NCBI RefSeq assembly: GCF_030284385.1
Contig: NZ_CP127221.1
Coordinates: forward strand, 248,001 to 312,000
DNA: 64,000 nt
Source of the DNA: Altererythrobacter rubellus
GTDB taxonomy: Bacteria; Pseudomonadota; Alphaproteobacteria; Sphingomonadales; Sphingomonadaceae
Reading direction: 5' to 3'
Below are positions 1 through 64,000 of this stretch, in pieces. Every line of letters begins with the position of its first letter. Positions within the stretch are counted from its first letter, which is position 1. The notes beneath the pieces are model-generated. The model ran no database searches. It worked only from the letters and a program-made list of their open reading frames with translations, and was not told where the DNA came from. Both the position numbers and the translations under genes were made by a program.

Positions 1-380
1 CCGTCCATGATCAATACGGGCAAATCAGGATGTGCGGCGCGAATGCCAGGCAGGACACCATTGAACGCCTCAGAAGTGATCAGCAGCTTGGCTTCGCTGT
101 CCTTCAGAATGTACGCTATTTCCGGCGCTGTCAGACGGGTGGAGATCGGGACCAGCATTGTGCCTGCGCGCTGCGATCCCCAAATCAGCGTGTAGAACTC
201 TATCCGGTTCTCCAGCAGCACGGCAAAGGCATCATCCGGAGCAAATCCGTTTGCGCACAGCAAATGCGCAAACCGATTGGCTTGCTCATCCATCTCGCCA
301 AAGCTCATCGTCTTGCCGCTGCCGGCCATAATGACAGCCGGATGATCGGGGCGCGCCTGTGCGTGCTGAATCGGGTGCAT
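1..380 (-). CDS. Acyl-CoA synthetase / AMP-dependent ligase (N-terminal part, cut by window edge)
   Basis: This is the first ~126 residues of an AMP-forming ligase of the acyl-CoA synthetase (ANL) superfamily, which activates a carboxylic acid with ATP and transfers it to CoA. The protein opens MHPIQHAQARPDHPAVIMAG and continues through TMSFGEMDEQANRFAHLL, LENRIEFYTLIWGSQRAGTML and a PISTRLTAPEIAYILKDSEAKLLI stretch, the usual start of the N-terminal domain. The ATG at 378-380 is preceded by an AAGGAG ribosome site 8 nt upstream. The ATP-binding P-loop and the C-terminal domain lie outside the window, so the substrate cannot be called. A terminator that ends the M23 peptidase transcript lies just upstream, so this gene probably has its own promoter. 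Confidence 0.85.
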   Translation of the reverse strand, partial: MHPIQHAQARPDHPAVIMAGSGKTMSFGEMDEQANRFAHLLCANGFAPDDAFAVLLENRIEFYTLIWGSQRAGTMLVPISTRLTAPEIAYILKDSEAKLLITSEAFNGVLPGIRAAHPDLPVLIMD

Positions 381-432
381 GTGGTTATTTCTCCTTAACA
401 AGGAGATTACCTAGCCGAACCATTTGGACAAG

Positions 433-460
433 AAAAAAGGCGGCGGGAAAACCCGCCGCC
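433..460 (-). terminator. Rho-independent terminator after the M23 peptidase gene
   Basis: On the minus strand a perfect 9-bp stem GGCGGCGGG / CCCGCCGCC with a TTTT loop is followed directly by six T. It lies 67 nt past the stop of the M23 peptidase gene and separates that operon from the acyl-CoA synthetase gene. Confidence 0.85.
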
Positions 461-526
461 ATTGATCGGACATCCTCTCCTCTGTCCGAAATCCGCTTCC
501 AGGCGGAAAACCTTTGTCGCGACCGG

Positions 527-1234
527 CTACTCGCCTCCTTGGCCGCCTTCAACTTCCGAAGCCTCTTCCAACTCCGCCAGCTGCTGAATAACTGGAGCTT
601 CTACCATATACGGAATTGGATTGACTGCAACACCCGATACGCGAACTTCGTAATGAAGATGGGGACCGGTTGAGCGACCCGTTGATCCGACATAGCCGAT
701 CAAGTCGCCCTTCTTGACACGCTGGCCCGCGGAAACCGCGAGACGCGACATGTGTGCATAGCGCGTTTCCAATTCCGCGCCGTGTTCAATCTCAATGAAC
801 AGGCCGTAGCTCGAAAACCTCTCCGCGCGATCCACGATACCGTCAGCAGTCGCATAGATCGGCGTGCCGGTGGGGGCGGCCAGATCGATTCCCTTATGGC
901 TACGGCGACCACCAAGAACGGGGTGTGTGCGCATTCCGAAACCGCTTGTCAGCCTGGCATCCTGCAGAGGCATGATCGACGGAACCGATATGCTGGCGCT
1001 GACTGTGGTCGCATCCTGGCCGCGCTCTTCGAGTGCTTCCCAGCTTGCAAACAATTGCTGATAGCGGGCGTCGCCCTGCAGCATCGATTCGTCTTGTGCA
1101 TCACGAACAGTGTCACGGATATCAACCGAAGCCGCATTGGAATTAGCTAACGCAGGAGTCGCTGTACTCATCAAGCCAGCCACGGCCATGGCGATTGCGC
1201 CATTGATAGCCTTCAGGATTTGCGGTCCGATCAA
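527..1234 (-). CDS. M23 family (LytM-type) metallopeptidase, exported
   Basis: Likely a periplasmic peptidoglycan endopeptidase or an inactive-type activator of amidases. From the chosen TTG start the protein is 235 residues: a signal peptide (LKAINGAIAMAVAGLMSTATPALA, cleavage after about residue 31), a linker, then an M23 domain. Zinc ligands are visible as HKGID (H113, D117), YAH (H161) and HLHYE (H192, H194), so the site is complete and an active enzyme is expected. The TTG at 1234 is preferred because GAGGA sits 9 nt upstream and the signal peptide then begins near the N-terminus; a longer reading from TTG 1306 would add 24 unlikely basic residues. It is the last gene of the glnE-bcp-DUF455 run and is closed by a strong terminator. 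Confidence 0.85.
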   Translation of the reverse strand: MIGPQILKAINGAIAMAVAGLMSTATPALANSNAASVDIRDTVRDAQDESMLQGDARYQQLFASWEALEERGQDATTVSASISVPSIMPLQDARLTSGFGMRTHPVLGGRRSHKGIDLAAPTGTPIYATADGIVDRAERFSSYGLFIEIEHGAELETRYAHMSRLAVSAGQRVKKGDLIGYVGSTGRSTGPHLHYEVRVSGVAVNPIPYMVEAPVIQQLAELEEASEVEGGQGGE

Positions 1235-1377
1235 AACTTGTTCCTCAACACGAACCCTGGTTCGGACCCGCTTCGTTTCTGTGCGACCCAAAGGGGGGCC
1301 AACCAATCGCGCCCCTTCGAGGCTGGCGTCTCTTTATTGACGCCTTTGTGCAATTCTGGGTTAACGGCCAAAACGGT

Positions 1378-2169
1378 TTACGAAGCAATAGCGTTGTAGA
1401 AGTCCCGCGATAAACCGGCTGCAAGACGCGCCGAGTCGTTAAACGGCGGTTTAACGCTCCCGCGAAAGTACTTCGATACAAGCCCTTGCCAGCTTTGCTG
1501 CGGTGATTCGCCCGCTTTTTCCGCAAGGGCGACAAAATGCTTGGTGCCAAAACCGACATGCCGGATTTCGTCGTCAAGGATTCGTTCGAGAATCCGGGCG
1601 CCATTTTCATCCCCGGCAGAACGGACGCGCTGCAACGTGGCGGGTGTGACGTCCAACCCGCGCGCTTCAAGCACCATCGGTACTATCGCCAGCCGGGCTC
1701 GCACATCATGGCGTGTTTCAAACGCTGCTTGCCACAAGCCACCATGCGCAGGCAGCGCGCCATAGTCACTACCCAGATTTTCCAGTTTCCTGGCAAGCAA
1801 TGCGAAATGCATCGCTTCGTCTGCTGCAACTGACAGGAAGTCATCGACAAACTCTGCCCCCATGATTTCGCCAAAGCGCCCTACTATATCGAGCGCCAGA
1901 TCGATCGCGACAAATTCGATGTGAGCAAGGCTGTGCCACATTGCAATACGCCCGCGCTCCGATCCGCCCTTGCTGCGTCTCGGCATCTGTTGCGGGGGCA
2001 GCAATTCGGGGTGTGCCGGGCGTGCTGGCTCGTCTGGCATTTGTGCGTCGAATACAAACTCAAGTCGGCCCTGCCGCCAATTTCGCGCCACATCGCGCGT
2101 CACCATCACCTTGGCACGCGGATCCGCCGTCAGCAGCGCCGCTCGGATAGCTGATGCAAGCGTAGTCAT
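1378..2169 (-). CDS. Ferritin-like DUF455 domain protein
   Basis: A 263-residue protein of the DUF455 family, predicted to be a four-helix ferritin-like di-iron protein related to the tRNA hydroxylase MiaE. The family mark SKGGSERGRIAMWHSLAHIEFVAIDL is present. Candidate iron ligands are the E and H of HSLAHIE, of VAADEAMHF and of ILDDEIRHVGF. No biochemical function is established for the family as far as I recall. The ATG at 2169 gives MTTLASAIRAALL and leaves 10 nt to the bcp stop; a start further upstream would run into bcp. It follows glnE and bcp on the same strand, so it is probably co-transcribed, but the neighbours do not define its role. Confidence 0.8.
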   Translation of the reverse strand: MTTLASAIRAALLTADPRAKVMVTRDVARNWRQGRLEFVFDAQMPDEPARPAHPELLPPQQMPRRSKGGSERGRIAMWHSLAHIEFVAIDLALDIVGRFGEIMGAEFVDDFLSVAADEAMHFALLARKLENLGSDYGALPAHGGLWQAAFETRHDVRARLAIVPMVLEARGLDVTPATLQRVRSAGDENGARILERILDDEIRHVGFGTKHFVALAEKAGESPQQSWQGLVSKYFRGSVKPPFNDSARLAAGLSRDFYNAIAS

Positions 2170-2179
2170 CGAATTACAG

Positions 2180-2653
2180 TCATAACGCCTTTGCAGCGGC
2201 AAGGACTTCTTCCGCGTGGCCTTTGACTTTCACCTTGTTCCAGACCTGCGCGATCTTGCCATCTGTGCCGATCAGATAGGTCGTGCGGACCATGCCCATA
2301 TAGGTCTTTCCGTACATCTGCTTTTCAGTCCAGATGCCGAGCGCGTCAGACAGGCCGCGCTCCTCCGCATCAGTCGCCAGCGGGGTCTTCAGACCGTGCT
2401 TGGCGATGAAGTTTTGATGCTTCTTGGCCGAGTCCTTGCTCACACCCAATAATGCTACGCCAGCCTTGTCAAAGTCACTTTTGAGCGCAGTGAAATCCTT
2501 CGCTTCGGTCGTGCAACCCGGTGTGTTGTCTTTCGGGTAGAAGAACACAACCAGCTTCTGCCCAACAAAATCACTCGCCTTCACGCTGCCACCTTCGGGT
2601 GTTTCCATCGCGATATCAGGCATTGCATCGCCGACGCCAGGGGAAGTGCTCAT
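2180..2653 (-). CDS. bcp: Thioredoxin-dependent thiol peroxidase (Bcp/PrxQ-type peroxiredoxin)
   Basis: A 157-residue cytoplasmic peroxiredoxin that reduces hydroperoxides. The peroxidatic cysteine is C47 in FFYPKDNTPGCTTEAKDF. In many Bcp/PrxQ proteins a resolving cysteine sits five residues later; here that position is K52 and there is no other cysteine in the protein, so this is a 1-Cys variant that must be reduced by an external thiol. The start ATG overlaps the glnE stop as ATGA (2650-2653), which implies translational coupling to glnE. Length and the remaining motifs (GVSKDS, RTTYLIGTDGKI) are normal for the family. Confidence 0.93.
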   Translation of the reverse strand: MSTSPGVGDAMPDIAMETPEGGSVKASDFVGQKLVVFFYPKDNTPGCTTEAKDFTALKSDFDKAGVALLGVSKDSAKKHQNFIAKHGLKTPLATDAEERGLSDALGIWTEKQMYGKTYMGMVRTTYLIGTDGKIAQVWNKVKVKGHAEEVLAAAKAL

Positions 2654-5349
2654 GTTTCAATCTCCAATTTCAATTCAAATGTCTGTCGCCAGATCGCAGC
2701 CACAATTTGCCGCGCCTCGCCAAGTCTGCACAAGAGCGCGCTATAGGTTTCGCATTGGCAAGCTTTGGCGAGCGCTGATGCTGCAGATTTTGGTGGTTCT
2801 TCACTGAGGTAGGGAGCAAACAATCGCCCCGCAACCAAAGCCCGTGTCATCAGATCGTGTGCTTCGCGCGTCTCGCTGGGCAGATGGCCTGCCGCGACAA
2901 GCTCATCGACAGCTTTGCTCAGATCAGGTTGCAGCGCGATCCCTTCGCGCAGTTGAAGGAAGTGCACTGCAAACTCCAGATCGACTAGCCCGCCACGCGT
3001 CAGCTTGACGTCCAGCAAGCCTTTCGCGGGCTTATGCTTCGCCATCTCGCTGCGCATCTCCAGTATGGCCTCACGAAGGTTAGCGGGGTCACGCGTTTGA
3101 GTGAGCACATCTGCGATGATTGTGTCGAGCCGGGTTCGAGCGCTGTCCGATCCGACGAGTACCCGGGCTCTCGTGAGCGCCATGTGCTCCCACGTCCATG
3201 CAGCCTCATACTGGTATTTAGCGAAGGCATCCAGCGTCACCGCCAAGGGGCCCTGCGCCCCTTGTGGCCGCAAGCGTGTGTCGATTTCATATAGCGCGCC
3301 CTGCGCGGTGGGCACAGAAAGTGCAGCGCTAACCCGCTGTGCCAGCCGGTTATAGTATTGCGTTCCGCCAAGCGGGCGCTCGCCATCAGACTCTGCGCTG
3401 GTATCGCCGGTGAACAGATAGATTATGTCGAGATCGGAGGCATGGGTCAGCGCGCCACCGCCCAAGCGGCCCAAGCCCAGAACCATCAACTCGCTGCCCT
3501 CTATGGTGCCATGTTTGCGTGCAAACTCTTTACAGGCCGCCCGGTGCGCGACCTGCAATCCCGCTTCTGCTGTACGCGAAAGCGCCGCCGCTATGTCAAG
3601 CGGGTCATGCACGCCTTGTACAAGCTGCAAGCCCAAAGCAAAGCGAAGTTCGCCGGTAACAATGCGGATTCGATCGAGCTGACGTTCGTAATCGCGCGCG
3701 GCATCGCCCGCTTCCATCCGTGCGGCAATCGCATCGACATCTCCGGGAAGATCCAGCGCGCTTGCGTCGATCAGCGTATCCAGCAGCCCCGGGCGGCGCC
3801 CCAAATCCTCTGCCAATGTCGGCGCCAGCGTCAACACGGCCATCAATTGCTCGAACAGCCCGGGGCGCGCTTCAAGCAAGCGAAACAGATTGACTGCAGA
3901 AGATGCGTTGGAGAGTACGCTTTCCCAGCGCAGGATTGCGCGTTCCGGATCATCTGCATTGGCAAGCGCTTCAAGCAGGTCAGGCAACATCGCATCGAAG
4001 GCACTCAGTGCTGCGCTGGATTTGAGCGCCTGATAGCGGCCATCGCGCCAGTTCGTGATGCGCTCAGCCAGCCGATCAGGTTCGGCCATGCCAAGCGCAT
4101 GCAAACGGTCAGACAGGCTCGTAGTTGCGGGCGTTACCGGCTCGGCATCGCTGCCCACGTCAAGCAATCGATCATACTCAACAGCGACGCGATCAGTAAC
4201 CTCACGCAAGTTCTCGATCAGCTGCGCAGCATCACGCAACCCATCCAGCCGGGCAACGGATTCCAATGCATCGCCAGCAGGTAGCGCATGTGTCTGCTGG
4301 TCATTGACCATTTGCAGCCGGTGTTCGACCACGCGCAGCCGATCATAAGCTTCACCCAGTGCGGTCGCTTGATCCGTGTCGATCCTGCCCGCTGCCGCAA
4401 GTGCATCAAGCGCAGCGCGCGTTCCGCGCAGCCGCAAAGATGGATCGCGCCCTCCATGGATCAACTGATGCGTTTGCGCGAAAAACTCGACCTCGCGAAT
4501 TCCGCCGCGCCCGTGTTTCAAGTTGAACCCGGGGCCGACTTCGTTCGGGCCCTTGTAGTTTGATCGGATGCGTTCAGTCAGCCGGCGGATCTCGTCGATT
4601 GCGCCAAAATCAAGGCTTGAACGCCATACAAACGGCTTGATTGCATCCAGGAAGGCTTCGCCCGCTGCAACATCGCCGGAGCAGGCACGCGCCCGAATAA
4701 AGGCCGCTCTCTCCCAAGCAAGTGCCGAGCTTTCATAGTGAGATAGCGCGGCATTGGTCGAAATGGCCAACGGGCTGACTTCGCTCGCCGGGCGCAATCG
4801 CAAATCGACCCGGAAAACATATCCTTCAGCCGTATTCTCTGACAAGGTCCGCACAATCTCGCGCGCATATCGCTGTGCCGCCTCGCCCGGTTCATCTCGC
4901 TCGCGTCTGGGAAGCGTCTCGGGATCATAAAGCAGGATTGGATCAATGTCCGAGCTGTAGTTGAGCTCATGTGCGCCATGTTTCCCAAGCGCCAGCGCAA
5001 TCATGCCGCGCAAGTCAGCCCCCTCTACCCGGCGAAGGATAGCGTCATTGATAGCTAGATCTAGCGCCCGATCAGCCAGATCGGACAGTTCGACCATCAC
5101 AAAGTCGACATTGAAAACTCCGGCAAGGTCTCCGATCGCCAGCGCGGTTGAATAGGCCAGCCGTTCGCGCCGCAAAGCAACGCCCGTTGATGACGCACCT
5201 TGGCCAGCTTTGCGCGCCCATTCCAAAGCAGCTTCATGATCGCCAGATTCCAGCAATGCAGTAAGATCAGGCTGCCGGTCCAATGCGCGCGCCAGAAACG
5301 GCGCCTCCGCCTTTGCCCGAGCCAATGCCTGCTGCCAATCGCCATTCAT
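2650..5349 (-). CDS. glnE: Bifunctional glutamine-synthetase adenylyltransferase/adenylyl-removing enzyme
   Basis: Controls glutamine synthetase by adding AMP to, or removing it from, a tyrosine of each subunit in response to PII and glutamine. The ~899-residue protein has the two nucleotidyltransferase halves of the family: the N-terminal deadenylylase half with LGKHGAHELNYSSDIDPILLY (around residue 135) and the C-terminal adenylylase half with GLGRLGGGALTHASDLDIIYLF (around 625), each followed by helical GlnD/PII-linked regions. The metal-binding DxD pairs are intact in both. The ATG at 5349 follows AGGGAGAG by a few bases. It heads the minus-strand operon glnE-bcp-DUF455-M23. Nitrogen control also appears in the window in the large NAD-glutamate dehydrogenase. 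Confidence 0.95.
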   Translation of the reverse strand: MNGDWQQALARAKAEAPFLARALDRQPDLTALLESGDHEAALEWARKAGQGASSTGVALRRERLAYSTALAIGDLAGVFNVDFVMVELSDLADRALDLAINDAILRRVEGADLRGMIALALGKHGAHELNYSSDIDPILLYDPETLPRRERDEPGEAAQRYAREIVRTLSENTAEGYVFRVDLRLRPASEVSPLAISTNAALSHYESSALAWERAAFIRARACSGDVAAGEAFLDAIKPFVWRSSLDFGAIDEIRRLTERIRSNYKGPNEVGPGFNLKHGRGGIREVEFFAQTHQLIHGGRDPSLRLRGTRAALDALAAAGRIDTDQATALGEAYDRLRVVEHRLQMVNDQQTHALPAGDALESVARLDGLRDAAQLIENLREVTDRVAVEYDRLLDVGSDAEPVTPATTSLSDRLHALGMAEPDRLAERITNWRDGRYQALKSSAALSAFDAMLPDLLEALANADDPERAILRWESVLSNASSAVNLFRLLEARPGLFEQLMAVLTLAPTLAEDLGRRPGLLDTLIDASALDLPGDVDAIAARMEAGDAARDYERQLDRIRIVTGELRFALGLQLVQGVHDPLDIAAALSRTAEAGLQVAHRAACKEFARKHGTIEGSELMVLGLGRLGGGALTHASDLDIIYLFTGDTSAESDGERPLGGTQYYNRLAQRVSAALSVPTAQGALYEIDTRLRPQGAQGPLAVTLDAFAKYQYEAAWTWEHMALTRARVLVGSDSARTRLDTIIADVLTQTRDPANLREAILEMRSEMAKHKPAKGLLDVKLTRGGLVDLEFAVHFLQLREGIALQPDLSKAVDELVAAGHLPSETREAHDLMTRALVAGRLFAPYLSEEPPKSAASALAKACQCETYSALLCRLGEARQIVAAIWRQTFELKLEIET

Positions 5350-5464
5350 CCGCTCTCCCTGCCCGCGCGCGTGAGACAGTGCAAGCACCGCAAGCGCTTG
5401 CCCCGCGCTGCTCGCTTATGCAAAGGGTGCGCCATAGATTTAGAGTAGAGAGGATACGTCACCA

Positions 5465-7159
5465 ATGATAAAGCCCCGCATTACAGCTGGCCTCGCCATG
5501 CTTTGTGCATTGTCGCTCACCGCATGCGACATGATGACCAAAAGCGAACCCGAACTCGATATCCTGGAAGTTGCGGATGGCGACATTTCCCAGGCGACCA
5601 TGGTCGACATCACGCGTGAGCTGTCGAGTGACAAATTCGACGGCCGTATGCCGGGAACTGAAGGCGAAGAACTGACTGTTGCGCTTTTGACCGAGCGTTT
5701 TGAAGCAGCTGGGCTTGAGCCTGGCAACAATGGTTCTTGGGTTCAGGATGTGCCGCTGGTTGAAATCACCGGCAAGAATTTCGCGCCGCTTACGATCACT
5801 AATGGCGAAACAGACATGGTGTTCGATTTCGGCAGCGAATGGGTGGGTGTAACTTACCGCGAAGACGCGCAGACCCAGCTTGCCAACAGCGAGCTGGTGT
5901 TTGTCGGCTATGGCATCAACGCGCCGGAACGTGGCTGGAATGACTATGATGGTGTCGATGTAACCGGCAAAACCGTGGTTATCCTTGTCAATGATCCAGA
6001 CTGGCAAACGCCGGGCCTTGAAGGAACCTTCAATGGCCGCGCCATGACCTATTACGGGCGCTGGACTTACAAATATGAAGAGGCCGCAAGGCAAGGCGCA
6101 GCAGGTGCTTTGATCATTCATGACACGGAACCTGCCAGCTATGGCTGGAACGTTGTCGAGAGCAGCTGGTCCGGCCCGCAGGCCTATGCCCAGCGGGGCG
6201 AGAACGCGCCGCCGCTCACAACCATGAATGGCTGGGTGCAGAAGGAAGTCGCCCGTGAAATCCTGAGCGCTGCCGGACAGGATCTGGACGCACTTTCGGA
6301 AGCCGCGAAGTCGGAGGATTTCACACCTGTCGAACTGGGATTCTTGGCATCGACCAGCTTCGCCAATGACATTCGCACCTTTGCATCGAAGAATGTGATT
6401 GGCGTGCTTCCAGGTGCAACCCGCCCAGACGAATATGTCATCCACACCGCGCATTGGGACCATCTGGGTCGCTGTACACCGGCGCCCGATGGCGATGATA
6501 TCTGCAATGGAGCGGTCGACAACGCCACAGGCACAGCTGCTTTGGTGGCTTTGGCAGAAGCACATGGCAAGGCCGGTGCGCCCGATCGCAGCCTGGTCTT
6601 CCTGGCCGTGACCGCTGAGGAATCGGGTCTGCTGGGTGCGCATTACTATGCCGAAAACCCTGTCTTCCCGCTCGCGCAGACGGTTGGCGGCATCAATATG
6701 GACGCTTTCCTGATTGCTGGCCCGTCCAAGGACGTAACCGTTGTTGGCCCGGGCAAATCGCAGCTCGACCAGTTCCTTGAAGCAGCGCTGGTCGCTGATG
6801 GCCGCGTTTCAACGCCCAACCCCAATCCGGAAGCGGGATACTATTATCGCAGCGATCACTTTGCCTTCGCCAAGCGCGGTGTGCCGATGCTCTATGTCGA
6901 TGGCGGCGAAGACCTGGTTGAGGGAGGACGCGAAGCGGGCGCAGCGTTGCAACAGGATTATCGCGACAATCGCTATCACGGCCCCAAAGACGAGTTCAAC
7001 GAGGAGTGGGACTGGTCAGGCGTGATGGCTGACCTGCAGCTGTTTTACCGCCTTGGCCGGATGATGGCGATAAGCACAAGCTGGCCAAACTGGAATGAAG
7101 GTGACGAGTTCAAAGCTACGCGTGACGAAGATTGCGCGAGCAGCGATACTGGCTGCTGA
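5465..7159 (+). CDS. M28 family zinc metallopeptidase, lipoprotein
   Basis: A 564-residue exported aminopeptidase-like enzyme. The N-terminus is a lipoprotein signal with lipobox LTAC (Cys near residue 21). A PA (protease-associated) insert occupies roughly residues 115-290 (GYGINAPERGWNDYDGVDVTGKTVVILVNDPD). The M28 catalytic domain follows with HTAHWDH (about 327), NGAVDNATG (about 350), TAEESGLLG (about 383) and a late YYYRSDHFAFAKRGVP, which together give both zinc ions their ligands and the catalytic Glu. A GAGAGGATA ribosome site precedes the ATG. It probably trims peptides in the periplasm or at the outer membrane. It is divergent from glnE, and agmatine deiminase follows 33 nt later, possibly in the same transcript. 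Confidence 0.92.
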   Translation: MIKPRITAGLAMLCALSLTACDMMTKSEPELDILEVADGDISQATMVDITRELSSDKFDGRMPGTEGEELTVALLTERFEAAGLEPGNNGSWVQDVPLVEITGKNFAPLTITNGETDMVFDFGSEWVGVTYREDAQTQLANSELVFVGYGINAPERGWNDYDGVDVTGKTVVILVNDPDWQTPGLEGTFNGRAMTYYGRWTYKYEEAARQGAAGALIIHDTEPASYGWNVVESSWSGPQAYAQRGENAPPLTTMNGWVQKEVAREILSAAGQDLDALSEAAKSEDFTPVELGFLASTSFANDIRTFASKNVIGVLPGATRPDEYVIHTAHWDHLGRCTPAPDGDDICNGAVDNATGTAALVALAEAHGKAGAPDRSLVFLAVTAEESGLLGAHYYAENPVFPLAQTVGGINMDAFLIAGPSKDVTVVGPGKSQLDQFLEAALVADGRVSTPNPNPEAGYYYRSDHFAFAKRGVPMLYVDGGEDLVEGGREAGAALQQDYRDNRYHGPKDEFNEEWDWSGVMADLQLFYRLGRMMAISTSWPNWNEGDEFKATRDEDCASSDTGC

Positions 7160-7192
7160 CTTCCGACGCATGCTGGATAAGAGAACCGGTCT

Positions 7193-8164
7193 ATGGCCAA
7201 CATCCTGATGCCGCCTGAATGGGCACCGCAGGATTGGCTGTGGATCGGTTTTCCGCATCTCGCTGAGGAGTGGCCCGGCTTTCTCGATCCAGCACAGGCT
7301 CAGATTGCAGCCTTCGCAAATGCCGTTGCTGAAAGCGGGCAAGAAGTTCGCCTGCTTGTTCGGGATGAAGCGAATGAAGCGCGCGCACGCACGCTGGTTT
7401 CAGGTAAAGTAACGCTCGAGCGTCGTGCCTATGGCGATATCTGGCTGCGTGACACCGGCCCGCTGGTGCGCGGTGACGGGTCTGCGCTGCGCTGCGGCTT
7501 CAACGGATGGGGCGGCAAATATCTGATGGACGGCGATCAGCAGATCGGCGCCGAACTCGCTTTTGATGCCGGGCTTCCTGTCATCGACGGCGACTGGATT
7601 CTGGAGGGCGGCGCAATTGATGGTGACGGCACCGGCATTGTGCTGACCACCGAACAATGCCTGCTCAACCCCAACCGCAATCCGCATCTCTTACGCGGAG
7701 ATATTGAGGCAAGACTTGCGCGCGATCTGGGTTTCACGCGAATTGTGTGGCTCGGCGACGGTCTGATCAATGATCACACCGATGGTCATGTTGATAATCT
7801 TGCACGCTTTGTAGCGCCGGGCGAGGTGGTGCTTCCACGCGCGACCGGCGGCGATGACCCCAACGAGTCAATCTATGCCGATGCCAAGGCACGGATTCTT
7901 GATGCAGGACTGACACTGCATCAAATCCCATCGCCCAGCCTGATCGAGCGAGACGGCCAGATCGAACCGGCCAGCTACGTGAACTTCGCGATCACCACGC
8001 ATCTGGTGGTGGTGCCGACCTTTGGCTCTCCGCATGACGAAGAAGGAGTGGCGGCCATTGCCGCGCTGTTCCCGGATCGCGAAACAGTGGGGTTACCGGG
8101 TGACGCAGTCCTTGCAGGCGGGGGCGGGTTTCACTGCGCCAGCCAGCAAATGCCTAGCCTTTAA
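7193..8164 (+). CDS. Agmatine deiminase / peptidylarginine-deiminase family protein
   Basis: A 323-residue guanidine-modifying enzyme. Agmatine deiminases convert agmatine to N-carbamoylputrescine, a step of arginine-derived polyamine synthesis. Family marks are MPPEWAPQDWLWIGFPH at the start, WLRDTGPLVR (around residue 83), LEGGAIDGDG (around 137), NDHTDGHVDNLARF (around 193) and the catalytic cysteine in AGGGGFHCASQQMP at the C-terminus. The last motif reads GGGFHC instead of the common GGGNIHC, a small change. It lies 33 nt behind the M28 peptidase gene on the same strand. No N-carbamoylputrescine amidohydrolase gene is adjacent, so the pathway partner must lie elsewhere. Confidence 0.9.
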   Translation: MANILMPPEWAPQDWLWIGFPHLAEEWPGFLDPAQAQIAAFANAVAESGQEVRLLVRDEANEARARTLVSGKVTLERRAYGDIWLRDTGPLVRGDGSALRCGFNGWGGKYLMDGDQQIGAELAFDAGLPVIDGDWILEGGAIDGDGTGIVLTTEQCLLNPNRNPHLLRGDIEARLARDLGFTRIVWLGDGLINDHTDGHVDNLARFVAPGEVVLPRATGGDDPNESIYADAKARILDAGLTLHQIPSPSLIERDGQIEPASYVNFAITTHLVVVPTFGSPHDEEGVAAIAALFPDRETVGLPGDAVLAGGGGFHCASQQMPSL

Positions 8165-8192
8165 ACGCGCATTAACGGGTCGTTAGGAATTG

Positions 8193-8210
8193 AGGCGGAT
8201 AATTCCGCCT
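8193..8210 (+). promoter_or_regulatory. Inverted repeat abutting a start codon, overlapping a −10-like box
   Basis: AGGCGGA TAAT TCCGCCT is a perfect 7-bp inverted repeat that ends at the base before the ATG at 8211. It contains GATAAT, which matches the −10 consensus in five of six bases and sits 7 nt before the ATG. No good −35 hexamer is visible. It may be an operator over a promoter for a leaderless transcript or a hairpin that masks the start codon. Confidence 0.4.
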
Positions 8211-8351
8211 ATGTCCAAGGTCATTTCTCTTACGCGCGCGGTCCGTCTGTCGGATAAAGTCGCAGAGGCACGGCTCGAAGTGATCCGCGTTACGCTGGTC
8301 ACGACTTGCGCCGTCGCACTCATCGCAGCCGACCGCGCGCTTCCTTTTTGA
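8211..8351 (+). CDS. Small hypothetical protein (46 aa)
   Basis: The ORF reads MSKVISLTRAVRLSDKVAEA, then RLEVIRVTLVTTCAVALIAADRALPF. The first half is basic and polar, the second a hydrophobic stretch (VTLVTTCAVALIAA) that could be a short membrane segment. It does not look like a shadow of another gene: it lies in the gap between agmatine deiminase and the convergent thrS, ending 9 nt from the thrS stop. No Shine-Dalgarno is present; a GATAAT box 7 nt before the ATG would allow a leaderless mRNA. I do not recognise the family, and it could be non-coding. Confidence 0.4.
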   Translation: MSKVISLTRAVRLSDKVAEARLEVIRVTLVTTCAVALIAADRALPF

Positions 8352-8360
8352 ACCTCAGGC

Positions 8361-10376
8361 TTAGCCACGCAAATCTGGCGCGGTTGCTTCTTCCTTCAAC
8401 ATCACAATCGCCTCATCAAGGCTCATCACGCGTTGATGTTTCTCGCCCAGCGTACGGATGGCAACTGTGCCCTCCTCAGCTTCACGCATGCCGACGACAA
8501 GCAGATGCGGAACCTTCGCGAGCGAATGTTCGCGCACCTTGTAGTTGATCTTCTCATTGCGGAAATCGCTTCCCACGCGAATGCCAGCGGCTTCAAGCTT
8601 GGCGACGGCCTGCTTGCCATAATCGTCAGCGTCGGACGTGATCGTCGCGACCACAGCTTGCACCGGTGCAAGCCACACTGGTATGCGCCCGGCATAATGT
8701 TCGATCAGAATGCCGATGAAGCGCTCATATGACCCGAAAATCGCGCGGTGCAGCATGACCGGGCGATGTTTGGCACCATCCTCGCCGATATAGGTTGCAT
8801 CAAGGCGCTCTGGCAGAACGCGGTCAGACTGGATCGTGCCCACCTGCCATGTGCGACCGATTGCATCGGTCAGATGCCATTCGAGCTTGGGCGCGTAGAA
8901 AGCGCCTTCGCCCGGCAATTCCTCCCAGCCATATTCTTCGGTTGCCATGCCCGCTTCGACCACGGCATCGCGCAGCTCTTGCTCCGCCTTGTCCCAATCC
9001 TCATCCGAACCAAAACGTTGTTCAGGCCGCAGCGCGAGCTTGATGTGATAGGTGAAGCCGAAATCCTTGTAGACACCGTCAGCTAGCTCGCAGAAGGCGC
9101 GGACTTCATCGACAATCTGGCTTTCCGTGCAGAAGATATGCGCGTCATCCTGCGTGAACTGGCGCACGCGCATCAAGCCGTGCAGCGCGCCATGGGGTTC
9201 GTTGCGGTGACAGCAACCCATTTCACCCAAGCGGATCGGTAGTTCTTTATAGCTCGTGATACCTTGCTTGAAGACCAGCACATGCGCGGGGCAGTTCATC
9301 GGCTTCAGCGCCATCCAGTCAGCATCGCCGCTGATGATTTCGCCTTCATCCTCAGTGTTCGGAACCTCGTCAGGGATGACGAACATGTTCTCGCGATACT
9401 TGCCCCAGTGGCCCGACTGCTCCCACTGGCGTGCGTCCATAACCTGCGGCGTCTTGATCTCCTGATAGCCGGCTCCGTCCATCTTGCGGCGCATATAGGC
9501 CTCAAGCTCGCGCCAGATCTTGTAGCCATTGGGATGCCAGAAGACGCTCCCGTGGGCCTCTTCCTGCAAGTGGAACAAGTCCATCTCGCGGCCCAGCTTG
9601 CGATGATCGCGCAAGGCGGCTTCTTCCAGCCGATGAAGGTGCGCGTTCAATTGCTTTTTGTTGAGCCAGCCAGTGCCATAGATGCGCGTCAGCTGCGCAT
9701 TGCTTTGATCGCCGCGCCAATAGGCGCCGGCAACACGCATCAGCTTGAAAGCATCGGGATCGAGCTTGCCAGTGCTGGCCAAGTGCGGGCCGCGGCACAT
9801 GTCCAGCCAGGCCCCGTCGCTGCCCGGTTCGCCTGACCAATAGACAGTCAGCTCTTCATTTTCGGGCAGTTCCTTTGCCCACTCCGCCTTGAATGTCTCG
9901 CCTTCGGATACCCATTTGGCGATCAAATCTGCACGCGACCAGACTTCGCGCACCAGCGGCTTGTCCGCCTTGATGATATCGCGCATTCTTTCTTCAATCG
10001 CAGGGAGGTCTTCGCTGCTGAACGGCTCGCGAGAGGCAGGCGCCATTACATCGTAATAGAACCCGTCGTCCGTCGCAGGGCCAAAGGTAATCTGCGTGCC
10101 CGGCCACAATGCCTGCACCGCTTCGGCGAGCACGTGCGCGTAATCATGCCGCGCCAGCTCAAGAGCATCAGCTTCATCTTTTGATGTAATTAGCGCGAGC
10201 TCTGCATCACCGTCAAACGGGCGATTGAGATCACGCACCTCGCCGTCAACGCGGGCCGCCAATGCAGCTTTGGCAAGGCCGGGGCCAATCGCCGCGGCAA
10301 GGTCTGCCGGGGTCGAGCCCGGCTCGACTTCGCGCACTGATCCATCGGGCAGGCTGATCTTCAGAAGTTCGGTCAT
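8361..10376 (-). CDS. thrS: Threonyl-tRNA synthetase
   Basis: Charges tRNA-Thr with threonine. The 671-residue protein has the full bacterial layout: an N-terminal TGS domain (LLKISLPDGSVREVEPGSTPADLAAAIG), the editing domain with the HDYAH motif (around residue 77) and a downstream MCRGPH segment, the class II catalytic core with MNCPAHVLVFK, HRNEPHGALHGLMRVRQFTQDDAHIFC and VMLHRAIFGSYERFIGILIEH, and the anticodon-binding domain (PVQAVVATITSDADDYG to the end). The ATG at 10376 is used; an in-frame TTG directly precedes it. The gene is preceded by about 145 nt of structured leader and a Thr-rich leader ORF, which suggests control by charged tRNA-Thr through attenuation. Confidence 0.97.
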   Translation of the reverse strand: MTELLKISLPDGSVREVEPGSTPADLAAAIGPGLAKAALAARVDGEVRDLNRPFDGDAELALITSKDEADALELARHDYAHVLAEAVQALWPGTQITFGPATDDGFYYDVMAPASREPFSSEDLPAIEERMRDIIKADKPLVREVWSRADLIAKWVSEGETFKAEWAKELPENEELTVYWSGEPGSDGAWLDMCRGPHLASTGKLDPDAFKLMRVAGAYWRGDQSNAQLTRIYGTGWLNKKQLNAHLHRLEEAALRDHRKLGREMDLFHLQEEAHGSVFWHPNGYKIWRELEAYMRRKMDGAGYQEIKTPQVMDARQWEQSGHWGKYRENMFVIPDEVPNTEDEGEIISGDADWMALKPMNCPAHVLVFKQGITSYKELPIRLGEMGCCHRNEPHGALHGLMRVRQFTQDDAHIFCTESQIVDEVRAFCELADGVYKDFGFTYHIKLALRPEQRFGSDEDWDKAEQELRDAVVEAGMATEEYGWEELPGEGAFYAPKLEWHLTDAIGRTWQVGTIQSDRVLPERLDATYIGEDGAKHRPVMLHRAIFGSYERFIGILIEHYAGRIPVWLAPVQAVVATITSDADDYGKQAVAKLEAAGIRVGSDFRNEKINYKVREHSLAKVPHLLVVGMREAEEGTVAIRTLGEKHQRVMSLDEAIVMLKEEATAPDLRG

Positions 10377-10434
10377 CAAATTCGTCCGTCTCGTCTAGGC
10401 GGTGTTTGCAAGCGCCACTGCCACAAGCAAAGGC

Positions 10435-10510
10435 ACACCGAAAGGGCGGTGTCACGTGATTAAGCAAATTTTCGGGAGGCTGACACCCAAGCCACCCGAA
10501 TTCGGGTGGC
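10435..10510 (-). promoter_or_regulatory. Candidate threonine attenuator hairpins upstream of thrS
   Basis: Read on the minus strand behind the Thr leader stop, three structures can form. The first is a perfect 20-nt palindrome at 10491-10510 (arms GCCACCCGAA / TTCGGGTGGC). The second is a candidate terminator stem ACACCG / CGGTGT at 10435-10452 followed by the T-rich GCCTTTGCTTGT. The third pairs GGTGTCA (10481-10487) with TGACACC (10448-10454), which would use up one arm of the terminator stem, as expected of an antiterminator. The pairings are seen in the sequence; their roles are inferred. The T-run after the terminator is weak. Confidence 0.55.
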
Positions 10511-10521
10511 GGGCCTCGCGA

Positions 10522-10593
10522 CTAAACCGCGACCAACCGCCCCCGGATATCCGAGGTGGTAGTTGTGGTGGTGGTAGTCATCAGCTTGGCCAT
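10522..10593 (-). CDS. Threonine leader peptide (thrS attenuator leader, 23 aa)
   Basis: A 24-codon ORF that reads MAKLM, then eight consecutive Thr codons (ACT ACC ACC ACC ACA ACT ACC ACC at 10555-10578), then SDIRGRLVAV and TAG. Translation would stall at the Thr run when Thr-tRNA is short. The ORF ends 11 nt before a 20-nt palindrome and about 145 nt before the thrS start. There is no Shine-Dalgarno before the ATG, but a promoter at 10601-10629 would start transcription at or very near the ATG, giving a leaderless leader peptide as known for trpL of Sinorhizobium. The composition, position and gene downstream agree with ribosome-mediated attenuation. I do not know a described thrS attenuator of this type. 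Confidence 0.7.
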   Translation of the reverse strand: MAKLMTTTTTTTTSDIRGRLVAV

Positions 10594-10600
10594 GACAAGG

Positions 10601-10629
10601 CATATAGGCACGGGTGGTTGCGATGTCAC
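10601..10629 (-). promoter_or_regulatory. Predicted promoter of the thrS leader
   Basis: On the minus strand GTGACA (10624-10629, five of six −35 bases) is followed by a 17-nt spacer and TATATG (10601-10606, four of six −10 bases). Seven bases separate the −10 box from the leader ATG, so transcription should begin at about the A of the ATG. Confidence 0.55.
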
Positions 10630-10747
10630 TACCATCGCTTGCACCACGCAGCTTCGGAAAGCATCCGCTCCATTTTGGAAAGTGAGCTTGCCAAATTTCC
10701 GAATCGATGTAAACCAACCTTTCCATAAAAGAAAGGAAGCTTGACTG

Positions 10748-10927
10748 ATGAAAAATATCTACAAAGGGCTGGCAGGCGCTGCTCTGATCCTCATCGTTGC
10801 GGCAGTCACAAAAAGCATGGGCGTTAGCTCGAACATATCGTTCAGCATCGTCACCGCCATTTCAGGCTTTGCCGCGCTGTGGATCTCTCACGGCGCGAAG
10901 GGAAGCGGCAATCGGTGCGCGCAATGA
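10748..10927 (+). CDS. Small membrane protein (59 aa)
   Basis: The ORF begins MKNIYKGLAGAALILIVAAV and has two hydrophobic segments, residues ~8-20 and ~29-46 (NISFSIVTAISGFAALWI), so a two-helix inner-membrane protein is likely. GAAAGGAAG lies 8-10 nt before the ATG. Its stop overlaps the start of the next gene as ATGA (10924-10927), which implies translational coupling. It is the first gene of a three-gene unit with a larger membrane protein and an XRE-type regulator. I do not recognise a family; the conserved-looking unit structure supports that it is real. Confidence 0.65.
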   Translation: MKNIYKGLAGAALILIVAAVTKSMGVSSNISFSIVTAISGFAALWISHGAKGSGNRCAQ

Positions 10928-11526
10928 CTTCAGATTCGCCTTCCTCTACTACCAAACTGTGTCTTGGCGCTGCCGCATCGTCTTTAATTGGCGCGCTCGC
11001 GCTGATGTTTGTGTGGAAGTCTGACGCGATCAACACGACGACAGCATATGTGCTCGCCACAATCCCGGTCAGCCTGATGGTGTTTGCCTTTGTCAAAGGT
11101 CTGTCGCTTTCGAAAGATAACAGCCTTGCCACGCATCGTTATCTGCTGCGTATGGCGCTGACCATGGCGTTCTATCTGATCACGCTAATGCTGGCGGAAC
11201 ACTTTATTGACGGGCGCGGCCTGACCGGACCGGTGGCAGCGCTCCTCGCGTTCCTTCCGGGCCTCTCCTTTGCCGGCGTTGTCTGGGTCTTTGGCGGGCT
11301 CATCATGGAGGAGAAAGACGAGTTCTTCCGCATGCTTTATGTGCGGCAGGGTCTGATCGCGACGGGTATTTCCTTCACGCTCGCGGCGATCTGGGGTTTC
11401 CTGGAAACCTACAGTATCGTTGAACCCGTGGCCGCATTCTGGTGGCCCACGATCTGGTGCCTTGGACTGGGTGTTGGCGCGATCTTCAACAAGATCAAAT
11501 ACGGCACCTACGGAGAGATCCGGTGA
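10924..11526 (+). CDS. Multi-pass membrane protein of unknown function
   Basis: From the ATG at 10924 the protein has 200 residues and about five to six predicted membrane helices (for example LCLGAAASSLIGALALMFVW, TTAYVLATIPVSLMVFAFV, LLRMALTMAFYLITLMLAEHF, GPVAALLAFLPGLSFAGVVWVFGGLI, and two near the C-terminus). The cytoplasmic loop EEKDEFFRMLYVRQGLIATG is a recurring feature of small sphingomonad and other bacterial membrane proteins coded next to a short HTH gene; their function is not known to me. It overlaps the small gene upstream by four bases and the XRE gene downstream by four bases (GTGA), so all three are probably made from one mRNA. An upstream in-frame start at 10879 would overlap the first gene and is less likely. 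Confidence 0.8.
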   Translation: MTSDSPSSTTKLCLGAAASSLIGALALMFVWKSDAINTTTAYVLATIPVSLMVFAFVKGLSLSKDNSLATHRYLLRMALTMAFYLITLMLAEHFIDGRGLTGPVAALLAFLPGLSFAGVVWVFGGLIMEEKDEFFRMLYVRQGLIATGISFTLAAIWGFLETYSIVEPVAAFWWPTIWCLGLGVGAIFNKIKYGTYGEIR

Positions 11527-11714
11527 ACAATCGCCTCAAGGTCCTCCGAGCAGAACGTGACTGGAGCCAGCAGGATCTGGCCGACCGGCTGGAAGTCAGC
11601 CGCCAGTCAGTCAATGCGATCGAAAAGGGGCGCTATGATCCGTCATTGCCACTCGCCTTCAAGATCGCCGATGTCTTCGATCTCGCGATCGAGGAAATCT
11701 TCAACCGCGACTAG
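11523..11714 (+). CDS. XRE-family helix-turn-helix regulator (63 aa)
   Basis: A minimal DNA-binding protein made of a single HTH_3/Cro-C1 domain: NNRLKVLRAERDWSQQDLAD, then RLEVSRQSVNAIEKGRYDPSLPLAFKIADVFDLAIEEIF. The recognition helix lies around SRQSVNAIEKGRY. It uses a GTG start that overlaps the stop of the membrane-protein gene (GTGA, 11523-11526) with GGAG a few bases upstream. Such short regulators (YgzD/YozG-like in Gram-positives) often accompany a membrane protein gene. An autoregulatory role for this operon is likely, but no operator could be identified by eye. Confidence 0.88.
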   Translation: MNNRLKVLRAERDWSQQDLADRLEVSRQSVNAIEKGRYDPSLPLAFKIADVFDLAIEEIFNRD

Positions 11715-11738
11715 CTCCTACCCACAAGGCAGACGAAG

Positions 11739-13418
11739 CTAGATCGTGAGTTCGCGGGAGCCGGCGGAAGCGACAATCCGCTTGGTTCCCGCGATACGCG
11801 TGGAACGCTGGCGAATGCCCGCCATGAAACGAAATTCTGCGCTTGCGCTTTCCGGCGTCAACTCGACCACCATATAGCCGCGCCGCGATGTATCAGCGTA
11901 TTTAAGCGCAGGATTGTGGTTGACGATTGCGCGGGACAGATCCTGTGGCGGGATCGCTCCCAGATAACTTTCGAGCCCCGGGGACGTAACGCCGGGCGTG
12001 GCAAATTCCACCCCGACTTTCTGGCCTGAATGCGCCAGATCAAAGCCCCACGCATTATGTGTATCACCGGCAAGCGAGATCAGATTTGCATCTGCTGCAA
12101 GCGAGGCTTCAAACACCCGTGCCCGCGCCGCGGGATAGCCATCCCACGCATCCATATTGGCGGGCAGGCCCGCATTCCCGGCCAAAGTGCTGGCTTGCAC
12201 GCGCCGGCGGATGAATTCGGGCGCATTGGGCGGAACCGCTTCGGCCAATCGCGGCGCGGTGAAGAGCTCACCCATCAACACCTGCTGTACCAGCACTTGC
12301 CATTGCGTGCCGCCCGTGCGGGACGACTTCAATCGATCTGCCAGCCAGGCCTGCTGCGCCGCGCCAAGAAGTTCGCGTGACTCCTCACGATAAGCCCCTT
12401 CGCGGAACGCTGTCAGCGCCGCGCCGATCTCCTCAGGTGTGCGTTTGCCCTGGATAACATCGCCGATATTGAATTGTTCCTCGCGCCCTTCCAGCCGCGT
12501 ATCGAGTCTTAGCAAAGTCGCCAGATCGCCCACCTGATATTCAGCATAGGGATCATCCGAGACCGGCAACCATTCACGATAGGCGCGCTTGGCGGCGGCC
12601 TTGCGCACATCCCAGCTGCCTTCTGTTTCAGGCTGATGGTTCTGCGCCCCATTTTTCCAGCTGTCATTCGCCGACTCGTGATCGTCCCATACCGCAATCA
12701 TTGGCAGCAGCTGGTGGATACGGCGCAAATCGGGATCGCTGCGATAGGTCGCATAACGCAGGCGATAGTATGCCAGAGCAACGATCTCTTCGCTTGGGAA
12801 CAACACGCGCTCGACAACCGCTTCGCGCTCTGACGGATAGGATCCGGCATTATATTCGTAAATATAGTCACCCAGATGAAGCGCGATGTCGACATCATTG
12901 GCTTCGGCGGCATGGGCATAGGCGTTGAAATAGCCGAAACCGTAGTTGGAGCAGCTGAATACCGCCATGCGAAAGCGCGGCACGGCGCCCTCAGGCAAAC
13001 TGCGCGTGCGGCCCACTTCAGATTGCGATCCATCTGGTGCGGTAAAGCGATAATAGTACCATTGGCCCGGCGTCAGGCCATTGGCCCATGTCTTCACACA
13101 CCAGTCTCGCGATGGAGTAGCGATCACGCTGCCGGCAGATACAATCTGCGCGAAATCCAGACTCTGGCTGACTTCCCATTCAAGTGTGGTGTCTTGTTTA
13201 GCCACAAATCGGCTCCACAGCATGACACGGGTCTGGCCCGGTTCTCCGCTTGCCACACCATGGGTGAACCCAGTGCCAAAGCCACGCGCAATCGCAGGCG
13301 TGCTAACACTGGCGGCGGCAAGTCCGCCAAGCTTGAACAGGTTGCGGCGGGACAGTGCGACGGGCCCAGCGGGCGCGGGCGCGGTGTCAGCGAGTGGGTC
13401 GTTCTTGAACATGGTCAT
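11739..13418 (-). CDS. PhoD-like alkaline phosphatase / phosphodiesterase (Tat-exported)
   Basis: A 559-residue secreted metallophosphoesterase of the PhoD family, which hydrolyses phosphomono- and diesters with Fe and Ca cofactors. A twin-arginine signal is visible (LSRRNLFKLGGLAAASVSTPAIA, residues ~23-45). The N-terminal PhoD domain starts at FTHGVASGEPGQTRVMLWSRF, and metal-binding motifs of the catalytic domain include FRMAVFSCSNYGFGYFNAY, IALHLGDYIYEY, AVWDDHESANDSWKNGAQNH and LAGDTHNAWGFDL. All expected ligand motifs are present. It is convergent with the XRE operon, whose last gene ends 25 nt away. No PHO box was identified upstream. Confidence 0.92.
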   Translation of the reverse strand: MTMFKNDPLADTAPAPAGPVALSRRNLFKLGGLAAASVSTPAIARGFGTGFTHGVASGEPGQTRVMLWSRFVAKQDTTLEWEVSQSLDFAQIVSAGSVIATPSRDWCVKTWANGLTPGQWYYYRFTAPDGSQSEVGRTRSLPEGAVPRFRMAVFSCSNYGFGYFNAYAHAAEANDVDIALHLGDYIYEYNAGSYPSEREAVVERVLFPSEEIVALAYYRLRYATYRSDPDLRRIHQLLPMIAVWDDHESANDSWKNGAQNHQPETEGSWDVRKAAAKRAYREWLPVSDDPYAEYQVGDLATLLRLDTRLEGREEQFNIGDVIQGKRTPEEIGAALTAFREGAYREESRELLGAAQQAWLADRLKSSRTGGTQWQVLVQQVLMGELFTAPRLAEAVPPNAPEFIRRRVQASTLAGNAGLPANMDAWDGYPAARARVFEASLAADANLISLAGDTHNAWGFDLAHSGQKVGVEFATPGVTSPGLESYLGAIPPQDLSRAIVNHNPALKYADTSRRGYMVVELTPESASAEFRFMAGIRQRSTRIAGTKRIVASAGSRELTI

Positions 13419-13512
13419 GGCCTAAGCTGCGCTTGTCTCAGCAAAATGACAAGATGATTGATGTGGGCAGACACTTGCACTGGTGATACTTGCGCGGGCA
13501 TGAAGCAGCGCC

Positions 13513-14247
13513 ATGAGCGATGTGCAATTTCATGAAATGGCGGACGGACAGCGGATCGCCTATCGTTACGCTGAAGGCAAAGGGCCGGCGCTGGTCTTTC
13601 TGCCCGGCTATATGTCCGACATGGATGGCGGCAAGGCGACCTCGATCTTTGCCGCCGCACAAGAAGAGCGGCGCGCCTGCCTGCTGCTCGATTATTCGGG
13701 CTGCGGGCAATCATCGGGGGAATTCGCTGACGGATCGCTCAGCATATGGCGCGATGATGTTCTCGCATTGATCGATGCCTGCATTGACGGTCAAGTTGTC
13801 ATCATTGGCTCGTCGATGGGCGGTTGGCTGATGTTGCTGGTGGCAGAAGCGCTGGGGAATCGACTGGCCGGAGTGGTCGGCATTGCCGCTGCACCGGACT
13901 TTGCCGATTGGGGCTATTCAGACGACCAGAAGTCGCAGCTCGCGTCTGGCGTGACGATCTATGAAGACAATCTTTACGGCCCGGAACCAACGCCAACCCA
14001 TGCGAAGTTCTGGCAGGATGCAATGACGCATATCCGCTTGACCGGACCGATCGACATCGCCGCGCCCGTGCGCCTGCTTCATGGCCAATGCGATGCAGAC
14101 GTGCCGTGGCAAGTAAGTATGCAGCTGGCTGAAAGACTTCGTTCGGACGATATACAGATTGCCTTGGTCAAAGACGGCGATCACCGCCTGTCGCGAGAGC
14201 AGGATATTGCCTTGCTGCACCGCCAGGTGTGGAGCCTTCTGGATTAG
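13513..14247 (+). CDS. Alpha/beta hydrolase
   Basis: A 244-residue cytoplasmic hydrolase of the esterase/lipase fold. The nucleophile elbow is GSSMGGW with Ser101, the oxyanion strand is PALVFLPGYMSDMDG, and the acid and base are probably in the LLHGQCDADVPW loop (Asp) and the late GDHRLS motif (His). The short N-terminus and the motif layout match the palmitoyl thioesterase ABHD10-like group, but the substrate is unknown. It is divergent from the PhoD gene and is followed after 9 nt by a TPR gene and then a luciferase-like monooxygenase, forming a probable three-gene operon. Confidence 0.87.
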   Translation: MSDVQFHEMADGQRIAYRYAEGKGPALVFLPGYMSDMDGGKATSIFAAAQEERRACLLLDYSGCGQSSGEFADGSLSIWRDDVLALIDACIDGQVVIIGSSMGGWLMLLVAEALGNRLAGVVGIAAAPDFADWGYSDDQKSQLASGVTIYEDNLYGPEPTPTHAKFWQDAMTHIRLTGPIDIAAPVRLLHGQCDADVPWQVSMQLAERLRSDDIQIALVKDGDHRLSREQDIALLHRQVWSLLD

Positions 14248-14256
14248 GGACGCCAA

Positions 14257-15096
14257 ATGTTTTTGACTGCCACTTTGCTACCTTTGATGCTTCAGGCCGG
14301 GCTCGATCCAACCCGAGGCGGTGTGCCTGACTACTCGGCCGACATACAGGACCGCCCTCCGCGCGAACTTTCGATCATCGACGCGCCGCAACCCATGAGC
14401 TGGCTGGCCCAGTGTCTCGATCAACTGGAAGATGAGCCCACGCGTGCGCACGTACAGGCGCAGATCCGCCGCGATACAACCAATGGGGAAGACCGCGTAT
14501 TAGCTAACCACTGTCTTGGTCTGGCTTCCACCGAACTGGGCCGTTGGGAAGAAGCCCGTGCAGCCTTTACCGCCGCGCGGCAAGAAACACCTGCGGAGGA
14601 AACCCGCTTGCGCGCGCGTTTTGGTGCTATGGCTGGAAATGCCGCGCTTGTGACCGGTGATCTGCCCGGCGCATTGGCGCTGCTCGATGCGGCCCGGGCG
14701 GATGCCCTGGCGGCGCAGGCTGGCGGGATGCCGGGCTTGATCGCGCTCGACAGCGCCCGTGTGCTGGTAGGGCTCGAACAATTGGACGCAGCCGAAGCAG
14801 CCTTGGCTGAAGCGCGCATGTTTCAACCAGATGATGCCGAGACGCGTCTGCTTTCAGCCACACTGCTTCGGCGAATGGGGAAGCTCGCCGATGCACAAGA
14901 GCAAGTCGAAGAGGCAGCGCGGCTCGATCCGACAGCGCCTGCGATCGGGCTGGAGGCTGGAGTTATTGCAATTCTGGATGGCCGCGAAGAGGCCGCGCGA
15001 AGCAGTTGGCAATCGGTCATTGATTTGTCGCCGGGAACCGAGTTCGCAACAAGCGCGCAGAGCTATCTCGATCAACTGGGGCCGACCGAACAATGA
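14257..15096 (+). CDS. Tetratricopeptide-repeat protein, probably exported
   Basis: A 279-residue protein whose first ~15 residues (MFLTATLLPLMLQAGLD) resemble a short signal sequence. From about residue 85 it has several TPR-like helix pairs rich in Ala, Leu and Glu (LGLASTELGRWEEARAAFTA, LAAQAGGMPGLIALDSARVLVGLEQLDAAEAALAEA, LLSATLLRRMGKLADAQEQVEEAARLDPTAP). TPR proteins act as docking scaffolds; the partner is not known. It follows the hydrolase gene by 9 nt, and its stop overlaps the next start as ATGA (15093-15096), so it is co-translated with the flavin-dependent oxidoreductase. Confidence 0.8.
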   Translation: MFLTATLLPLMLQAGLDPTRGGVPDYSADIQDRPPRELSIIDAPQPMSWLAQCLDQLEDEPTRAHVQAQIRRDTTNGEDRVLANHCLGLASTELGRWEEARAAFTAARQETPAEETRLRARFGAMAGNAALVTGDLPGALALLDAARADALAAQAGGMPGLIALDSARVLVGLEQLDAAEAALAEARMFQPDDAETRLLSATLLRRMGKLADAQEQVEEAARLDPTAPAIGLEAGVIAILDGREEAARSSWQSVIDLSPGTEFATSAQSYLDQLGPTEQ

Positions 15097-16076
15097 CTAG
15101 ACTTTCTGTTCTGGACCTTGTGCCGGTGCGCGAAGGCGGAAACGTAAGCGAAGCGCTGAACGATGCGACCGAGCTGGCCAGGTCTGCCGAACAATATGGC
15201 TATGACCGTTTCTGGGTCGCTGAACATCACGCGATGGAAGGGATTGCTGGCGGGGCCACATCAGTGGTGCTGGCGCATATCGGCAATGCCACCAGTCATA
15301 TCCGTATCGGTTCGGGCGGAATCATGCTGCCAAATCACACGCCATTTCAGATCGCTGAGCAATTCGGCACGCTGGACGCGCTGTTTCCCGGACGCATTGA
15401 TTTGGGGCTAGGGCGCGCGCCCGGTGCCGGACCAGAATTGCAACGCGCACTGCGCAAAAACCTGCATCAGGCAGCCGAAATGTTTCCGCAAGACGTGATG
15501 GAGTTGCGGGCGCTGATCACGGGCGATGTCGAGTTGCCGATCCATGCAACGCCCGGACGCGGAGCCCAGATCGAATTCTGGATGCTCGGATCAAGCCTGT
15601 TCGGGGCGCAGCTCGCCGCGCAATTGGGCATGCCCTATGCCTTTGCGGCGCATTTCGCGCCAGACCATCTGGATGCAGCGTTGGCGCTTTATCGCCGCGA
15701 CTTTCAGCCATCCGAGCAGTTCGCCCAGCCGCATGTCATGGTCGCGATGAATGTGTTTGCGGCCGACACCGAAGACGAAGCACAGCTGCTCGCCTCCAGC
15801 CAGCAACAAAGTTTCGTCCGTCTGCGCAGTGGCAACCCAGGCAAGTTGCCGCCACCAATTGCGGATTACAGCAGCACTCTGCCCGCGCCTGCACAGGCGA
15901 TGCTGGCGCATCTGAGCCAGGCAGCCGCCGTAGGGACTCCGGCCCAAATCAAAGATAGTATCTCGGCCTTTGTCGACCGGACGCAAGCCGATGAAATCAT
16001 CGTATGCGGTGCGACATATGATCCCGAGGCTCGCGTGCGGTCGCTTGATCTCACCATGCAGGCCGTGAACGGATAA
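15093..16076 (+). CDS. LLM-class flavin-dependent oxidoreductase (luciferase-like monooxygenase)
   Basis: A 327-residue member of the bacterial luciferase-like family, MsnO8/YhbW type, expected to use reduced FMN. The family start LSVLDLVPVREGGNVSEALND is present, with YDRFWVAEHHAMEGIAGGATSVVLAHI, RIGSGGIMLPNHTPFQIAEQFGTLDALFPGRIDLGLGRAPG and the C-terminal GTPAQIKDSISAFVDRTQADEIIV region. The substrate cannot be read from sequence. The start overlaps the TPR stop by four bases. A 187-nt gap to the glutamate dehydrogenase gene follows, enough for that gene's own promoter. Confidence 0.92.
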   Translation: MTRLSVLDLVPVREGGNVSEALNDATELARSAEQYGYDRFWVAEHHAMEGIAGGATSVVLAHIGNATSHIRIGSGGIMLPNHTPFQIAEQFGTLDALFPGRIDLGLGRAPGAGPELQRALRKNLHQAAEMFPQDVMELRALITGDVELPIHATPGRGAQIEFWMLGSSLFGAQLAAQLGMPYAFAAHFAPDHLDAALALYRRDFQPSEQFAQPHVMVAMNVFAADTEDEAQLLASSQQQSFVRLRSGNPGKLPPPIADYSSTLPAPAQAMLAHLSQAAAVGTPAQIKDSISAFVDRTQADEIIVCGATYDPEARVRSLDLTMQAVNG

Positions 16077-16263
16077 GCCTCGCGCATAATTCCGTAGCGG
16101 AAAAACTGTGCGTGGCGCAAAATTCTAATGTAAAGCCGTGTCTGCACTTGCGGCTTTGAAATGTGAACGTTTCTTCGCTTGCGGGGGCGCAGTGACAAGC
16201 CTAACGGCGCATCATTGATAAACGCGAACAATAGAAAATAGCGCGTGCAGGGAAAGCAGGACT

Positions 16264-19200
16264 ATGGCGGCCAAGACGAGTTACGGCTCGGGCAGTGAAT
16301 CTGCAGCTGACGACATGGTAAAAGAAATCGCGCGCCGCATGCGCGATTCGATCCTTCCCGGCGATACGCCGTTCAAGCCCTCCTCGCTGAAGAAGGCCGC
16401 TCAATTCGTGTTCGACACGGCGCGTGAGCGTGAAGAGAAGCACAGCGCGCTCGGAATGGTGTCCATCTCGGGCGAGCGCCGCTTCTTGCGTATAGCAATC
16501 ATCAATGATGACATGCCGTTCCTGGTCGATTCGATCGCAGCCACGATCTCCGACCAAGGCTTGTCTATTGATCGGCTGGTCCACCCGATTATTCCGGTGA
16601 AGCGCAACAAATCTGGTATTCTAACTGGATTGCCGCGCGGAAAGGAAGATGACAACTCGACGCGCGAATCGATGATCTACATCGAGACAGAGCGCGTCGA
16701 TGCGCGGCAACGCCGCGAGCTGGAACGCAGATTGCGCACCACGCTGGGCGATGTCCGTGCCGCGGTGGAAGATTGGCCAAAGCTTCAAGCGGCCATGGCA
16801 GAAGATGCGAAGCGCTTGGGCGACAATGAAAATGTCGCGCTGCTTGAGTGGTTCAACTCGGGCATGCTGACACAGTTGGGGCATATCACGCGCAAACGCG
16901 ATGGAAGCCACTCCAACATACTTGGCATTTGTCGCAAAAGTGCGCGCCAGCTGCTTGCAGAGGGTTCATATGAGCGCGCCTTCAAATGGTTCGAGAACGA
17001 AGGCCATGCTGGCCGGTCATGCGACATCCTGATCGTAAAGGCCAACCGCGTCGCCAACGTGCATCGCCGCGTGCCACTTGATCTGTTCATGGTGCCCGTG
17101 CGCGAGAAAGGTAAACTGACCGCAATATCCATCCATGCAGGCGTATGGACCAGCGCTGCGCTAGCCAGCCCGCCGCAAAAAGTGCCACGCCTGCGCCAGG
17201 CAATGAGCGAAATGTCCAAGCGACTGGGCTTCCACCCGGGCGGTCATGCGGACAAGGCCCTGATCCACGCCTTCACCGCCCTGCCCCACGATCTGCTGGT
17301 CGGCTTCAAACTTGCGGATTCAGAACGGGTTGTCACTACCATGATGAGCTTGGTGGACCGACCGCGACCACGCCTCGCATTGGTGCAGGCTCCGCTTGAA
17401 CGCCACGTATTCGCCTTCGTATGGTTTCCGCGCGACCTGCACTCGACGAAGGTACGCGAACAAATTCAGGCCATGCTGACCGAGATCGACGGCACCGAAA
17501 TGCTTGACTGGAGCCTAGAGGTCGAAGGCGGCAACCTCGCCATGCTGCGCTTCGTGCTGGATATCCGCAGTGCGAAACAGCCAATGGATCAGGCTGCGCT
17601 CGAATCGCGTTTGGAGGACATGCTGCGCGGCTGGGGCGAAGCAGTTGAGCGCAATCTGGCTGAGAGCGAAGACCCATCGCGTGCCGCAGCTATTGCGAGC
17701 CGCTATGCCCCCGCATTCCCGGTGGGTTACCGCAACCACTACGGGGCTCTTGAAGCATCAATCGATATTCAACGGCTGCGCAAGCTCGGCGCCAATGATG
17801 CGCGCGCGCGTGATGCGCGGCTCTGCCGATTGCCAGGCGACGAAAGCGACAGGTTGAGGCTGAAAGTCTATCAGGAAGTGGGCGCCTTGCCGCTGTCCGA
17901 TGCCGTGCCTGCACTGGAGAACTTCGGCTTTCGCGTACTGACCGAAATGCCGACTCCGCTGGAAGACGGAGAGCTTGGCACGATCCACGATTTCACGCTG
18001 GCGCTGAAAGATGGTGGCGAAACCGGGTTTTTGCTCGATCGCGCCGATATCATCGAGGATGCGATCGCAACGGTTCTGAGTGGGCAGAATGAAGACGATC
18101 CGTTCAACCGGCTGGTTATCAGGACCGGACTGTTCGCCAATGAAGTCGACTGGCTGCGCGCATTTTACCGTTATCTGCGACAGTCGGGTATGAGCTTTAC
18201 GATCTATACGGTGGTCGATGCTCTGGATCGCGCCGCACAAGTGACCCGCGAACTGATTACTCTGTTCCGCGCACAACATGATCCCAACTTCGGAAATCAA
18301 AGGGACTATTCAGCGAGGCAGGCGCGTGATGCGATCCGCAAAGGTCTCTCTAAAGTCGCAGCGATCAACGATGACCGCTTGCTGCGCCTGTATCACGCCT
18401 TGGTCGAAGCAATCCTGCGCACCAATGCGTTTGCGCCCGCAAGCGAAGAAGCGCTTGCGTTCAAGATCGATTCTTCTCTGATCCCGAATTTGCCCAAGCC
18501 GTTGCCATGGCGCGAGATTTTCGTATATTCGCGTCGGGTCGAAGGCATTCACTTGCGCGCTGGCCCGATTGCACGCGGCGGTCTGCGCTGGTCCGATCGG
18601 CGCGATGACTTCCGCACTGAGATCCTTGGCCTGATGAAAGCACAGAAGGTGAAGAATGCGGTAATCGTACCTTCTGGCGCGAAGGGCGGATTCTATCCCA
18701 AGCAACTGCCGTCTCCGCAAAAGGATCACGAAGGCTGGGCAGCCGAGGGGCAGGCGAGCTATGAGGTATTCATCCGCACGCTCCTGTCGATCTCGGACAA
18801 CCTCAAGAATAACAAAGTCGTCCATCCCGAAAGCGTGCGCATTCTCGACGGCGAAGACCCGTATTTCGTAGTCGCAGCTGACAAGGGCACCGCGCGCTTC
18901 TCCGACATTGCAAACGGCATAGCGGAAGCGCGCGATTTCTGGCTCGGCGATGCATTCGCCAGCGGCGGATCGAATGGCTATGATCACAAGGCGATGGGCA
19001 TTACCGCCAAGGGCGCATGGGTTTCCGTTCAGCGTCACTTCCTTGAAATGGGCGTGGATGTTCAGAAGGATCCGGTTCGCGTGGTCGGATGCGGCGATAT
19101 GTCCGGCGATGTGTTCGGTAATGGCATGCTGCTGTCGAAAGCAATCAAGCTGGTTGCGGCATTCGATCACCGCCATATCTTCATCGATCCTGACCCAGAC

Positions 19201-20958
19201 TCAGGTGCGAGCTGGAAAGAGCGCAAGCGGATCTACGATCTGCCAAGCTCTAGCTGGGAAGACTATAGTGCGGACCTGATTTCCAAGGGTGGCGGCGTTT
19301 TCCCGCGAAGCGCCAAAACCATCAAGCTGTCGAAGCAGGCGCGCGAAGTACTGGGCATTGAAGAAAACGAACTCGATCCAGAGGCATTGATAAGTGCGAT
19401 CTTGAAGAGCCCGGCTGATCTAATCTGGTTCGGCGGTATAGGGACTTACATCAAGGCCGAATCTGAGAATAACGTGCAGGTCGGTGATCCGGCCAATGAT
19501 GCGCTGCGTGTGAATGCGGCCGAGGTGCGCGCCAAAGTGATCGGAGAAGGCGCAAACCTTGGCACGACACAAGCTGGCCGTATCGCATTTGCTTTGAACG
19601 GCGGGCGCATCAACACAGACTTCATCGACAATTCGGCCGGGGTCGATTGCTCCGACAATGAAGTGAATATCAAGATCGCGCTTGCGGCCGCTCAGCAGAG
19701 CGGCAGATTGACTCCGAAGAAACGCAAAAATCTGCTCGAGCGAATGACCGACGAAGTGTCTGGGATTGTTCTCGAAGACAACCGCTTGCAGGCGCTGGCA
19801 CTATCGATTGCAGAGATGGGCGGAGTCAAAGCCACGGCTTCGCATGTGCGGCTGATCGAAAAGCTTGAAGAAATGGACGCACTGGATCGCAAGACCGAAA
19901 GATTGGCCGACCAAGAGACCTATTCGCGCCGCGCCAGCGAGGGCAAAGGCCTGACCCGGCCAGAGCTGGCGGTGCTGCTGTCTTCGGCCAAGCTGGTTCT
20001 GCAAGACGCGATTGAGGCAGCCGACTGGATCAGCGACAAGGCGCTGGAACCAATGTTAATAGAAGCCTTCCCGGTGGCTCTACAAAAGGATTTCCACAAG
20101 CAGATCCTGACCCACCAATTACGCAATGAACTCATCGCGACCAAACTTGCCAACCGCATGATCAATCGCCTCGGCTTGATCCATCCGTTCGAACTGGCCG
20201 AGGAGGAAGGCGTGAACCTGGCCCAAATCGCCGCAAGCTTCGTTGTCATCGAAGAATTGCTGGAGATGGACCAGGTTTGGCAGGCGATCGAGAGCGGCGA
20301 TATGCCGGAGACCGCGCGCCTCAAGCTGCTAGAGCGTACTGCGGCAGCAATGAGTTCGCACATGGCAGACCTCTTGCGCCACGGCGGCACCGGTTTCGCT
20401 CCGAGTGAGGTTATCAAGTCCCTGACGAGAGTAATCGGTCAGCTTGAAAAGCATTCGGGCGATCTGCTTACGGAAACGGCGCGCGAACGCTCGGCCGAAC
20501 TTTGCCAGCAATTTGTCGAACTAGGTGCGCCGAAGGCCGCCGCCGGTAAAGTCGTGCATCTGTTTGAAGTTGATGGCTCAATCGGGCTTGCAGGGCTGGC
20601 CCGCGACAGCGGGATTTCACCGGAAGTCCTGACCGAAGCATTTAATCAGCTTGGTTCCAAGCTGGGCTTGGACTGGGCGCAGCAAACCGCAGAGGACATG
20701 GCTCCATCCGACCCGTGGGAACGCTTGCTGGTCAATGGGCTGGCGCGCGATTTCCAGCATATGCGGCTCGATTTCCTGCGTCGCCGCGCCAATCGCAAGG
20801 CAGGCCCGGTAGCGGCGGTGGAGCATTGGCTCAGCTCACGCGAAGCTTCAGTCTCGCAATTTCGTTCGATGATCGGGCGGGCGCAATTGCACACGCCGGT
20901 TGCCCCGGCCGTGCTCGCCCAAATCGCCATTCAGGCGCGTAATCTGCTCGAACGGTAG
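16264..20958 (+). CDS. gdh2: NAD-specific glutamate dehydrogenase, large (180-kDa class) type
   Basis: Oxidises glutamate to 2-oxoglutarate and ammonia with NAD. At 1564 residues it belongs to the large L_180 class found in proteobacteria and actinobacteria. The N-terminal ~700 residues hold ACT-like regulatory domains (RFLRIAIINDDMPFLVDSIAATI is the first). The catalytic domain lies at about 700-1200 with RGGLRWSDRRDDFRTEILGLM, the lysine-bearing VKNAVIVPSGAKGGF, GCGDMSGDVFGNGML of the NAD site and VIGEGANLGTTQAGRIAF. A long helical C-terminal region completes it. A weak AGCAGG ribosome site precedes the ATG. It likely runs catabolically and, with glnE, belongs to nitrogen and amino-acid balance. 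Confidence 0.96.
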   Translation: MAAKTSYGSGSESAADDMVKEIARRMRDSILPGDTPFKPSSLKKAAQFVFDTAREREEKHSALGMVSISGERRFLRIAIINDDMPFLVDSIAATISDQGLSIDRLVHPIIPVKRNKSGILTGLPRGKEDDNSTRESMIYIETERVDARQRRELERRLRTTLGDVRAAVEDWPKLQAAMAEDAKRLGDNENVALLEWFNSGMLTQLGHITRKRDGSHSNILGICRKSARQLLAEGSYERAFKWFENEGHAGRSCDILIVKANRVANVHRRVPLDLFMVPVREKGKLTAISIHAGVWTSAALASPPQKVPRLRQAMSEMSKRLGFHPGGHADKALIHAFTALPHDLLVGFKLADSERVVTTMMSLVDRPRPRLALVQAPLERHVFAFVWFPRDLHSTKVREQIQAMLTEIDGTEMLDWSLEVEGGNLAMLRFVLDIRSAKQPMDQAALESRLEDMLRGWGEAVERNLAESEDPSRAAAIASRYAPAFPVGYRNHYGALEASIDIQRLRKLGANDARARDARLCRLPGDESDRLRLKVYQEVGALPLSDAVPALENFGFRVLTEMPTPLEDGELGTIHDFTLALKDGGETGFLLDRADIIEDAIATVLSGQNEDDPFNRLVIRTGLFANEVDWLRAFYRYLRQSGMSFTIYTVVDALDRAAQVTRELITLFRAQHDPNFGNQRDYSARQARDAIRKGLSKVAAINDDRLLRLYHALVEAILRTNAFAPASEEALAFKIDSSLIPNLPKPLPWREIFVYSRRVEGIHLRAGPIARGGLRWSDRRDDFRTEILGLMKAQKVKNAVIVPSGAKGGFYPKQLPSPQKDHEGWAAEGQASYEVFIRTLLSISDNLKNNKVVHPESVRILDGEDPYFVVAADKGTARFSDIANGIAEARDFWLGDAFASGGSNGYDHKAMGITAKGAWVSVQRHFLEMGVDVQKDPVRVVGCGDMSGDVFGNGMLLSKAIKLVAAFDHRHIFIDPDPDSGASWKERKRIYDLPSSSWEDYSADLISKGGGVFPRSAKTIKLSKQAREVLGIEENELDPEALISAILKSPADLIWFGGIGTYIKAESENNVQVGDPANDALRVNAAEVRAKVIGEGANLGTTQAGRIAFALNGGRINTDFIDNSAGVDCSDNEVNIKIALAAAQQSGRLTPKKRKNLLERMTDEVSGIVLEDNRLQALALSIAEMGGVKATASHVRLIEKLEEMDALDRKTERLADQETYSRRASEGKGLTRPELAVLLSSAKLVLQDAIEAADWISDKALEPMLIEAFPVALQKDFHKQILTHQLRNELIATKLANRMINRLGLIHPFELAEEEGVNLAQIAASFVVIEELLEMDQVWQAIESGDMPETARLKLLERTAAAMSSHMADLLRHGGTGFAPSEVIKSLTRVIGQLEKHSGDLLTETARERSAELCQQFVELGAPKAAAGKVVHLFEVDGSIGLAGLARDSGISPEVLTEAFNQLGSKLGLDWAQQTAEDMAPSDPWERLLVNGLARDFQHMRLDFLRRRANRKAGPVAAVEHWLSSREASVSQFRSMIGRAQLHTPVAPAVLAQIAIQARNLLER

Positions 20959-21017
20959 GCGGCACACCGAATTGCGGGTCTTGACCTAGCGGCAATTTGC
21001 GGCAAGCCCTGCACCCC

Positions 21018-22247
21018 ATGGATAGTGCAGACATTGTCATTGTGGGGACGGGTCACGGTGGGGCACAGGCGGCAATCGCCTTGCGCCAGCAGGGGCACGA
21101 AGATTCGATCCTGATGCTGGGGCGCGATGCGTACCCACCCTATGAACGCCCGCCGCTATCGAAAGAGTATCTCGCAGGCGACAAACCGTTTGAACGGATC
21201 ATGATCCGTCCGGAAAAATTCTGGTCTGACAAGAATATCGACATCAAGCTTGGCGCGATGGTCAGTGAGGTCGACTGGATGGACCACCAGGTCGTTCTGG
21301 GTGACGGCACACGTATCGCCTATCGCAAGCTGATCTGGGCAGGCGGAGGCGATCCGCGCAGGTTGTCCTGTCCAGGTGCGAGGCTGAAAGCTGTGCATGC
21401 CGTGCGCGACCGGCGCGATGTCGACGCGATAATGGCGCAGCTACAAAACGGCGCGAAACGCTTTGTCGTCATCGGTGGGGGCTACATTGGGTTGGAAGCC
21501 GCCGCTGTGCTGCGCAAGCTCGATTGCGAAGTGACGCTGCTGGAAGCTTTGCCGCGCGTGCTTGCGCGAGTGGCTGGCGAGGAATTGTCACGCTTTATCG
21601 AAGCCGAACACCGTGCGCACGGCGTGGATGTACGACTGGAAACCGCAGTCGAAGCCATTGAAGGTGAAGACGGGCATGTGACGGGTGTCAGATTGGCAGA
21701 TGGCGAAGTGATCCCGTGCGACGCGGTGATTGTGGGCATCGGCATTGTACCGGCGGTCGGCCCGCTGATCACAGCCGGGGCGGCTGTGTCAAACGGGGTT
21801 GATGTTGACGAGTTTTGCCGCACCACATTGGATGACATCTACGCAATCGGTGATTGCGCCGCGCATGCGAATCCCTTCGCTGATCAGGCCATCATCCGGC
21901 TCGAATCCGTGCAGAATGCCAATGATATGGCGAACACGGCTGCCCGCGCAATAATGGGCGATAAACAGCCCTATCACGCGCTGCCATGGTTCTGGTCCAA
22001 CCAGTATGACTTGAAGCTCCAGACCGCTGGCCTGTCAATCGACTACGATCAGACATTGGTGCGCGGTGATCCGGAAAGCCGCAAATTCAGCGTGGTCTAT
22101 CTGAAAGAGGGCAAACCGATCGCAATTGATTGCGTCAATAACACCAAGGACTACGTCCAGGGACGCAAGCTGATCGAGAGTGACATCGATGATGTCGACC
22201 TGGAGCTGCTGGCTGATCCTGAAACCCCGCTCAAAGAGCTGTTGTAA
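21018..22247 (+). CDS. FAD-dependent oxidoreductase, ferredoxin-reductase type
   Basis: A 409-residue flavoprotein of the putidaredoxin-reductase/rhodocoxin-reductase type, which passes electrons from NADH to a [2Fe-2S] ferredoxin. Features in order are the FAD Rossmann motif [11 protein letters not shown] (near residue 7), [11 protein letters not shown], the NAD motif [15 protein letters not shown] (around 150), the [11 protein letters not shown] motif of the FAD site (around 275) and a C-terminal reductase dimer domain. The start at 21018 gives [12 protein letters not shown]; an upstream in-frame codon would add seven residues. It overlaps the convergent queG gene by 17 bases. A CYP153 P450 gene lies 1.6 kb downstream and could use this reductase, but no ferredoxin gene is in the window. 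Confidence 0.9.
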
Positions 22248-23292
22248 GCTTCTCTGTAGCCCAATCGGCAGCCTCTGCCACCGCTGGATCGGGATCGTTT
22301 CGCAGCGAACCAATGCGGGCCATCAATGACGCATCACCGCTATTCCCCGCAGCATAAAGGCAGTTTCTGACAAACCGGTCCCGCCCGATACGTTTGATCG
22401 GTGATCCTGCAAACAACCGGCAAAATCCCGCGTCATCAAGCGCGAGCAATTCGGCGAGACGGGGGGCAACCAGCTCCGCGCGCGGCAGAAAATCCCGGTG
22501 CGTAGCGGCGGTTTCAGCAAACTTGTTCCATGGGCACACTGCCAGGCAATCGTCGCAGCCATAGATGCGATTGCCCAAAGCTTCGCGAAACTCCTCTGCA
22601 ATCGGCCCTTTGTGCTCGATTGTGAGATAGGAAATGCAGCGACGCGCATCGAGTGTGTAAGGCGCAGGAAACGCATCGGTCGGACAAGCAGTCTGACACG
22701 CATTGCAAGAGCCGCAGCGATTTTCATGCGGCGCGTCGGGCTCCAGCTCCAAAGTCGTGTAGATCGCGCCGAGGAACAGCCAATTGCCATGGTCACGGCT
22801 CACCAGATTGGTGTGCTTGCCCTGCCAGCCAATCCCCGCAGCTTCGCCTAACGGCTTTTCCATCACCGGCGCGGTGTCGACAAAGACCTTAAGCTCGCTT
22901 TCCGGCTCTTGCTCCACCATCCAGCGCGCCAGCGCTTTAAGCCGCTTCTTGACCGTGTCGTGATAATCCTTGCCCCGCGCATATACAGAAATCCGCGCTT
23001 TCTCGGGATGCGCCTCTAACGCTAACGGATCATCAGCAGGTACGTAGCTCATGCCTAGCGCGATCACGCTCTTCGCCTCTGGCCAGAGCGATTGCGGGCC
23101 GCGCCGCACATCGCTGCGTGCTTCCATCCATTCCATCGAGCCGTGATGGCCTTCCCCCAGCCATTGCTCCAGCCGGTCCGCCCGGATCGGGTCATCTTGA
23201 GCAGTCGTTACACCGAACGCAGCAAAGCCCAAACTCTTCGCTTGCTCCGCGATGCGCGCTTTCAGCCTTAAATTTGCAGCGGTGTTAACCAC
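22231..23292 (-). CDS. queG: Epoxyqueuosine reductase
   Basis: Catalyses the last step of queuosine tRNA modification, reducing epoxyqueuosine with cobalamin and two [4Fe-4S] clusters. With the GTG start at 23292 it has 353 residues, close to the usual length; GGGAG lies about 11 nt upstream. Family motifs are [43 protein letters not shown], the first cluster set [16 protein letters not shown] and the second [13 protein letters not shown] with [15 protein letters not shown]. The C-terminus carries a HEAT-like stretch. The gene is divergent from a dead ABC-transporter gene at 23338, with only 45 nt between them. Confidence 0.94.
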
Positions 23293-23337
23293 GCTTGGGG
23301 TTGCTCCCGTTTGGCCCTGACAGTTAACAGGGCTTCC

Positions 23338-23637
23338 ATGGAAATGTCGGTAAGCGATCACGCCCCTGCGGGCAATGCAGCGATAGCAGAAGTCAGCGGC
23401 GTACCGCTGGCCATAGAAGCTCGAGGTCTCGTCAAGCGATTTGACGGCACACTGGCGGTGGACGGGGTCTATATCTCCGCACCGCAAGGAGCGATCTACG
23501 GCATTCTAGGGCCCAATGGTGCGGACTAGACTACCACTTTGCGCATGCTGCTTGGCATTATTGATCCCGATGAAGGCTTGCGCCGCGTATTCGGGTATGA
23601 CAGACGGTATGATGACGGGCTTTGGTGGTGCGAATAA
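23338..23637 (+). pseudogene. Remnant of an ABC-transporter ATP-binding protein gene
   Basis: The frame reads [62 protein letters not shown], then D and a TAG stop, then TTTLRMLLGIIDPDEGLRRVFGYDRR and another stop 11 codons later. In intact ATPases the Walker A box is GPNGAGKTTTLR. Here Gly has become Asp (GAC) and the catalytic Lys codon is TAG, the first being explained by one G-to-A and the second by one A-to-T change. The frame stays open on both sides, so this is a point-mutated gene that was later cut short; the Q-loop, signature and Walker B regions and any permease are missing. The intact form resembled a NatA-type exporter ATPase. Confidence 0.85.
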
Positions 23638-23644
23638 GATCAGC

Positions 23645-23661
23645 TTGAACCAACGGTTCAA
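23645..23661. repeat. Short perfect inverted repeat upstream of the P450 gene
   Basis: TTGAACC AAC GGTTCAA is a perfect 7-bp inverted repeat with a 3-nt spacer. It lies just after the ABC remnant, 147 nt before the P450 start. It could be a regulator site or a hairpin; no T-run follows, so it is not a clear terminator. Confidence 0.35.
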
Positions 23662-23726
23662 AGCCCGTTTCGCAAAGGCCGGCTGATCATTTAAAGATGC
23701 ACGATAGGTCGCAATTCGCAACTGAC

Positions 23727-23746
23727 TATTGACATTGCTGTCAATA
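23727..23746. promoter_or_regulatory. Candidate operator in the P450 promoter region
   Basis: TATTGACA TTGC TGTCAATA is a perfect 8-bp inverted repeat with a 4-nt spacer, 61 nt before the P450 start codon. The left arm contains TTGACA, identical to the −35 consensus, so a bound regulator would block or direct the polymerase. The size fits a TetR- or MarR-type dimer. No regulator gene is adjacent. Confidence 0.5.
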
Positions 23747-23807
23747 AGGCCAGGATGAAACATGCAATGACAGGCGGCCAAACGAGTCGCTTGCGATGGA
23801 GAGAATT

Positions 23808-25148
23808 ATGGCCACGATCGCCCCGAAGCGCCCAGAGGTGCGCAGTTCGCCAACAGCCTATGAGGCGCTGAAAAAGCACCTTGCCGAGCATCCGGAAGAC
23901 GCGCTGGAGCATACCCACAAATGGGATGTGAGCCGCAGCGATATCTACGTCGAGAATAGGTGGCAGCCGATTTTCAAGGAAATGCGTGATGCAGGCCCGC
24001 TGCATTACATTCCTGAAAGCCGGTTCGGCCCCTATTGGGCGGTGGTCGGCCACAAGGCGATCCAGCACATCGAAGCACTGCCGGAAACATTCTCTTCAAG
24101 CTGGGAGCATGGCGGGATCACGATCCTCGAACGGTTGAGTGATGAAGAAATGGCCGCGCGTGGCATCGAAGAACGCCGCGAGCTGCCGATGTTTATAGCG
24201 ATGGACAGGCCTCAGCACACCGGCCAACGCCGCACAGTAGCGCCCAAGTTCACTCCCAGCGGTATGGCCGAGATGGAGGGCGAAATCCGTCAGCGCACTG
24301 GGGAGTTGCTTGACACCCTCCCGCGCGGCGAGGTGTTCGATTGGGTCGACAAGGTCTCGATTGAACTCACGACAGGCATGCTTGCAATTCTGTTTGGTTT
24401 CCCTTGGGAAGATCGCCGACTGTTGACCTACTGGTCCGATTGGTCTGGTGATACGGAACTGGCCACGGTTCGTGAGCTTGACGAACTGCGCTGGGGCATC
24501 CTTCAAGAGATGGGCGCCTATTTTCAGTCGCTATGGATCGAGCGCACGCATGATAAGGAACCCGGCAACGATCTGATCTCAATGATGATCCATTCCGAAG
24601 CGATGAACCAGATGAGCCCGGAGGAATTCATGGGCAATCTGGTGTTGCTGATCGTTGGCGGCAATGACACGACCCGCAATTCAATGAGCGGAATCATTTA
24701 TCAGCTCGACAAGAATCCTGACCAGCGTAAACTTTTCGAGCAGAAGCCGGAATTGATCCCCAACGCAGTGCAGGAAATCCTGCGGATGCAGACCCCACTC
24801 GCACACATGCGCCGCACCTGCACCGAAGACACAGAAGTGTTCGGACAGCAGATCAAGAAAGGCGACAAGGTCGTGCTTTGGTATCTTTCTGCCAATCGCG
24901 ACGAGGAAGTTTTTGAGAATTCTGACAAGCTCGACATCGAGCGGGAGAATGCGCGGCGCCATATCTCCTTCGGCTATGGCATCCATCGTTGCGTCGGCGC
25001 GAGGTTGGCAGAACTGCAATTGCGTGTGTTGTTGGAGGAACTGCACAAGCGCCGGATGCGCTTGCGTGTTGCGGGTGATATCGAGCGAGTCCGCGCGAAT
25101 TTCGTGCATGGCTTCCGCAAGCTCGAAGTCGAAATCACCGAGTTTTGA
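23808..25148 (+). CDS. Cytochrome P450, CYP153-like (alkane/fatty acid terminal hydroxylase type)
   Basis: A soluble 446-residue P450. The I-helix motif LLIVGGNDTTRNSMSG and the heme loop FGYGIHRCVGARLAE (Cys ligand near residue 390) match the CYP153 family, whose members hydroxylate the terminal carbon of medium-chain alkanes and related substrates. The ExxR of helix K reads QEILR, and the following segment is MQTPLAHMRRTCTEDTEVFGQQIKKGDKV. The ATG at 23808 follows GGAGAG; an ATG four codons earlier overlaps that ribosome site. CYP153 genes usually sit with a ferredoxin and a ferredoxin reductase; here neither is adjacent, although a matching reductase lies at 21018-22247. Confidence 0.88.
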   Translation: MATIAPKRPEVRSSPTAYEALKKHLAEHPEDALEHTHKWDVSRSDIYVENRWQPIFKEMRDAGPLHYIPESRFGPYWAVVGHKAIQHIEALPETFSSSWEHGGITILERLSDEEMAARGIEERRELPMFIAMDRPQHTGQRRTVAPKFTPSGMAEMEGEIRQRTGELLDTLPRGEVFDWVDKVSIELTTGMLAILFGFPWEDRRLLTYWSDWSGDTELATVRELDELRWGILQEMGAYFQSLWIERTHDKEPGNDLISMMIHSEAMNQMSPEEFMGNLVLLIVGGNDTTRNSMSGIIYQLDKNPDQRKLFEQKPELIPNAVQEILRMQTPLAHMRRTCTEDTEVFGQQIKKGDKVVLWYLSANRDEEVFENSDKLDIERENARRHISFGYGIHRCVGARLAELQLRVLLEELHKRRMRLRVAGDIERVRANFVHGFRKLEVEITEF

Positions 25149-25230
25149 CAATTCTTCGGCCATGAGCTGAAACCAATCGGCCGTTTCTCCGGTATACATG
25201 GGTGTAGAAGCAAAAGATGGGACAGAATTT

Positions 25231-25725
25231 ATGGCCGGATTTATGACAAACCGCCGCAAAGTTCTCGCAGGCTTGGGTGCCAGTGTGACCATGCCGATTC
25301 TGACGGGTTGCGGGTCATCGCCCGCCCAGGCGAAAGATTTTCCAATCAAACTCAGCGAAGCTGAGTGGCGGCGGAAGCTATCTAGTCAGGAATTCTACAT
25401 CCTGCGCGAAGCAGGCACGGAGCGCAGCTTTACCTCACCGCTCAATGACGAGAAGCGCGAAGGGACATATCACTGTGCCGGATGCGGCAATCTGATCTAT
25501 TCTTCCGAAACAAAGTATGAAAGCGGCACCGGCTGGCCCGCATTCTGGCGTGCCGAAGCAAGCGCTGTCGGTACATCGGTTGATTACAAAATTGGCATTC
25601 CGCGTACCGAAGTGCATTGCGCCGATTGCGGCGGTCACCTTGGGCATATCTTCGATGACGGGCCCCGACCGACCGGCAAGCGACATTGCATCAATGGTGT
25701 CGCGATGGACTTTAAGCCGGCCTGA
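25231..25725 (+). CDS. msrB: Peptide-methionine (R)-S-oxide reductase, exported lipoprotein form
   Basis: Repairs the R-form of methionine sulfoxide. The 164-residue protein starts with a signal MAGFMTNRRKVLAGLGASVT, followed by a lipobox LTGC (NRRK suggests Tat export). The MsrB domain has both zinc-binding CxxC pairs (CAGCG and CADCG), the FHSETKYESGTGWPAFW-type segment seen here as YSSETKYESGTGWPAFW, and the catalytic Cys in KRHCINGVAMDF. The start is uncertain between ATG 25231 and 25243. An exported MsrB fits with an exported MsrA at 36901-37587 as a periplasmic methionine repair pair, although the genes are 11 kb apart. Confidence 0.93.
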   Translation: MAGFMTNRRKVLAGLGASVTMPILTGCGSSPAQAKDFPIKLSEAEWRRKLSSQEFYILREAGTERSFTSPLNDEKREGTYHCAGCGNLIYSSETKYESGTGWPAFWRAEASAVGTSVDYKIGIPRTEVHCADCGGHLGHIFDDGPRPTGKRHCINGVAMDFKPA

Positions 25726-26107
25726 GCTGGCCTCGTTCTAATCGCGGATTACGCGCCAAACACTAAACTCGTCTGGACCACCCAGACTAACCCGCTCAAG
25801 CCATTGCGGCGGATCGTCGCCTCCGCAGCGGGCTGAAGTTGCGCAGCTCGAGCAGGTCGCTGCTCAGAGCCGATCTGCCGTTGGACTGGTCGGATCAGAA
25901 GGCGGTCTTGGGCGTCTGGCACTCACGGTAAGTGAGGTCTATAAAACGGCCTCCTGAGACTGTGGCCAGAAATCCCGCATGAACGACCTGGTCCGCCAGT
26001 CTCCCGACCTCACTCAAAACGATGCACTCGCAAAAGCGCGCGGAAATGCTGGCTACGCAGGCGCCAGCGCGCGAACCCGCTCAATGTCTGGCGATTTTGA
26101 GAGTAGG
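25726..26107. other. Intergenic stretch without a convincing gene
   Basis: This 382-nt gap between msrB and the tRNA-Leu gene shows no supported coding region. A possible ORF from the ATG at 25979 (MNDLVRQSPDLTQ...) runs into the tRNA gene and is rejected. Composition resembles the neighbouring genes, so it may hold decayed coding DNA, but no family could be recognised. Confidence 0.5.
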
Positions 26108-26192
26108 TGGTGCGGGTGACTGGACTCGAACCAGCACGACCAAAGGTCAGGGGATTTTAAGTCCCCGGCGTCTACCATTCCGCCACACCCGC
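26108..26192 (-). tRNA. tRNA-Leu (anticodon UAA)
   Basis: On the minus strand the 85-nt gene starts GCGGGTG and ends CACCCGC-A-CCA, a perfect 7-bp acceptor stem with the CCA encoded. The anticodon stem is GGGGA / TCCCC with loop CTTAAAA, so the anticodon is TAA. A long variable arm (TGACCTTTGGTCG) and the T-loop GGTTCGAGTCC follow, typical of a class II leucine tRNA. The D-arm has GGAATGGTAGAC. Confidence 0.97.
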
Positions 26193-26295
26193 ATTCCTGC
26201 TCGCCAACGCGAACAATGCGAGCAGCGCATAGCGAGCGCGCCAACGCGCGGCAATGGATTTGAACCGAATTTGTAAAGGCGGGTTTTGTTAGGGC

Positions 26296-26577
26296 CTATT
26301 CGTCGTTTAGGCGACGGCGCATTTTCTTGCCTGGCTTGAAATAGGGTACGCGCTTGGCTGGAACGTCCACTGCTTCACCGGTACGCGGATTGCGCCCGGT
26401 TCGCGCTTCGCGCTCCCGCGTTGAAAAAGCGCCAAAGCCGCGCAGTTCAACCCGGCCGCCTTCAGCCAGCTGCTCCGATATTTCATCGAAGAAAATATCG
26501 ACCACTTGTTCGATTTCGACCGAACGCAATTCAGGGTTGTCTTGATGAAGTGCTTGCAGCAATTCGGATCTGATCAT
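26296..26577 (-). CDS. ihfB: Integration host factor subunit beta (HU/IHF family)
   Basis: A 93-residue DNA-bending protein that works as a heterodimer with IHF alpha in recombination, replication and gene control. It starts [20 protein letters not shown], has the family core [25 protein letters not shown] and the DNA-binding arm [29 protein letters not shown] with the proline that intercalates in the minor groove is intact. GGGAGAAAAAA sits just before the ATG at 26577; an upstream frame extension is not protein-like. The tRNA-Leu gene lies downstream on the same strand. Confidence 0.94.
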
Positions 26578-26766
26578 TTTTTTCTCCCGACCGCTTTTTT
26601 TGGCGCAATCGAAGGCCAAGGGGACCACGCCCATCAAAGTGACCACGTCGACCCGGGAGGCAATCCATTTCCCGTGACATAGAAGTTACAGAAAAACGCG
26701 GAATTCGCAAGCTAGCATACTGTGTTTTGCCACCACTTGCACCACGCTAGCCCAGTTTTTAAAAAA

Positions 26767-27105
26767 TCACGCTTCTTCAACGAGTTCCGACAGGTCAATA
26801 CCTAGTCGATTCATACGCTGACGAATTTCTGGCCATTCATCTTGCAAGAAATTTTGTCGTTCCCGGCTCCGCAATTGATCGGCAGCGCCTTCAACCACAT
26901 ACATGCCCACGCCGCGCTGTACCTCCACCAGACCATCATTCTGGAATTGCTGATAGGCCTTAGCCACTGTCAGCGGGTTCGCGCCTTCTTCTGCCGCCAA
27001 TGCACGTACAGACGGGAGCATATCACCTTCGGCATAGCGGCCTTCGATGACGGCTGCTGCGATCTGGTCACGCAGCTTTAGATAGACTGGTCGGTTTTGG
27101 CTCAT
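26767..27105 (-). CDS. GntR-family regulator, YtrA-type
   Basis: A 112-residue regulator with an N-terminal GntR winged helix (PVYLKLRDQIAAAVIEGRYAEGDMLPSVRALAAEEGANPLTVAKAYQQFQNDGLVEVQRGVGMYV) and a short helical tail instead of a large ligand domain, as in the YtrA subgroup. It has an ATG with GAGGGAAAAC upstream. It is divergent from a peptide transporter gene that starts about 165 nt away, which makes that gene a likely target. A palindrome TAACGCGTTA at 27220-27229 is one candidate site. Confidence 0.9.
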   Translation of the reverse strand: MSQNRPVYLKLRDQIAAAVIEGRYAEGDMLPSVRALAAEEGANPLTVAKAYQQFQNDGLVEVQRGVGMYVVEGAADQLRSRERQNFLQDEWPEIRQRMNRLGIDLSELVEEA

Positions 27106-27270
27106 GTTTTCCCTCGCGAATAGTGCGTCGCTGCCATAACACAGTCATGCGCGTCAAGTTCCCGGCCCGCGGAGCAATAAAAGCAGTATCGTTTGAAACA
27201 AATGCTTCACTTGCCTGATTAACGCGTTAGTGTGCGCTGCTTTTCGTCCGTAGGCATCGCGGATCAGATA

Positions 27271-28869
27271 ATGGAATACACGGGGGGGTCGTTCGTGACA
27301 CTTGAAGAAATCATCGTTGCCATCGCTGCAACGTTTCTGGTTCTGCTGCTGATAGGCGGTGCAACCATCGTAACTTCGAAGAATGACGAATTTGCGGGAC
27401 ACCCCAAAGGGCTGTTTGTTCTGTTCTTCGCCGAGATGTGGGAGCGCTTCTCCTACTACGGCATGCGCGCACTGCTCATTTTCTATCTTACCCAACACTG
27501 GCTTTATAATGACGAGAAGGCCTCGGTTATCTACGGCGCTTATACCGCGCTTGTGTATATCGCACCGGTCCTGGGCGGCTATCTGGCCGATAAGTATCTC
27601 GGTCAGCGCAAGGCGGTGTTGTTCGGCGCTGTCCTGTTGACCATCGGTCACTTCCTAATGGCATTCGAAGGCCAGGAAGCAGTCGGACACGAAGCCAACC
27701 CGATGATTGATGTCTTCTGGGCGGCATTAGCCTTCATTATTGTCGGCTCCGGCTTCCTGAAGGCCAACATATCCGTGATTGTGGGGCAGCTCTATCCGCG
27801 TACGGACATCCGCCGCGATGGTGCTTACACCATCTTCTATATGGGCATTAACGTAGGCGCGGCTGTCGGCACGATTATCGCCGGTTATCTCGGTCAGACC
27901 TATGGCTGGGCCTACGGCTTCGGCGCCGCCGGCATTGGTATGCTGCTTGGCCTTATCGTCTTCATCGTGTTTAAGCCGCTGCTGCTAGGCAAAGGCGAAA
28001 GCACAGTTCCAGAGAAACTCGAAGCGCCAATCATGGGCATCAAGTTCGAGTGGTTACTTTACATCGTCGGCTTTGCGGCTGTCGCTGTAACATGGTGGCT
28101 GGTGCAAAATCAGGCAGTCGTAGGATCCATCCTGGGCGTATTTGGCTTGGCGCTTGTGGCCTTTGTCGTGTGGGAAGCCATCAAGATCGGCGGTCAAGAC
28201 CGCGACCGCATCTTTGCAGCAATGTTCCTGATTATCGGTTCGGTCTTGTTCTGGGCGTTGTTCGAACAGGCTGGTTCATCGCTGAACCTGTTCACCGATC
28301 GCTATGTCGACAGGCAGGGTGTTTCAGCATCGATCTTCCAATCGATCAATCCGATCTACATCATCATGCTCGCACCGCTTTTTGCAGGGCTATGGACTTG
28401 GCTCGCAAAGAAAGGGGTTGAACCTTCAACACCGGCCAAATTCGGCCTCGCGCTGATCCAGTTGGGTGCTGGTTTCCTTGTGCTGGTGTTCGGTGCGAGC
28501 GCGGTAGGGATGGAGAATATGACACCGGTCATCTTTATCTTCCTCATCTATCTGCTGCACACCACGGGTGAGCTCTGCCTTAGCCCGGTTGGCCTGTCGG
28601 CCATGAACCGGCTTGCGCCTGCGCATATGGCGTCGCTCATCATGGGTACTTGGTTCTTTGCCTCGGCCACCGGTAACTTTGTTGCCGGGCTCATCTCGGC
28701 CGCGACCGGCTCGGAAGCTGCATCCGGGGAAGGTGCGGCCAAGGAAACCGTGCTTGCGGTCTATAGCCAGATCGGCGGGATCACAGTTGGCGTTGGTGTC
28801 GCGGTTATTGTGATCAGCCCGCTGATCAAGAAACTGATGCATCTCGACACCCTGAAGGATGACGACTAA
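27271..28869 (+). CDS. Peptide MFS transporter, POT/PTR family
   Basis: A proton-coupled importer of di- and tripeptides in the inner membrane, about 532 residues with 12 to 14 helices. The family motif FAEMWERFSYYGMRALLIFYLTQ is at about residue 55 and a second PTR2 mark lies at YMGINVGAAVGTIIAGYLGQTYGWAYGFG. The ExxERF motif with its proton-linked Glu is intact. The start is uncertain: ATG 27271 lacks a ribosome site, while GTG 27295 is preceded by a run of seven G at good spacing. The two M28/M20-type peptidases and amidohydrolases nearby suggest peptide use. It is divergent from a GntR regulator. Confidence 0.92.
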   Translation: MEYTGGSFVTLEEIIVAIAATFLVLLLIGGATIVTSKNDEFAGHPKGLFVLFFAEMWERFSYYGMRALLIFYLTQHWLYNDEKASVIYGAYTALVYIAPVLGGYLADKYLGQRKAVLFGAVLLTIGHFLMAFEGQEAVGHEANPMIDVFWAALAFIIVGSGFLKANISVIVGQLYPRTDIRRDGAYTIFYMGINVGAAVGTIIAGYLGQTYGWAYGFGAAGIGMLLGLIVFIVFKPLLLGKGESTVPEKLEAPIMGIKFEWLLYIVGFAAVAVTWWLVQNQAVVGSILGVFGLALVAFVVWEAIKIGGQDRDRIFAAMFLIIGSVLFWALFEQAGSSLNLFTDRYVDRQGVSASIFQSINPIYIIMLAPLFAGLWTWLAKKGVEPSTPAKFGLALIQLGAGFLVLVFGASAVGMENMTPVIFIFLIYLLHTTGELCLSPVGLSAMNRLAPAHMASLIMGTWFFASATGNFVAGLISAATGSEAASGEGAAKETVLAVYSQIGGITVGVGVAVIVISPLIKKLMHLDTLKDDD

Positions 28870-28992
28870 CTGCTCGGCGGTGCCGATCTGGGCAAACCAC
28901 AGGTTGGTGGCGTCTATCCGGCTTCGAACTAAACAAATTTAGCAAATCAGGGCCTCGGCACACGCTGGGACCCCGAAAATAAGGGGATACGC

Positions 28993-30393
28993 ATGGCTAG
29001 CGTAATGCGCGTAATCGTGGGAATGGGAAGCGCCATGGCGCTGGCCGCCTGCGCAACCACTGGCAGCCGGGAGGCTTTGGCCGATAATGGTGATAGCAGC
29101 AGCACAGCGGTTGAGACTTCTCCCGCATTCAACAAAGACCCTTACCCCAGCACCTATCAACCCTACCCGGGAATACCCACCGCCTTGGTTGGTGCGAAAG
29201 TTTTTGACGGCACAGGCCGCGAATTCGCTGACACCACCGTATTGTTCCGCGATGGCAAAGTTGAAGCGGTCGGAAGCGGACTCGACACGACCGGCTACAC
29301 CGTGATTGATGGCTCAGGCAAATATGTGACGCCGGGCATCATCGATATTCACAGCCATTTGGGGGACTACCCATCTCCGTCGGTCCCCGCGCATTCGGAC
29401 GGCAACGAAGCAACTTCGCCTACTACGCCTGATGTCTGGGCCGAGCATTCGGTCTGGCCACAGGACCCGGGTTTCAGTCGCGCACTTGCCAATGGTGGTG
29501 TTACATCGCTGCAAATCCTGCCGGGATCAGCCAATCTGGTCGGCGGGCGCAGTGTCACATTGAAGAATGTGTATTCGCGCACCGTTCAGGGCATGAAGTT
29601 TCCCGGCGCGCCTTACGGCATGAAGATGGCTTGTGGAGAGAACCCCAAGCGGGTCTATGGCGGTCGCAACCGCCAGCCTTCCACCCGCATGGGCAATTTC
29701 GCGGTCAATCGCCAGACCTGGCTTGATGTGATTGCCTGGGCGGACAAGGATGATCGCAAGCGTGATCTGGGCAAGGAAACCATGGCCGGCGTGCTTGATG
29801 GGGAAATCCTGGTTCACAATCACTGCTACCGCGCCGATGAAATGGCACTGGTGATGAGCATGGCGAAGGAAATGGGATACCGCGTTTCCGCTTTTCACCA
29901 CGCGGTCGAAAGCTACAAGATCGGCGATCTGCTGCGCGAGAACGGTGTGTGTAGTGCAATCTGGGCCGATTGGTACGGCTTCAAGATGGAAAGTTATGAC
30001 GCGATCCCTGAAAACGGCGCATTGCTGTATCAAGCGGGCGCTTGCGTGGTGATCCATTCTGACAGCGATCAGGATATCCAGCGTTTGAATCAGGAAGCCG
30101 CCAAGGCGCAGGCGGCTGGCGCGCGCATTGGGATTGAAATTCCCGATGGTGAAGTGATCCGCTGGATCACTCTGAATGCCGCCACCGCGATGGGCATTGA
30201 GGAAATGACCGGCAGCCTGGAACCGGGCAAGATGGCTGATGTCGTGCTATGGAATGGTGACCCGCTGAGCGTCTATGCACGGCCAGAAAAGGTCTGGATC
30301 GATGGCGCCTTGCTGTTCGATGCAAACGACCGCAAGCGTCGGCCGGTTAGCGATTTCGAGCTTGGTCAACCCGGCGAAGGAGATGTGAAATGA
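28993..30393 (+). CDS. Amidohydrolase, lipoprotein (imidazolonepropionase-like), metal-binding partner
   Basis: A 466-residue member of the metal-dependent amidohydrolase superfamily. A lipoprotein signal with lipobox LAAC (Cys near residue 17) sends it to the periplasm or outer membrane. The first metal motif HSH is in YVTPGIIDIHSHLGDY (around residue 117), later HNH, FHHAVE and HSDSDQDI supply further ligands, and the C-terminus ends in the usual MTGSLEPGKMADVVLWNGDPL. The natural substrate is unknown; relatives cleave cyclic amides or dipeptides such as X-Pro. Its stop overlaps the next start as ATGA, so it is translated together with a second amidohydrolase. Confidence 0.92.
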   Translation: MASVMRVIVGMGSAMALAACATTGSREALADNGDSSSTAVETSPAFNKDPYPSTYQPYPGIPTALVGAKVFDGTGREFADTTVLFRDGKVEAVGSGLDTTGYTVIDGSGKYVTPGIIDIHSHLGDYPSPSVPAHSDGNEATSPTTPDVWAEHSVWPQDPGFSRALANGGVTSLQILPGSANLVGGRSVTLKNVYSRTVQGMKFPGAPYGMKMACGENPKRVYGGRNRQPSTRMGNFAVNRQTWLDVIAWADKDDRKRDLGKETMAGVLDGEILVHNHCYRADEMALVMSMAKEMGYRVSAFHHAVESYKIGDLLRENGVCSAIWADWYGFKMESYDAIPENGALLYQAGACVVIHSDSDQDIQRLNQEAAKAQAAGARIGIEIPDGEVIRWITLNAATAMGIEEMTGSLEPGKMADVVLWNGDPLSVYARPEKVWIDGALLFDANDRKRRPVSDFELGQPGEGDVK

Positions 30394-31682
30394 CGATCCG
30401 AGCATCACTTCTTGGCGCGGTTGCCGCGCTGGTCTTTGCTGCTCCAGCCGCAGCGCAGGATTTCATCATCGTCAATGCCACGCTGGTAATAGGCGATGGC
30501 AGCGAACCCTTCGAAGACGGTGTCGTCGTGGTCGAACGCGGCCGCGTCACCTATGCCGGGCCTGCAGCCGGACAATCTTACGCAACCGGTCAGATCATCG
30601 ATGTGAATGAGGCTTGGGTGACACCTGGCCTGGTCGCAGCCGTGACTGACCTTGGCCTGGTTGACGTCAGCGGCGTGCAGTCGAGCAATGATGTGAGCGC
30701 CGGCAGTTCGCGTTTCAACGCTGCGCTCGATGTAACCCCTGCGATCAACCCGACCTCTCAGCACATTCTGGTCGCTCGCACCAATGGTATTACCCGTGCG
30801 TTTGTTGCCCCTGATCCATCCAATTCGATCTTTGCCGGGCAGGGCGCGGTGATCGATACGTCTGGCGACAGCGATGTTGTGATGAAGCCGCGTGCATTCC
30901 AGATGGTGGCTCTGGGCGAGGACGGTGCACGCCGTGCCGGAGGCAGCCGCACCGCTAGCCATGTCGAATTGCGCAACGCTTTGCGGGAAGCCCGCGATTT
31001 CGCGGCAGGGCGATGGAGCGGTGAAGACAATCTGCTGACCCGCGCCGATGCAGAGGCTCTGGGTTCGGTTATTTCGGGTCGCCAACCTCTGCTTGTCGCT
31101 GCTGATCGGGCTTCGGACATTCGCGCTGTGATCGCGCTTTCGAAAGAATTTCCGCGACTTGACCTTGTGCTTGTCAGAGCAACCGAGGGTTGGACCGTGG
31201 CATCCGAGATCGCAGCAGCGGGCATTCCAGTGATTGCTGAAAGCTTGCAGGATTTGCCAGAACGCTTCGAACAATTGGCTTCCACCCAAAGCAACATCGG
31301 CCGCATGCATGCCGCTGGCGTTGCGGTGGCGTTCAATGCGTCTTCTGCACGCTTCACCCACATGTACACGCAGTATGCCGGCAATTTGGTCGCGCTATCG
31401 CGCATGCCAGGAGCAAGCGGGTTGACCTGGGGCGAGGCGTTCGCTTCGATCAGCTCAGCTCCTGCGGAAGCGATGGGCATGGGCGGCCAGATGGGTGTGC
31501 TGAAGCCGGGTGCTGTGGGCGATGTCGTGGTGTGGGATGGTGATCCGCTGGAAGTTTCCAGCGCAGCCATTCGCGTATTCATCGATGGCGTCGAAGCTCC
31601 GCTTGAAAGCCATCAGACCCGCTTGCGCGAACGCTATCGCAATCTGGATGAAAGCGATTTACCCAAGGCCTACGACTGGTAG
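30390..31682 (+). CDS. Amidohydrolase-like exported protein lacking the HxH metal motif
   Basis: A 430-residue protein with a signal peptide ending AAPAAAQD (residue ~23). The beta-sandwich opening (FIIVNATLVIGDGSEPFEDGVVVVERGRVTYAG) and the C-terminal MGVLKPGAVGDVVVWDGDPLEV are those of amidohydrolases. At the place where HxH is expected, after AWVTPGLV, the sequence is AAVTDLGLVDVSG with no histidine, and the later ligand histidines are not apparent; an isolated FTHMYTQYAG remains. It is probably non-catalytic and forms a complex with the overlapping upstream amidohydrolase. The four-base overlap ATGA at 30390-30393 supports this. Confidence 0.9.
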   Translation: MTIRASLLGAVAALVFAAPAAAQDFIIVNATLVIGDGSEPFEDGVVVVERGRVTYAGPAAGQSYATGQIIDVNEAWVTPGLVAAVTDLGLVDVSGVQSSNDVSAGSSRFNAALDVTPAINPTSQHILVARTNGITRAFVAPDPSNSIFAGQGAVIDTSGDSDVVMKPRAFQMVALGEDGARRAGGSRTASHVELRNALREARDFAAGRWSGEDNLLTRADAEALGSVISGRQPLLVAADRASDIRAVIALSKEFPRLDLVLVRATEGWTVASEIAAAGIPVIAESLQDLPERFEQLASTQSNIGRMHAAGVAVAFNASSARFTHMYTQYAGNLVALSRMPGASGLTWGEAFASISSAPAEAMGMGGQMGVLKPGAVGDVVVWDGDPLEVSSAAIRVFIDGVEAPLESHQTRLRERYRNLDESDLPKAYDW

Positions 31683-31755
31683 TTTTTCCCCGCGCCCGCT
31701 TGCCAATTCTGTCTTGTTGTGGCCAATTCCGTCACAGACGGTGGGGAGATAGGGC

Positions 31756-32430
31756 ATGAGTGACGCACTGGTTCAATTGGTCGCGGCGAATATCGCATTT
31801 GTTGGCACGCATTTCGCGATGTCGCATCCGTTGCGCGGACCGCTTGTCGGGGTGCTCAAGGAAGGCGGCTTCAGCGCAGTCTATTCGCTAGTAAGCGTCG
31901 CCACCTTGTTCTGGGTCTACCTAGCCTACAAAGCCGCGCCGTCGGACGACCTTCCCGGATCGGGCGAAATCGGATGGATTGTCGCATCGGCCCTCGCCCT
32001 AATTGCATTGGTCTTTTGGGCGGGCTCATTCGCTGGAAACCCAGCCATGCCGACTCCCAAGGCCGCCGAACAGGCGCGCGCTAAGCCGAAGGGCATGTTC
32101 CGCGTTACCCGCCATCCAATGATGTGGGGCTTTGCCCTCTGGGCGCTCTCGCACATTATCCTTTGGGCGAACCTCCGAAGCGTCATCATTGCATTCGCAA
32201 TTGGCATTCTCGCGCTGGTCGGCGCTAAACTACAGGACCGCAAGAAAGCAGCGCTGATGGGTGATGTCTGGGCCGAATGGTCCAGCCGAACAAGCTATTG
32301 GCCGTGCTGGGGCAATATCTTTTCCGTAGGTCTGATCTATTGGGCGATCGGGCTGGCGGCCTGGCTTGCGCTCAGTTGGGCACATATGCCCTTAGGCGGG
32401 ATACCTGCAGGCATCTGGCGCTGGTTCTAG
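31756..32430 (+). CDS. NnrU family membrane protein
   Basis: A 224-residue inner-membrane protein with about six helices. The NnrU mark FVGTHFAMSHPLRGPLVGVLKEGGFSAVYSLVS opens it and RVTRHPMMWGFALWALSHIILWAN follows near residue 120, with a His-Pro pair typical of NnrU/isoprenylcysteine methyltransferase-like proteins. NnrU was named for a link to nitric-oxide reductase expression in denitrifiers, but many homologues occur without denitrification genes, and none is seen here. It follows the amidohydrolase pair by 73 nt. The molecular role is unknown. Confidence 0.9.
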   Translation: MSDALVQLVAANIAFVGTHFAMSHPLRGPLVGVLKEGGFSAVYSLVSVATLFWVYLAYKAAPSDDLPGSGEIGWIVASALALIALVFWAGSFAGNPAMPTPKAAEQARAKPKGMFRVTRHPMMWGFALWALSHIILWANLRSVIIAFAIGILALVGAKLQDRKKAALMGDVWAEWSSRTSYWPCWGNIFSVGLIYWAIGLAAWLALSWAHMPLGGIPAGIWRWF

Positions 32431-32539
32431 ATCGGATCGTCGACACAAAGTCGCAATTGGTCCATTGCCGGTAAGCTTTTGTTTGTCTTGAAGCTTCACT
32501 TTGTGCCACAACACGGCCGCGGGGTAAGAAAGGTAAAGC

Positions 32540-33541
32540 ATGGCGATATCGCTGGCATCTTCTGTCTTCCTCGTTTCAAGCTCCCCAATTGCCGTAATGA
32601 TGCAGCCGCAAGCAGTTGTTTTGGTACAAAGCTCGGCACCGCAAGAGACGCAGGTGTTGGAACAGGCCGAGGAAGCACCACCGACGGACAATCGCAACGT
32701 TATTGTCGTGACCGGAGAGGGTGCCGATCCGTTGAAGGACCCGCTCGAGAACGTCAATATTCAGGCTTATAAGCTGACACGCGATATCGACAGGGCTTTC
32801 GTCGAACCGATTGCGGATGTTTATGGAGAGGATTTGCCGAGCCCGATCCGCAAGGGCCTGAGAAATTTTCTGCGCAATCTGATGGAGCCGGTGAACGCGC
32901 TCAACTACTTGCTGCAACTGAAACCAGACAAGGCGCTGGAAACGGTCGGACGCTTCGCGATCAACACGACCGTGGGCGTGGCTGGGCTGTTCGACGTTGC
33001 CAAGAAGGAACCAATCAACCTGCCCTACCGTCGCAATGGTTTTGCCAACACTCTGGGTTATTACGGGGTTGGCCCGGGGCCGTTTCTGGTGCTGCCGCTG
33101 GTGGGCTCAACAACGCTGCGCGATCTGCTTGGCAGCGGGATCGACCAGTCAATCCTGCCGTTCGCGGTCGGCAAGCCGCTCAATACACCCTATTACGCAA
33201 TCCCCGCGTATACAGTGAATTCGCTGGAATTCCGGATCGAGTTTGACGAGCGGATCGGCCAGATCAAAGATAGTGATGACCCTTACTATGCGCTGCGCGA
33301 AAGCTATCTGTGCAACCGGGAGGCGGATATTGCCACACTTAAGAATCAGCCCCCACCTCGCAATTGCAGCATCGAAGCGATCATGCGCGGCCCGGAACAT
33401 GCGCAATCTCTGATACCGCAGGACACGCTTGAGGATGCATCGACTGGCGAGGCGATGGCGGTCGAACCGGAGCCCGAACGTCCTGCGATCATTTATGTCA
33501 GCGAGGAAGTGGTCCAGCCGCTGCCTGCCGACTACCGCTAG
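32540..33541 (+). CDS. MlaA (VacJ) family outer-membrane lipid asymmetry protein, no lipobox
   Basis: A 333-residue homologue of MlaA, which removes misplaced phospholipids from the outer leaflet of the outer membrane and passes them to MlaC. The domain spans about residues 60-265 (DPLENVNIQAYKLTRDIDRAFVEPIADVY, GLRNFLRNLMEPVNALNYLLQ, NTTVGVAGLFDVAKK, TLGYYGVGPGPFLVLPLVGSTTLRD). Unlike the E. coli protein it has no lipobox cysteine: the N-terminus is MAISLASSVFLVSSSPIAVMM and an in-frame TAA sits two codons before the ATG, so no longer start exists. A disordered Glu/Pro tail follows the domain. It ends 2 nt from the convergent crotonase gene. Confidence 0.9.
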   Translation: MAISLASSVFLVSSSPIAVMMQPQAVVLVQSSAPQETQVLEQAEEAPPTDNRNVIVVTGEGADPLKDPLENVNIQAYKLTRDIDRAFVEPIADVYGEDLPSPIRKGLRNFLRNLMEPVNALNYLLQLKPDKALETVGRFAINTTVGVAGLFDVAKKEPINLPYRRNGFANTLGYYGVGPGPFLVLPLVGSTTLRDLLGSGIDQSILPFAVGKPLNTPYYAIPAYTVNSLEFRIEFDERIGQIKDSDDPYYALRESYLCNREADIATLKNQPPPRNCSIEAIMRGPEHAQSLIPQDTLEDASTGEAMAVEPEPERPAIIYVSEEVVQPLPADYR

Positions 33542-33543
33542 CG

Positions 33544-34335
33544 CTATTCGCCTTTGAAATTCGGCGCCCGCTTTTCGATCAAGGCATTAACACCTTCTAT
33601 GTGATCTTGCGTCAAATGGACCATAGCCTGCGTATTCGCTGCCAATTCCAGCGCGGTGTCGTATGACACATCGCGACCTTGCCGCATCAGGTTCTTGGCA
33701 TGGCGCAAGGCATGTGGCGGCATGGCGGCGATTTTGTCGGCAAGCGCATTTGCTTCATCGAGCAGAGCCTCGTGAGTCACTACGCGGCTGACCAAGCCCC
33801 ATTCCCGCGCGGTTACCGCGTCGATCACGTCTCCGGTGTAGAACAACTCGGCCGCACGCGCTTCGCCGATGATGCGCGGCAGGATCCAAGTGCCACCGTC
33901 GCCCGGAATGATCCCGAGCTTCAGGAAAGTCACACCGAACTTCGCTTTCTCCGACGCGATACGGATATCGCCGAGGCACGCGACGTCACAACCCAAGCCA
34001 ATCGCAGGGCCGTTGACGGCAGAGATCACCGGCACGCGCAAGCCATAGAGTGCGCGCAGCATGCGGTGGATATTGTCACGGTACCCGTCAGAAATAGCCG
34101 GCGCGCTACCGCCGAAGGTGCCACTGCGTGACTTCATCGCCTTGATATTGCCGCCAGCGCTAAACGCCCGGCCCGCGCCCGTCAGGATGACGCAGCGTAC
34201 GTTCATATCGCGGTTGATGTCATCGCAAGCCTTGGCAAAGATGTCTCCATCACCCGGCGCCCCCAAAGGGTTCATTGTCTCTGCGCGATCAATGGTGAGC
34301 GTCGCGATGTGATCGGTATTGTCAATTATCAGCAT
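33544..34335 (-). CDS. Enoyl-CoA hydratase/isomerase (crotonase) family protein
   Basis: A 263-residue crotonase-fold enzyme that hydrates or isomerises acyl-CoA thioesters. The CoA-binding oxyanion loop is GRAFSAGGNIKAMKSR and the second one is AVNGPAIGLGCDVACLGDIRIASEKAKFGV. At the catalytic Glu positions the sequence reads KLGIIPGDGGTWILPRIIGEARAAEL; one of the two Glu of classical hydratases is not clearly present, so the exact reaction is open. The ATG at 34335 follows GGAGGCGCTTG, a strong ribosome site. It faces mlaA tail to tail. Confidence 0.9.
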   Translation of the reverse strand: MLIIDNTDHIATLTIDRAETMNPLGAPGDGDIFAKACDDINRDMNVRCVILTGAGRAFSAGGNIKAMKSRSGTFGGSAPAISDGYRDNIHRMLRALYGLRVPVISAVNGPAIGLGCDVACLGDIRIASEKAKFGVTFLKLGIIPGDGGTWILPRIIGEARAAELFYTGDVIDAVTAREWGLVSRVVTHEALLDEANALADKIAAMPPHALRHAKNLMRQGRDVSYDTALELAANTQAMVHLTQDHIEGVNALIEKRAPNFKGE

Positions 34336-34384
34336 CAAGCGCCTCCAGAAATTGAACAGCTATGCGCACCTGCTGTCTTCGCGC

Positions 34385-36307
34385 TTACACCCGCGCTTCT
34401 TCAACGCCTGCTGAATTGTGCCGAAAAGCGCGCAGCACAGTCGCGACAATGTCAGGCGCATTGAGGCCAGCTTCATCATACTGCTTGTGCGGATCGTCGT
34501 GGTCCTGAAAAACATCGGGCAAGCGCATGGTGCGCACTTTCAGACCATTATCTGTCAGGCCTTCATCGCTGGCAAAGGTCAACACATGCGCGCCGAGCCC
34601 ACCAATCGCGCCTTCCTCAATTGTCACGACCACTTCATGAGCGCGCATCAGTTTCTCGATCATGTCCTTGTCGAGCGGTTTTGCAAAGCGTAGGTCCGCG
34701 ACAGTGGTCGAGAGACCTTTAGCCTCCAAAGTTTCCGCCGCTTTCTTTGCCTCAGCGAGGCGTGCGCCCAGGGACAAGATCGCGACCTTACTACCTTCGC
34801 GAACGATCCGGCCTTTGCCAATTTCCAGCTTCTGCGGGACCTCGGGCAACTCAACCCCCACGCCGTTGCCACGCGGATAGCGGAAGGCAATCGGGCCTTC
34901 ATCATATTCCGCCGCGGTATAGGTCATATGGACCAGTTCGGCCTCGTCAGCAGCCGCCATCACGACGAAGTTCGGCAGCGTCGCAAGATAAGTGATGTCG
35001 AATGATCCTGCATGAGTACAGCCATCCGCCCCCACAAGCCCTGCGCGGTCAATCGCGAAACGGACCGGCAGGTTCTGGATCGCCACATCGTGGACCACCT
35101 GATCATAGGCGCGCTGCAGGAATGTTGAATAAATCGCCGCGAACGGTCGCATGCCTTGCGCGGCAAGCCCGGCTGCAAAGGTCACGCCATGCTGTTCCGC
35201 GATGCCAACATCAAAGGCGCGTTCGGGATGCGCCTCAGCAAAACGGTCAACGCCCGTACCGGAAGGCATTGCGGCAGTGATCGCGCAAATGCGCTTGTCA
35301 GTCTCAGCCAGCTTGGCGAGTGTATCACCGAAGACGTTCTGATAGGCTGGCGGACCGGCAGCAGACTTGGCTTTCTCACCCGTTACCACATCGAACTTGG
35401 GCACCCCATGATACTTGTCAGCGCTGTTTTCAGCCGGCGCATAACCCTTGCCCTTTTGCGTCACGACATGGATCAACACTGGCCCTTGGTCGCTATCGCG
35501 AACATTCTCGAGCACAGGGATCAGGTGATCCAGATTATGGCCATCAATCGGTCCGACGTAATAGAAGCCCAGCTCTTCGAACAGCGTCCCGCCAGTTACC
35601 ATGCCACGGGTGAATTCCTCAGCCTTGTCGAGTGCTTTGTGCACACGGCGAGAAAACTTGCGTGTCACTTTGGATGCAAGCGAACGTAAGCCGAGATATT
35701 CGGAGGAAGACACCATCCGCGCAAGGTAAGCGGACAGACCGCCCACGGGCGGTGCGATCGACATGTCATTGTCATTCAGGATCACAACCAGGCGATTGCC
35801 CGCCTGCTCGGCATTGTTCATCGCTTCATAAGCCATGCCCGCGCTCATTGAGCCGTCACCAATCACTGCGATGCCGCGCCCGGTCTTGTCATTAAGCTTG
35901 TTCGCCATAGCAAAGCCCAATGCCGCCGAGATAGAAGTCGAGCTGTGCGCGGCGCCGAACGGGTCATATTCACTTTCAGCACGCTTGGTGAAGCCGGAAA
36001 GCCCGCCGCCCTGCCGCAGGGTGCGGATCCGGTCACGACGGCCGGTGATGATCTTGTGCGGATAGCATTGGTGGCCAACGTCCCACACCAGCCTGTCTTC
36101 GGGCGTGTTGAAGACATAGTGGATCGCGGTGGTAAGCTCTACCACACCCAAGCCCGATCCGAGGTGCCCGCCAGACGTGCTGACAGCATCAATCATTTCG
36201 GCGCGAAGCTCGTCGGAAAACTGGCGCAGCTCCGACTTGTCGAGCTTGCGCAGATCAGCCGGAGATTGAACCCTATCCAGCAACGGTGTTTGCGGTGCGT
36301 GACTCAT
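34385..36307 (-). CDS. dxs: 1-deoxy-D-xylulose-5-phosphate synthase
   Basis: First enzyme of the MEP pathway to isoprenoids; it joins pyruvate and glyceraldehyde 3-phosphate using thiamine diphosphate. The 640-residue protein has the N-terminal TPP motif [35 protein letters not shown] (around residue 150), the [12 protein letters not shown] segment, the transketolase-like second domain with [27 protein letters not shown] and [15 protein letters not shown], and a C-terminal transketolase domain. No Shine-Dalgarno is evident before the ATG. Isoprenoid supply fits with the carotenoid-desaturase-like gene at 37882. Confidence 0.97.
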
Positions 36308-36394
36308 AAGCCAAACACTTACACTCGAAAATCAGAACTGTCGATGAACGCTTTATCGCTGAAAATGCACGGATTGCCTCTATTCTGCATTGAT

Positions 36395-36862
36395 TCAGCC
36401 TTTGCAGGCTTTGCAAAGGCCGCGAAGCTCGATCACCGGCCGGCGCGCGCTGAAGCCGCATCCAGCGGCAAGATCGCGAATACGGCGGGATGTCTGATCG
36501 TCATCGATGTGAGTCGCCTCGCCACACTCATCGCAAACCATGAAGATGCAATCATGCTGGCAGCCAGGGTGGGTGTTAGCGAGAAACGCGTTGGCGCTTT
36601 CAACTCGCAATGCAAGGTTGTTCGCCACGAACAGATCTAGGATTCGGTAGATGCTATTCGGTGCGACACGCTTGCCGCGCGCGCGCGACAGGTTGTCCGC
36701 GATATCATAGGCGGAAACCGGCCGTTCATGCTTTGCGAGCTCGGCAAAAACAGCTTCGCGCATTCCGGTCCATTGTTCGCCGGATGCGATCAGAGAGTCG
36801 CGTGCGGCCTCTATCAGACCTGTGCCTGAGTGTTCTTTGTGTGCGTGTGAATGGCTAGCCAT
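36395..36862 (-). CDS. Fur-family transcriptional regulator, Zur-like
   Basis: A 155-residue zinc-responsive-type repressor of the Fur family. The N-terminal winged helix is REAVFAELAKHERPVSAYDIADNLSRARGKRVAPNSIYRILDLFVANNLALRVES. The dimerisation half has two CxxC pairs (CDEC near residue 115 and CKAC at the C-terminus) for structural zinc, and HPGCQHDCIFMVC for the sensor site. The His-rich MASHSHAHKEHSG start is typical of Zur-like proteins. The ATG at 36862 is chosen because the longer frame upstream is not protein-like and overlaps msrA. A palindrome with a −10-like box ends 2 nt before the ATG. Confidence 0.88.
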   Translation of the reverse strand: MASHSHAHKEHSGTGLIEAARDSLIASGEQWTGMREAVFAELAKHERPVSAYDIADNLSRARGKRVAPNSIYRILDLFVANNLALRVESANAFLANTHPGCQHDCIFMVCDECGEATHIDDDQTSRRIRDLAAGCGFSARRPVIELRGLCKACKG

Positions 36863-36864
36863 GC

Positions 36865-36881
36865 GCGCACATATAGTGCGC
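36865..36881 (-). promoter_or_regulatory. Palindrome over a −10-like box at the zur-like gene
   Basis: GCGCAC TATAT GTGCGC is a perfect 6-bp inverted repeat with a 5-nt centre. On the minus strand it holds TATATG, 7 nt before the ATG. No good −35 box is visible. It could be an autoregulatory operator over a promoter giving a leaderless mRNA. Confidence 0.4.
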
Positions 36882-36900
36882 TCAGCGCCGTTACGCCAGA

Positions 36901-37587
36901 TCAGCTTCCATCGCGCAGAAATGTGCTGGTGTAGTGCTCGGGATACATGTCTGCCAGCGCACGGACCTTTGGCGCGTCCCAGCGGACAATGTACCCGTGA
37001 CGCGGGTTTTTCGCTATGAAGTCCTGATGGTATTGCTCGGCCTCGTAGAACTTCTTGTAGCGTTCGATCCTGGTCACCACCGGCGCGCCCCAAACCCCTG
37101 AATCATCAAGCTGGGCAAGATAGGCGCGAGCAACGCGAGCTTGCTCATTGTTCATCGGCACAATCGCGCTACGGTAATGCGAACCAACGTCCGGGCCTTG
37201 ACGGTTGAGCAAGGTAGGGTCCGTCACAACAGAAAACAGGATCTGCAACAACTCGTCATAGCGCACGACCTTAGGGTCATAGACCACGCGCACCGCCTCG
37301 GCGTGGTCGGTCAGACCGGTCACTATCTGGCCATAGGTTGCAGTACTTTCGCTTCCGCCGTGAAAGCCGGAAACGGATGATTTCACGCCTCTAACGTGAC
37401 TGAAGACGCCTTCAACGCCCCAGAAGCAGCCGCCAGCAAATATCGCAACTTGCAAGCCTTCAGGCTCTTCGGCCTGCAAAGCAGCCACCGGTGCTTCTAC
37501 AAACCTTTCGGCTGCACTCGCCGCAACACCGCAACCGCTAAGCGCAAAAGCACCTACCGCCGCCAGCAAAGCGTTGCGCGCTTGCAT
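36901..37587 (-). CDS. msrA: Peptide-methionine (S)-S-oxide reductase, exported lipoprotein form
   Basis: Repairs the S-form of methionine sulfoxide. The 228-residue protein starts MQARNALLAAVGAFALSGCG, a lipoprotein signal with lipobox LSGC (Cys ~19). The MsrA domain begins LQVAIFAGGCFWGVEGVFSHVRGV with the catalytic Cys in GCFWG; QIVTGLTDHAEAVRVVYDPKVV and GSHYRSAIVPMN follow. The ATG at 37587 overlaps the TAA stop of a short upstream ORF (TAATG), implying coupled translation. Downstream is the Zur-like gene on the same strand, about 38 nt away. Confidence 0.93.
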   Translation of the reverse strand: MQARNALLAAVGAFALSGCGVAASAAERFVEAPVAALQAEEPEGLQVAIFAGGCFWGVEGVFSHVRGVKSSVSGFHGGSESTATYGQIVTGLTDHAEAVRVVYDPKVVRYDELLQILFSVVTDPTLLNRQGPDVGSHYRSAIVPMNNEQARVARAYLAQLDDSGVWGAPVVTRIERYKKFYEAEQYHQDFIAKNPRHGYIVRWDAPKVRALADMYPEHYTSTFLRDGS

Positions 37588-37745
37588 TATCGAGTGATAG
37601 AGGCTTCGGCGTCCGCTGTCGTGGCCATTGCCGGGCTGGCAATTTGCGTATCCCATGTCTGAACCGACATCGCACCCACCATGAACGCGCCGACAATGAA
37701 GCCAATGCCAAAATTGCGGGAGATGTCCGACTTCAGAATGCCCAT
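37587..37745 (-). CDS. Small membrane-anchored protein coupled to msrA (52 aa)
   Basis: The ORF starts MGILKSDISRNFGIGFIVGA, then FMVGAMSVQTWDTQIASPAMATTADAEASITR. One hydrophobic segment (FGIGFIVGAFMVGAMSV) would anchor it, with a short Ala/Thr-rich tail. Its TAA stop overlaps the msrA ATG as TAATG, an arrangement typical of coupled translation. A GAGAACA stretch lies 8-10 nt before the ATG. I recognise no family; the placement supports a real gene, perhaps a helper of exported MsrA or only a coupling ORF. Confidence 0.55.
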   Translation of the reverse strand: MGILKSDISRNFGIGFIVGAFMVGAMSVQTWDTQIASPAMATTADAEASITR

Positions 37746-37881
37746 GCGCAGTGTTCTCGTTGTTAGGCTCAATGTTTGTGTTCATGGCCTCATTAACCTT
37801 GTTTGGTTTCCAGACGGTGAACGATGCTGTCATCGATTATCTATCCGCACAGCGGCATAAAAAAGTTACGGACGGAGTTCA

Positions 37882-39450
37882 ATGCTGGATGCAATCATCA
37901 TAGGCGGTGGTCATAACGGGCTAACTTGCGCCTTCTATCTGGCGCGCGCAGGTATGAATGTGACTGTATGCGAAGCGCGGCACGTGGTGGGAGGCGCCGC
38001 GGTGACCGAAGAGTTTGCCCCCAGCTTTCGTAATTCGACCGCAAGCTACACCGTGAGCCTGCTGCAACCCAAAGTAATCGCAGACATGGGGCTGGTCGCG
38101 CGCGGCTATCGCGTGATTGAGCGGCCGGTGTCGAACTACCTGCCACTCGAAAGTGACTTCATAATGATGGGCGGTGGGCTCGAAGCGAGCCAGGCACAGT
38201 CGGCACGGTTTTCCAAAACCGATGCAGAACGCTTGCCTGAGTATTTCGACATGCTGGAAGATGCCGCCGAGGTGTTGCGCGGATTGGCGTTGAAAGTTCC
38301 GCCGGATCCCAAAGGCGGATTGCGCTCGCTTGTTGATGTCGCAATGCAGGGTCGCGGCTTGTGCAAGCTTTCAACCGAGCGGCAGCGGCAGGTGCTGCAA
38401 ATCTTCACGCGTTCCGCGCGCGAAGTGCTCGACGACTGGTTCGAAAGCGATCCAGTCAAGGCTGCGTTCGGTTTCGACGCCTGCGTCGGCCACTATGCGT
38501 CGCCCGATGAACCGGGCAGCGCCTATGTGTTGCTACACCATGTCTTTGGAGAAGTGAACGGCAACAAGGGCGCATGGGGTCATGTCATTGGCGGGATGGG
38601 TGCAATCACGCAAATGATGGCCGAGGCGTGCAGCGAGCAAGACGTCGAGATCCGTACCAATGCCCGCATCACGCGCGTCATAGTTGATGACGAGGTGGCA
38701 GTAGGCGTGGAACTGGCGGACGGAGAGGTCCTGCGCGCAAAGCGGGTCATCTCCAATCTGGGGCCAAAGCCACTGTTCGATCGCCTCGTCCCGCGCGAGG
38801 CTATCCCGGATGATTTTGCCCGCGCCATGGATGGCTATCGCGGCGGCTCTGGCAGCTTGCGCATGAATGTCGCGCTATCGGATCTGCCGAAATTCCGCCA
38901 TGCGCCGGAAAGTGATGCGCATTTGCGCAGCGGGATCATTATGGCACCATCGCTCGATTATATGGACCAAGCCTATCACAGCGCGCGCGCGAACGGATTC
39001 AGCGCCCAGCCAATCGTAGAGATGCTGATCCCGAGCATGGTGGATGATAGCCTCGCCCCGAAAGGGCAGCATGTCGCCAGCCTGTTTTGCCAGCATGTTG
39101 ACCCTGATCTTCCCGAGGATCGCGAAGACGAAGCGGTCAATGCTGTATTCGATGTAATCGAGCATCATGCACCGGGCTTCCGGGAACTGGTACTGCACCG
39201 CCAAGTGCACACACCCCGTGCTCTCGAAGCAAAATTCGGCCTGTGGCGCGGGGATATCTTCCACGGCCGTATGAGCCTGGACCAGTTATGGGCCGCCCGG
39301 CCTGTGCTGGGTGCAGGAAGCCACAAGATGCCAATCAAGGGGCTCTGGCTATGCGGCTCAGGCGCGCATCCTGGCGGCGGAGTGACCGGCGCACCGGGCC
39401 ACAACTGTGCGCACGAGATTTTGAGGCACAGGCGGTGGTGGCGGATTTAA
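37882..39450 (+). CDS. Phytoene-desaturase-like FAD oxidoreductase (PYROXD2-type)
   Basis: A 522-residue flavoprotein of the carotenoid-isomerase/desaturase (CrtI-like) superfamily. The FAD motif is [38 protein letters not shown] at the N-terminus, and [18 protein letters not shown] (around residue 240) and [26 protein letters not shown] at the C-terminus are family marks. The layout is that of PYROXD2-type proteins rather than a true phytoene desaturase, so the substrate is uncertain. It overlaps the convergent purH gene by four bases. Confidence 0.88.
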
Positions 39451-41036
39451 TGCCGGAAATGCCGCATTCCGGTGAATACCATCGCGAGGCCTGCCTCATC
39501 CGCGGCTGAAATCACCTCATCATCGCGGATTGAACCGCCCGGCTGGATCACCGCAGTCGCCCCAGCTTCAGCTGCGGCCAGCAATCCATCCGCGAACGGG
39601 AAGAATGCATCAGAGGCAACGGCGCTGCCTGTGGTTCGCGGCGTATCCCAGCCATAGGTTTCTGCTGCTTCTGCCGCCTTCATCGCAGCAATGCGCGAGC
39701 TATCACGGCGGTTCATCTGGCCAGCGCCAATCCCGGCTGTCGCGCCATCCTTGGCATAAACAATCGCGTTCGATTTCACATGCCGGGCGACGGTCCATGC
39801 GAACATGCAATCCTTCAGCTCTTGGCTTGTCGGCTCGCGCTTGGTGACAACTTTCAGATCATTTTCTGAGATCGCGCCACCGTCTCGGCTCTGCACCAGC
39901 AAGCCGCCAGTGATCAGCTTGACCATCAGACCGCCACGGCGCGGATCAGGCAAATCGCCAACCGTGAGCAAACGCAGGTTCTTCTTCGTCGCGAAGATTT
40001 CGCGCGCTTCATCGCTAACGCTGGGCGCGATCACAACTTCGGTAAATATCTTCGCGATCTGCTCGGCTGTGGCACCGTCCAGCTCCTGGTTGACTGCAAC
40101 GATCCCGCCAAACGCCGAAACGCTATCGCATTGCAGCGCCGCTTCCCATGCATCGACCAGGCTGCCCGCCTGCGCCACACCGCAAGGATTGGCGTGCTTG
40201 ACGATGACAACTGCAGGATCCTGGCCACCGAATTCAGCGCATAATTCCAGCGCCGCATCGGCATCATTGTAGTTGTTGTAGGACAGCTCCTTGCCCTGCA
40301 GCTGTTCGGCCTGCGCAATGCCTGAGCCATGCGGACCCGAAGGGGTATAAAGTGCCGCCTGCTGATGCGGGTTTTCGCCGTAGCGCAGGACGGTCGGCGC
40401 CTTGCCATTGACCGCCAGGAAATCGGGGAACTGCTGCTGCTGGTCAGCAAAGGCGAACCATTGGCTAATCATGCTGTCATAGGCAGCGGTGGCGGCAAAG
40501 GCCTTGGCGGCACACCTCTTTCGAAATGCAAGCGAGGTTGCCCCGTTACTTTCATCCAGTTCGCCCAGCAATTCTTCATAGTCCGCTGAGTCTGTCACGA
40601 TCGTCACAAAGGCATGATTTTTCGCCGAGCTACGAACCATTGACGGACCGCCAATGTCGATATTCTCGATGATCTCGTCACGTTCGGCGCCGCGCAGGAC
40701 AGTCGCTTCGAAGGGGTAGAGATTGACCACGACAAGATCGATCGCATCAATTGCATGCTCTTCCATTGCGTCGGCATGCTCCGGATTGTCGCGCACTGCC
40801 AGCAAGCCGCCGTGCACCTTGGGGTGCAGCGTCTTGACCCGCCCATCCATCATTTCAGGAAAGCCGGTGAGTTCAGAGATGTCGCGAACTTCAAGCCCCG
40901 CATCGCGCAGCGCCTTTGCCGTTCCCCCAGTCGAAACCAGCTCCACACCGCGCGCAGCCAAGGCCTGGCCCAGTTCAGCCAATCCGGTTTTGTCGGACAC
41001 TGACAGCAGTGCCCGCTTGATTGTCACATCCGTCAC
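39447..41036 (-). CDS. purH: Bifunctional AICAR transformylase / IMP cyclohydrolase
   Basis: Performs the last two steps of purine nucleotide synthesis. The 529-residue protein has the IMP cyclohydrolase half first ([37 protein letters not shown]) and the AICAR transformylase half from about residue 200 ([62 protein letters not shown]). KHANPCG carries the catalytic Lys-His pair. It uses a GTG start. It is the last gene of the rpe-heparinase-purH operon, 8 nt behind the heparinase stop. Confidence 0.97.
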
Positions 41037-41044
41037 TTAGGAAA

Positions 41045-42913
41045 TCACCCCATTTTCTTTAGCAGCCAGGAGAATTGCCCCCCGCCGCGCGATATCATTC
41101 CCTGCACCACCAATTGGTCAACGCCATGCGGATGCCCGTCGCCATCGACCCACATGCTTTCTTCGAGCGCCAAGTCCGCACCCGCATCATTCCCCCCAAG
41201 ACGGAATTGCCACAAGCCGCCGTCGGGCAACAACAGACTGGCGCCTAGCCTGTCTTCGGAGAGGCGCGCCTCTACTCCCCGACCCAGGTGGAACCGGATT
41301 GCGAATTTGATCTTGCCGCGCTGCCCCTTGCGGGTGGATGGCGCCAGCACATCCTCGCCGCGCAACTCGCAACCATCGCTGCGCAGCAACAGGATACGGC
41401 GGTGGATCAGGCCGAACCGTGCGGCATAACCATCGTGGCTCGCTTCGATGCGCTGCGCACTGGCCGTTCCGCGTGCAATCTCACTACGCTCAATCTCGAC
41501 CTTCTCGACCCCCTTGCCCAGCTTTCCGCCAAGCAGCACCGAGGTCGAGTTTACATCGTCAAGTATCAGCGTGGAATGTGCCGCGGTGGCTCGCAGCCCC
41601 TGCTCGATCCGCGCCGGAACAAGCCCACCGGCCAGCGCCGCGCCGCCGCAATTGACGATCAGGCGACTGAGTCCGTCGGACATTTCGAAGGCCAGCGTCG
41701 ATGCACAGCCCGAACGCGAATGCTTCGAGCGGGGCGGCGGGGCTGCATCCATCTGGATAATGGTCTTCCCACCGGTCAGACGATGGAAGCCCCAGTGCTT
41801 CACATCCTTCAGCGGGCGTGTGCGCACGGTACTAGCATCGATCAGCGCAGCAAGCCGATCCGCCCGCATGGCCCCTATGCCTTGCCAATTGCCCAAGGCA
41901 CCATCGCCATGTCGCAACGCCAGAATGGGCGGCACAAGCAGCTCGCGCATCAGGCACAACGCTTGCGGCAGATCGCGGTCAACCGCTCTATAGCAAGCCT
42001 CCAGATCCACCAGCATGGCGATCACATCCATCTGTGCGATCGCGCTGCGTGACAAAGCGCCACCATCTTCGCCGACAAAATCGCCCAATGCCGCGACCAG
42101 CCCGGCTTCGGCATAGAGCCGCCGCGGCTTACCTTGTGGAAGCAACAAGCCCGCAGCGATCAAGGCACCCCAACCCAGGACTGCACCGAGCGGATCTGGC
42201 GTACGGCGCACTTCACGATCGAGCCAGCGCGCCGTTTCATCAATCGTAGCCAGCATTTGCGGACGCAAGGCTTCATCCTTGCCTGACAGCAAAAGCGGCG
42301 CATGGACGAGCCACGCCATCAGTCGCATTGAAACATAGTCGACGTACCAAGCCGCACATTTGCCCGGCTTTGGATTGGCTTTAAGCCAAAGCCCTGCAAT
42401 CCGCTCAGCCGTTTCGACGCATTGTTCGCGCTGGCCAGCTGCGCTGAGATCGCGTAGCCAAGCAAAACCATGGATCATCCGCTCGAACGGCGGCGTTGCG
42501 CGCGACGAACTTTGATATTCAACTTCGGAAATCGGCGCCTTCATGCCGTTGATCATGAAGTGGCCCGCTCGCAGCGCCATCCCTGCCACCCGGTCGCCTG
42601 CCAGCGCCGGTTTGACCGTTGCCAGCAAGCGCGGGCGCGCGGGCTTGCGGAAGGGCGCGGTCAGCGTTGCGCCACTGATCCCAAGACGATAGGCAACCCG
42701 CACCAGCTTTTCGGTCAAATCGGCTTTGGGCGGTACAAAGTCGCTCAACACAAGCGTGCGCGCTTCAGTCAGCGGAATTTCGCTTTCGCCGTCAATGACA
42801 GGCTGCACATCGCCCGCCGCCGCCAGAGGCAGCGCAGAGCGATCTTCCTCGATCTCGCCAAACAGATCTTCACTCTGTTTGGTGTCGCTCGAGCCGGACA
42901 GCAACGCTTCCAT
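41045..42913 (-). CDS. Heparinase II/III family protein
   Basis: A 622-residue protein with an alpha/alpha toroid N-terminal region (about 110-330) and a heparinase II/III-like beta domain (about 395-600, KHWGFHRLTGGKTIIQMDAAPPPRSKHSRSGCASTLAFEMSDG). Family members are polysaccharide lyases, but this sphingomonad type is found next to purH and rpe, has no clear signal peptide and has no known substrate. The His and Tyr expected in the lyase site are only partly recognisable (HSRSG). Its ATG overlaps the rpe stop as TGATG, so translation is coupled to rpe. Confidence 0.85.
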   Translation of the reverse strand: MEALLSGSSDTKQSEDLFGEIEEDRSALPLAAAGDVQPVIDGESEIPLTEARTLVLSDFVPPKADLTEKLVRVAYRLGISGATLTAPFRKPARPRLLATVKPALAGDRVAGMALRAGHFMINGMKAPISEVEYQSSSRATPPFERMIHGFAWLRDLSAAGQREQCVETAERIAGLWLKANPKPGKCAAWYVDYVSMRLMAWLVHAPLLLSGKDEALRPQMLATIDETARWLDREVRRTPDPLGAVLGWGALIAAGLLLPQGKPRRLYAEAGLVAALGDFVGEDGGALSRSAIAQMDVIAMLVDLEACYRAVDRDLPQALCLMRELLVPPILALRHGDGALGNWQGIGAMRADRLAALIDASTVRTRPLKDVKHWGFHRLTGGKTIIQMDAAPPPRSKHSRSGCASTLAFEMSDGLSRLIVNCGGAALAGGLVPARIEQGLRATAAHSTLILDDVNSTSVLLGGKLGKGVEKVEIERSEIARGTASAQRIEASHDGYAARFGLIHRRILLLRSDGCELRGEDVLAPSTRKGQRGKIKFAIRFHLGRGVEARLSEDRLGASLLLPDGGLWQFRLGGNDAGADLALEESMWVDGDGHPHGVDQLVVQGMISRGGGQFSWLLKKMG

Positions 42914-43575
42914 CAGACTTCGCCCTTCAGCGCGGCAATATTGGCGGCATATTGGGACGGGCCGCCCTTGAAGGTTGCAGAACCTGCAACCAGCACGTCC
43001 GCGCCGGCATCAACGCAAAGCTTCGCGGTTTCAGGATTGACGCCGCCATCGACCTCCAGGTGGATATCTCGCCCTGCCCTTTCAATCATCCCGCGGATCG
43101 CGCGCACTTTGTCGAGCTGCGAATGGATGAAGCTCTGCCCCCCAAAGCCCGGATTGACGCTCATCACCAGGATCAGGTCAACCAGGTCCATCAGATTGTC
43201 GAGCACTTCGACGGGCGTGCCTGGATTCAGTACCACCCCGGCCTTCTTGCCCAAGGCACGGATCGCTTGCAGCGTGCGGTGTACATGGGGGCCCGCCTCT
43301 GGATGGACGGTGATGATATCCGCGCCGGCCTCTGCAAAAGCTTCCAGATACGGATCGACCGGTGAAATCATCAGATGCACGTCAAAGGTCTTGTCCGAAT
43401 GGGGTCTCAGCGCTTTGACCACGTCAGGCCCGATCGTGAGGTTAGGCACAAAATGCCCATCCATCACATCGATATGGATCCAGTCCGCACCTGCTTGATC
43501 CACCGCGCGCACTTCTTCGCCCAGCCGCGCAAAGTCAGCTGACAAAATGGAAGGTGAAATGAGCGGTGTGGCCAT
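42913..43575 (-). CDS. rpe: Ribulose-phosphate 3-epimerase
   Basis: Interconverts ribulose 5-phosphate and xylulose 5-phosphate in the pentose phosphate pathway. The 220-residue TIM barrel has [17 protein letters not shown], the metal and catalytic Asp/His in [45 protein letters not shown] and EVDGGVNPE. All metal ligands (H, D, H, D) are present. The ATG at 43575 is the natural start; upstream in-frame sequence does not align with the family. It heads the operon with the heparinase and purH genes. Confidence 0.96.
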
Positions 43576-43760
43576 GGTGTGCTTTCGCAAAAGTCCGCGT
43601 TTCCTCGCAGTAACGCCGGGGAAGACTCGCCGACAAGCAGGCGCGTGGCCTTTTCCACACACAGTAGCGCGAAGATTAAGGATATCCGTTCGTCAAATTC
43701 AGCCGCAATTCAGCCACTTTGCAGCATAAGGTTTTCGAATTAGGGCGAAATGCCCTATCG

Positions 43761-43797
43761 CGCTGCTACGCTTGCCCCTTTGGCGCAGCAGCGTTTT
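43761..43797 (+). promoter_or_regulatory. Terminator-like hairpin before the DUF2141 gene
   Basis: CGCTGCTACGC / GCGCAGCAGCG forms a 10-pair stem with one A-C mismatch and is followed by TTTT. It lies 24 nt before the ATG of the DUF2141 gene. No plus-strand gene lies upstream, since rpe is divergent, so it is likely part of the gene's own 5' leader and may act as an attenuator or block. Confidence 0.4.
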
Positions 43798-43821
43798 AAC
43801 GACTGAAGGACACGCGAGAAG

Positions 43822-44334
43822 ATGCGATCAAGACTGATCACAGCCGGATTTGCACTGACCGCAGCGACGCTTGCTCCGGTGGCTGCAGCCGCTTGGGCGC
43901 AAGGCGCTCCCTCCGTGACCTATCGTCAGGAAATTTCCAACAATATGCGCCAATGCGCGCCCGGCGGCGGGCCTGCGGTGCGCGTGACCGTTGCCGGTAT
44001 CAAATCATCCGGGGGTCGGATCCGCGTGCAAAGCTATCGCGGGGTCAAATCGGATTGGCTAGAACGGGGCAAATGGATCAACCGGATCGAAACCTCTGCC
44101 CGCGAAGGGACGATGGTGTTTTGCATGCCGGTTCCGCGCGCGGGCACTTATGGCATCGCTGTTCGCCATGATGTTAACGGCAATGGACAAACCGAAGTCA
44201 GCGAGGATGGCGGCGCGATGTCCAACAATCCCTCGATCAATATTTTCAACCTCGGCAAGCCGAGCTACCGCAAGACAGCATTTGAAGTGGGCGAAGGTGT
44301 AACGTCGATCCGCATCAATATGCGCTACATGTAA
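43822..44334 (+). CDS. DUF2141 domain exported protein
   Basis: A 170-residue secreted protein. The signal peptide is MRSRLITAGFALTAATLAPV, ending AAAWAQG (cleavage near residue 28). The DUF2141 region has the motif GIAVRHDVNGNGQTEVSE, an Asp/Asn-rich loop resembling a calcium site, then GGAMSNNPS. The family has no known function; it is often found with carotenoid or cell-envelope genes in sphingomonads. A stable hairpin precedes the gene. It is convergent with the gene at 44348. Confidence 0.88.
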   Translation: MRSRLITAGFALTAATLAPVAAAAWAQGAPSVTYRQEISNNMRQCAPGGGPAVRVTVAGIKSSGGRIRVQSYRGVKSDWLERGKWINRIETSAREGTMVFCMPVPRAGTYGIAVRHDVNGNGQTEVSEDGGAMSNNPSINIFNLGKPSYRKTAFEVGEGVTSIRINMRYM

Positions 44335-44347
44335 GAGACAAGCAGGC

Positions 44348-45244
44348 TCAGCTCCGCTGCTTTTTCTGCTCTCGCCAGACTTTGAACAAGACACCCGGTG
44401 CCGCGAGCACAGGGTGTTTTTCGCGCCATGGCGTCACTTCAATCGGCACACCCGTGTGGCGCTGCACCTTCCACGCGGCATAGCGCGCCGCACCGTCAAA
44501 CGTAGTGCTGGCTTTCAGCAGGCGGAGAATGTTGAGCGGCCTGCCTAGCCGTTGGCGGCGGCTCCACCACGATAGTGTTTCGCGTCGAGCATTGTCCGTC
44601 AGCTTGAGTGTCAGGCGACCGCCTGCTTCATCAAACGCAATGCCTTGTGCGTCGAGCGCCAGAGGCAATAGCCCGTCAAAATGCGCCACGTTGACTGACA
44701 AGATACTATCTTCCCTGCCTGCTTTCTCTACCCGAAACTCCGCCTTGTAGGTGGCGCGGAACAATGCGCGCCAATAGTCATCGGCGGTGCCGCTTGGCGG
44801 GCCGAGCGCCGCAGCCAGCCGCGCCGCAGTTTTTGCAGCATCACCAAGCGCATCAAGTGTCTGCGCCGTCGCATCGCCATCGCGGGCCCAAACCAAAGCA
44901 GACGGCTGCACGAACCGCGCCCAGATAGTGGTGTCGCGCGATTGGCCCGATGCGGCCTTGGCAAACTGCGCGAGCGACATAGTGGCGATCTTGGCGCGCA
45001 GCGTCTCGCCTTGATTGTCCCATTCGCGATAGCTGACACGCGGCCATATCTTCTCCTGCTCCTCGCCCGGAAGCAACACGTAATAGTCGAGCACGCCTTC
45101 AAGCAATCCGGTCCGCAGATTGGAGCCGTAGAATAGAACCGCCAGCGCCCCCGCTTCAATTGCAAGCCGCGCGGCAAATTCAGCAATGGCGGGATGCATT
45201 GCGACCGCAGATTTTGCTGAGATTCGTTCTGCCAAAGCGCTCAT
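44348..45244 (-). CDS. Tam41/Mmp37-like protein (possible phosphatidate cytidylyltransferase)
   Basis: A 298-residue protein. I recognise features of Tam41, the mitochondrial CDP-diacylglycerol synthase: a nucleotidyltransferase-like LAVLFYGSNLRTGLLEGVLDYYVLL (residues ~33-57), a W-ARFVQPS segment (around 110) like the family's GRLHKPV region, ATYKAEFRVEKAGREDSILSVNVAHFDGLL (around 165), which fits the DFR...NMAHF region, and RLLKASTTFDGAARYAAWKVQR near the C-terminus, which fits KGIFTAGLKKSVIY. This is from memory of the family, not an alignment. The next gene upstream codes for a diacylglycerol kinase whose product, phosphatidate, is the Tam41 substrate. The genes are 11 nt apart. If wrong, it is an unassigned nucleotidyltransferase-fold protein. 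Confidence 0.6.
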   Translation of the reverse strand: MSALAERISAKSAVAMHPAIAEFAARLAIEAGALAVLFYGSNLRTGLLEGVLDYYVLLPGEEQEKIWPRVSYREWDNQGETLRAKIATMSLAQFAKAASGQSRDTTIWARFVQPSALVWARDGDATAQTLDALGDAAKTAARLAAALGPPSGTADDYWRALFRATYKAEFRVEKAGREDSILSVNVAHFDGLLPLALDAQGIAFDEAGGRLTLKLTDNARRETLSWWSRRQRLGRPLNILRLLKASTTFDGAARYAAWKVQRHTGVPIEVTPWREKHPVLAAPGVLFKVWREQKKQRS

Positions 45245-45255
45245 GGCGGCGTCAT

Positions 45256-46293
45256 TCAGGGCGCAACGAAATCGATCTCGGGTCCGGTTTCGACCCTGTA
45301 TCGGCCAGCAGGAAAAGCTTCGCCGTCGAGAATGAATTGGTCATCCAGCTCCATCTCGAAAGACTGCGCGACCAGTTGGTGAAAGCCGCGCTTACGCAAA
45401 TTCTTGGGGCCAAATTCAAACAGGATCGCGGGCAGCATCAATGTCATCCAGCGGCTGATCTGATCAAGTGCAGCCAGCTTCAAACCCTTACCCAATGATC
45501 CGAAGGGCTTGATCCCCCCAGGAAAGCGCTCAAGCGTTGATGCCAGCAGGATAAGCCTGCGCTCTGGTTCGCCCAGCCCGCTATGCTCCAACGGCACTCC
45601 ACTAGGCGCCAAACGCAAATCCATCTTTGCTCCGCGACGCCACGGATTGGCGCGCGTTCCGAAAACCGCCTGCAAAATGCCCCAGAAGGTCGTAACGCCT
45701 ACTGCCAATGAGTTGAACGCACCGAGTTTGTGCGCGCTTTGGCCTGCCTTGGTGCCTAGCGTAAACGCGCCAGCACCCAGAATGAACCCCAGCACCCGCG
45801 CATCAGGCTGATCAAGCGGCGTAATCGCCATCGGGCTGCGCTTGACCCGCTTCCCATTTTCATACGCGTCAACCGCGCATTGCAATGTCCAGTCACTCGG
45901 GCCGCCAAGATCAACCGCCAGCGCATTGGTCTTGCCCTTGGGCAACACCGCCACAACAGGCCAGTCATCGCCAAAAATGGGCTCCCCACAAGTCAGCACA
46001 TCGCGCACTGTACCGTCACCGCCATTGATGACCAACAAATCGATCCCGCGTTCGGCAAGGCGCGCGAGCGCCTCTGGCAATTGATCGCGGTTTCCCGGTT
46101 GCGCCACAAAGACATCCGGCGAAATTTTGCTGGTGAGGTCCTGCCCCCGATTGTGGTGGCTGCGCGGATTATAGATCAGTCCGACAATTGGAGGGTCACC
46201 CTCTGCACGCGCGTCGCGTCTCACACGCCAAGCCGATTTCACATTAGCTTTGGGTCGCGGCAAATGCGAAAATTCATGGATCGGGCCAGCCAT
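45256..46293 (-). CDS. Diacylglycerol kinase family lipid kinase (DAGK catalytic domain)
   Basis: A 345-residue soluble lipid kinase of the DgkB/YegS type that makes phosphatidate or a related phospholipid from a diacylglycerol. The nucleotide motif LLVINGGDGTVRDVLTCG (around residue 90) is intact, preceded by VGLIYNPRSHHNRGQD, the usual first strand. The C-terminal half is less conserved. The second ATG at 46293 is used, because the AAGGAACG ribosome site is too close to the ATG at 46299. It precedes the Tam41-like gene by 11 nt; together they could convert diacylglycerol to CDP-diacylglycerol. Confidence 0.88.
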   Translation of the reverse strand: MAGPIHEFSHLPRPKANVKSAWRVRRDARAEGDPPIVGLIYNPRSHHNRGQDLTSKISPDVFVAQPGNRDQLPEALARLAERGIDLLVINGGDGTVRDVLTCGEPIFGDDWPVVAVLPKGKTNALAVDLGGPSDWTLQCAVDAYENGKRVKRSPMAITPLDQPDARVLGFILGAGAFTLGTKAGQSAHKLGAFNSLAVGVTTFWGILQAVFGTRANPWRRGAKMDLRLAPSGVPLEHSGLGEPERRLILLASTLERFPGGIKPFGSLGKGLKLAALDQISRWMTLMLPAILFEFGPKNLRKRGFHQLVAQSFEMELDDQFILDGEAFPAGRYRVETGPEIDFVAP

Positions 46294-46424
46294 AATCATC
46301 GTTCCTTAGTCGGAAACCATGTGCGTTCACTAGGTGATTTTGCAGTGCAACTCAAATTCGTGGCCAAACGTGGCTTGGTTACAATGCCGCTTCCTATGCG
46401 CAACATTTGCGCTAGATTGCATCC

Positions 46425-47639
46425 ATGCTGACAGAAAACCTTATCGAATCCGCCCGCGAGCTGAGCGGGGATATCGTCTCTTTACGCCGCGCCATCCATG
46501 CCGAGCCAGAATTGGGGCTGCACACGCCCAAAACCATGGCCAAGGTGCGCGCAGCGCTCGCCGATCTACCGCTAACATGGCGCGAAGGCACCTCGACCAC
46601 CGGCCAGGTGGCCACATTGGAAGGCGGCATACCGGTTAAAGGGCAAAGTCGGCGCGTGCTGCTGCGCGGCGATATGGACGCCTTGCCGATGGATGAGAAG
46701 ACCGATCTGGAATTCGCCTCGACAGTTCCAGGCCGGATGCACGCATGCGGACATGACACGCATACTGCCATGCTGGCGGGCGCGGCGCGGCTGCTATGTG
46801 CCAAGCGCGAACAGATTGCCGGCACGATCGACTTCATGTTCCAGCCGGGCGAGGAAGGCTATCACGGCGCGCGTTTCATGCTGGAAGACCGCCTGATCGA
46901 CCCACTGCCTGACGCCGCCTTCGCGCTGCATATCATGCCCAATGCGCCGTTTGGCGTGCTGGCGGGCAGACCCGGACCGCTGATGGCAGCTGCGGACGCA
47001 TTTACAATCACCTTAACCGGGCAGGGCGGGCATGCCTCAATGCCGCATGATTGCGTCGATCCATTGCCCGGTACTGCTGCTCTGGTCAGCGCGATCCAGG
47101 CGATGGTGACGCGCCGCTTCAATGCCGCCAGCGCGGTGGTCGTGACAGTCACGCAGATCCACGCGGGAACTGCATTTAACGTCATACCCGATGAAGCCAC
47201 AATCAACGGCACTATCCGGACGCTCAGCAAAGAGCATCGGCTGAAAGCGCGCGAATTGCTGACCGATATGGCCAGTCATGTCGCCGCAGCACATGGCCTG
47301 TCCGCCAATGTTGAGATCGTAGAGGGCTTTCCCGTCACGATTTGCGATCCGCGGGCGGTTGATCTGGGCCGGGCAGTTGCCACAGAGATTGGTGGTCCGG
47401 AGGGGTGGCGCGATCTCGCAGACCCGATCATGGGCGCCGAGGATTTTTCTTACCTGCTGGAAAAAGTGCCCGGTGCGATGTTTTTCCTGGGCGTGGCCAA
47501 TGAAGGCGAGGACTGGCGCAGCTGCTGCGCGATCCACTCACCGCGCATGCATGTTGACGAGAACGCCTTGCCCAAAGGCACGGCGATGCTGGCTGGATGC
47601 GCGCTGAAGTTTCTGGCTGAGGGTTTCGCGGACCAATAA
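46425..47639 (+). CDS. M20 family metallohydrolase (amidohydrolase/hippuricase type)
   Basis: A 404-residue cytoplasmic enzyme that cleaves N-acyl amino acids or related amides. Motifs are DIVSLRRAIHAEPELGLHTPKT, LLRGDMDALPM with the metal Asp, GRMHACGHDTHTAMLAG with the metal Cys/His set (around residue 100), FMFQPGEEGYHGARFML with the catalytic Glu, and MGAEDFSYLLEKVPGAMFFLG (around 350). The dimerisation domain with GQGGHASMPHDCVDP is in between. It is divergent from the lipid kinase gene; the end of the gene lies beside a strong terminator that serves the opposite strand. Confidence 0.93.
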   Translation: MLTENLIESARELSGDIVSLRRAIHAEPELGLHTPKTMAKVRAALADLPLTWREGTSTTGQVATLEGGIPVKGQSRRVLLRGDMDALPMDEKTDLEFASTVPGRMHACGHDTHTAMLAGAARLLCAKREQIAGTIDFMFQPGEEGYHGARFMLEDRLIDPLPDAAFALHIMPNAPFGVLAGRPGPLMAAADAFTITLTGQGGHASMPHDCVDPLPGTAALVSAIQAMVTRRFNAASAVVVTVTQIHAGTAFNVIPDEATINGTIRTLSKEHRLKARELLTDMASHVAAAHGLSANVEIVEGFPVTICDPRAVDLGRAVATEIGGPEGWRDLADPIMGAEDFSYLLEKVPGAMFFLGVANEGEDWRSCCAIHSPRMHVDENALPKGTAMLAGCALKFLAEGFADQ

Positions 47640-47675
47640 AAAACACCGGAGCCACCCCCCAGCGGCTCCGGTGTT
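47636..47675 (-). terminator. Rho-independent terminator after the symporter gene
   Basis: On the minus strand a perfect 12-bp stem AACACCGGAGCC / GGCTCCGGTGTT is followed by TTTTTT. It closes the transcript of the sodium/solute symporter gene, 42 nt past its stop. On the plus strand no T-run follows, though the stem could still affect the M20 transcript. Confidence 0.88.
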
Positions 47676-47716
47676 AGATGGCTAGCGCTCCCCCCAGAGC
47701 GCCAGCTGGAAAATCC

Positions 47717-49300
47717 TTACCAGAGAATTACATAGAGTCCGATAAGAATTGCAACCGTCAACATTGCCAGCGTATTGAACAGCATGGTCGTGGCAAAGGC
47801 GATATCGCCCAGCTTGACGGTCTGCTCTTCTTCCGGCGGCGTTGTCATGCGTGAAACAACCGCGGCAGCGACAATCGAAAGCATGAACACGCCCCAGATG
47901 CGGATGATGAAGGGTACGTCAGGCATGCCGAACTTCAACATCACATTGACCGCCAACGAGCCGAGCAGCGCTGTGAATGCGCCCACCGCGTTCATCTTCT
48001 TGTCGAAGAAGCCGAGCAGGAAAACCACCACGATGCCCGGCGCGATGAAACCAGTGTATTCCTGAACCGTCTGGAAGCCGCTTTCAAAGCCGCCGATAAA
48101 AGGGCGCGCGAGGAAGAGCGCGACGATCATGGCGCTGAATGCTGAAACACGACCAACTGTCACATAGTGATGTTCGCCCATATCTGGCTTCCAGCTTCGA
48201 TAAAGGTCCATCGTAAAGATGGTCGAGATCGAGTTCATCATGGATGCAAGCGAACTCACCACAGCGGCGATAAGCGCAGCAAACACCAGACCACGCAGAC
48301 CAGCCGGGGCAAAGCTCATCAGTTCGCCATAGGTACGATCAGATTTTTCCGCCAATGCCGTGCCATCCAGCATGCCTTGCTGCGCCAGAATGACAGCGGC
48401 GATGCCGGGAATAACCACAATGAACGGTACGAGGATCTTGAGGAAAGCTGCAAAGGCCAAGCCCCTTTGCGCTTCGCCCAGATTCTCCGCACCGAGCGCA
48501 CGCTGGATGATATACTGGTTGAAACCCCAATAGCTGAAGTGGAGTACCCACAAGCCGCCCAGCAGTGTCCAGATGCCCGGTAGGTCGGAATAGGCCGGAT
48601 TGCTCTCATCAAGGATCATCTCGAAATGACCCGGCATTTCTTGCCAAAGCAGGCCAAGCCCGCCCAGCGCGCCTTTGGCTGGCAACGCGTCCAATGCGAT
48701 CCAGGTGATCGCAAATCCGCCCAGGATCAGGATCACGACCTGAATAATGTCCGTCAGCGCAACCGCTTTCAGCCCGCCATAGAGCGAATAGAGCGCAGCA
48801 AAACCGGCCAGCGCCGCCATTGCTGTCATCACGCTCCAACCGGTGAGCGACGTGACCGCCAGACCGCCCAGCCACAGCACTGTGGTGAGGTTTACAGCCG
48901 TGTAGAGCGCAACCCAGAAGAAGCTCATCAGCGTCTTCACGCCATGTCCGTACCGCTGATCCAGAAACTGCGGCATGGTGTAGATCTTGCGCTTGAGGAA
49001 GATCGGCAGGAAGTATTTCGCCACGATGATCAGGACAATCGCAGCCTGCCATTCATAAGCCGCAATCGCGATGCCCACGGCATAGCCCTGGCCCGATTGG
49101 CCAATGATCTGTTCAGCTGAAATGTTCGACGCGATCAGCGAGGCACCGATGGCCCACCAGGGCAATGCACGCCCGGCGAGGAAGTAATCCTCTGTGTTTT
49201 TATCATGCCCCTTGGGTTCACGACTGACAAACAGCGCGATCCCCAGCAGTGCAATCGCATAGCCAGCGATAATAACGATATCGATCGTCTCTAACGTCAC
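47717..49300 (-). CDS. Sodium:solute symporter, SGLT-like sugar transporter
   Basis: An inner-membrane importer of the SSS family, 527 residues with 13 to 14 helices, that takes up a sugar with Na+. Marks are EDYFLAGRALPWWAIGASLIASNISAEQIIGQSGQGYAVGIAIA, FFWVALYTAVNLTTVLWLGGLAV, LYSLYGGLKAVALTDIIQVVILILGG and RGLVFAALIAAVVSSLASMMNSISTIFTMDLYRSWKPD. The GTG at 49300 is preceded by GAGGAAAATCC, a strong ribosome site; longer frames would add unlikely residues. It follows the GH3 gene on the same strand and so should carry the monosaccharide or disaccharide released by that enzyme. Confidence 0.93.
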   Translation of the reverse strand: MTLETIDIVIIAGYAIALLGIALFVSREPKGHDKNTEDYFLAGRALPWWAIGASLIASNISAEQIIGQSGQGYAVGIAIAAYEWQAAIVLIIVAKYFLPIFLKRKIYTMPQFLDQRYGHGVKTLMSFFWVALYTAVNLTTVLWLGGLAVTSLTGWSVMTAMAALAGFAALYSLYGGLKAVALTDIIQVVILILGGFAITWIALDALPAKGALGGLGLLWQEMPGHFEMILDESNPAYSDLPGIWTLLGGLWVLHFSYWGFNQYIIQRALGAENLGEAQRGLAFAAFLKILVPFIVVIPGIAAVILAQQGMLDGTALAEKSDRTYGELMSFAPAGLRGLVFAALIAAVVSSLASMMNSISTIFTMDLYRSWKPDMGEHHYVTVGRVSAFSAMIVALFLARPFIGGFESGFQTVQEYTGFIAPGIVVVFLLGFFDKKMNAVGAFTALLGSLAVNVMLKFGMPDVPFIIRIWGVFMLSIVAAAVVSRMTTPPEEEQTVKLGDIAFATTMLFNTLAMLTVAILIGLYVILW

Positions 49301-49414
49301 CGGATTTTCCTCCCCCTCGCGACCGGATTTTCCAGCCGCAGAACCCTTGTTTTTGCAGACTAGCGGCGCTTTATCGCCTGTCCAGCCGCATACGTTGTCA
49401 TTCGCGCATTCCAA

Positions 49415-51826
49415 TCAGAACGAGCATTCGGTTCCTTCCGCCACTTCCTCGCGTTTGACACTGGAAATGCGGAAAGTGACATCGCCATCGGATTCAAAAG
49501 CGATGCGTTTGCCAAGGCCCGCAAGGCAACTTTCAGTTACCACCATTTCGCGAAAACCCTTGGCCGTCGCGAGCTCAAATTGCGCGGTGACATCGAGCAC
49601 CGCATTGCCTGAACGCAAGCGGATCGTACCCGCCGGGCGTGTAACCACTTCATAGGCGATGCGGTACACGCCGCCCGTATTGTTTGATTGTTCCAGGCCG
49701 AAATAGGACCCGGCACGCATTGTGATTTCGCGAGAATCCTCTTGTGCATCGCGGTCAAAACCGCGCACCAGCACGCCAGAGCCATTCATGTCTCCGCGCA
49801 TTTGCGGCATCAGCTCTTCAAATCCAGCGCCGTCCAAACGACCGACGAATGCGCTGACCCCTGACCCTAACCGGCCCGAACCGAAGAGTTCTGACCCCTC
49901 GACCACTGACAGGGCGCCGCAGTCTTCGTTAAGCGTAGCAAGCGGTGAGTTGTCACTAAGTGTACGGCCATAGCCAAATGCAAAAAGGGCGCCTTCGGGC
50001 GAGTTGACCGGCTGCCCTTCGCAACTTGCAGGCCAAGAGAATGACAAGCGTCCGGTAGCCTCGCGCTTACCAGTTAGAACATCAGCGACGCCAGCGCCTT
50101 CACTACCTGGCAGCCATGATGCCACAAAAGCGTCAGCCGCGTTTATTTCACGGTTCATCCACATCGCGCGGCCTGAAAGGAACACGGCGACGGTCGGAAT
50201 ATCCTGCTCATCAAACTGGCGAAGCAGCGTCAACCCTTCTTCGTCACGGAAAACCAGATTGCGCTGATCGCCCGCGAATTCGGCATAGGGATGCTCGCCG
50301 AATACGACAATCGCAATGTCGGGGCGTGCCTCGAAGGATCCATCCTCTGACAACGTCGCGCTGCCACCTTCGGCGGTAACGTTCTCTTTGATGCCATCCC
50401 AGATTGAGGTTGCCTTGGGAAAGTAATCTCTGGGCAAGGTGTCCTTGCGGCCACCCTGCCATTCAAGGGTCCAACCGCCCGACTGTTGGCCCACATCATC
50501 GGCCGCAGAGCCAGCAACCAAGACATTTGCGCCTGCCTTCAGGGGGAGCACGCCGTCATTCTTGAGCAAGACTTGTGACTTCGCCACAGCTTCGCGCGCC
50601 AAAGCGCGATGCTCCAGCGATGCGAGAAGGTCATACTGCCCCGCGACACCGCGTTCAGATGGACGCTTGGCGTTTTCGCCTAGCAGCCCAGCGCGTTGCT
50701 TTACCCGAAGGACCCGTGTGACCGCTTCGTCCACCCGCGCCATGGGAATAGTTCCATCTTTGACCTGCGCGATGAGCGTTTCCATCAAAACCTTCCAGTC
50801 GTCAGGCACCATGTAGATATCGAGTCCCGCCATCAATGATTGCGGGCAATCTGTTACTGTGCAGCCCTTGATCTGGCCGTGGCCATTCCAGTCTCCGACT
50901 ACGAGCCCATCAAAGCCCATTTGGCCGCGTAGGACATCGGTCAGTAGTTCTTTGTTGCCGTGCATCTTGCGGCCATTGATCGAGTTGAAGCTTGCCATCA
51001 CGGCCTGTACGCCAGCGTCGATCGCCGCCGGATAAGGGCGGCCGTGCAGATCAAGCAGCGCGTTGATGTCGCCATTGACATCGCCTTGATCGACGCCTCG
51101 CTCGGTCCCGCCGTCGCCGAAGAAGTGCTTGGCCGTCACAAAAACACGGCCATCTCCCAGGAAGTCTTCGCTGTCTGGTGTGCCTTGCTGCCCGACAATC
51201 AACGCGGCACCTAGTTTCGCCACTAGATCAGGGTCTTCTGAATAACTCTCATACGTGCGCCCCCAACGATCATCGCGCGCAACCGCAACCGTGGGCGAGA
51301 AGTTCCAGTCAATGCCCGTTACTTCGATTTCGATCGCCGTTGCGTGCCCAATCCTTTGCACAAGTTCGGCGTCTCCTGTCGCGCCAAGCGCGATATTGTG
51401 CGGGAATATGGTCGCACCAACTATGTTGGAATGCCCGTGTACCGCGTCGGTGCCCCACATAGTCGGTATTACCGGTTCGCCATCGGGAAGCGGTTTGACC
51501 GAGGCATCATACATTTCGTCCGCATAGCGCAGCCATTCGGAAGCCGGGGCAAATTCATCGCCATAAGGTCCGCCATTGCCGCCATTCAGGTAGCTGCCAA
51601 AACGATAACGCTCCATGTCTTCCGGTGTGAAGGAATTGATCTGCGGCTGAATCAGCTGTCCGATCTTGCGCTCCAACGACATGCGCGAAACAATATCCGC
51701 GATCTCGGCTTCGGCGAGATCTTCAGCTGAGGCAACAGGTGATGTCTGAGCAGGCACTGCTGACGGTACAGTTGCACACGCCGAAAGGCCCAAGCCGGTA
51801 GCTAGCGCAAGCGCAATATAACGCAT
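49415..51826 (-). CDS. Glycoside hydrolase family 3 beta-glucosidase, lipoprotein
   Basis: An 803-residue exo-acting glucosidase of the periplasm or outer membrane. A lipoprotein signal with lipobox LSAC (Cys ~16) opens it. The GH3 barrel has KIGQLIQPQINSFTPEDMERYRFGSYLNGGNG, WGTDAVHGHSNIVGATIFPHNIALGAT, VFVTAKHFFGDGGTERGVDQG, the nucleophile Asp in MGFDGLVVGDWNGHGQI (around residue 315) and the C-terminal GH3 sandwich (DIAIVVFGEHPYAEFAGDQRNL). A further C-terminal domain of about 200 residues resembles a carbohydrate-binding or fibronectin-like module. GGGGGAGAAG precedes the ATG. A LacI-type operator at 51867-51880 lies 40 nt upstream. Confidence 0.95.
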   Translation of the reverse strand: MRYIALALATGLGLSACATVPSAVPAQTSPVASAEDLAEAEIADIVSRMSLERKIGQLIQPQINSFTPEDMERYRFGSYLNGGNGGPYGDEFAPASEWLRYADEMYDASVKPLPDGEPVIPTMWGTDAVHGHSNIVGATIFPHNIALGATGDAELVQRIGHATAIEIEVTGIDWNFSPTVAVARDDRWGRTYESYSEDPDLVAKLGAALIVGQQGTPDSEDFLGDGRVFVTAKHFFGDGGTERGVDQGDVNGDINALLDLHGRPYPAAIDAGVQAVMASFNSINGRKMHGNKELLTDVLRGQMGFDGLVVGDWNGHGQIKGCTVTDCPQSLMAGLDIYMVPDDWKVLMETLIAQVKDGTIPMARVDEAVTRVLRVKQRAGLLGENAKRPSERGVAGQYDLLASLEHRALAREAVAKSQVLLKNDGVLPLKAGANVLVAGSAADDVGQQSGGWTLEWQGGRKDTLPRDYFPKATSIWDGIKENVTAEGGSATLSEDGSFEARPDIAIVVFGEHPYAEFAGDQRNLVFRDEEGLTLLRQFDEQDIPTVAVFLSGRAMWMNREINAADAFVASWLPGSEGAGVADVLTGKREATGRLSFSWPASCEGQPVNSPEGALFAFGYGRTLSDNSPLATLNEDCGALSVVEGSELFGSGRLGSGVSAFVGRLDGAGFEELMPQMRGDMNGSGVLVRGFDRDAQEDSREITMRAGSYFGLEQSNNTGGVYRIAYEVVTRPAGTIRLRSGNAVLDVTAQFELATAKGFREMVVTESCLAGLGKRIAFESDGDVTFRISSVKREEVAEGTECSF

Positions 51827-51866
51827 CGGAATTCTTCTCCCCCGTCCAATGCGGAATTACGCGCAT

Positions 51867-51880
51867 TGTGAACGTTCCCA
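51867..51880. promoter_or_regulatory. LacI/GalR-type operator upstream of the GH3 gene
   Basis: TGTGAACGTTCCCA is one base from the perfect palindrome TGTGAACGTTCACA; its center holds the CG typical of LacI-family sites. It lies 40 nt before the GH3 ATG, in the 95-nt gap after the MFS gene. Similar sites occur at 57833 and 57854, and a LacI regulator is coded at 53114-54175. Confidence 0.7.
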
Positions 51881-51921
51881 ATCTCAGAGGAGTGACATGT
51901 CCGACATCAAAAATCAAGCGC

Positions 51922-53124
51922 CTATCGGCGGTAACTCATCTGCGCAAGCAAGATAGCGGCGAGCGCAACCAAACCGGCCAGAACCAGGAACAGTCCGCTA
52001 AAACCAAATTTGGGGACCATCGCAAGGGTCATCCAAGGAATGATCAGTGATGGGACGGTGTTGGTGAGGTTGAAAAAGCCCATATCCCGGCCGCGATTTT
52101 GTGGCCTAGGCAGCACACGCAAGGCCTGCCCATTATGGAGCGACAGAAATGTCATCGAAGCCAATCCAAAGAAGGTATAGCCAGCAATCGCGGTCTGAAC
52201 ATTTTGCGCAAGCGACATAGTTATCAGGCCGAGTGCCGAAAGGCTGGCGCAGAGCGCCAACGGTAACATCGGCCGCCGTGCTTTGTCAGACCATCTTCCA
52301 GCAAATAACGCGATAGGCACAGCCACACATAGAACTAAGCTGAAAAGGTTTGCGACGCTGTTCTCGCCAATATCGGGTGAAAGTGTGCGGAGCCAGAATA
52401 ACAGAAATGCGAACAATGCGGCTTCGGCAATTTGAACCAACAAGCGGGCACTCCACATTCGCACGATTGCGGGGCGTGACTTGAAGCTGCCAAGTTCGCT
52501 CGGGACCGGCCCTTCTACAGGCCGCATCAATTCTTCCATTTGTCGACCGCCGCCCAGAACCAGCGCCGGCGCAACCAGCAAGGCGACCAGGCCGGACACC
52601 AACCATAGTCGCTCTGCGCCGACCGCCAAACCGGGGAATGTCACCAAAGTGCCCGCCAGAGCGCCCAATGCGGGTGCCAAGGCAAACAAGCCGCCAAGCA
52701 GCCCTTTTTGCCTATCGGGCACACAATCGCCCGCCCATGCTATAAGCGGTGCCAGCATCATATTGAGAGCCAGCTGCCACGCGATTACCAGCACAATCAA
52801 TCCGCTGACGCTGCGCGCCTCACCCATCACGATGAGAAGGAGGCACGAGAGCACCAGCCCCAGTGCGATCCAACTTCGCCGCCCGCCCCATCTGTCGCTC
52901 ACCCAGCCGAAGCCGATGTTCGCCAGGCTAGCGAAAATCGCTCCGGCAAAAGTGATGTAAGATAGCGCTTCGATATTTTCAGATGCTGCCAGCTCATTGA
53001 CCTTGAGCGGCAGCAGTACGGTTAGAAACGGGACGTATGCGACCGCGCCCCCAGCAGCGGCGAAGGCGAGCGCGACCAGAAACCAGAGCGGCTGTCGTTC
53101 CTCGCCTGATTCTTCAGAGATCAT
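51922..53124 (-). CDS. MFS transporter, sugar-utilisation locus
   Basis: A 400-residue major facilitator of the inner membrane with 12 predicted helices. LANIGFGWVSDRWGGRRSWIALG carries the MFS loop 2-3 motif (G-x-x-x-D-R-x-G-R-R) and SDKARRPMLPLAL a second one near the middle. The substrate is not apparent; in such loci this MFS type often carries oligosaccharides or glucose. The ATG at 53124 overlaps the LacI stop by 11 bases, so regulator and transporter are co-transcribed. Another frame start further upstream is not protein-like. Confidence 0.88.
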   Translation of the reverse strand: MISEESGEERQPLWFLVALAFAAAGGAVAYVPFLTVLLPLKVNELAASENIEALSYITFAGAIFASLANIGFGWVSDRWGGRRSWIALGLVLSCLLLIVMGEARSVSGLIVLVIAWQLALNMMLAPLIAWAGDCVPDRQKGLLGGLFALAPALGALAGTLVTFPGLAVGAERLWLVSGLVALLVAPALVLGGGRQMEELMRPVEGPVPSELGSFKSRPAIVRMWSARLLVQIAEAALFAFLLFWLRTLSPDIGENSVANLFSLVLCVAVPIALFAGRWSDKARRPMLPLALCASLSALGLITMSLAQNVQTAIAGYTFFGLASMTFLSLHNGQALRVLPRPQNRGRDMGFFNLTNTVPSLIIPWMTLAMVPKFGFSGLFLVLAGLVALAAILLAQMSYRR

Positions 53125-54175
53125 TGGCGCCGCGCGCCGGGCCGATCGAACCACGCATTTCCAATTTGCCTTCGATGTTGATCGGCTTGTTCGGCAACGG
53201 CACTTTGGCCGCATTAATCAGCAGCTCAACCGCACGCGAGATTGTTTGTGCAATTGGTTGGTCAACCGCGGTGAGCGGCGGGTTAGTGAAGCGAACAATG
53301 GGCGTGTTGTCGAAACTGATCACAGAAAGATCTTCCGGCACGGAGAGATTCATCTCCCGAGCCACCTCCAGTGTAGCCAGCGCCATCTGATCGCTAGAAG
53401 CGATGATTGCACTTGGCTGGTTAGGCAGCGACAGCAGCTTGTGCGCAGCTGCTTCTCCTGATTCATAACCGAAATCGCCTTGCCCACAGAGGCCTTCGGT
53501 CTGCAATCCGGCATTTGCCATAGCCGCTTGCCATCCGGCCACACGCCACCCGCTGAGGCTATATTCGCTCGAGCCTGCAATAAATCCGATCCGGCGATGG
53601 CCCAGCTCTATCAGTTTGTCGGTCGCCAGCCTGGCAGAACGTTCGTCATCCATTGTGAGGCAAATGCCCGGCCCTGGATCGCGTGATCCGATGCGTGCGA
53701 AGGGAATGTTATGCTGAGCCAACAAACCTGTGATAAGCGAATTTTCGGAATGGGGTGGTGTCAAGATCACGCCATCCGGTTGGAGAGCAGCGATCGCACC
53801 GCTCAGTTCGCGCTCAACGTGATCACTGCGCGTGTCCACTAGCTCAACCATCATTCGATAGCCGTGCTCCCCACATGTTAACATGCCGCCAAGGAGCATC
53901 TGATCAACCCAGTCTGTCCCCTGTCGCGATCGCCAGTCTTCAATCGTACGCTCACGGTCATTAAGTGCCAGGATTAGATATGAGCGCGAGCCGCTCATTT
54001 GCTGAGCTGCGATTGAGGGAACATATCCAAGTTTGTCGATTGACGCTTGGACCTTTTCTTTCATTTCTGGGCGTACGTTCGGCTGTTTGTTAATAACACG
54101 GCTTACGGTTTGCAGAGAAACTCCTGCGTCGTCCGCTACGTGACGAATTGTTACCGCTTGCCGCCGACGTCCCAT
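53114..54175 (-). CDS. LacI-family transcriptional regulator
   Basis: A 353-residue sugar-responsive repressor. The N-terminal HTH is VTIRHVADDAGVSLQTVSRVINKQPNVRPEMKEKVQASIDKLGYVPSIAAQQM, including the hinge-helix segment, and the periplasmic-binding-protein-like effector domain follows (RIGFIAGSSEYSLSGWRVAGWQAAMANAGLQ, IIASSDQMALATLEVAREMNLSVPEDLSVISFDNTPIVRFTNPPLTAV). Its recognition helix SLQTVSRVI is standard. Three near-palindromic TGTGAACGTTCACA-like sites in the window are its probable targets: one before GH3 and two in the receptor/halogenase gap. No such site is seen before its own gene. Confidence 0.94.
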   Translation of the reverse strand: MGRRRQAVTIRHVADDAGVSLQTVSRVINKQPNVRPEMKEKVQASIDKLGYVPSIAAQQMSGSRSYLILALNDRERTIEDWRSRQGTDWVDQMLLGGMLTCGEHGYRMMVELVDTRSDHVERELSGAIAALQPDGVILTPPHSENSLITGLLAQHNIPFARIGSRDPGPGICLTMDDERSARLATDKLIELGHRRIGFIAGSSEYSLSGWRVAGWQAAMANAGLQTEGLCGQGDFGYESGEAAAHKLLSLPNQPSAIIASSDQMALATLEVAREMNLSVPEDLSVISFDNTPIVRFTNPPLTAVDQPIAQTISRAVELLINAAKVPLPNKPINIEGKLEMRGSIGPARGANDL

Positions 54176-54369
54176 CTTAATTCAGGTTCCGTATTTTGAT
54201 AAAATTTCAATCAGTATCAAGAGCTCGGTCACTGACATTTTGATCTCGCCACGTCCATTTGGTTTTTATTTTTTAGGAGTAGCTGATGCCGAGAGCTAAT
54301 CCAGCAGAAAGCGTAAGTTAGCTTCAATTCGTGGCGCCTGATCAAATGGAGGCCCTGGCCTACTGGCAC

Positions 54370-54403
54370 AAAGGGCCCCTGCGCACGGAAAGCGCAGAGG
54401 CCC
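54370..54403 (-). terminator. Hairpin terminator candidate after the TonB receptor gene
   Basis: On the minus strand GGGCCTCTGCGC / GCGCAGGGGCCC forms a 12-bp stem with one T-G pair and is followed by TTT. It lies 28 nt past the receptor stop. The T-run is short, so the call is moderate. Confidence 0.6.
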
Positions 54404-54430
54404 AATTGCAGCAGATCCCCAAGACTCTGA

Positions 54431-57400
54431 CTAAAAGTCGAATCGCGCCATGAAGCTGAAGCGACGATCATTTCTGAACGCAGATCGAGTGATGCGATCA
54501 CCCTCAAAGTTCACCACCTGCGATGTTTGAGTTACCTCGTCGAGTAGGTTCACCCCTTGAATACCGATTTTGATTTCATCGGTAACTGCATAGAAAATTG
54601 ACGCATCAAGCTGCCCTGTCGATTCCTGCCAGATTGGCGAATAGGGCCATATGTCATCACGAGCGGTGATTAGGAAATCGTCTCTCCAGTTATAGGCTGC
54701 TCGCATTGCAAGTGGGCCTTTTTCATAAAAGACGGTTGCGTTGATGGTGTGCTCTGAAATGCCCGCCAAAGGCTGGAGAGCGGAGAAAAGACCGTTGCTG
54801 CCGTTGATATCAGAGTTACCAAATGCTCCGCCATCCACATAGGTATAAGTAAACTGCGTACCAAGGCCGCTTAGAAGGCCAGGCAGAAAGTCATAAGTTT
54901 GCTGATAGGTGAGTTCGAAACCTTTCAGCGTTCCACTCGTGTTATCGTCAGGACCATTAACCTCAACCGGCGCTGTGATGCCAGTTGGGCTTGTATATTC
55001 AACGAGTTCGACGCCTGAATTTACAATTCCAGAGATATCTTTGACAAAAACGTTGCCCGTGAGCGACCCAACGTCAGCAAAGTACCATTCCAAGGAGAGA
55101 TCGTAGTTCCAAGAGTCGATCGGGCGGAGGTTTCTATTTCCCGTAAAGAGCTGGAATAATGGCCCTGATCCGAGAGTGCCGCCCGCCAGCAGATCGGCTG
55201 TATTATCACCGATCGTGCCTCCAGCGCGATAAAGTGTGAGGTCTGGCCTAGAGATTCCCTTCGATACAGCCGCACGAAGAAGTAAGCCGTCACCGAAATC
55301 AAACTTCACGTTGAAACTTGGCAGTAAGTGATCGTACTTAATGTCCCGGTTGTCGACTAGAATTTCACCGGTGTGAGCGGCGACGAATTCCTGCTGACGA
55401 GCCGTGGACAAGTCACAGTAGCCCCGTACAACACCAGGCTGACCGGGCCCGACACATGCGGCCTGTAGTTCTGCGAGGGTCAGGACGCCATCTTGGTTGC
55501 CCTGCGGCCCCTGATCAATAAAATCAGGGCTCGGAAATGCGAGAAGTCCCTCTGTCTTTACAGTCGTGTGAATGTAGCGAAGGCCAAAGTTGCCCTCCAT
55601 GATTGTGCCGCCGGGAAACTCGGTGCCAAAATCTATGCGGCCGTAGAGAGCCTTTGTTTCTTCGCCCACTGCATTGATTTCTGCGGGACAGAAGGGAGCG
55701 CACGCAACCGGGTCTGTTTGACCCAAGACTCGAGCTGTACGTCCGTTAAGCCCGAAGAAAGGGTTTGGAGTTTGTGAGAAAGCGTTGATTTCAGCAGCTG
55801 CTTGCTCAGATATACCCGATAGATATTCACCAAGCAAATCATCGCTACCACCGAAGAAGTAGGCCGCGCCATCAGGGATTGGCTGGCCAACATTCCCACG
55901 CATGAAGCCATTTCCAAATATATCACGTTGGCGTGAATATTGCGGGAATTCGTCCGTAAATGCGCCACCGCCAGTCGCTTGGTCTTGACCCGGCAGGCCT
56001 GTGTAAAGACGCCCAGGTGTGAACCCAGCCCAATCTGGAACAAATGGGCCGTCGCCCGTGAAGCAGCCCGGGGAGCCGCCCCATGGTGCGCAGCCCGCAC
56101 GGCCCGACCAAGGCGCCGACAAGTTGCCCCAAGTGCTAAAAGCAGTGTCGCGCGTTGTGCGATCACGATCCGACCAACGAGCACCGAAACGGGCCGACTT
56201 GAAGAATCCATCGTCGCTGATGTCGTATTCGACATCAAAACGGGCGCTATCAAGCTCGCCATCGTTCTGCTCAGCACTATCGAGCAAGAACCAATAGTAG
56301 GTGTTCAAATCATAATAATTTGAAGGAGCGATTTCACCAGCGCGGGTGCCAGTCGCAGCACCGCCTGGAGCTAAGAATTGTACGCTCGGTACCTTGCCCG
56401 TAAGGTCGAGTGCCAAATCTGACCATGTGTTCATTGCCCCAATTACAGCATCGAGGCGCTTGTCAGATTTAATGTGCTGGTATTCAAAATTAAAGCGAAG
56501 ACGGTCGGTCGCCGCGAAATCGATATCGATCGAAAAATCTTCCGTATCTGCTTCGGTATTGCGCTGAAAATTGAGCGTCTCTTGACGGAGACCGCCATAT
56601 AAGCTCGCATAGCCACCAAAATTACTGAGAGTTAGAACGCCACTTTCAAAGACGCCATTCTCATCGAATGTCCAAGTAGACCCAGCCGCCGGCTCTGGGG
56701 TTTCCCCATCATTGTTCACCTGGGCGAGTAGAGCATATTCATCAGTGAAAAACTCTGTATCTGCTCGCAGATACTCGGCTGTAATCAATAGCCGCTCATC
56801 ACTACTTTCGAACTGTGCGACAGCAGAAAACGCCTGACGCTCTCTATCGAGTGTAGTGGATCGGACTCCGGCGCCCTTTGGAATTAGGAGTGCGCCCTCG
56901 GGAGGAAAATTATCGGCGTTGAAGTTCGGCTCTCCATCAAAGCCGCCATCGATAACCGTCAGTGCGCGTAGGCACGCATCGTTTCCTGTTGTCCCCAACC
57001 GATAGCACGGATCCGTCACCTGAGACGCATCGGTTCGGCTTTTCAATTCGGAGTACGCATAGCCAAGCTGCAGACCGAATGTACCCGCACCAGTAACCCA
57101 AGAGTTGGAAATGAGGCCTGAAAACTCGGGCGTCCACTCCTCGCGAAGATCGCCATAGGTAGTGCCGACAGTGCCCGCTACTTTCAGGCCAACAGAATCG
57201 AGAGGTTTCCGCGTCACTAGGTTAACTGTACCAGCGACGCCGCCGTCAACCATGTCCGCGGTTACGTTCTTGAAAACCTCAACGCGACCGAGAAGCTCTG
57301 GCGATACATCGTTGAAACTGAGTACGCGCCCGCCAGTTGCTGAAAAAATATCTCTACCATTCAGCTCAGAACGCACGAAAGGCAGGCCGCGTACGATAAC

Positions 57401-57769
57401 CCCAGTCCCCTCTACCGAAAACCGGTCGGGATCAGAAGGCTTCTCAAAACGCCCGATATTGACGCCAGGGACACGCTGAAGAGCCTCTGAAACGGATCGA
57501 TCCGGCAGGGCACCGATATCCTCTGCAGTAATTGCATCGACAAATGTGTCCGCATCCCGCTTAATATTCTGCGCACTTTCTAGCGCTGCGCGAAAGCCAG
57601 TAACGACAATGGCGTTATCGGCTTCGACCGCAGCCTCTTCATCATCCGATTCCACATCTTGCGCCATGGCGGGAGCCGCTATCATCGCTGATAGGGCGAT
57701 GCTCGAAGCGGTGCTTAGAGCGAAAAAGCGCCTCGAAGAGACAGCGCGGACCTTTTTTTGTTGAGACAA
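54431..57769 (-). CDS. TonB-dependent outer-membrane receptor, carbohydrate type
   Basis: A 1112-residue outer-membrane barrel that imports an oligosaccharide or similar ligand with TonB energy. A signal peptide is visible (FFALSTASSIALSAMIAAPAMAQ). A TonB-box-like DNAIVVTGFRAALESAQNIKRDADTFVDAI precedes the plug (DIGALPDRSVSEALQRVPGVNI, GTGVIVRGL, VTADMVDGGVAGTVNLVTRKPL), and a long barrel ends in FMARFDF with the C-terminal Phe. The TTG start at 57769 has GGGGGAG 7 nt upstream. Composition is lower in G/C than in the genes before 54 kb. Two LacI-type sites lie in the divergent region with the halogenase-like gene. Confidence 0.94.
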   Translation of the reverse strand: MSQQKKVRAVSSRRFFALSTASSIALSAMIAAPAMAQDVESDDEEAAVEADNAIVVTGFRAALESAQNIKRDADTFVDAITAEDIGALPDRSVSEALQRVPGVNIGRFEKPSDPDRFSVEGTGVIVRGLPFVRSELNGRDIFSATGGRVLSFNDVSPELLGRVEVFKNVTADMVDGGVAGTVNLVTRKPLDSVGLKVAGTVGTTYGDLREEWTPEFSGLISNSWVTGAGTFGLQLGYAYSELKSRTDASQVTDPCYRLGTTGNDACLRALTVIDGGFDGEPNFNADNFPPEGALLIPKGAGVRSTTLDRERQAFSAVAQFESSDERLLITAEYLRADTEFFTDEYALLAQVNNDGETPEPAAGSTWTFDENGVFESGVLTLSNFGGYASLYGGLRQETLNFQRNTEADTEDFSIDIDFAATDRLRFNFEYQHIKSDKRLDAVIGAMNTWSDLALDLTGKVPSVQFLAPGGAATGTRAGEIAPSNYYDLNTYYWFLLDSAEQNDGELDSARFDVEYDISDDGFFKSARFGARWSDRDRTTRDTAFSTWGNLSAPWSGRAGCAPWGGSPGCFTGDGPFVPDWAGFTPGRLYTGLPGQDQATGGGAFTDEFPQYSRQRDIFGNGFMRGNVGQPIPDGAAYFFGGSDDLLGEYLSGISEQAAAEINAFSQTPNPFFGLNGRTARVLGQTDPVACAPFCPAEINAVGEETKALYGRIDFGTEFPGGTIMEGNFGLRYIHTTVKTEGLLAFPSPDFIDQGPQGNQDGVLTLAELQAACVGPGQPGVVRGYCDLSTARQQEFVAAHTGEILVDNRDIKYDHLLPSFNVKFDFGDGLLLRAAVSKGISRPDLTLYRAGGTIGDNTADLLAGGTLGSGPLFQLFTGNRNLRPIDSWNYDLSLEWYFADVGSLTGNVFVKDISGIVNSGVELVEYTSPTGITAPVEVNGPDDNTSGTLKGFELTYQQTYDFLPGLLSGLGTQFTYTYVDGGAFGNSDINGSNGLFSALQPLAGISEHTINATVFYEKGPLAMRAAYNWRDDFLITARDDIWPYSPIWQESTGQLDASIFYAVTDEIKIGIQGVNLLDEVTQTSQVVNFEGDRITRSAFRNDRRFSFMARFDF

Positions 57770-57832
57770 GATTAATCTCCCCCGAAATTTAAAAAATATA
57801 CCCCATTTAACATCGGGCTTTTTAAACGAGTA

Positions 57833-57846
57833 TGTGAGCGTTCACA
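57833..57846. promoter_or_regulatory. LacI/GalR-type operator, receptor/halogenase divergent region (site 1)
   Basis: TGTGAGCGTTCACA matches the palindrome TGTGAACGTTCACA in 13 of 14 bases. It lies 64 nt before the TonB receptor start. Its centre is 21 bp from that of the site at 57854, two helical turns, so paired binding on one face is possible. Confidence 0.75.
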
Positions 57847-57853
57847 AGGATTA

Positions 57854-57867
57854 AATGAACGTTCACA
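57854..57867. promoter_or_regulatory. LacI/GalR-type operator, receptor/halogenase divergent region (site 2)
   Basis: AATGAACGTTCACA contains the perfect 10-bp core TGAACGTTCA shared with the other sites. It lies 89 nt before the halogenase-like gene, within the shared 187-nt divergent region, and so could control both directions. Confidence 0.7.
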
Positions 57868-57956
57868 TTTTACTCTTCCACTCATTGCCAAACCATGGCA
57901 TTCTTGCAACAGCTGCTATAAGGCGGATGGCGCTAAATAAGGGAATTTAAAGCAGA

Positions 57957-59477
57957 ATGAACTATGGCAATCCCATAAAGCACATCGTAATTGTTGGCGG
58001 CGGAACCGCTGGCTGGATGGCAGCGGCAGTCCTTTCCCGACTAAAAAAGGGGCGCACGCTGGACATTACGCTAATCGAATCGGAAGAGATAGGCACGGTC
58101 GGTGTGGGCGAAGCGACGATCCCTCCATTTGTTGAATTCAATCAGCTCTTGGAAATAGATGAGCGCGAGCTGCTTTCCGAAGTCCAAGGCAGCTTCAAGC
58201 TTGGCATTCAGTTCCAGAACTGGGGCCAATTAGGTGATAGTTATATACACCCGTTTGGCGCATATGGATATCACATGGGTGGAATTTCTTTTCATCAGAT
58301 CTGGCGGCGAATGCAGCAGGCTGGCGATAAACGACCAATCCAAGCCTTCAACCTTGAGACCATGGCGGCATACTTTGGCAAGTTTGCCCGCACAGAAGAT
58401 TATGCGCAAGAAGATTTACCTCCGGTCAATTATGCCTACCATTTAGATGCAGGCCGCTATGCTGCATTTTTGCGTAAATATGCCGAAGCTCGCGGGGTGA
58501 TCCGACAGGAGGGCCGGATCAGTCATACAACACTTGCGGATGAAACCGGCTTCGTCGCTTCATTAAAACTAGAGAGCGGCAAGGCAATCTCGGGAGACCT
58601 CTTTGTCGACTGCTCTGGTTTTCGAGGCCTGCTGATAGAGCAGGCACTTGGCACAGGGTACGAAGACTGGACGCACTGGTTGCCCTGCAATCGCGCAGTC
58701 GCCTTGCCATGCGATCGTGATGACGGCAGTCCGCCACCGCCCTTCACGAAGGCCACCGCGCATTCAGCAGGATGGCAATGGCAAGTACCCCTGCAGCACC
58801 GCAACGGTAACGGGCACGTTTATTGCGACGCATATATGTCAGCCGACGAAGCACACGAAATCTTGGTCGACAATATTGCAGGAAAGCCAACCGCGGAACC
58901 GAACCATTTGCGCTTCGTGACCGGTCGCAGAAAGAAATTTTGGAACAAGAATGTGGTGGCACTAGGTTTGTCGGCAGGTTTTATGGAGCCGCTCGAATCA
59001 ACCTCAATCCACTTGGTGAATACAGGCGTCAATAAACTTGTCGCACTGCTTACATTAGAGGGGATAAATCCTGCCCAAGTTGAGGCCTTCAATCGTTTGA
59101 CCGCTAAGGAATACGCTCGGATCCGCGATTTTCTAATTCTGCATTACAACGCAACGGAGCGAACCGACTCAGACTTTTGGAATTATTGCCGAACAATGAG
59201 CGTTCCAGACACTCTCACCGAGAAAGTCGAGCTGTTCAAAACGAACGGACAAATATTCCGCGAGGAAGACGAACTGTTCACCGAAACAAGCTGGGCCGCT
59301 GTTATGATGGGGCAGCGAATTGTGATGGGCGGCCACAATCCGGTTGCAGACACTTTCGATCTGCCTGCAACCAAAAGCGAGATGGATGAGATGGAGAAAT
59401 CAATCCGTTTCGTGGTTCAGCACATGCCGGGACATGAAGACTATCTGAAGCGCTACTGCCCGGCTCCCGCGATCTAG
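57957..59477 (+). CDS. Tryptophan-halogenase-like FAD-dependent protein
   Basis: A 506-residue flavoprotein of the tryptophan halogenase family. The FAD motif VGGGTAGWMAAAVLSRL and GVGEATIPPFVEFNQLLEIDERELL are at the N-terminus, the conserved Lys is in GSFKLGIQFQNWG (around residue 80), GWQWQVPLQHRNGNGHVY replaces the halogenase signature WxWxIP, and GLSAGFMEPLESTSIHLV completes the FAD domain. It is divergent from the TonB receptor gene, an arrangement common in sugar-utilisation loci of Caulobacter, Xanthomonas and sphingomonads, where no halogenation is known. So a role tied to the sugar or its aglycone is possible. G/C content is low (30 in 60 in one counted line). Confidence 0.9.
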   Translation: MNYGNPIKHIVIVGGGTAGWMAAAVLSRLKKGRTLDITLIESEEIGTVGVGEATIPPFVEFNQLLEIDERELLSEVQGSFKLGIQFQNWGQLGDSYIHPFGAYGYHMGGISFHQIWRRMQQAGDKRPIQAFNLETMAAYFGKFARTEDYAQEDLPPVNYAYHLDAGRYAAFLRKYAEARGVIRQEGRISHTTLADETGFVASLKLESGKAISGDLFVDCSGFRGLLIEQALGTGYEDWTHWLPCNRAVALPCDRDDGSPPPPFTKATAHSAGWQWQVPLQHRNGNGHVYCDAYMSADEAHEILVDNIAGKPTAEPNHLRFVTGRRKKFWNKNVVALGLSAGFMEPLESTSIHLVNTGVNKLVALLTLEGINPAQVEAFNRLTAKEYARIRDFLILHYNATERTDSDFWNYCRTMSVPDTLTEKVELFKTNGQIFREEDELFTETSWAAVMMGQRIVMGGHNPVADTFDLPATKSEMDEMEKSIRFVVQHMPGHEDYLKRYCPAPAI

Positions 59478-60043
59478 CCGCTTGCGCATGCAACAGTAGT
59501 TCCACCTACAAGCATCTTCAAAACATTGCGTTGGCAAACCTCACATTTAGCAACCCCAGTTTGCTCCCGGATGGCAAAAGTAATCACAAACCTTATGTCA
59601 GGCCCGCCGCTCGACGGCTAGAGGTGAGAAAATGCTGGCCGCCTGACTGGGGTGGCTAGACGCTCTGGCATTCAAGCAGCAACCAAATGCCAAAGGGGCC
59701 GGTCAAATTGGGAGGCCCTGTTCTCAAGTCAGGGGGGGCGACCAGCCGGGCAGGCGATAGCCTTTTATTTTTCGGCCAAAGTCTTGGGCGAGGCGCTACC
59801 ACCATTTCTGATTTCTCTTGGTATAGCAAAGCTCTGGAGTGCAATTCAGCAATCTCCGGTTTCGCTCAGAAACGAATGCCTCCGATGACTTGGTCTATAG
59901 ATCGTTTTCTTGGTACTGTTGGCGTTTAGCCTCTATGGAGCAGTGGTGCTGAGCGAGCCACAACCGACGCGGAATCGACCGTGGTTGACAGTGGATAGTC
60001 GGCCAGCGTTCCACCCTCCACGAATGGCCGTCGCCCAGAAAAA
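59478..60043. other. Gap without a convincing gene inside the low-GC segment
   Basis: This 566-nt stretch lies between two convergent genes (halogenase-like and DUF1501). Short ORFs on either strand (for example 59652-59888 plus and 59895-60143 minus) show no family features, no ribosome sites and no codon pattern of a gene. No clear terminator was found either. It may be decayed DNA left by rearrangement of the locus. Confidence 0.5.
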
Positions 60044-61471
60044 TTAAATGGCGCCCTCTTTCATAAAGCCGAGATCTGAAGAAGCAAAACGACCGATGTT
60101 GGGAGCTACTGATGTCATTTCGGATGACGAAACTCCAAACCAACGGGCAAGAGTGGCGGAGTACTGGTCTACTGAAATGTCTGGTAGTAACCTTCCCTGA
60201 CCCACCTGGTCATCGGTGTCGACCGAAATATGCGGCGCGCGCCCATAAAATCGTCCTCCATCAACATCGCCGCCCAAGATGAAATGATGGCTACCCCAAC
60301 CGTGGTCTGAGCCATCGCCGTTAGAGGCAAGAGTTCGACCGAAATCGGAAGCTGTGAAAGTCGTTACTTTATCTGAGATCCCAATTTCCACCGTTGAGCG
60401 ATAGAAGGCATCCAATGCCTCATCAACTTGTTCGAGAAGTCCTTCGTGCTGCCCTATCAATCCGTCATGAGTGTCATAACCACCCATACCAACCATGAAG
60501 ACCTGCCGCGTAACACCCAGCCGATTTCGTGCAGCTATAAGCCTTGCTACGACTTGCAGTTGTGCGGCCAGGAAATTGCCTTCGGGAAATTCAGTGTTTA
60601 AATTTGAGTTGTTCAGTGCGTTGTTTACGAAGTTGCCGTATTCAATAGAGCGAGCATTTACATGGACGTAGTCAGCCTTGAAAAAATGTCCTGCTCCTGA
60701 CCGCAATATCGTTTCGAGTGCTTGAACAGAGCTTTGAGGTAAAAACCCCGGATTGCCGCTAATCGGCTGAAAGAGAGTCGCTCCGTGAGGTGCGACTTGG
60801 TAGGGAACGGCATCTTGGCCACTTAAGAAAACTGAATTGCCAAAAGCATTGATCGCAGTGAACATCGAATTCGTGTTCGAAGAAAGTGCCAGATCGCTTA
60901 TTCGCCCCCCCCAGCCGGTCGGAGCGCCCTCAGTTTGAGAGCTTTGCCAGACAGACTGCTGATCATTGTGCGAGAAGAGCTTAGGGGGCAATGGCACTGT
61001 TTCATTTTCGAACTGGGATAGGGTCGTTGGAGCAATTAATGGCCCCACATTGAGCAACGGTGCCAGTCTGCCCTCATCAAATCTCTGTTTGAGGCGGGGC
61101 ATGGTTGGCGCCAAGGCCAAGGCTTGGTCGTCAGTTAGAACCTGGTCATCGCGGGGATTAAGCACAGTCTGCGCGAGAGAGGCACGGGGTAATGCTATAC
61201 CTCCACCGCCTTCGCCATCACCACCTCGGATGGCAGAGTACCGAGCGTAATTTGTGGCATCAAAAGGGATTAATGTATTGCTATGGTCGTTGCCGCCATA
61301 AAGAAACAGGCAGACTAAAGCCTTGTAATCTCCGCTCGTTGAAAAGGCAGCAGCCTCTCCGATACTCGCCAAACCCAACGCATACGATGAGGCGGCGCCC
61401 ATAACGGCTAATTGGCTCGAGCGACGAATAAAGGCACGCCGTGACAAATCTATGCTCTTACCGATGAACAT
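60044..61471 (-). CDS. DUF1501 domain protein, Tat-exported
   Basis: A 475-residue protein of the DUF1501 family (sulfatase-like fold, unknown function). A twin-arginine signal is visible in DLSRRAFIRRSSQLAVMGAASSYALGLASIGEAAA. Family marks are YKALVCLFLYGGNDHSNTLIPFD, NHDQQSVWQ-type HNDQQSVWQSS, QVFMVGMGGYDTHDGLIGQHEGLLEQVDEAL and DFGRTLASNGDGSDHGWGSHHFILGG, with His and Asp that could bind a metal. TAGGAGCG lies just before the ATG. It follows a DUF1800 gene by 9 nt; the two families are a well-known adjacent pair, perhaps acting together in the periplasm. Confidence 0.93.
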   Translation of the reverse strand: MFIGKSIDLSRRAFIRRSSQLAVMGAASSYALGLASIGEAAAFSTSGDYKALVCLFLYGGNDHSNTLIPFDATNYARYSAIRGGDGEGGGGIALPRASLAQTVLNPRDDQVLTDDQALALAPTMPRLKQRFDEGRLAPLLNVGPLIAPTTLSQFENETVPLPPKLFSHNDQQSVWQSSQTEGAPTGWGGRISDLALSSNTNSMFTAINAFGNSVFLSGQDAVPYQVAPHGATLFQPISGNPGFLPQSSVQALETILRSGAGHFFKADYVHVNARSIEYGNFVNNALNNSNLNTEFPEGNFLAAQLQVVARLIAARNRLGVTRQVFMVGMGGYDTHDGLIGQHEGLLEQVDEALDAFYRSTVEIGISDKVTTFTASDFGRTLASNGDGSDHGWGSHHFILGGDVDGGRFYGRAPHISVDTDDQVGQGRLLPDISVDQYSATLARWFGVSSSEMTSVAPNIGRFASSDLGFMKEGAI

Positions 61472-61480
61472 TAGGCGCTC

Positions 61481-63337
61481 CTATCTCTGAACCAAGTAAT
61501 CACTGGAAGTCATGATCAGCAATACCGCCGTTCTGACCTTAGTAATCCGCTGGTTCTGGCTACTTGTTGCTGAAATGGGCTGATCATCCAAGGCGCTAAG
61601 TATGGTGGCCCGAACGTCATCGGTCAGCTGGTTGGCCGTTAGCAACAATTCTAAGTGTGCCAGTAAACTGGCACTATCTTCTGCGAGAGCCATCTCAGTT
61701 GAGTAATCCAACTCCACGTCCTCGAAGGGCCAAAATTCTGCCTGAACTGCCGCATGCATGAAGTTAACATAGCCAGCCACCGAGGTTTCATTAACCAGCT
61801 GGAATTCAGGGGCGAGTAAATCTTGGTCGGCCGACTGCGAGCCAGCCCTAAAATATCCAGGGCGGAAAAAATTAAAAACTGAGGGCGCTCGCAGCGGCGA
61901 CTGGGCTAACGCCCAAGATGGGTTTGATGCATCACCCAAGTCCCAATCTCCGCTAACCGACCGCATATTAAATGTACGGCCAAGCTGAACAAAACGAAGC
62001 ATCGGTTCCCTCAACTTGCCAAAAGTAGGGTCCTCTAAGCTCTGAGATGATAGGGCCTCTTCATCTAGCAAAATTGCTTTGAAAACAGCCCGTAAATCAC
62101 CCCTCACTCCTTCACCATTATTTTCAAAAACTTCAGCAACCCGCTGAACATAAGAAGGAGAGGGATTACTGGTGACTAAACGCTGGATCATTTGCTTACC
62201 AAAGAATGGCCCAACATTAGGGTGTGCAACCAGATGATCGAGGGCCATTGCCAGGCTATCTGCTGCATTAGTGCCCGCCGGAATTGTTAGACCCAAGAAA
62301 CTCTTTTCTGTCTCAGAATGGAAAGCATCCCCAGTCGGATTCCAAGGCCAAGGCTTCCAACGCCAACGGGTCACATCCGAAGTCATGGGATTGCGGACCC
62401 AGTCCGGATCAGCAAGTTCAAAGTTTCCTTGGACTGTAGTGGTGCCGATATTAGTGAAATCGAACTCATAGCCAGTAAATACCTTAGCGATGCCGGTGAC
62501 ATCATCATTGGTGTAGGTTTCGATAGGCTCACCGCCAGAAAGTTTCAAAGAACCATCTATATTGAGCTCAAATAGACCTATAGACATGAGCTGCATAATC
62601 TCACGGCCATAGTTTTCATCGGGAACCCGGCCGCTATTGGGATCTGCCTTTTGGTTCCCCCTAGTGTTTAGGAAAACGCCCATGGCGGGGTTAAGGGTAA
62701 TCTCCTCAATCAGCTCGCGGAAACTGCCAAAGGCGTTGCGATTGAGGATGTCCCAATATTCACCAATCGCGGGTCCGGGCCACTCAACCGCTAAATTGTT
62801 GATTGAGACAACGAAAAATTCTGAAAGGGCCAACGCCACCCTTTTGCGAACGCTACTCCCACCAGATAGGAGTTGAGACCAAATCATCTGATCGGCAATG
62901 CGATCGCTGTTAAAGTAGTCGTTTTCATCGACCCGATCGAAGCCACGATCCGCAAAAAAAGACTTTGCTGTCTGGCTGTTGGCCTGATCCATCTGACCGT
63001 CAAGCCAGGGCTCATAACCATCCCGTTTCAATTGCTCAATCGCACGCTGAGATGCTGCAAAGGAGGCTTGCAAAAGGAAACGTGCCGCTTCTGCATCGGA
63101 AGTAGGGGCCCTAACCTCAACGACCGGACCGGCACCAGGACCAGCGACCGCACTAGTAGAACTATCTCCGCCCCCGCAGGCAGCCGTGGCCAAGGCGAGA
63201 GCGCTCACCCCCGCAAAGTTGGTGAATTTAGTCTCTTCTATAGCGGGTTGAAGCAACGCCTCTGGATCATCGACTGGCTGACACAAAGGCTCCACCAAAT
63301 CGGTATTTCTGATTGCGAGGTCTAGATCGGAGGCCAC
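61481..63337 (-). CDS. DUF1800 domain protein, partner of DUF1501
   Basis: A 618-residue protein of the DUF1800 family (unknown function). Marks are EAARFLLQASFAASQRAIEQLKRDGYEPWLDGQMDQ, RKRVALALSEFFVVS, EYWDILNRNAFGSFRELIEEITLNPAMGVFLNTRGN, PDENYGREIMQLMSIGLFELN and FGKQMIQRLVTSNPSP. The start is a GTG with AAGGATGAATAT upstream. The N-terminus is unusual: about 37 polar residues come before a hydrophobic stretch with a lipobox-like ATAAC (Cys54) followed by GGGDSSTS, so export as a lipoprotein is likely but the signal is not at the very N-terminus. Low in G/C (27 in 60 in one counted line). Confidence 0.92.
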   Translation of the reverse strand: MASDLDLAIRNTDLVEPLCQPVDDPEALLQPAIEETKFTNFAGVSALALATAACGGGDSSTSAVAGPGAGPVVEVRAPTSDAEAARFLLQASFAASQRAIEQLKRDGYEPWLDGQMDQANSQTAKSFFADRGFDRVDENDYFNSDRIADQMIWSQLLSGGSSVRKRVALALSEFFVVSINNLAVEWPGPAIGEYWDILNRNAFGSFRELIEEITLNPAMGVFLNTRGNQKADPNSGRVPDENYGREIMQLMSIGLFELNIDGSLKLSGGEPIETYTNDDVTGIAKVFTGYEFDFTNIGTTTVQGNFELADPDWVRNPMTSDVTRWRWKPWPWNPTGDAFHSETEKSFLGLTIPAGTNAADSLAMALDHLVAHPNVGPFFGKQMIQRLVTSNPSPSYVQRVAEVFENNGEGVRGDLRAVFKAILLDEEALSSQSLEDPTFGKLREPMLRFVQLGRTFNMRSVSGDWDLGDASNPSWALAQSPLRAPSVFNFFRPGYFRAGSQSADQDLLAPEFQLVNETSVAGYVNFMHAAVQAEFWPFEDVELDYSTEMALAEDSASLLAHLELLLTANQLTDDVRATILSALDDQPISATSSQNQRITKVRTAVLLIMTSSDYLVQR

Positions 63338-63422
63338 ATATTCATCCTTATAAATGCCAAACTTAAGCTAACCCGAAAAGTGAAACAGCACAAATCCCGA
63401 CACATCAGAAATTATATCAAAA

Positions 63423-63584
63423 TGGGAAGGGGGGCCTGTCGATGATCCCGCTCAGGCTGTTGTGAGTCTGTTTCAACGCCGGTATCGAGATCTAGGCCTA
63501 ATCGGTTGCTCATCGCTTCAGGCCGCCCAGCGATACATCGAAGGCGGCAGCTAAGCGAGAAAGCGAGTTGTTGAGTTGGTTTGA
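63423..63584 (+). pseudogene. Relic of a tyrosine recombinase (phage-type integrase)
   Basis: One open frame reads WEGGPVDDPAQAVVSLFQRR, YRDLGLIGCSSLQAAQRYIE, GGS, then TAA, then ARKRVVELV and TGA. It matches two parts of tyrosine recombinases of the kind with FRRLYRELGFEGCSSHSGRRT...ATTQRYIEGDSEAKRKVV: the segment up to GCSS and the final QRYIEG...VV piece. The region between them, which carries the HxxR catalytic pair and its loop, is deleted in frame, and a stop replaces a codon near the end. The N-terminal half is absent. This is a strong visual match but rests on memory of the family. It lies at the end of the low-GC segment. Confidence 0.75.
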
Positions 63585-63687
63585 TTATTTCATGTTTCAA
63601 ATTGTATTTACGGTCGTGCTCCAAAGGCTTGGTATCTGGAGCGACCCGAGGGGTTTTGTTTCACGCCAATCTCTTAGCGGACTGCCC

Positions 63688-63703
63688 AGCGCCTCTTGGC
63701 GCT
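63688..63703 (+). terminator. Short hairpin with T-rich tail, possible terminator
   Basis: AGCGCC TCTT GGCGCT followed by TAGTATTTTG. On the plus strand it could end transcription coming from the integrase relic, 46 nt before the next gene. The stem is only 6 bp, so confidence is low. Confidence 0.35.
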
Positions 63704-63749
63704 TAGTATTTTGTTGCTAGATAAACGGCATGGGGGTATCGACAGAGTA

Positions 63750-64000
63750 ATGTTTCGCTTAATCAATTTCATAACAAGCCTTAGACGTTTGCCGCCCTTG
63801 TCCGAGATATCCGGGGATGAAGAGCGCATGCTTTTTGAACTGCGGGCATTGTGGGAGGAGAAAGGCAGCTTGTCTGTAGCCGACGTCTATAATTTGGGCA
63901 GCAATCAATCTGCATCGACCTCATATCGCCAGCTTATTGCTTTGAGAGATAAGGGTCTTCTCGATGTGTCTGTTGCTGAAGGGGACAAGCGCCGACGTGA
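63750..64000 (+). CDS. Winged-helix (MarR-like) regulator, partial at window edge
   Basis: The first 83 residues read MFRLINFITSLRRLPPLSEI, SGDEERMLFELRALWEEKGSL, SVADVYNLGSNQSASTSYRQ, LIALRDKGLLDVSVAEGDKRRR. The stretch SVADVYNLGSNQSASTSYRQLIALRDKGLLDV fits a winged-helix DNA-binding domain and the DKRRR wing is typical of MarR-like proteins. A weak GACAGAG stands before the ATG. The remainder lies outside the window, so the family and target are not settled. Confidence 0.6.
   Translation, partial: MFRLINFITSLRRLPPLSEISGDEERMLFELRALWEEKGSLSVADVYNLGSNQSASTSYRQLIALRDKGLLDVSVAEGDKRRR

Follow-up and report, generated by a model that had tools for sequence, protein, structure and literature searches.

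The threonyl-tRNA synthetase gene thrS is controlled in Escherichia coli by a protein-dependent mRNA operator and in Firmicutes by the T-box, a tRNA-binding RNA, and neither of these is a Thr leader peptide. Leader-peptide attenuators on other aminoacyl-tRNA synthetase genes are already published, namely on pheST, trpS, leuS and hisS, as well as on cysS in Rhodobacterales, as set out in the relevant sections of three reports (PMC1262725; PMC2965389; PMC8632094). A cognate leader peptide with a terminator and an antiterminator is described before pheST in gamma-proteobacteria and, from in silico work, before trpS and leuS in Streptomyces (PMC1262725), while in Bacilli a His leader precedes hisZ and a hisS paralogue (PMC2965389). 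The nearest described system is uORFC-8-2, also from Alphaproteobacteria, in which a short ORF with cognate codons and stems lies before cysS and ribosome-mediated attenuation is predicted (section on uORFC-8-2 in PMC8632094). In another alphaproteobacterium, Sinorhizobium meliloti, the trpL RNA is described as starting at the leader AUG and acting in transcription attenuation (PMC7298713).

The locus considered here lies in a 64,000-nt stretch of Altererythrobacter rubellus DNA, which was analysed as a whole and is called the window (Table 1). Its thrS was identified by TIGR00418 (621 bits, over the cut-off) and is the sole such match in its genome. On the same strand, the leader ORF MAKLMTTTTTTTTSDIRGRLVAV stops 145 nt upstream of thrS, and comprises 23 codons and a TAG, with codons 6-13 all encoding Thr (eight consecutive, using ACT, ACC and ACA). 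The palindrome GCCACCCGAATTCGGGTGGC (20 nt) begins 11 nt past the leader stop. This arrangement, with eight consecutive Thr residues in three codons and the palindrome 11 nt further on, had been described in a sequence-only reading of the window and is correct letter by letter. The downstream gene uses the leader's own amino acid, as in an attenuator. From sequence conservation and modelled folding, we consider it probable that ribosome-mediated attenuation couples thrS expression to charged tRNA-Thr. Known Rfam RNAs, including the T-box, were ruled out by the lack of a match to their covariance models: near thrS no Rfam family reached its gathering score, the sole weak match being cold-seep-1 (E 0.29) on the other strand. 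The Rfam model of the enterobacterial thr operon leader, which we take to be RF00506, likewise has no match here. Inspection by eye also shows CTTTCC/GGAAAG repeats and TTGTCA-like strings upstream of the leader (window 10718-10736), which are found genus-wide, and the repeats are perhaps control sites of a divergent gene. Beside thrS, a divergent cluster on the + strand (window 10748-11715) appears by eye to encode small proteins, probably of the membrane, along with a helix-turn-helix regulator.

Table 1. Features of the thrS leader region, in window coordinates.
Feature	Position	Strand	Remarks
P1 -35 GTGACA	10624..10629	-	TGAC (positions 2-5), each kept in 95-102 of 102 leader loci
P1 -10 TATATG	10601..10606	-	7 nt upstream of leader ATG; putative leaderless start
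Leader ORF MAKLMTTTTTTTTSDIRGRLVAV	10522..10593	-	Thr codons 10578-10555; Thr run in 84/90 genus loci
Segment 1 CCACCTCGG	10551..10559	-	Partly the last Thr codons; partner segment 2; predicted by RNAalifold
Segment 2 CCGGGGGCGG	10537..10546	-	Partner segment 1 or 3
Segments 3 and 4 (palindrome GCCACCCGAATTCGGGTGGC), helix 3:4	10491..10510	-	
Segment 5 GGTGTCA	10481..10487	-	Partner segment 6; 6 of 7 pairs of 5:6 changed on both sides
Segment X CCCGAA	10471..10476	-	Partner segment 4 (anti-5:6)
Segment 6 TGACACC	10448..10454	-	Helix 5:6, proposed off-structure
Stem 6:7 ACACCG/CGGTGT	10435..10452 (ACACCG 10452-10447, CGGTGT 10440-10435)	-	Terminator-like match here; poorly conserved
P2 -35 TTTCGG	10438..10443	-	TT in 76/76; spacing fixed at 17 nt
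P2 extended -10: TG, G, then CAGTGG	10415..10423	-	TG/T trade-off
thrS, threonyl-tRNA synthetase	8361..10376 (ATG at 10376)	-	TIGR00418

A sample of 100 genomes from the genus yielded a thrS family match in 97, over the cut-off in 92, and 90 loci were analysed. By a rule that asks for a short ORF (10-60 aa) with at least 5 of one residue within 10, a Thr-rich ORF lies ahead of thrS in 82 of these loci, and in two more (L011, L122) the ORF that carries the Thr run lacks its usual stop, for a total of 84/90. A near-identical rule applied to other residues at the same loci found Arg in 31, Ala in 16, His in 6 and the rest in at most 5, while the Thr rule holds at only 5 of 90 loci taken from other families of the class. 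Based on these comparisons the Thr run is more than chance, and a chance origin was ruled out by the residue counts together with conservation in the genus. The leader is absent from six genus loci (L130, L134, L142, L146, L148 and L155); a further genus member (L010) has the Thr leader and retains the stretch ahead of thrS, but is missing segments 3 to 6. Among 80 named loci, most labelled Sphingomonadales and some belonging to the genus sample, 23 have a Thr-rich leader. The carriers include Pelagerythrobacter, Parerythrobacter, Croceicoccus, Altererythrobacter, Erythrobacter, Allopontixanthobacter and Porphyrobacter, as well as four Novosphingobium, Sphingopyxis sp. LC363, Blastomonas, three Sphingomonas-labelled and two less precisely named records.

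Across 85 leaders there are 5-10 Thr codons per leader (mean 8.0), written as 424 ACC, 113 ACT, 95 ACG and 45 ACA. All four third letters are in use, so it is the amino acid that is conserved and not the letters; downstream of the run, GGGGGCGG is kept nearly as letters. It could be proposed that the ACC repeat is retained for RNA pairing alone and is never translated, since segment 1 overlaps the last Thr codons. The run extends upstream of segment 1, however, and the start, the stop spacing and the Thr identity are all kept although third letters vary, which leaves this proposal extremely improbable.

The wider distribution of the element was followed with a covariance model, R1, built from 47 rows and 17 pairs. 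R1 matched 103 of 298 family genomes, each of them once, spread over 36 of 96 genera; strict filters apply to model searches that cover more than 40 genomes, so that 103/298 is a lower bound, and under those filters the other 195 family genomes are without a match. In a 385-genome sample of the class there were 4 matches, all within the same family and none outside it. The single R1 match in the window's own genome is the element described here. At 65 of 70 R1 loci, a thrS start motif lies just downstream and is accompanied by a short ORF with 4-9 Thr per 10 residues (only 4 in four loci). In the remaining five, thrS is the next gene in two, its start having been missed by the pattern, and lies one gene further in three.

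The sequence-only reading had also placed a promoter (GTGACA, 17 nt, TATATG) upstream of the leader, with transcription starting at the leader AUG. This site, P1, was fitted on 102 leader loci (the window, 84 from the genus and 17 named others), which gave TGAC at -35, a 17-nt spacer in 98/102, TA at -10 in 102/102 and a gap of 6-8 nt before the start codon. None of the 102 loci has a Shine-Dalgarno-like string upstream of the leader start. Because the fit allowed gaps of 6-8 nt only, a fixed pattern (TGAC-N17..19-TA-N10..12-start) was used as the test. It holds at 84 of 85 genus loci, the window included, compared to a mean of 0.1 and at most 1 in shuffles, and in 8 of 17 loci outside the genus. 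From this conservation, the P1 transcript most likely begins at or adjacent to the leader AUG, as had been read from the letters of the window.

Downstream of the Thr run, the segments can pair in two mutually exclusive ways, as set A (3:4 and 5:6) or as set B (2:3, 4:X and 6:7). Both sets were scored on alignment A1, whose 76 rows were hand-picked from the 102 leader loci; the 26 omitted were near-copies or divergent loci, apart from one with a deletion and one with an insertion. Set A pairs 90.4% of cells (3:4 95.5%, 5:6 85.3%), while versions slid along the alignment pair 35-62%, and set B pairs 88.8% (2:3 93.4%, 4:X 88.6 and 93.8%, 6:7 80.3%), with 43-56% for its slid versions. In cells paired, double-changed cells and covariation score, both sets exceed all 500 shuffles and every slid version. 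Counting the pairs that have double changes tells less: the 7 of set A are reached by 3/500 shuffles and tied by one slid version, and the 8 of set B are reached by 17/500 and tied by two. Alignment A2 consists of 47 of the 76 rows of A1, so that related sequences underlie the counts for P1, P2 and the helices, and kinship among rows makes the base changes in the covariation counts non-independent.

Alignment A3 draws on 60 additional loci, all from outside the genus and 58 of them absent from the model. Of its 61 rows, 60 are full matches, and the last, a second match in L229 that is weak and partial, was kept in the counts. In this alignment, which is fitted to set A, set A pairs 93.3% of cells (3:4 98%) and again surpasses the shuffles and slid versions in cells paired, double-changed cells and covariation score; 5:6 shows double changes, G-C to C-G among them, in 6/6 pairs. 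Set B contributed no pairs to the model and pairs 76.7%, with one slid version tying on double-changed pairs; here 2:3 reaches 92.6% unfitted, 4:X reaches 70, 46 and 84% by part, and 6:7 reaches 67%. Taken together, the two alignments make 3:4, 5:6 and 2:3 firm, 4:X fair and 6:7 weak. RNAalifold applied to the whole of A1 returns only 1:2 and 4:X-type pairs, because the helix sets exclude each other; the 1:2 helix has 87-90% of cells paired in an alignment fitted to the model.

These results change part of the earlier picture, in which GGTGTCA/TGACACC and ACACCG/CGGTGT, which share letters, were the two mutually exclusive stems. GGTGTCA/TGACACC is retained as the conserved candidate off-helix, 5:6. 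ACACCG/CGGTGT is weaker (80% paired in the 76 rows, 67% in the 61), and as the alternative to the off-state it is replaced by the conserved combination of 2:3 and 4:X; it also overlaps the -35 of a second promoter-like site, P2. The expectation that relatives would share the Thr run and covarying stems is borne out, the run being conserved and the stems covarying, and with the P1 start as judged from sequence alone, the attenuation reading is supported.

The spacing of these parts is fixed at one point, with the leader stop codon starting 13 positions past the end of segment 2 in 75/75 leaders that have a stop. Segment 3 begins 8-15 nt after the stop codon, and 8-17 nt (median 14) separate GGCGG from the end of the last Thr codon preceding segment 2, with an additional Thr codon beyond segment 2 in four leaders. 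This spacing of Thr codons, segment 2, stop and segment 3 is the layout of a classical attenuator. A different use of the region would be binding of the leader by ThrRS itself, in autocontrol like that of the E. coli thrS operator, given that the gene is the same and a structured region lies upstream. Such binding would leave the conserved Thr frame with its free third letters, as well as the fixed stop spacing, without explanation, and we regard it as very improbable.

To model the effect of ribosome position under the attenuation reading, each leader was folded to the end of segment 6 with the ribosome footprint blocked (75 of the 76 rows, the other having no stop), and mean pairing values were taken over the 75 rows. 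With the ribosome at the stop codon, 3:4 is at 0.67, 5:6 at 0.59 and 2:3 at 0.01. A stall in the middle of the run gives 2:3 at 0.45, 4:X at 0.21 and 5:6 at 0.29, and a stall on the last Thr codon gives 2:3 at 0.21, 4:X at 0.15 and 5:6 at 0.35, while a stall on the first Thr codon barely alters 5:6 (0.56, compared to 0.57 with no ribosome). Row by row, 5:6 is higher at the stop than at the last Thr codon in 44/75, lower in 11 and within 0.02 in the rest; relative to the mid-run stall it is higher at the stop in 54/75 and lower in 7. As a 75-row average, opposite folds are favoured in the model at the stop and in mid-run or last-codon stalls. In the window's own sequence, 5:6 drops from 0.67 to 0.0 in all stalls, while 3:4 stays at 0.78 and 2:3 and 4:X are at 0.0 in every state, so its loss of 5:6 comes from other pairing.

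From the conserved parts and the modelled folds we infer the transcript start, leader translation, stalling and termination at 5:6 as steps of one mechanism. Transcription from P1 would start at the leader AUG, and ribosomes would load onto the leaderless 5' end. With ample Thr-tRNA, the ribosome would reach the stop and cover segment 2, allowing 3:4 and 5:6 to form, and most P1 transcripts would be halted short of thrS. When Thr-tRNA is scarce, the ribosome would stall in the Thr codons and cover segment 1, so that 2:3 forms and segment 4 is freed for X; 5:6 would then be broken and P1 transcripts would run into thrS. P2, located downstream of 5:6, would maintain a basal supply of thrS.

The output step is where the region departs from a classical attenuator. 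The commonest 8 nt following 5:6 are CTCTTCCG (34/76), and a U-run (at least 5 T in the next 8 nt) follows 5:6 in 2/76 rows and 6:7 in 0/76. Since an intrinsic terminator combines a hairpin with a U-run, the element can be said to work like a classical attenuator without being a classical member, and termination of transcription at 5:6 is suggested by position. In the window's own genome, stem 6:7 is followed by GCCTTTGCTT and scored terminator-like in a looser terminator scan, which over the first 20 kb gave 18 sites compared to 19.8 in shuffles, i.e., no excess. Stem 6:7 was rejected as the main terminator, being weakly conserved and without a U-run in relatives, and its polarity would be wrong.

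It is possible, although somewhat unlikely, that the sensor is the same and the output another, with 5:6 acting through translation, Rho or RNA decay instead of an intrinsic terminator. The lack of a U-run in 74/76 rows fits this view, as does a variant found in six genomes of two genera (L404, L405, L406, L409, L410 and L411), in which the leader is followed by a 168-aa RNase AS-like gene and then by thrS. The RNase AS-like assignment comes from weak matches (NCBIfam E 0.0011, below the cut-off; PDB exoribonucleases E 0.003-0.009). In these six, segment 6 ends 9-14 nt before the RNase AS-like start codon (by eye), beside a purine-rich stretch, and 5:6 could block ribosome binding there. In the main form, however, segment 6 ends 56-88 nt upstream of thrS, too far to cover the ribosome-binding site, which leaves termination or decay.

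The second promoter-like site, P2, overlaps segment 7 and lies downstream of the attenuator, with the layout TT-N4, 17 nt, (C/T/A)A-N-N-G. Its transcript would start about 30 nt before thrS, as judged from this layout. On A1, the TT is invariant and the A at -10 position 2 is present in 75/76 rows. The extended -10 TG is seen in 54/54 rows that lack T at the first position of the -10 and in 1/22 that have it, a trade-off that is the behaviour of an RNA polymerase site, its p value being inflated by related sequences. A hairpin around the P2 -10, which folds better than mononucleotide shuffles (mean z -2.3), was rejected as the main feature because the trade-off fits a promoter. A weight matrix of P2 matches 5/6 genus loci without the leader, 16/57 other loci without the leader (17/57 with a second shuffle draw) and 1/57 thrS coding segments. 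For the operon variants it matches 0/6 before thrS and 1/6 before the RNase AS-like gene; before thrS in these variants, TTGCCT-17 nt-CATAGG or GCATAG was seen by eye only. Within the genus at least, P2 is likely to be a thrS promoter in its own right. Given its place downstream of the attenuator, thrS is probably not controlled by the attenuator alone, which would govern the P1 share, and P2 by itself could serve thrS, a point that counts against the attenuation reading.

A rival suggestion is that P2 is the real thrS promoter and that the P1 leader gives rise to a trans-acting small RNA or peptide comparable to rnTrpL/peTrpL of S. meliloti, its location before thrS being secondary. The conservation of P2 both alongside the leader and in 5/6 genus loci without it agrees with this, and trans roles of a leaderless attenuator RNA are published for trpL (relevant section of PMC7298713). 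Against it, there is one match per genome, with thrS, or a gene and then thrS, downstream in the 70 matched loci analysed, and the spacing of the parts suits an attenuator acting in cis. We therefore view a primarily trans role as improbable and retain attenuation in cis as the preferred reading.

Some Thr leaders on thrS are also found elsewhere in the class. At 90 loci, each from another family (of 113 such families), the residue rule found Thr in 5, Arg in 12, Leu in 9, Ala in 7 and Pro in 5. Three of the five Thr loci have runs of at least 5 Thr, and one of the three is backed by its own family while two are not. The backed one belongs to a family with genomes of ~0.9 Mb (that of G458, loci L367-L391), in which a compact Thr leader such as MKKFMIVFTTTTTTPAGV precedes thrS in 18/25 loci, one of the misses being a locus without upstream sequence. 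By eye, the compact leader consists of a Thr-rich stretch, P[ALSF]G[VL] and a stop, an almost leaderless promoter lies before it, and the post-run codons hold a hairpin. In a 1.2-Mb alphaproteobacterium (L273, family of G428), MRNFIETQINTTTGLTTTTTA lies before thrS and has, by eye, a hairpin on its last Thr codons with a U-rich stretch after it; the single other genome of that family showed no such leader. In a 6.5-Mb alphaproteobacterium (L268, family of G441), MRTHPVLRSTATTTTTATGGRWRMRA lies before thrS; by eye, a promoter-like site immediately precedes it and a GC-rich hairpin follows it, and the leader is absent in 29 further loci of the family. We tentatively entertain, with more reserve than conviction, the idea that Thr-leader control of thrS is a recurrent alphaproteobacterial invention. 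The window's own family would have a relay switch with 5:6 wired to differing outputs, either a stop to P1 transcripts ahead of P2 or closure of the ribosome site of the RNase AS-like gene, and the compact version in the family of G458 would do the same job.

A Thr attenuator on thrS had been presented in the sequence-only reading as a distinct control mode. No Thr leader on thrS was found in a search of the PMC literature, including the relevant parts of PMC4833913 and PMC11109978 (supplementary files and Lopatovskaya et al. 2010 were outside its scope), nor in a term search of PMC6429828, so the claim appears to hold for this gene; it does not hold for the kind of control, which is known for other aminoacyl-tRNA synthetase genes. 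The kind is known, then, and the gene and the build are apparently new. If true, the locus would provide a third mode of thrS control beside the protein operator and the T-box, in which leaderless translation is combined with a series of helices that compete in turn, and a testable system for how ribosome position controls a gene without a U-run terminator. The family has many cultured strains, among them Erythrobacter, Novosphingobium, Croceicoccus and Blastomonas.

Compared with the known systems, the differences lie in the amino acid, the gene and the output. The leaders of pheST, trpS and leuS use other amino acids, and the leuS terminators described in the relevant section carry poly-U tracts (PMC1262725). 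The hisZ/hisS leader is a His leader of Firmicutes that was found through terminators (same topic in PMC2965389), and trpL of S. meliloti, in the part of the report that describes it, precedes a Trp biosynthesis gene and no synthetase (PMC7298713). The uORFC-8-2 leader has two Cys codons, in contrast to about eight Thr codons here, and its two stems end in a U-run; the section devoted to it describes neither a relay of alternative helices nor a second promoter (PMC8632094). Where uORFC-8-2 is defined by tandem Cys codons, a 3' U-run and cysS, the element described here has Thr codons, thrS and no U-run. Taken alongside the cysS case already in print, it would point to control of alphaproteobacterial aminoacyl-tRNA synthetase genes by codons for their own amino acid being commoner than known.
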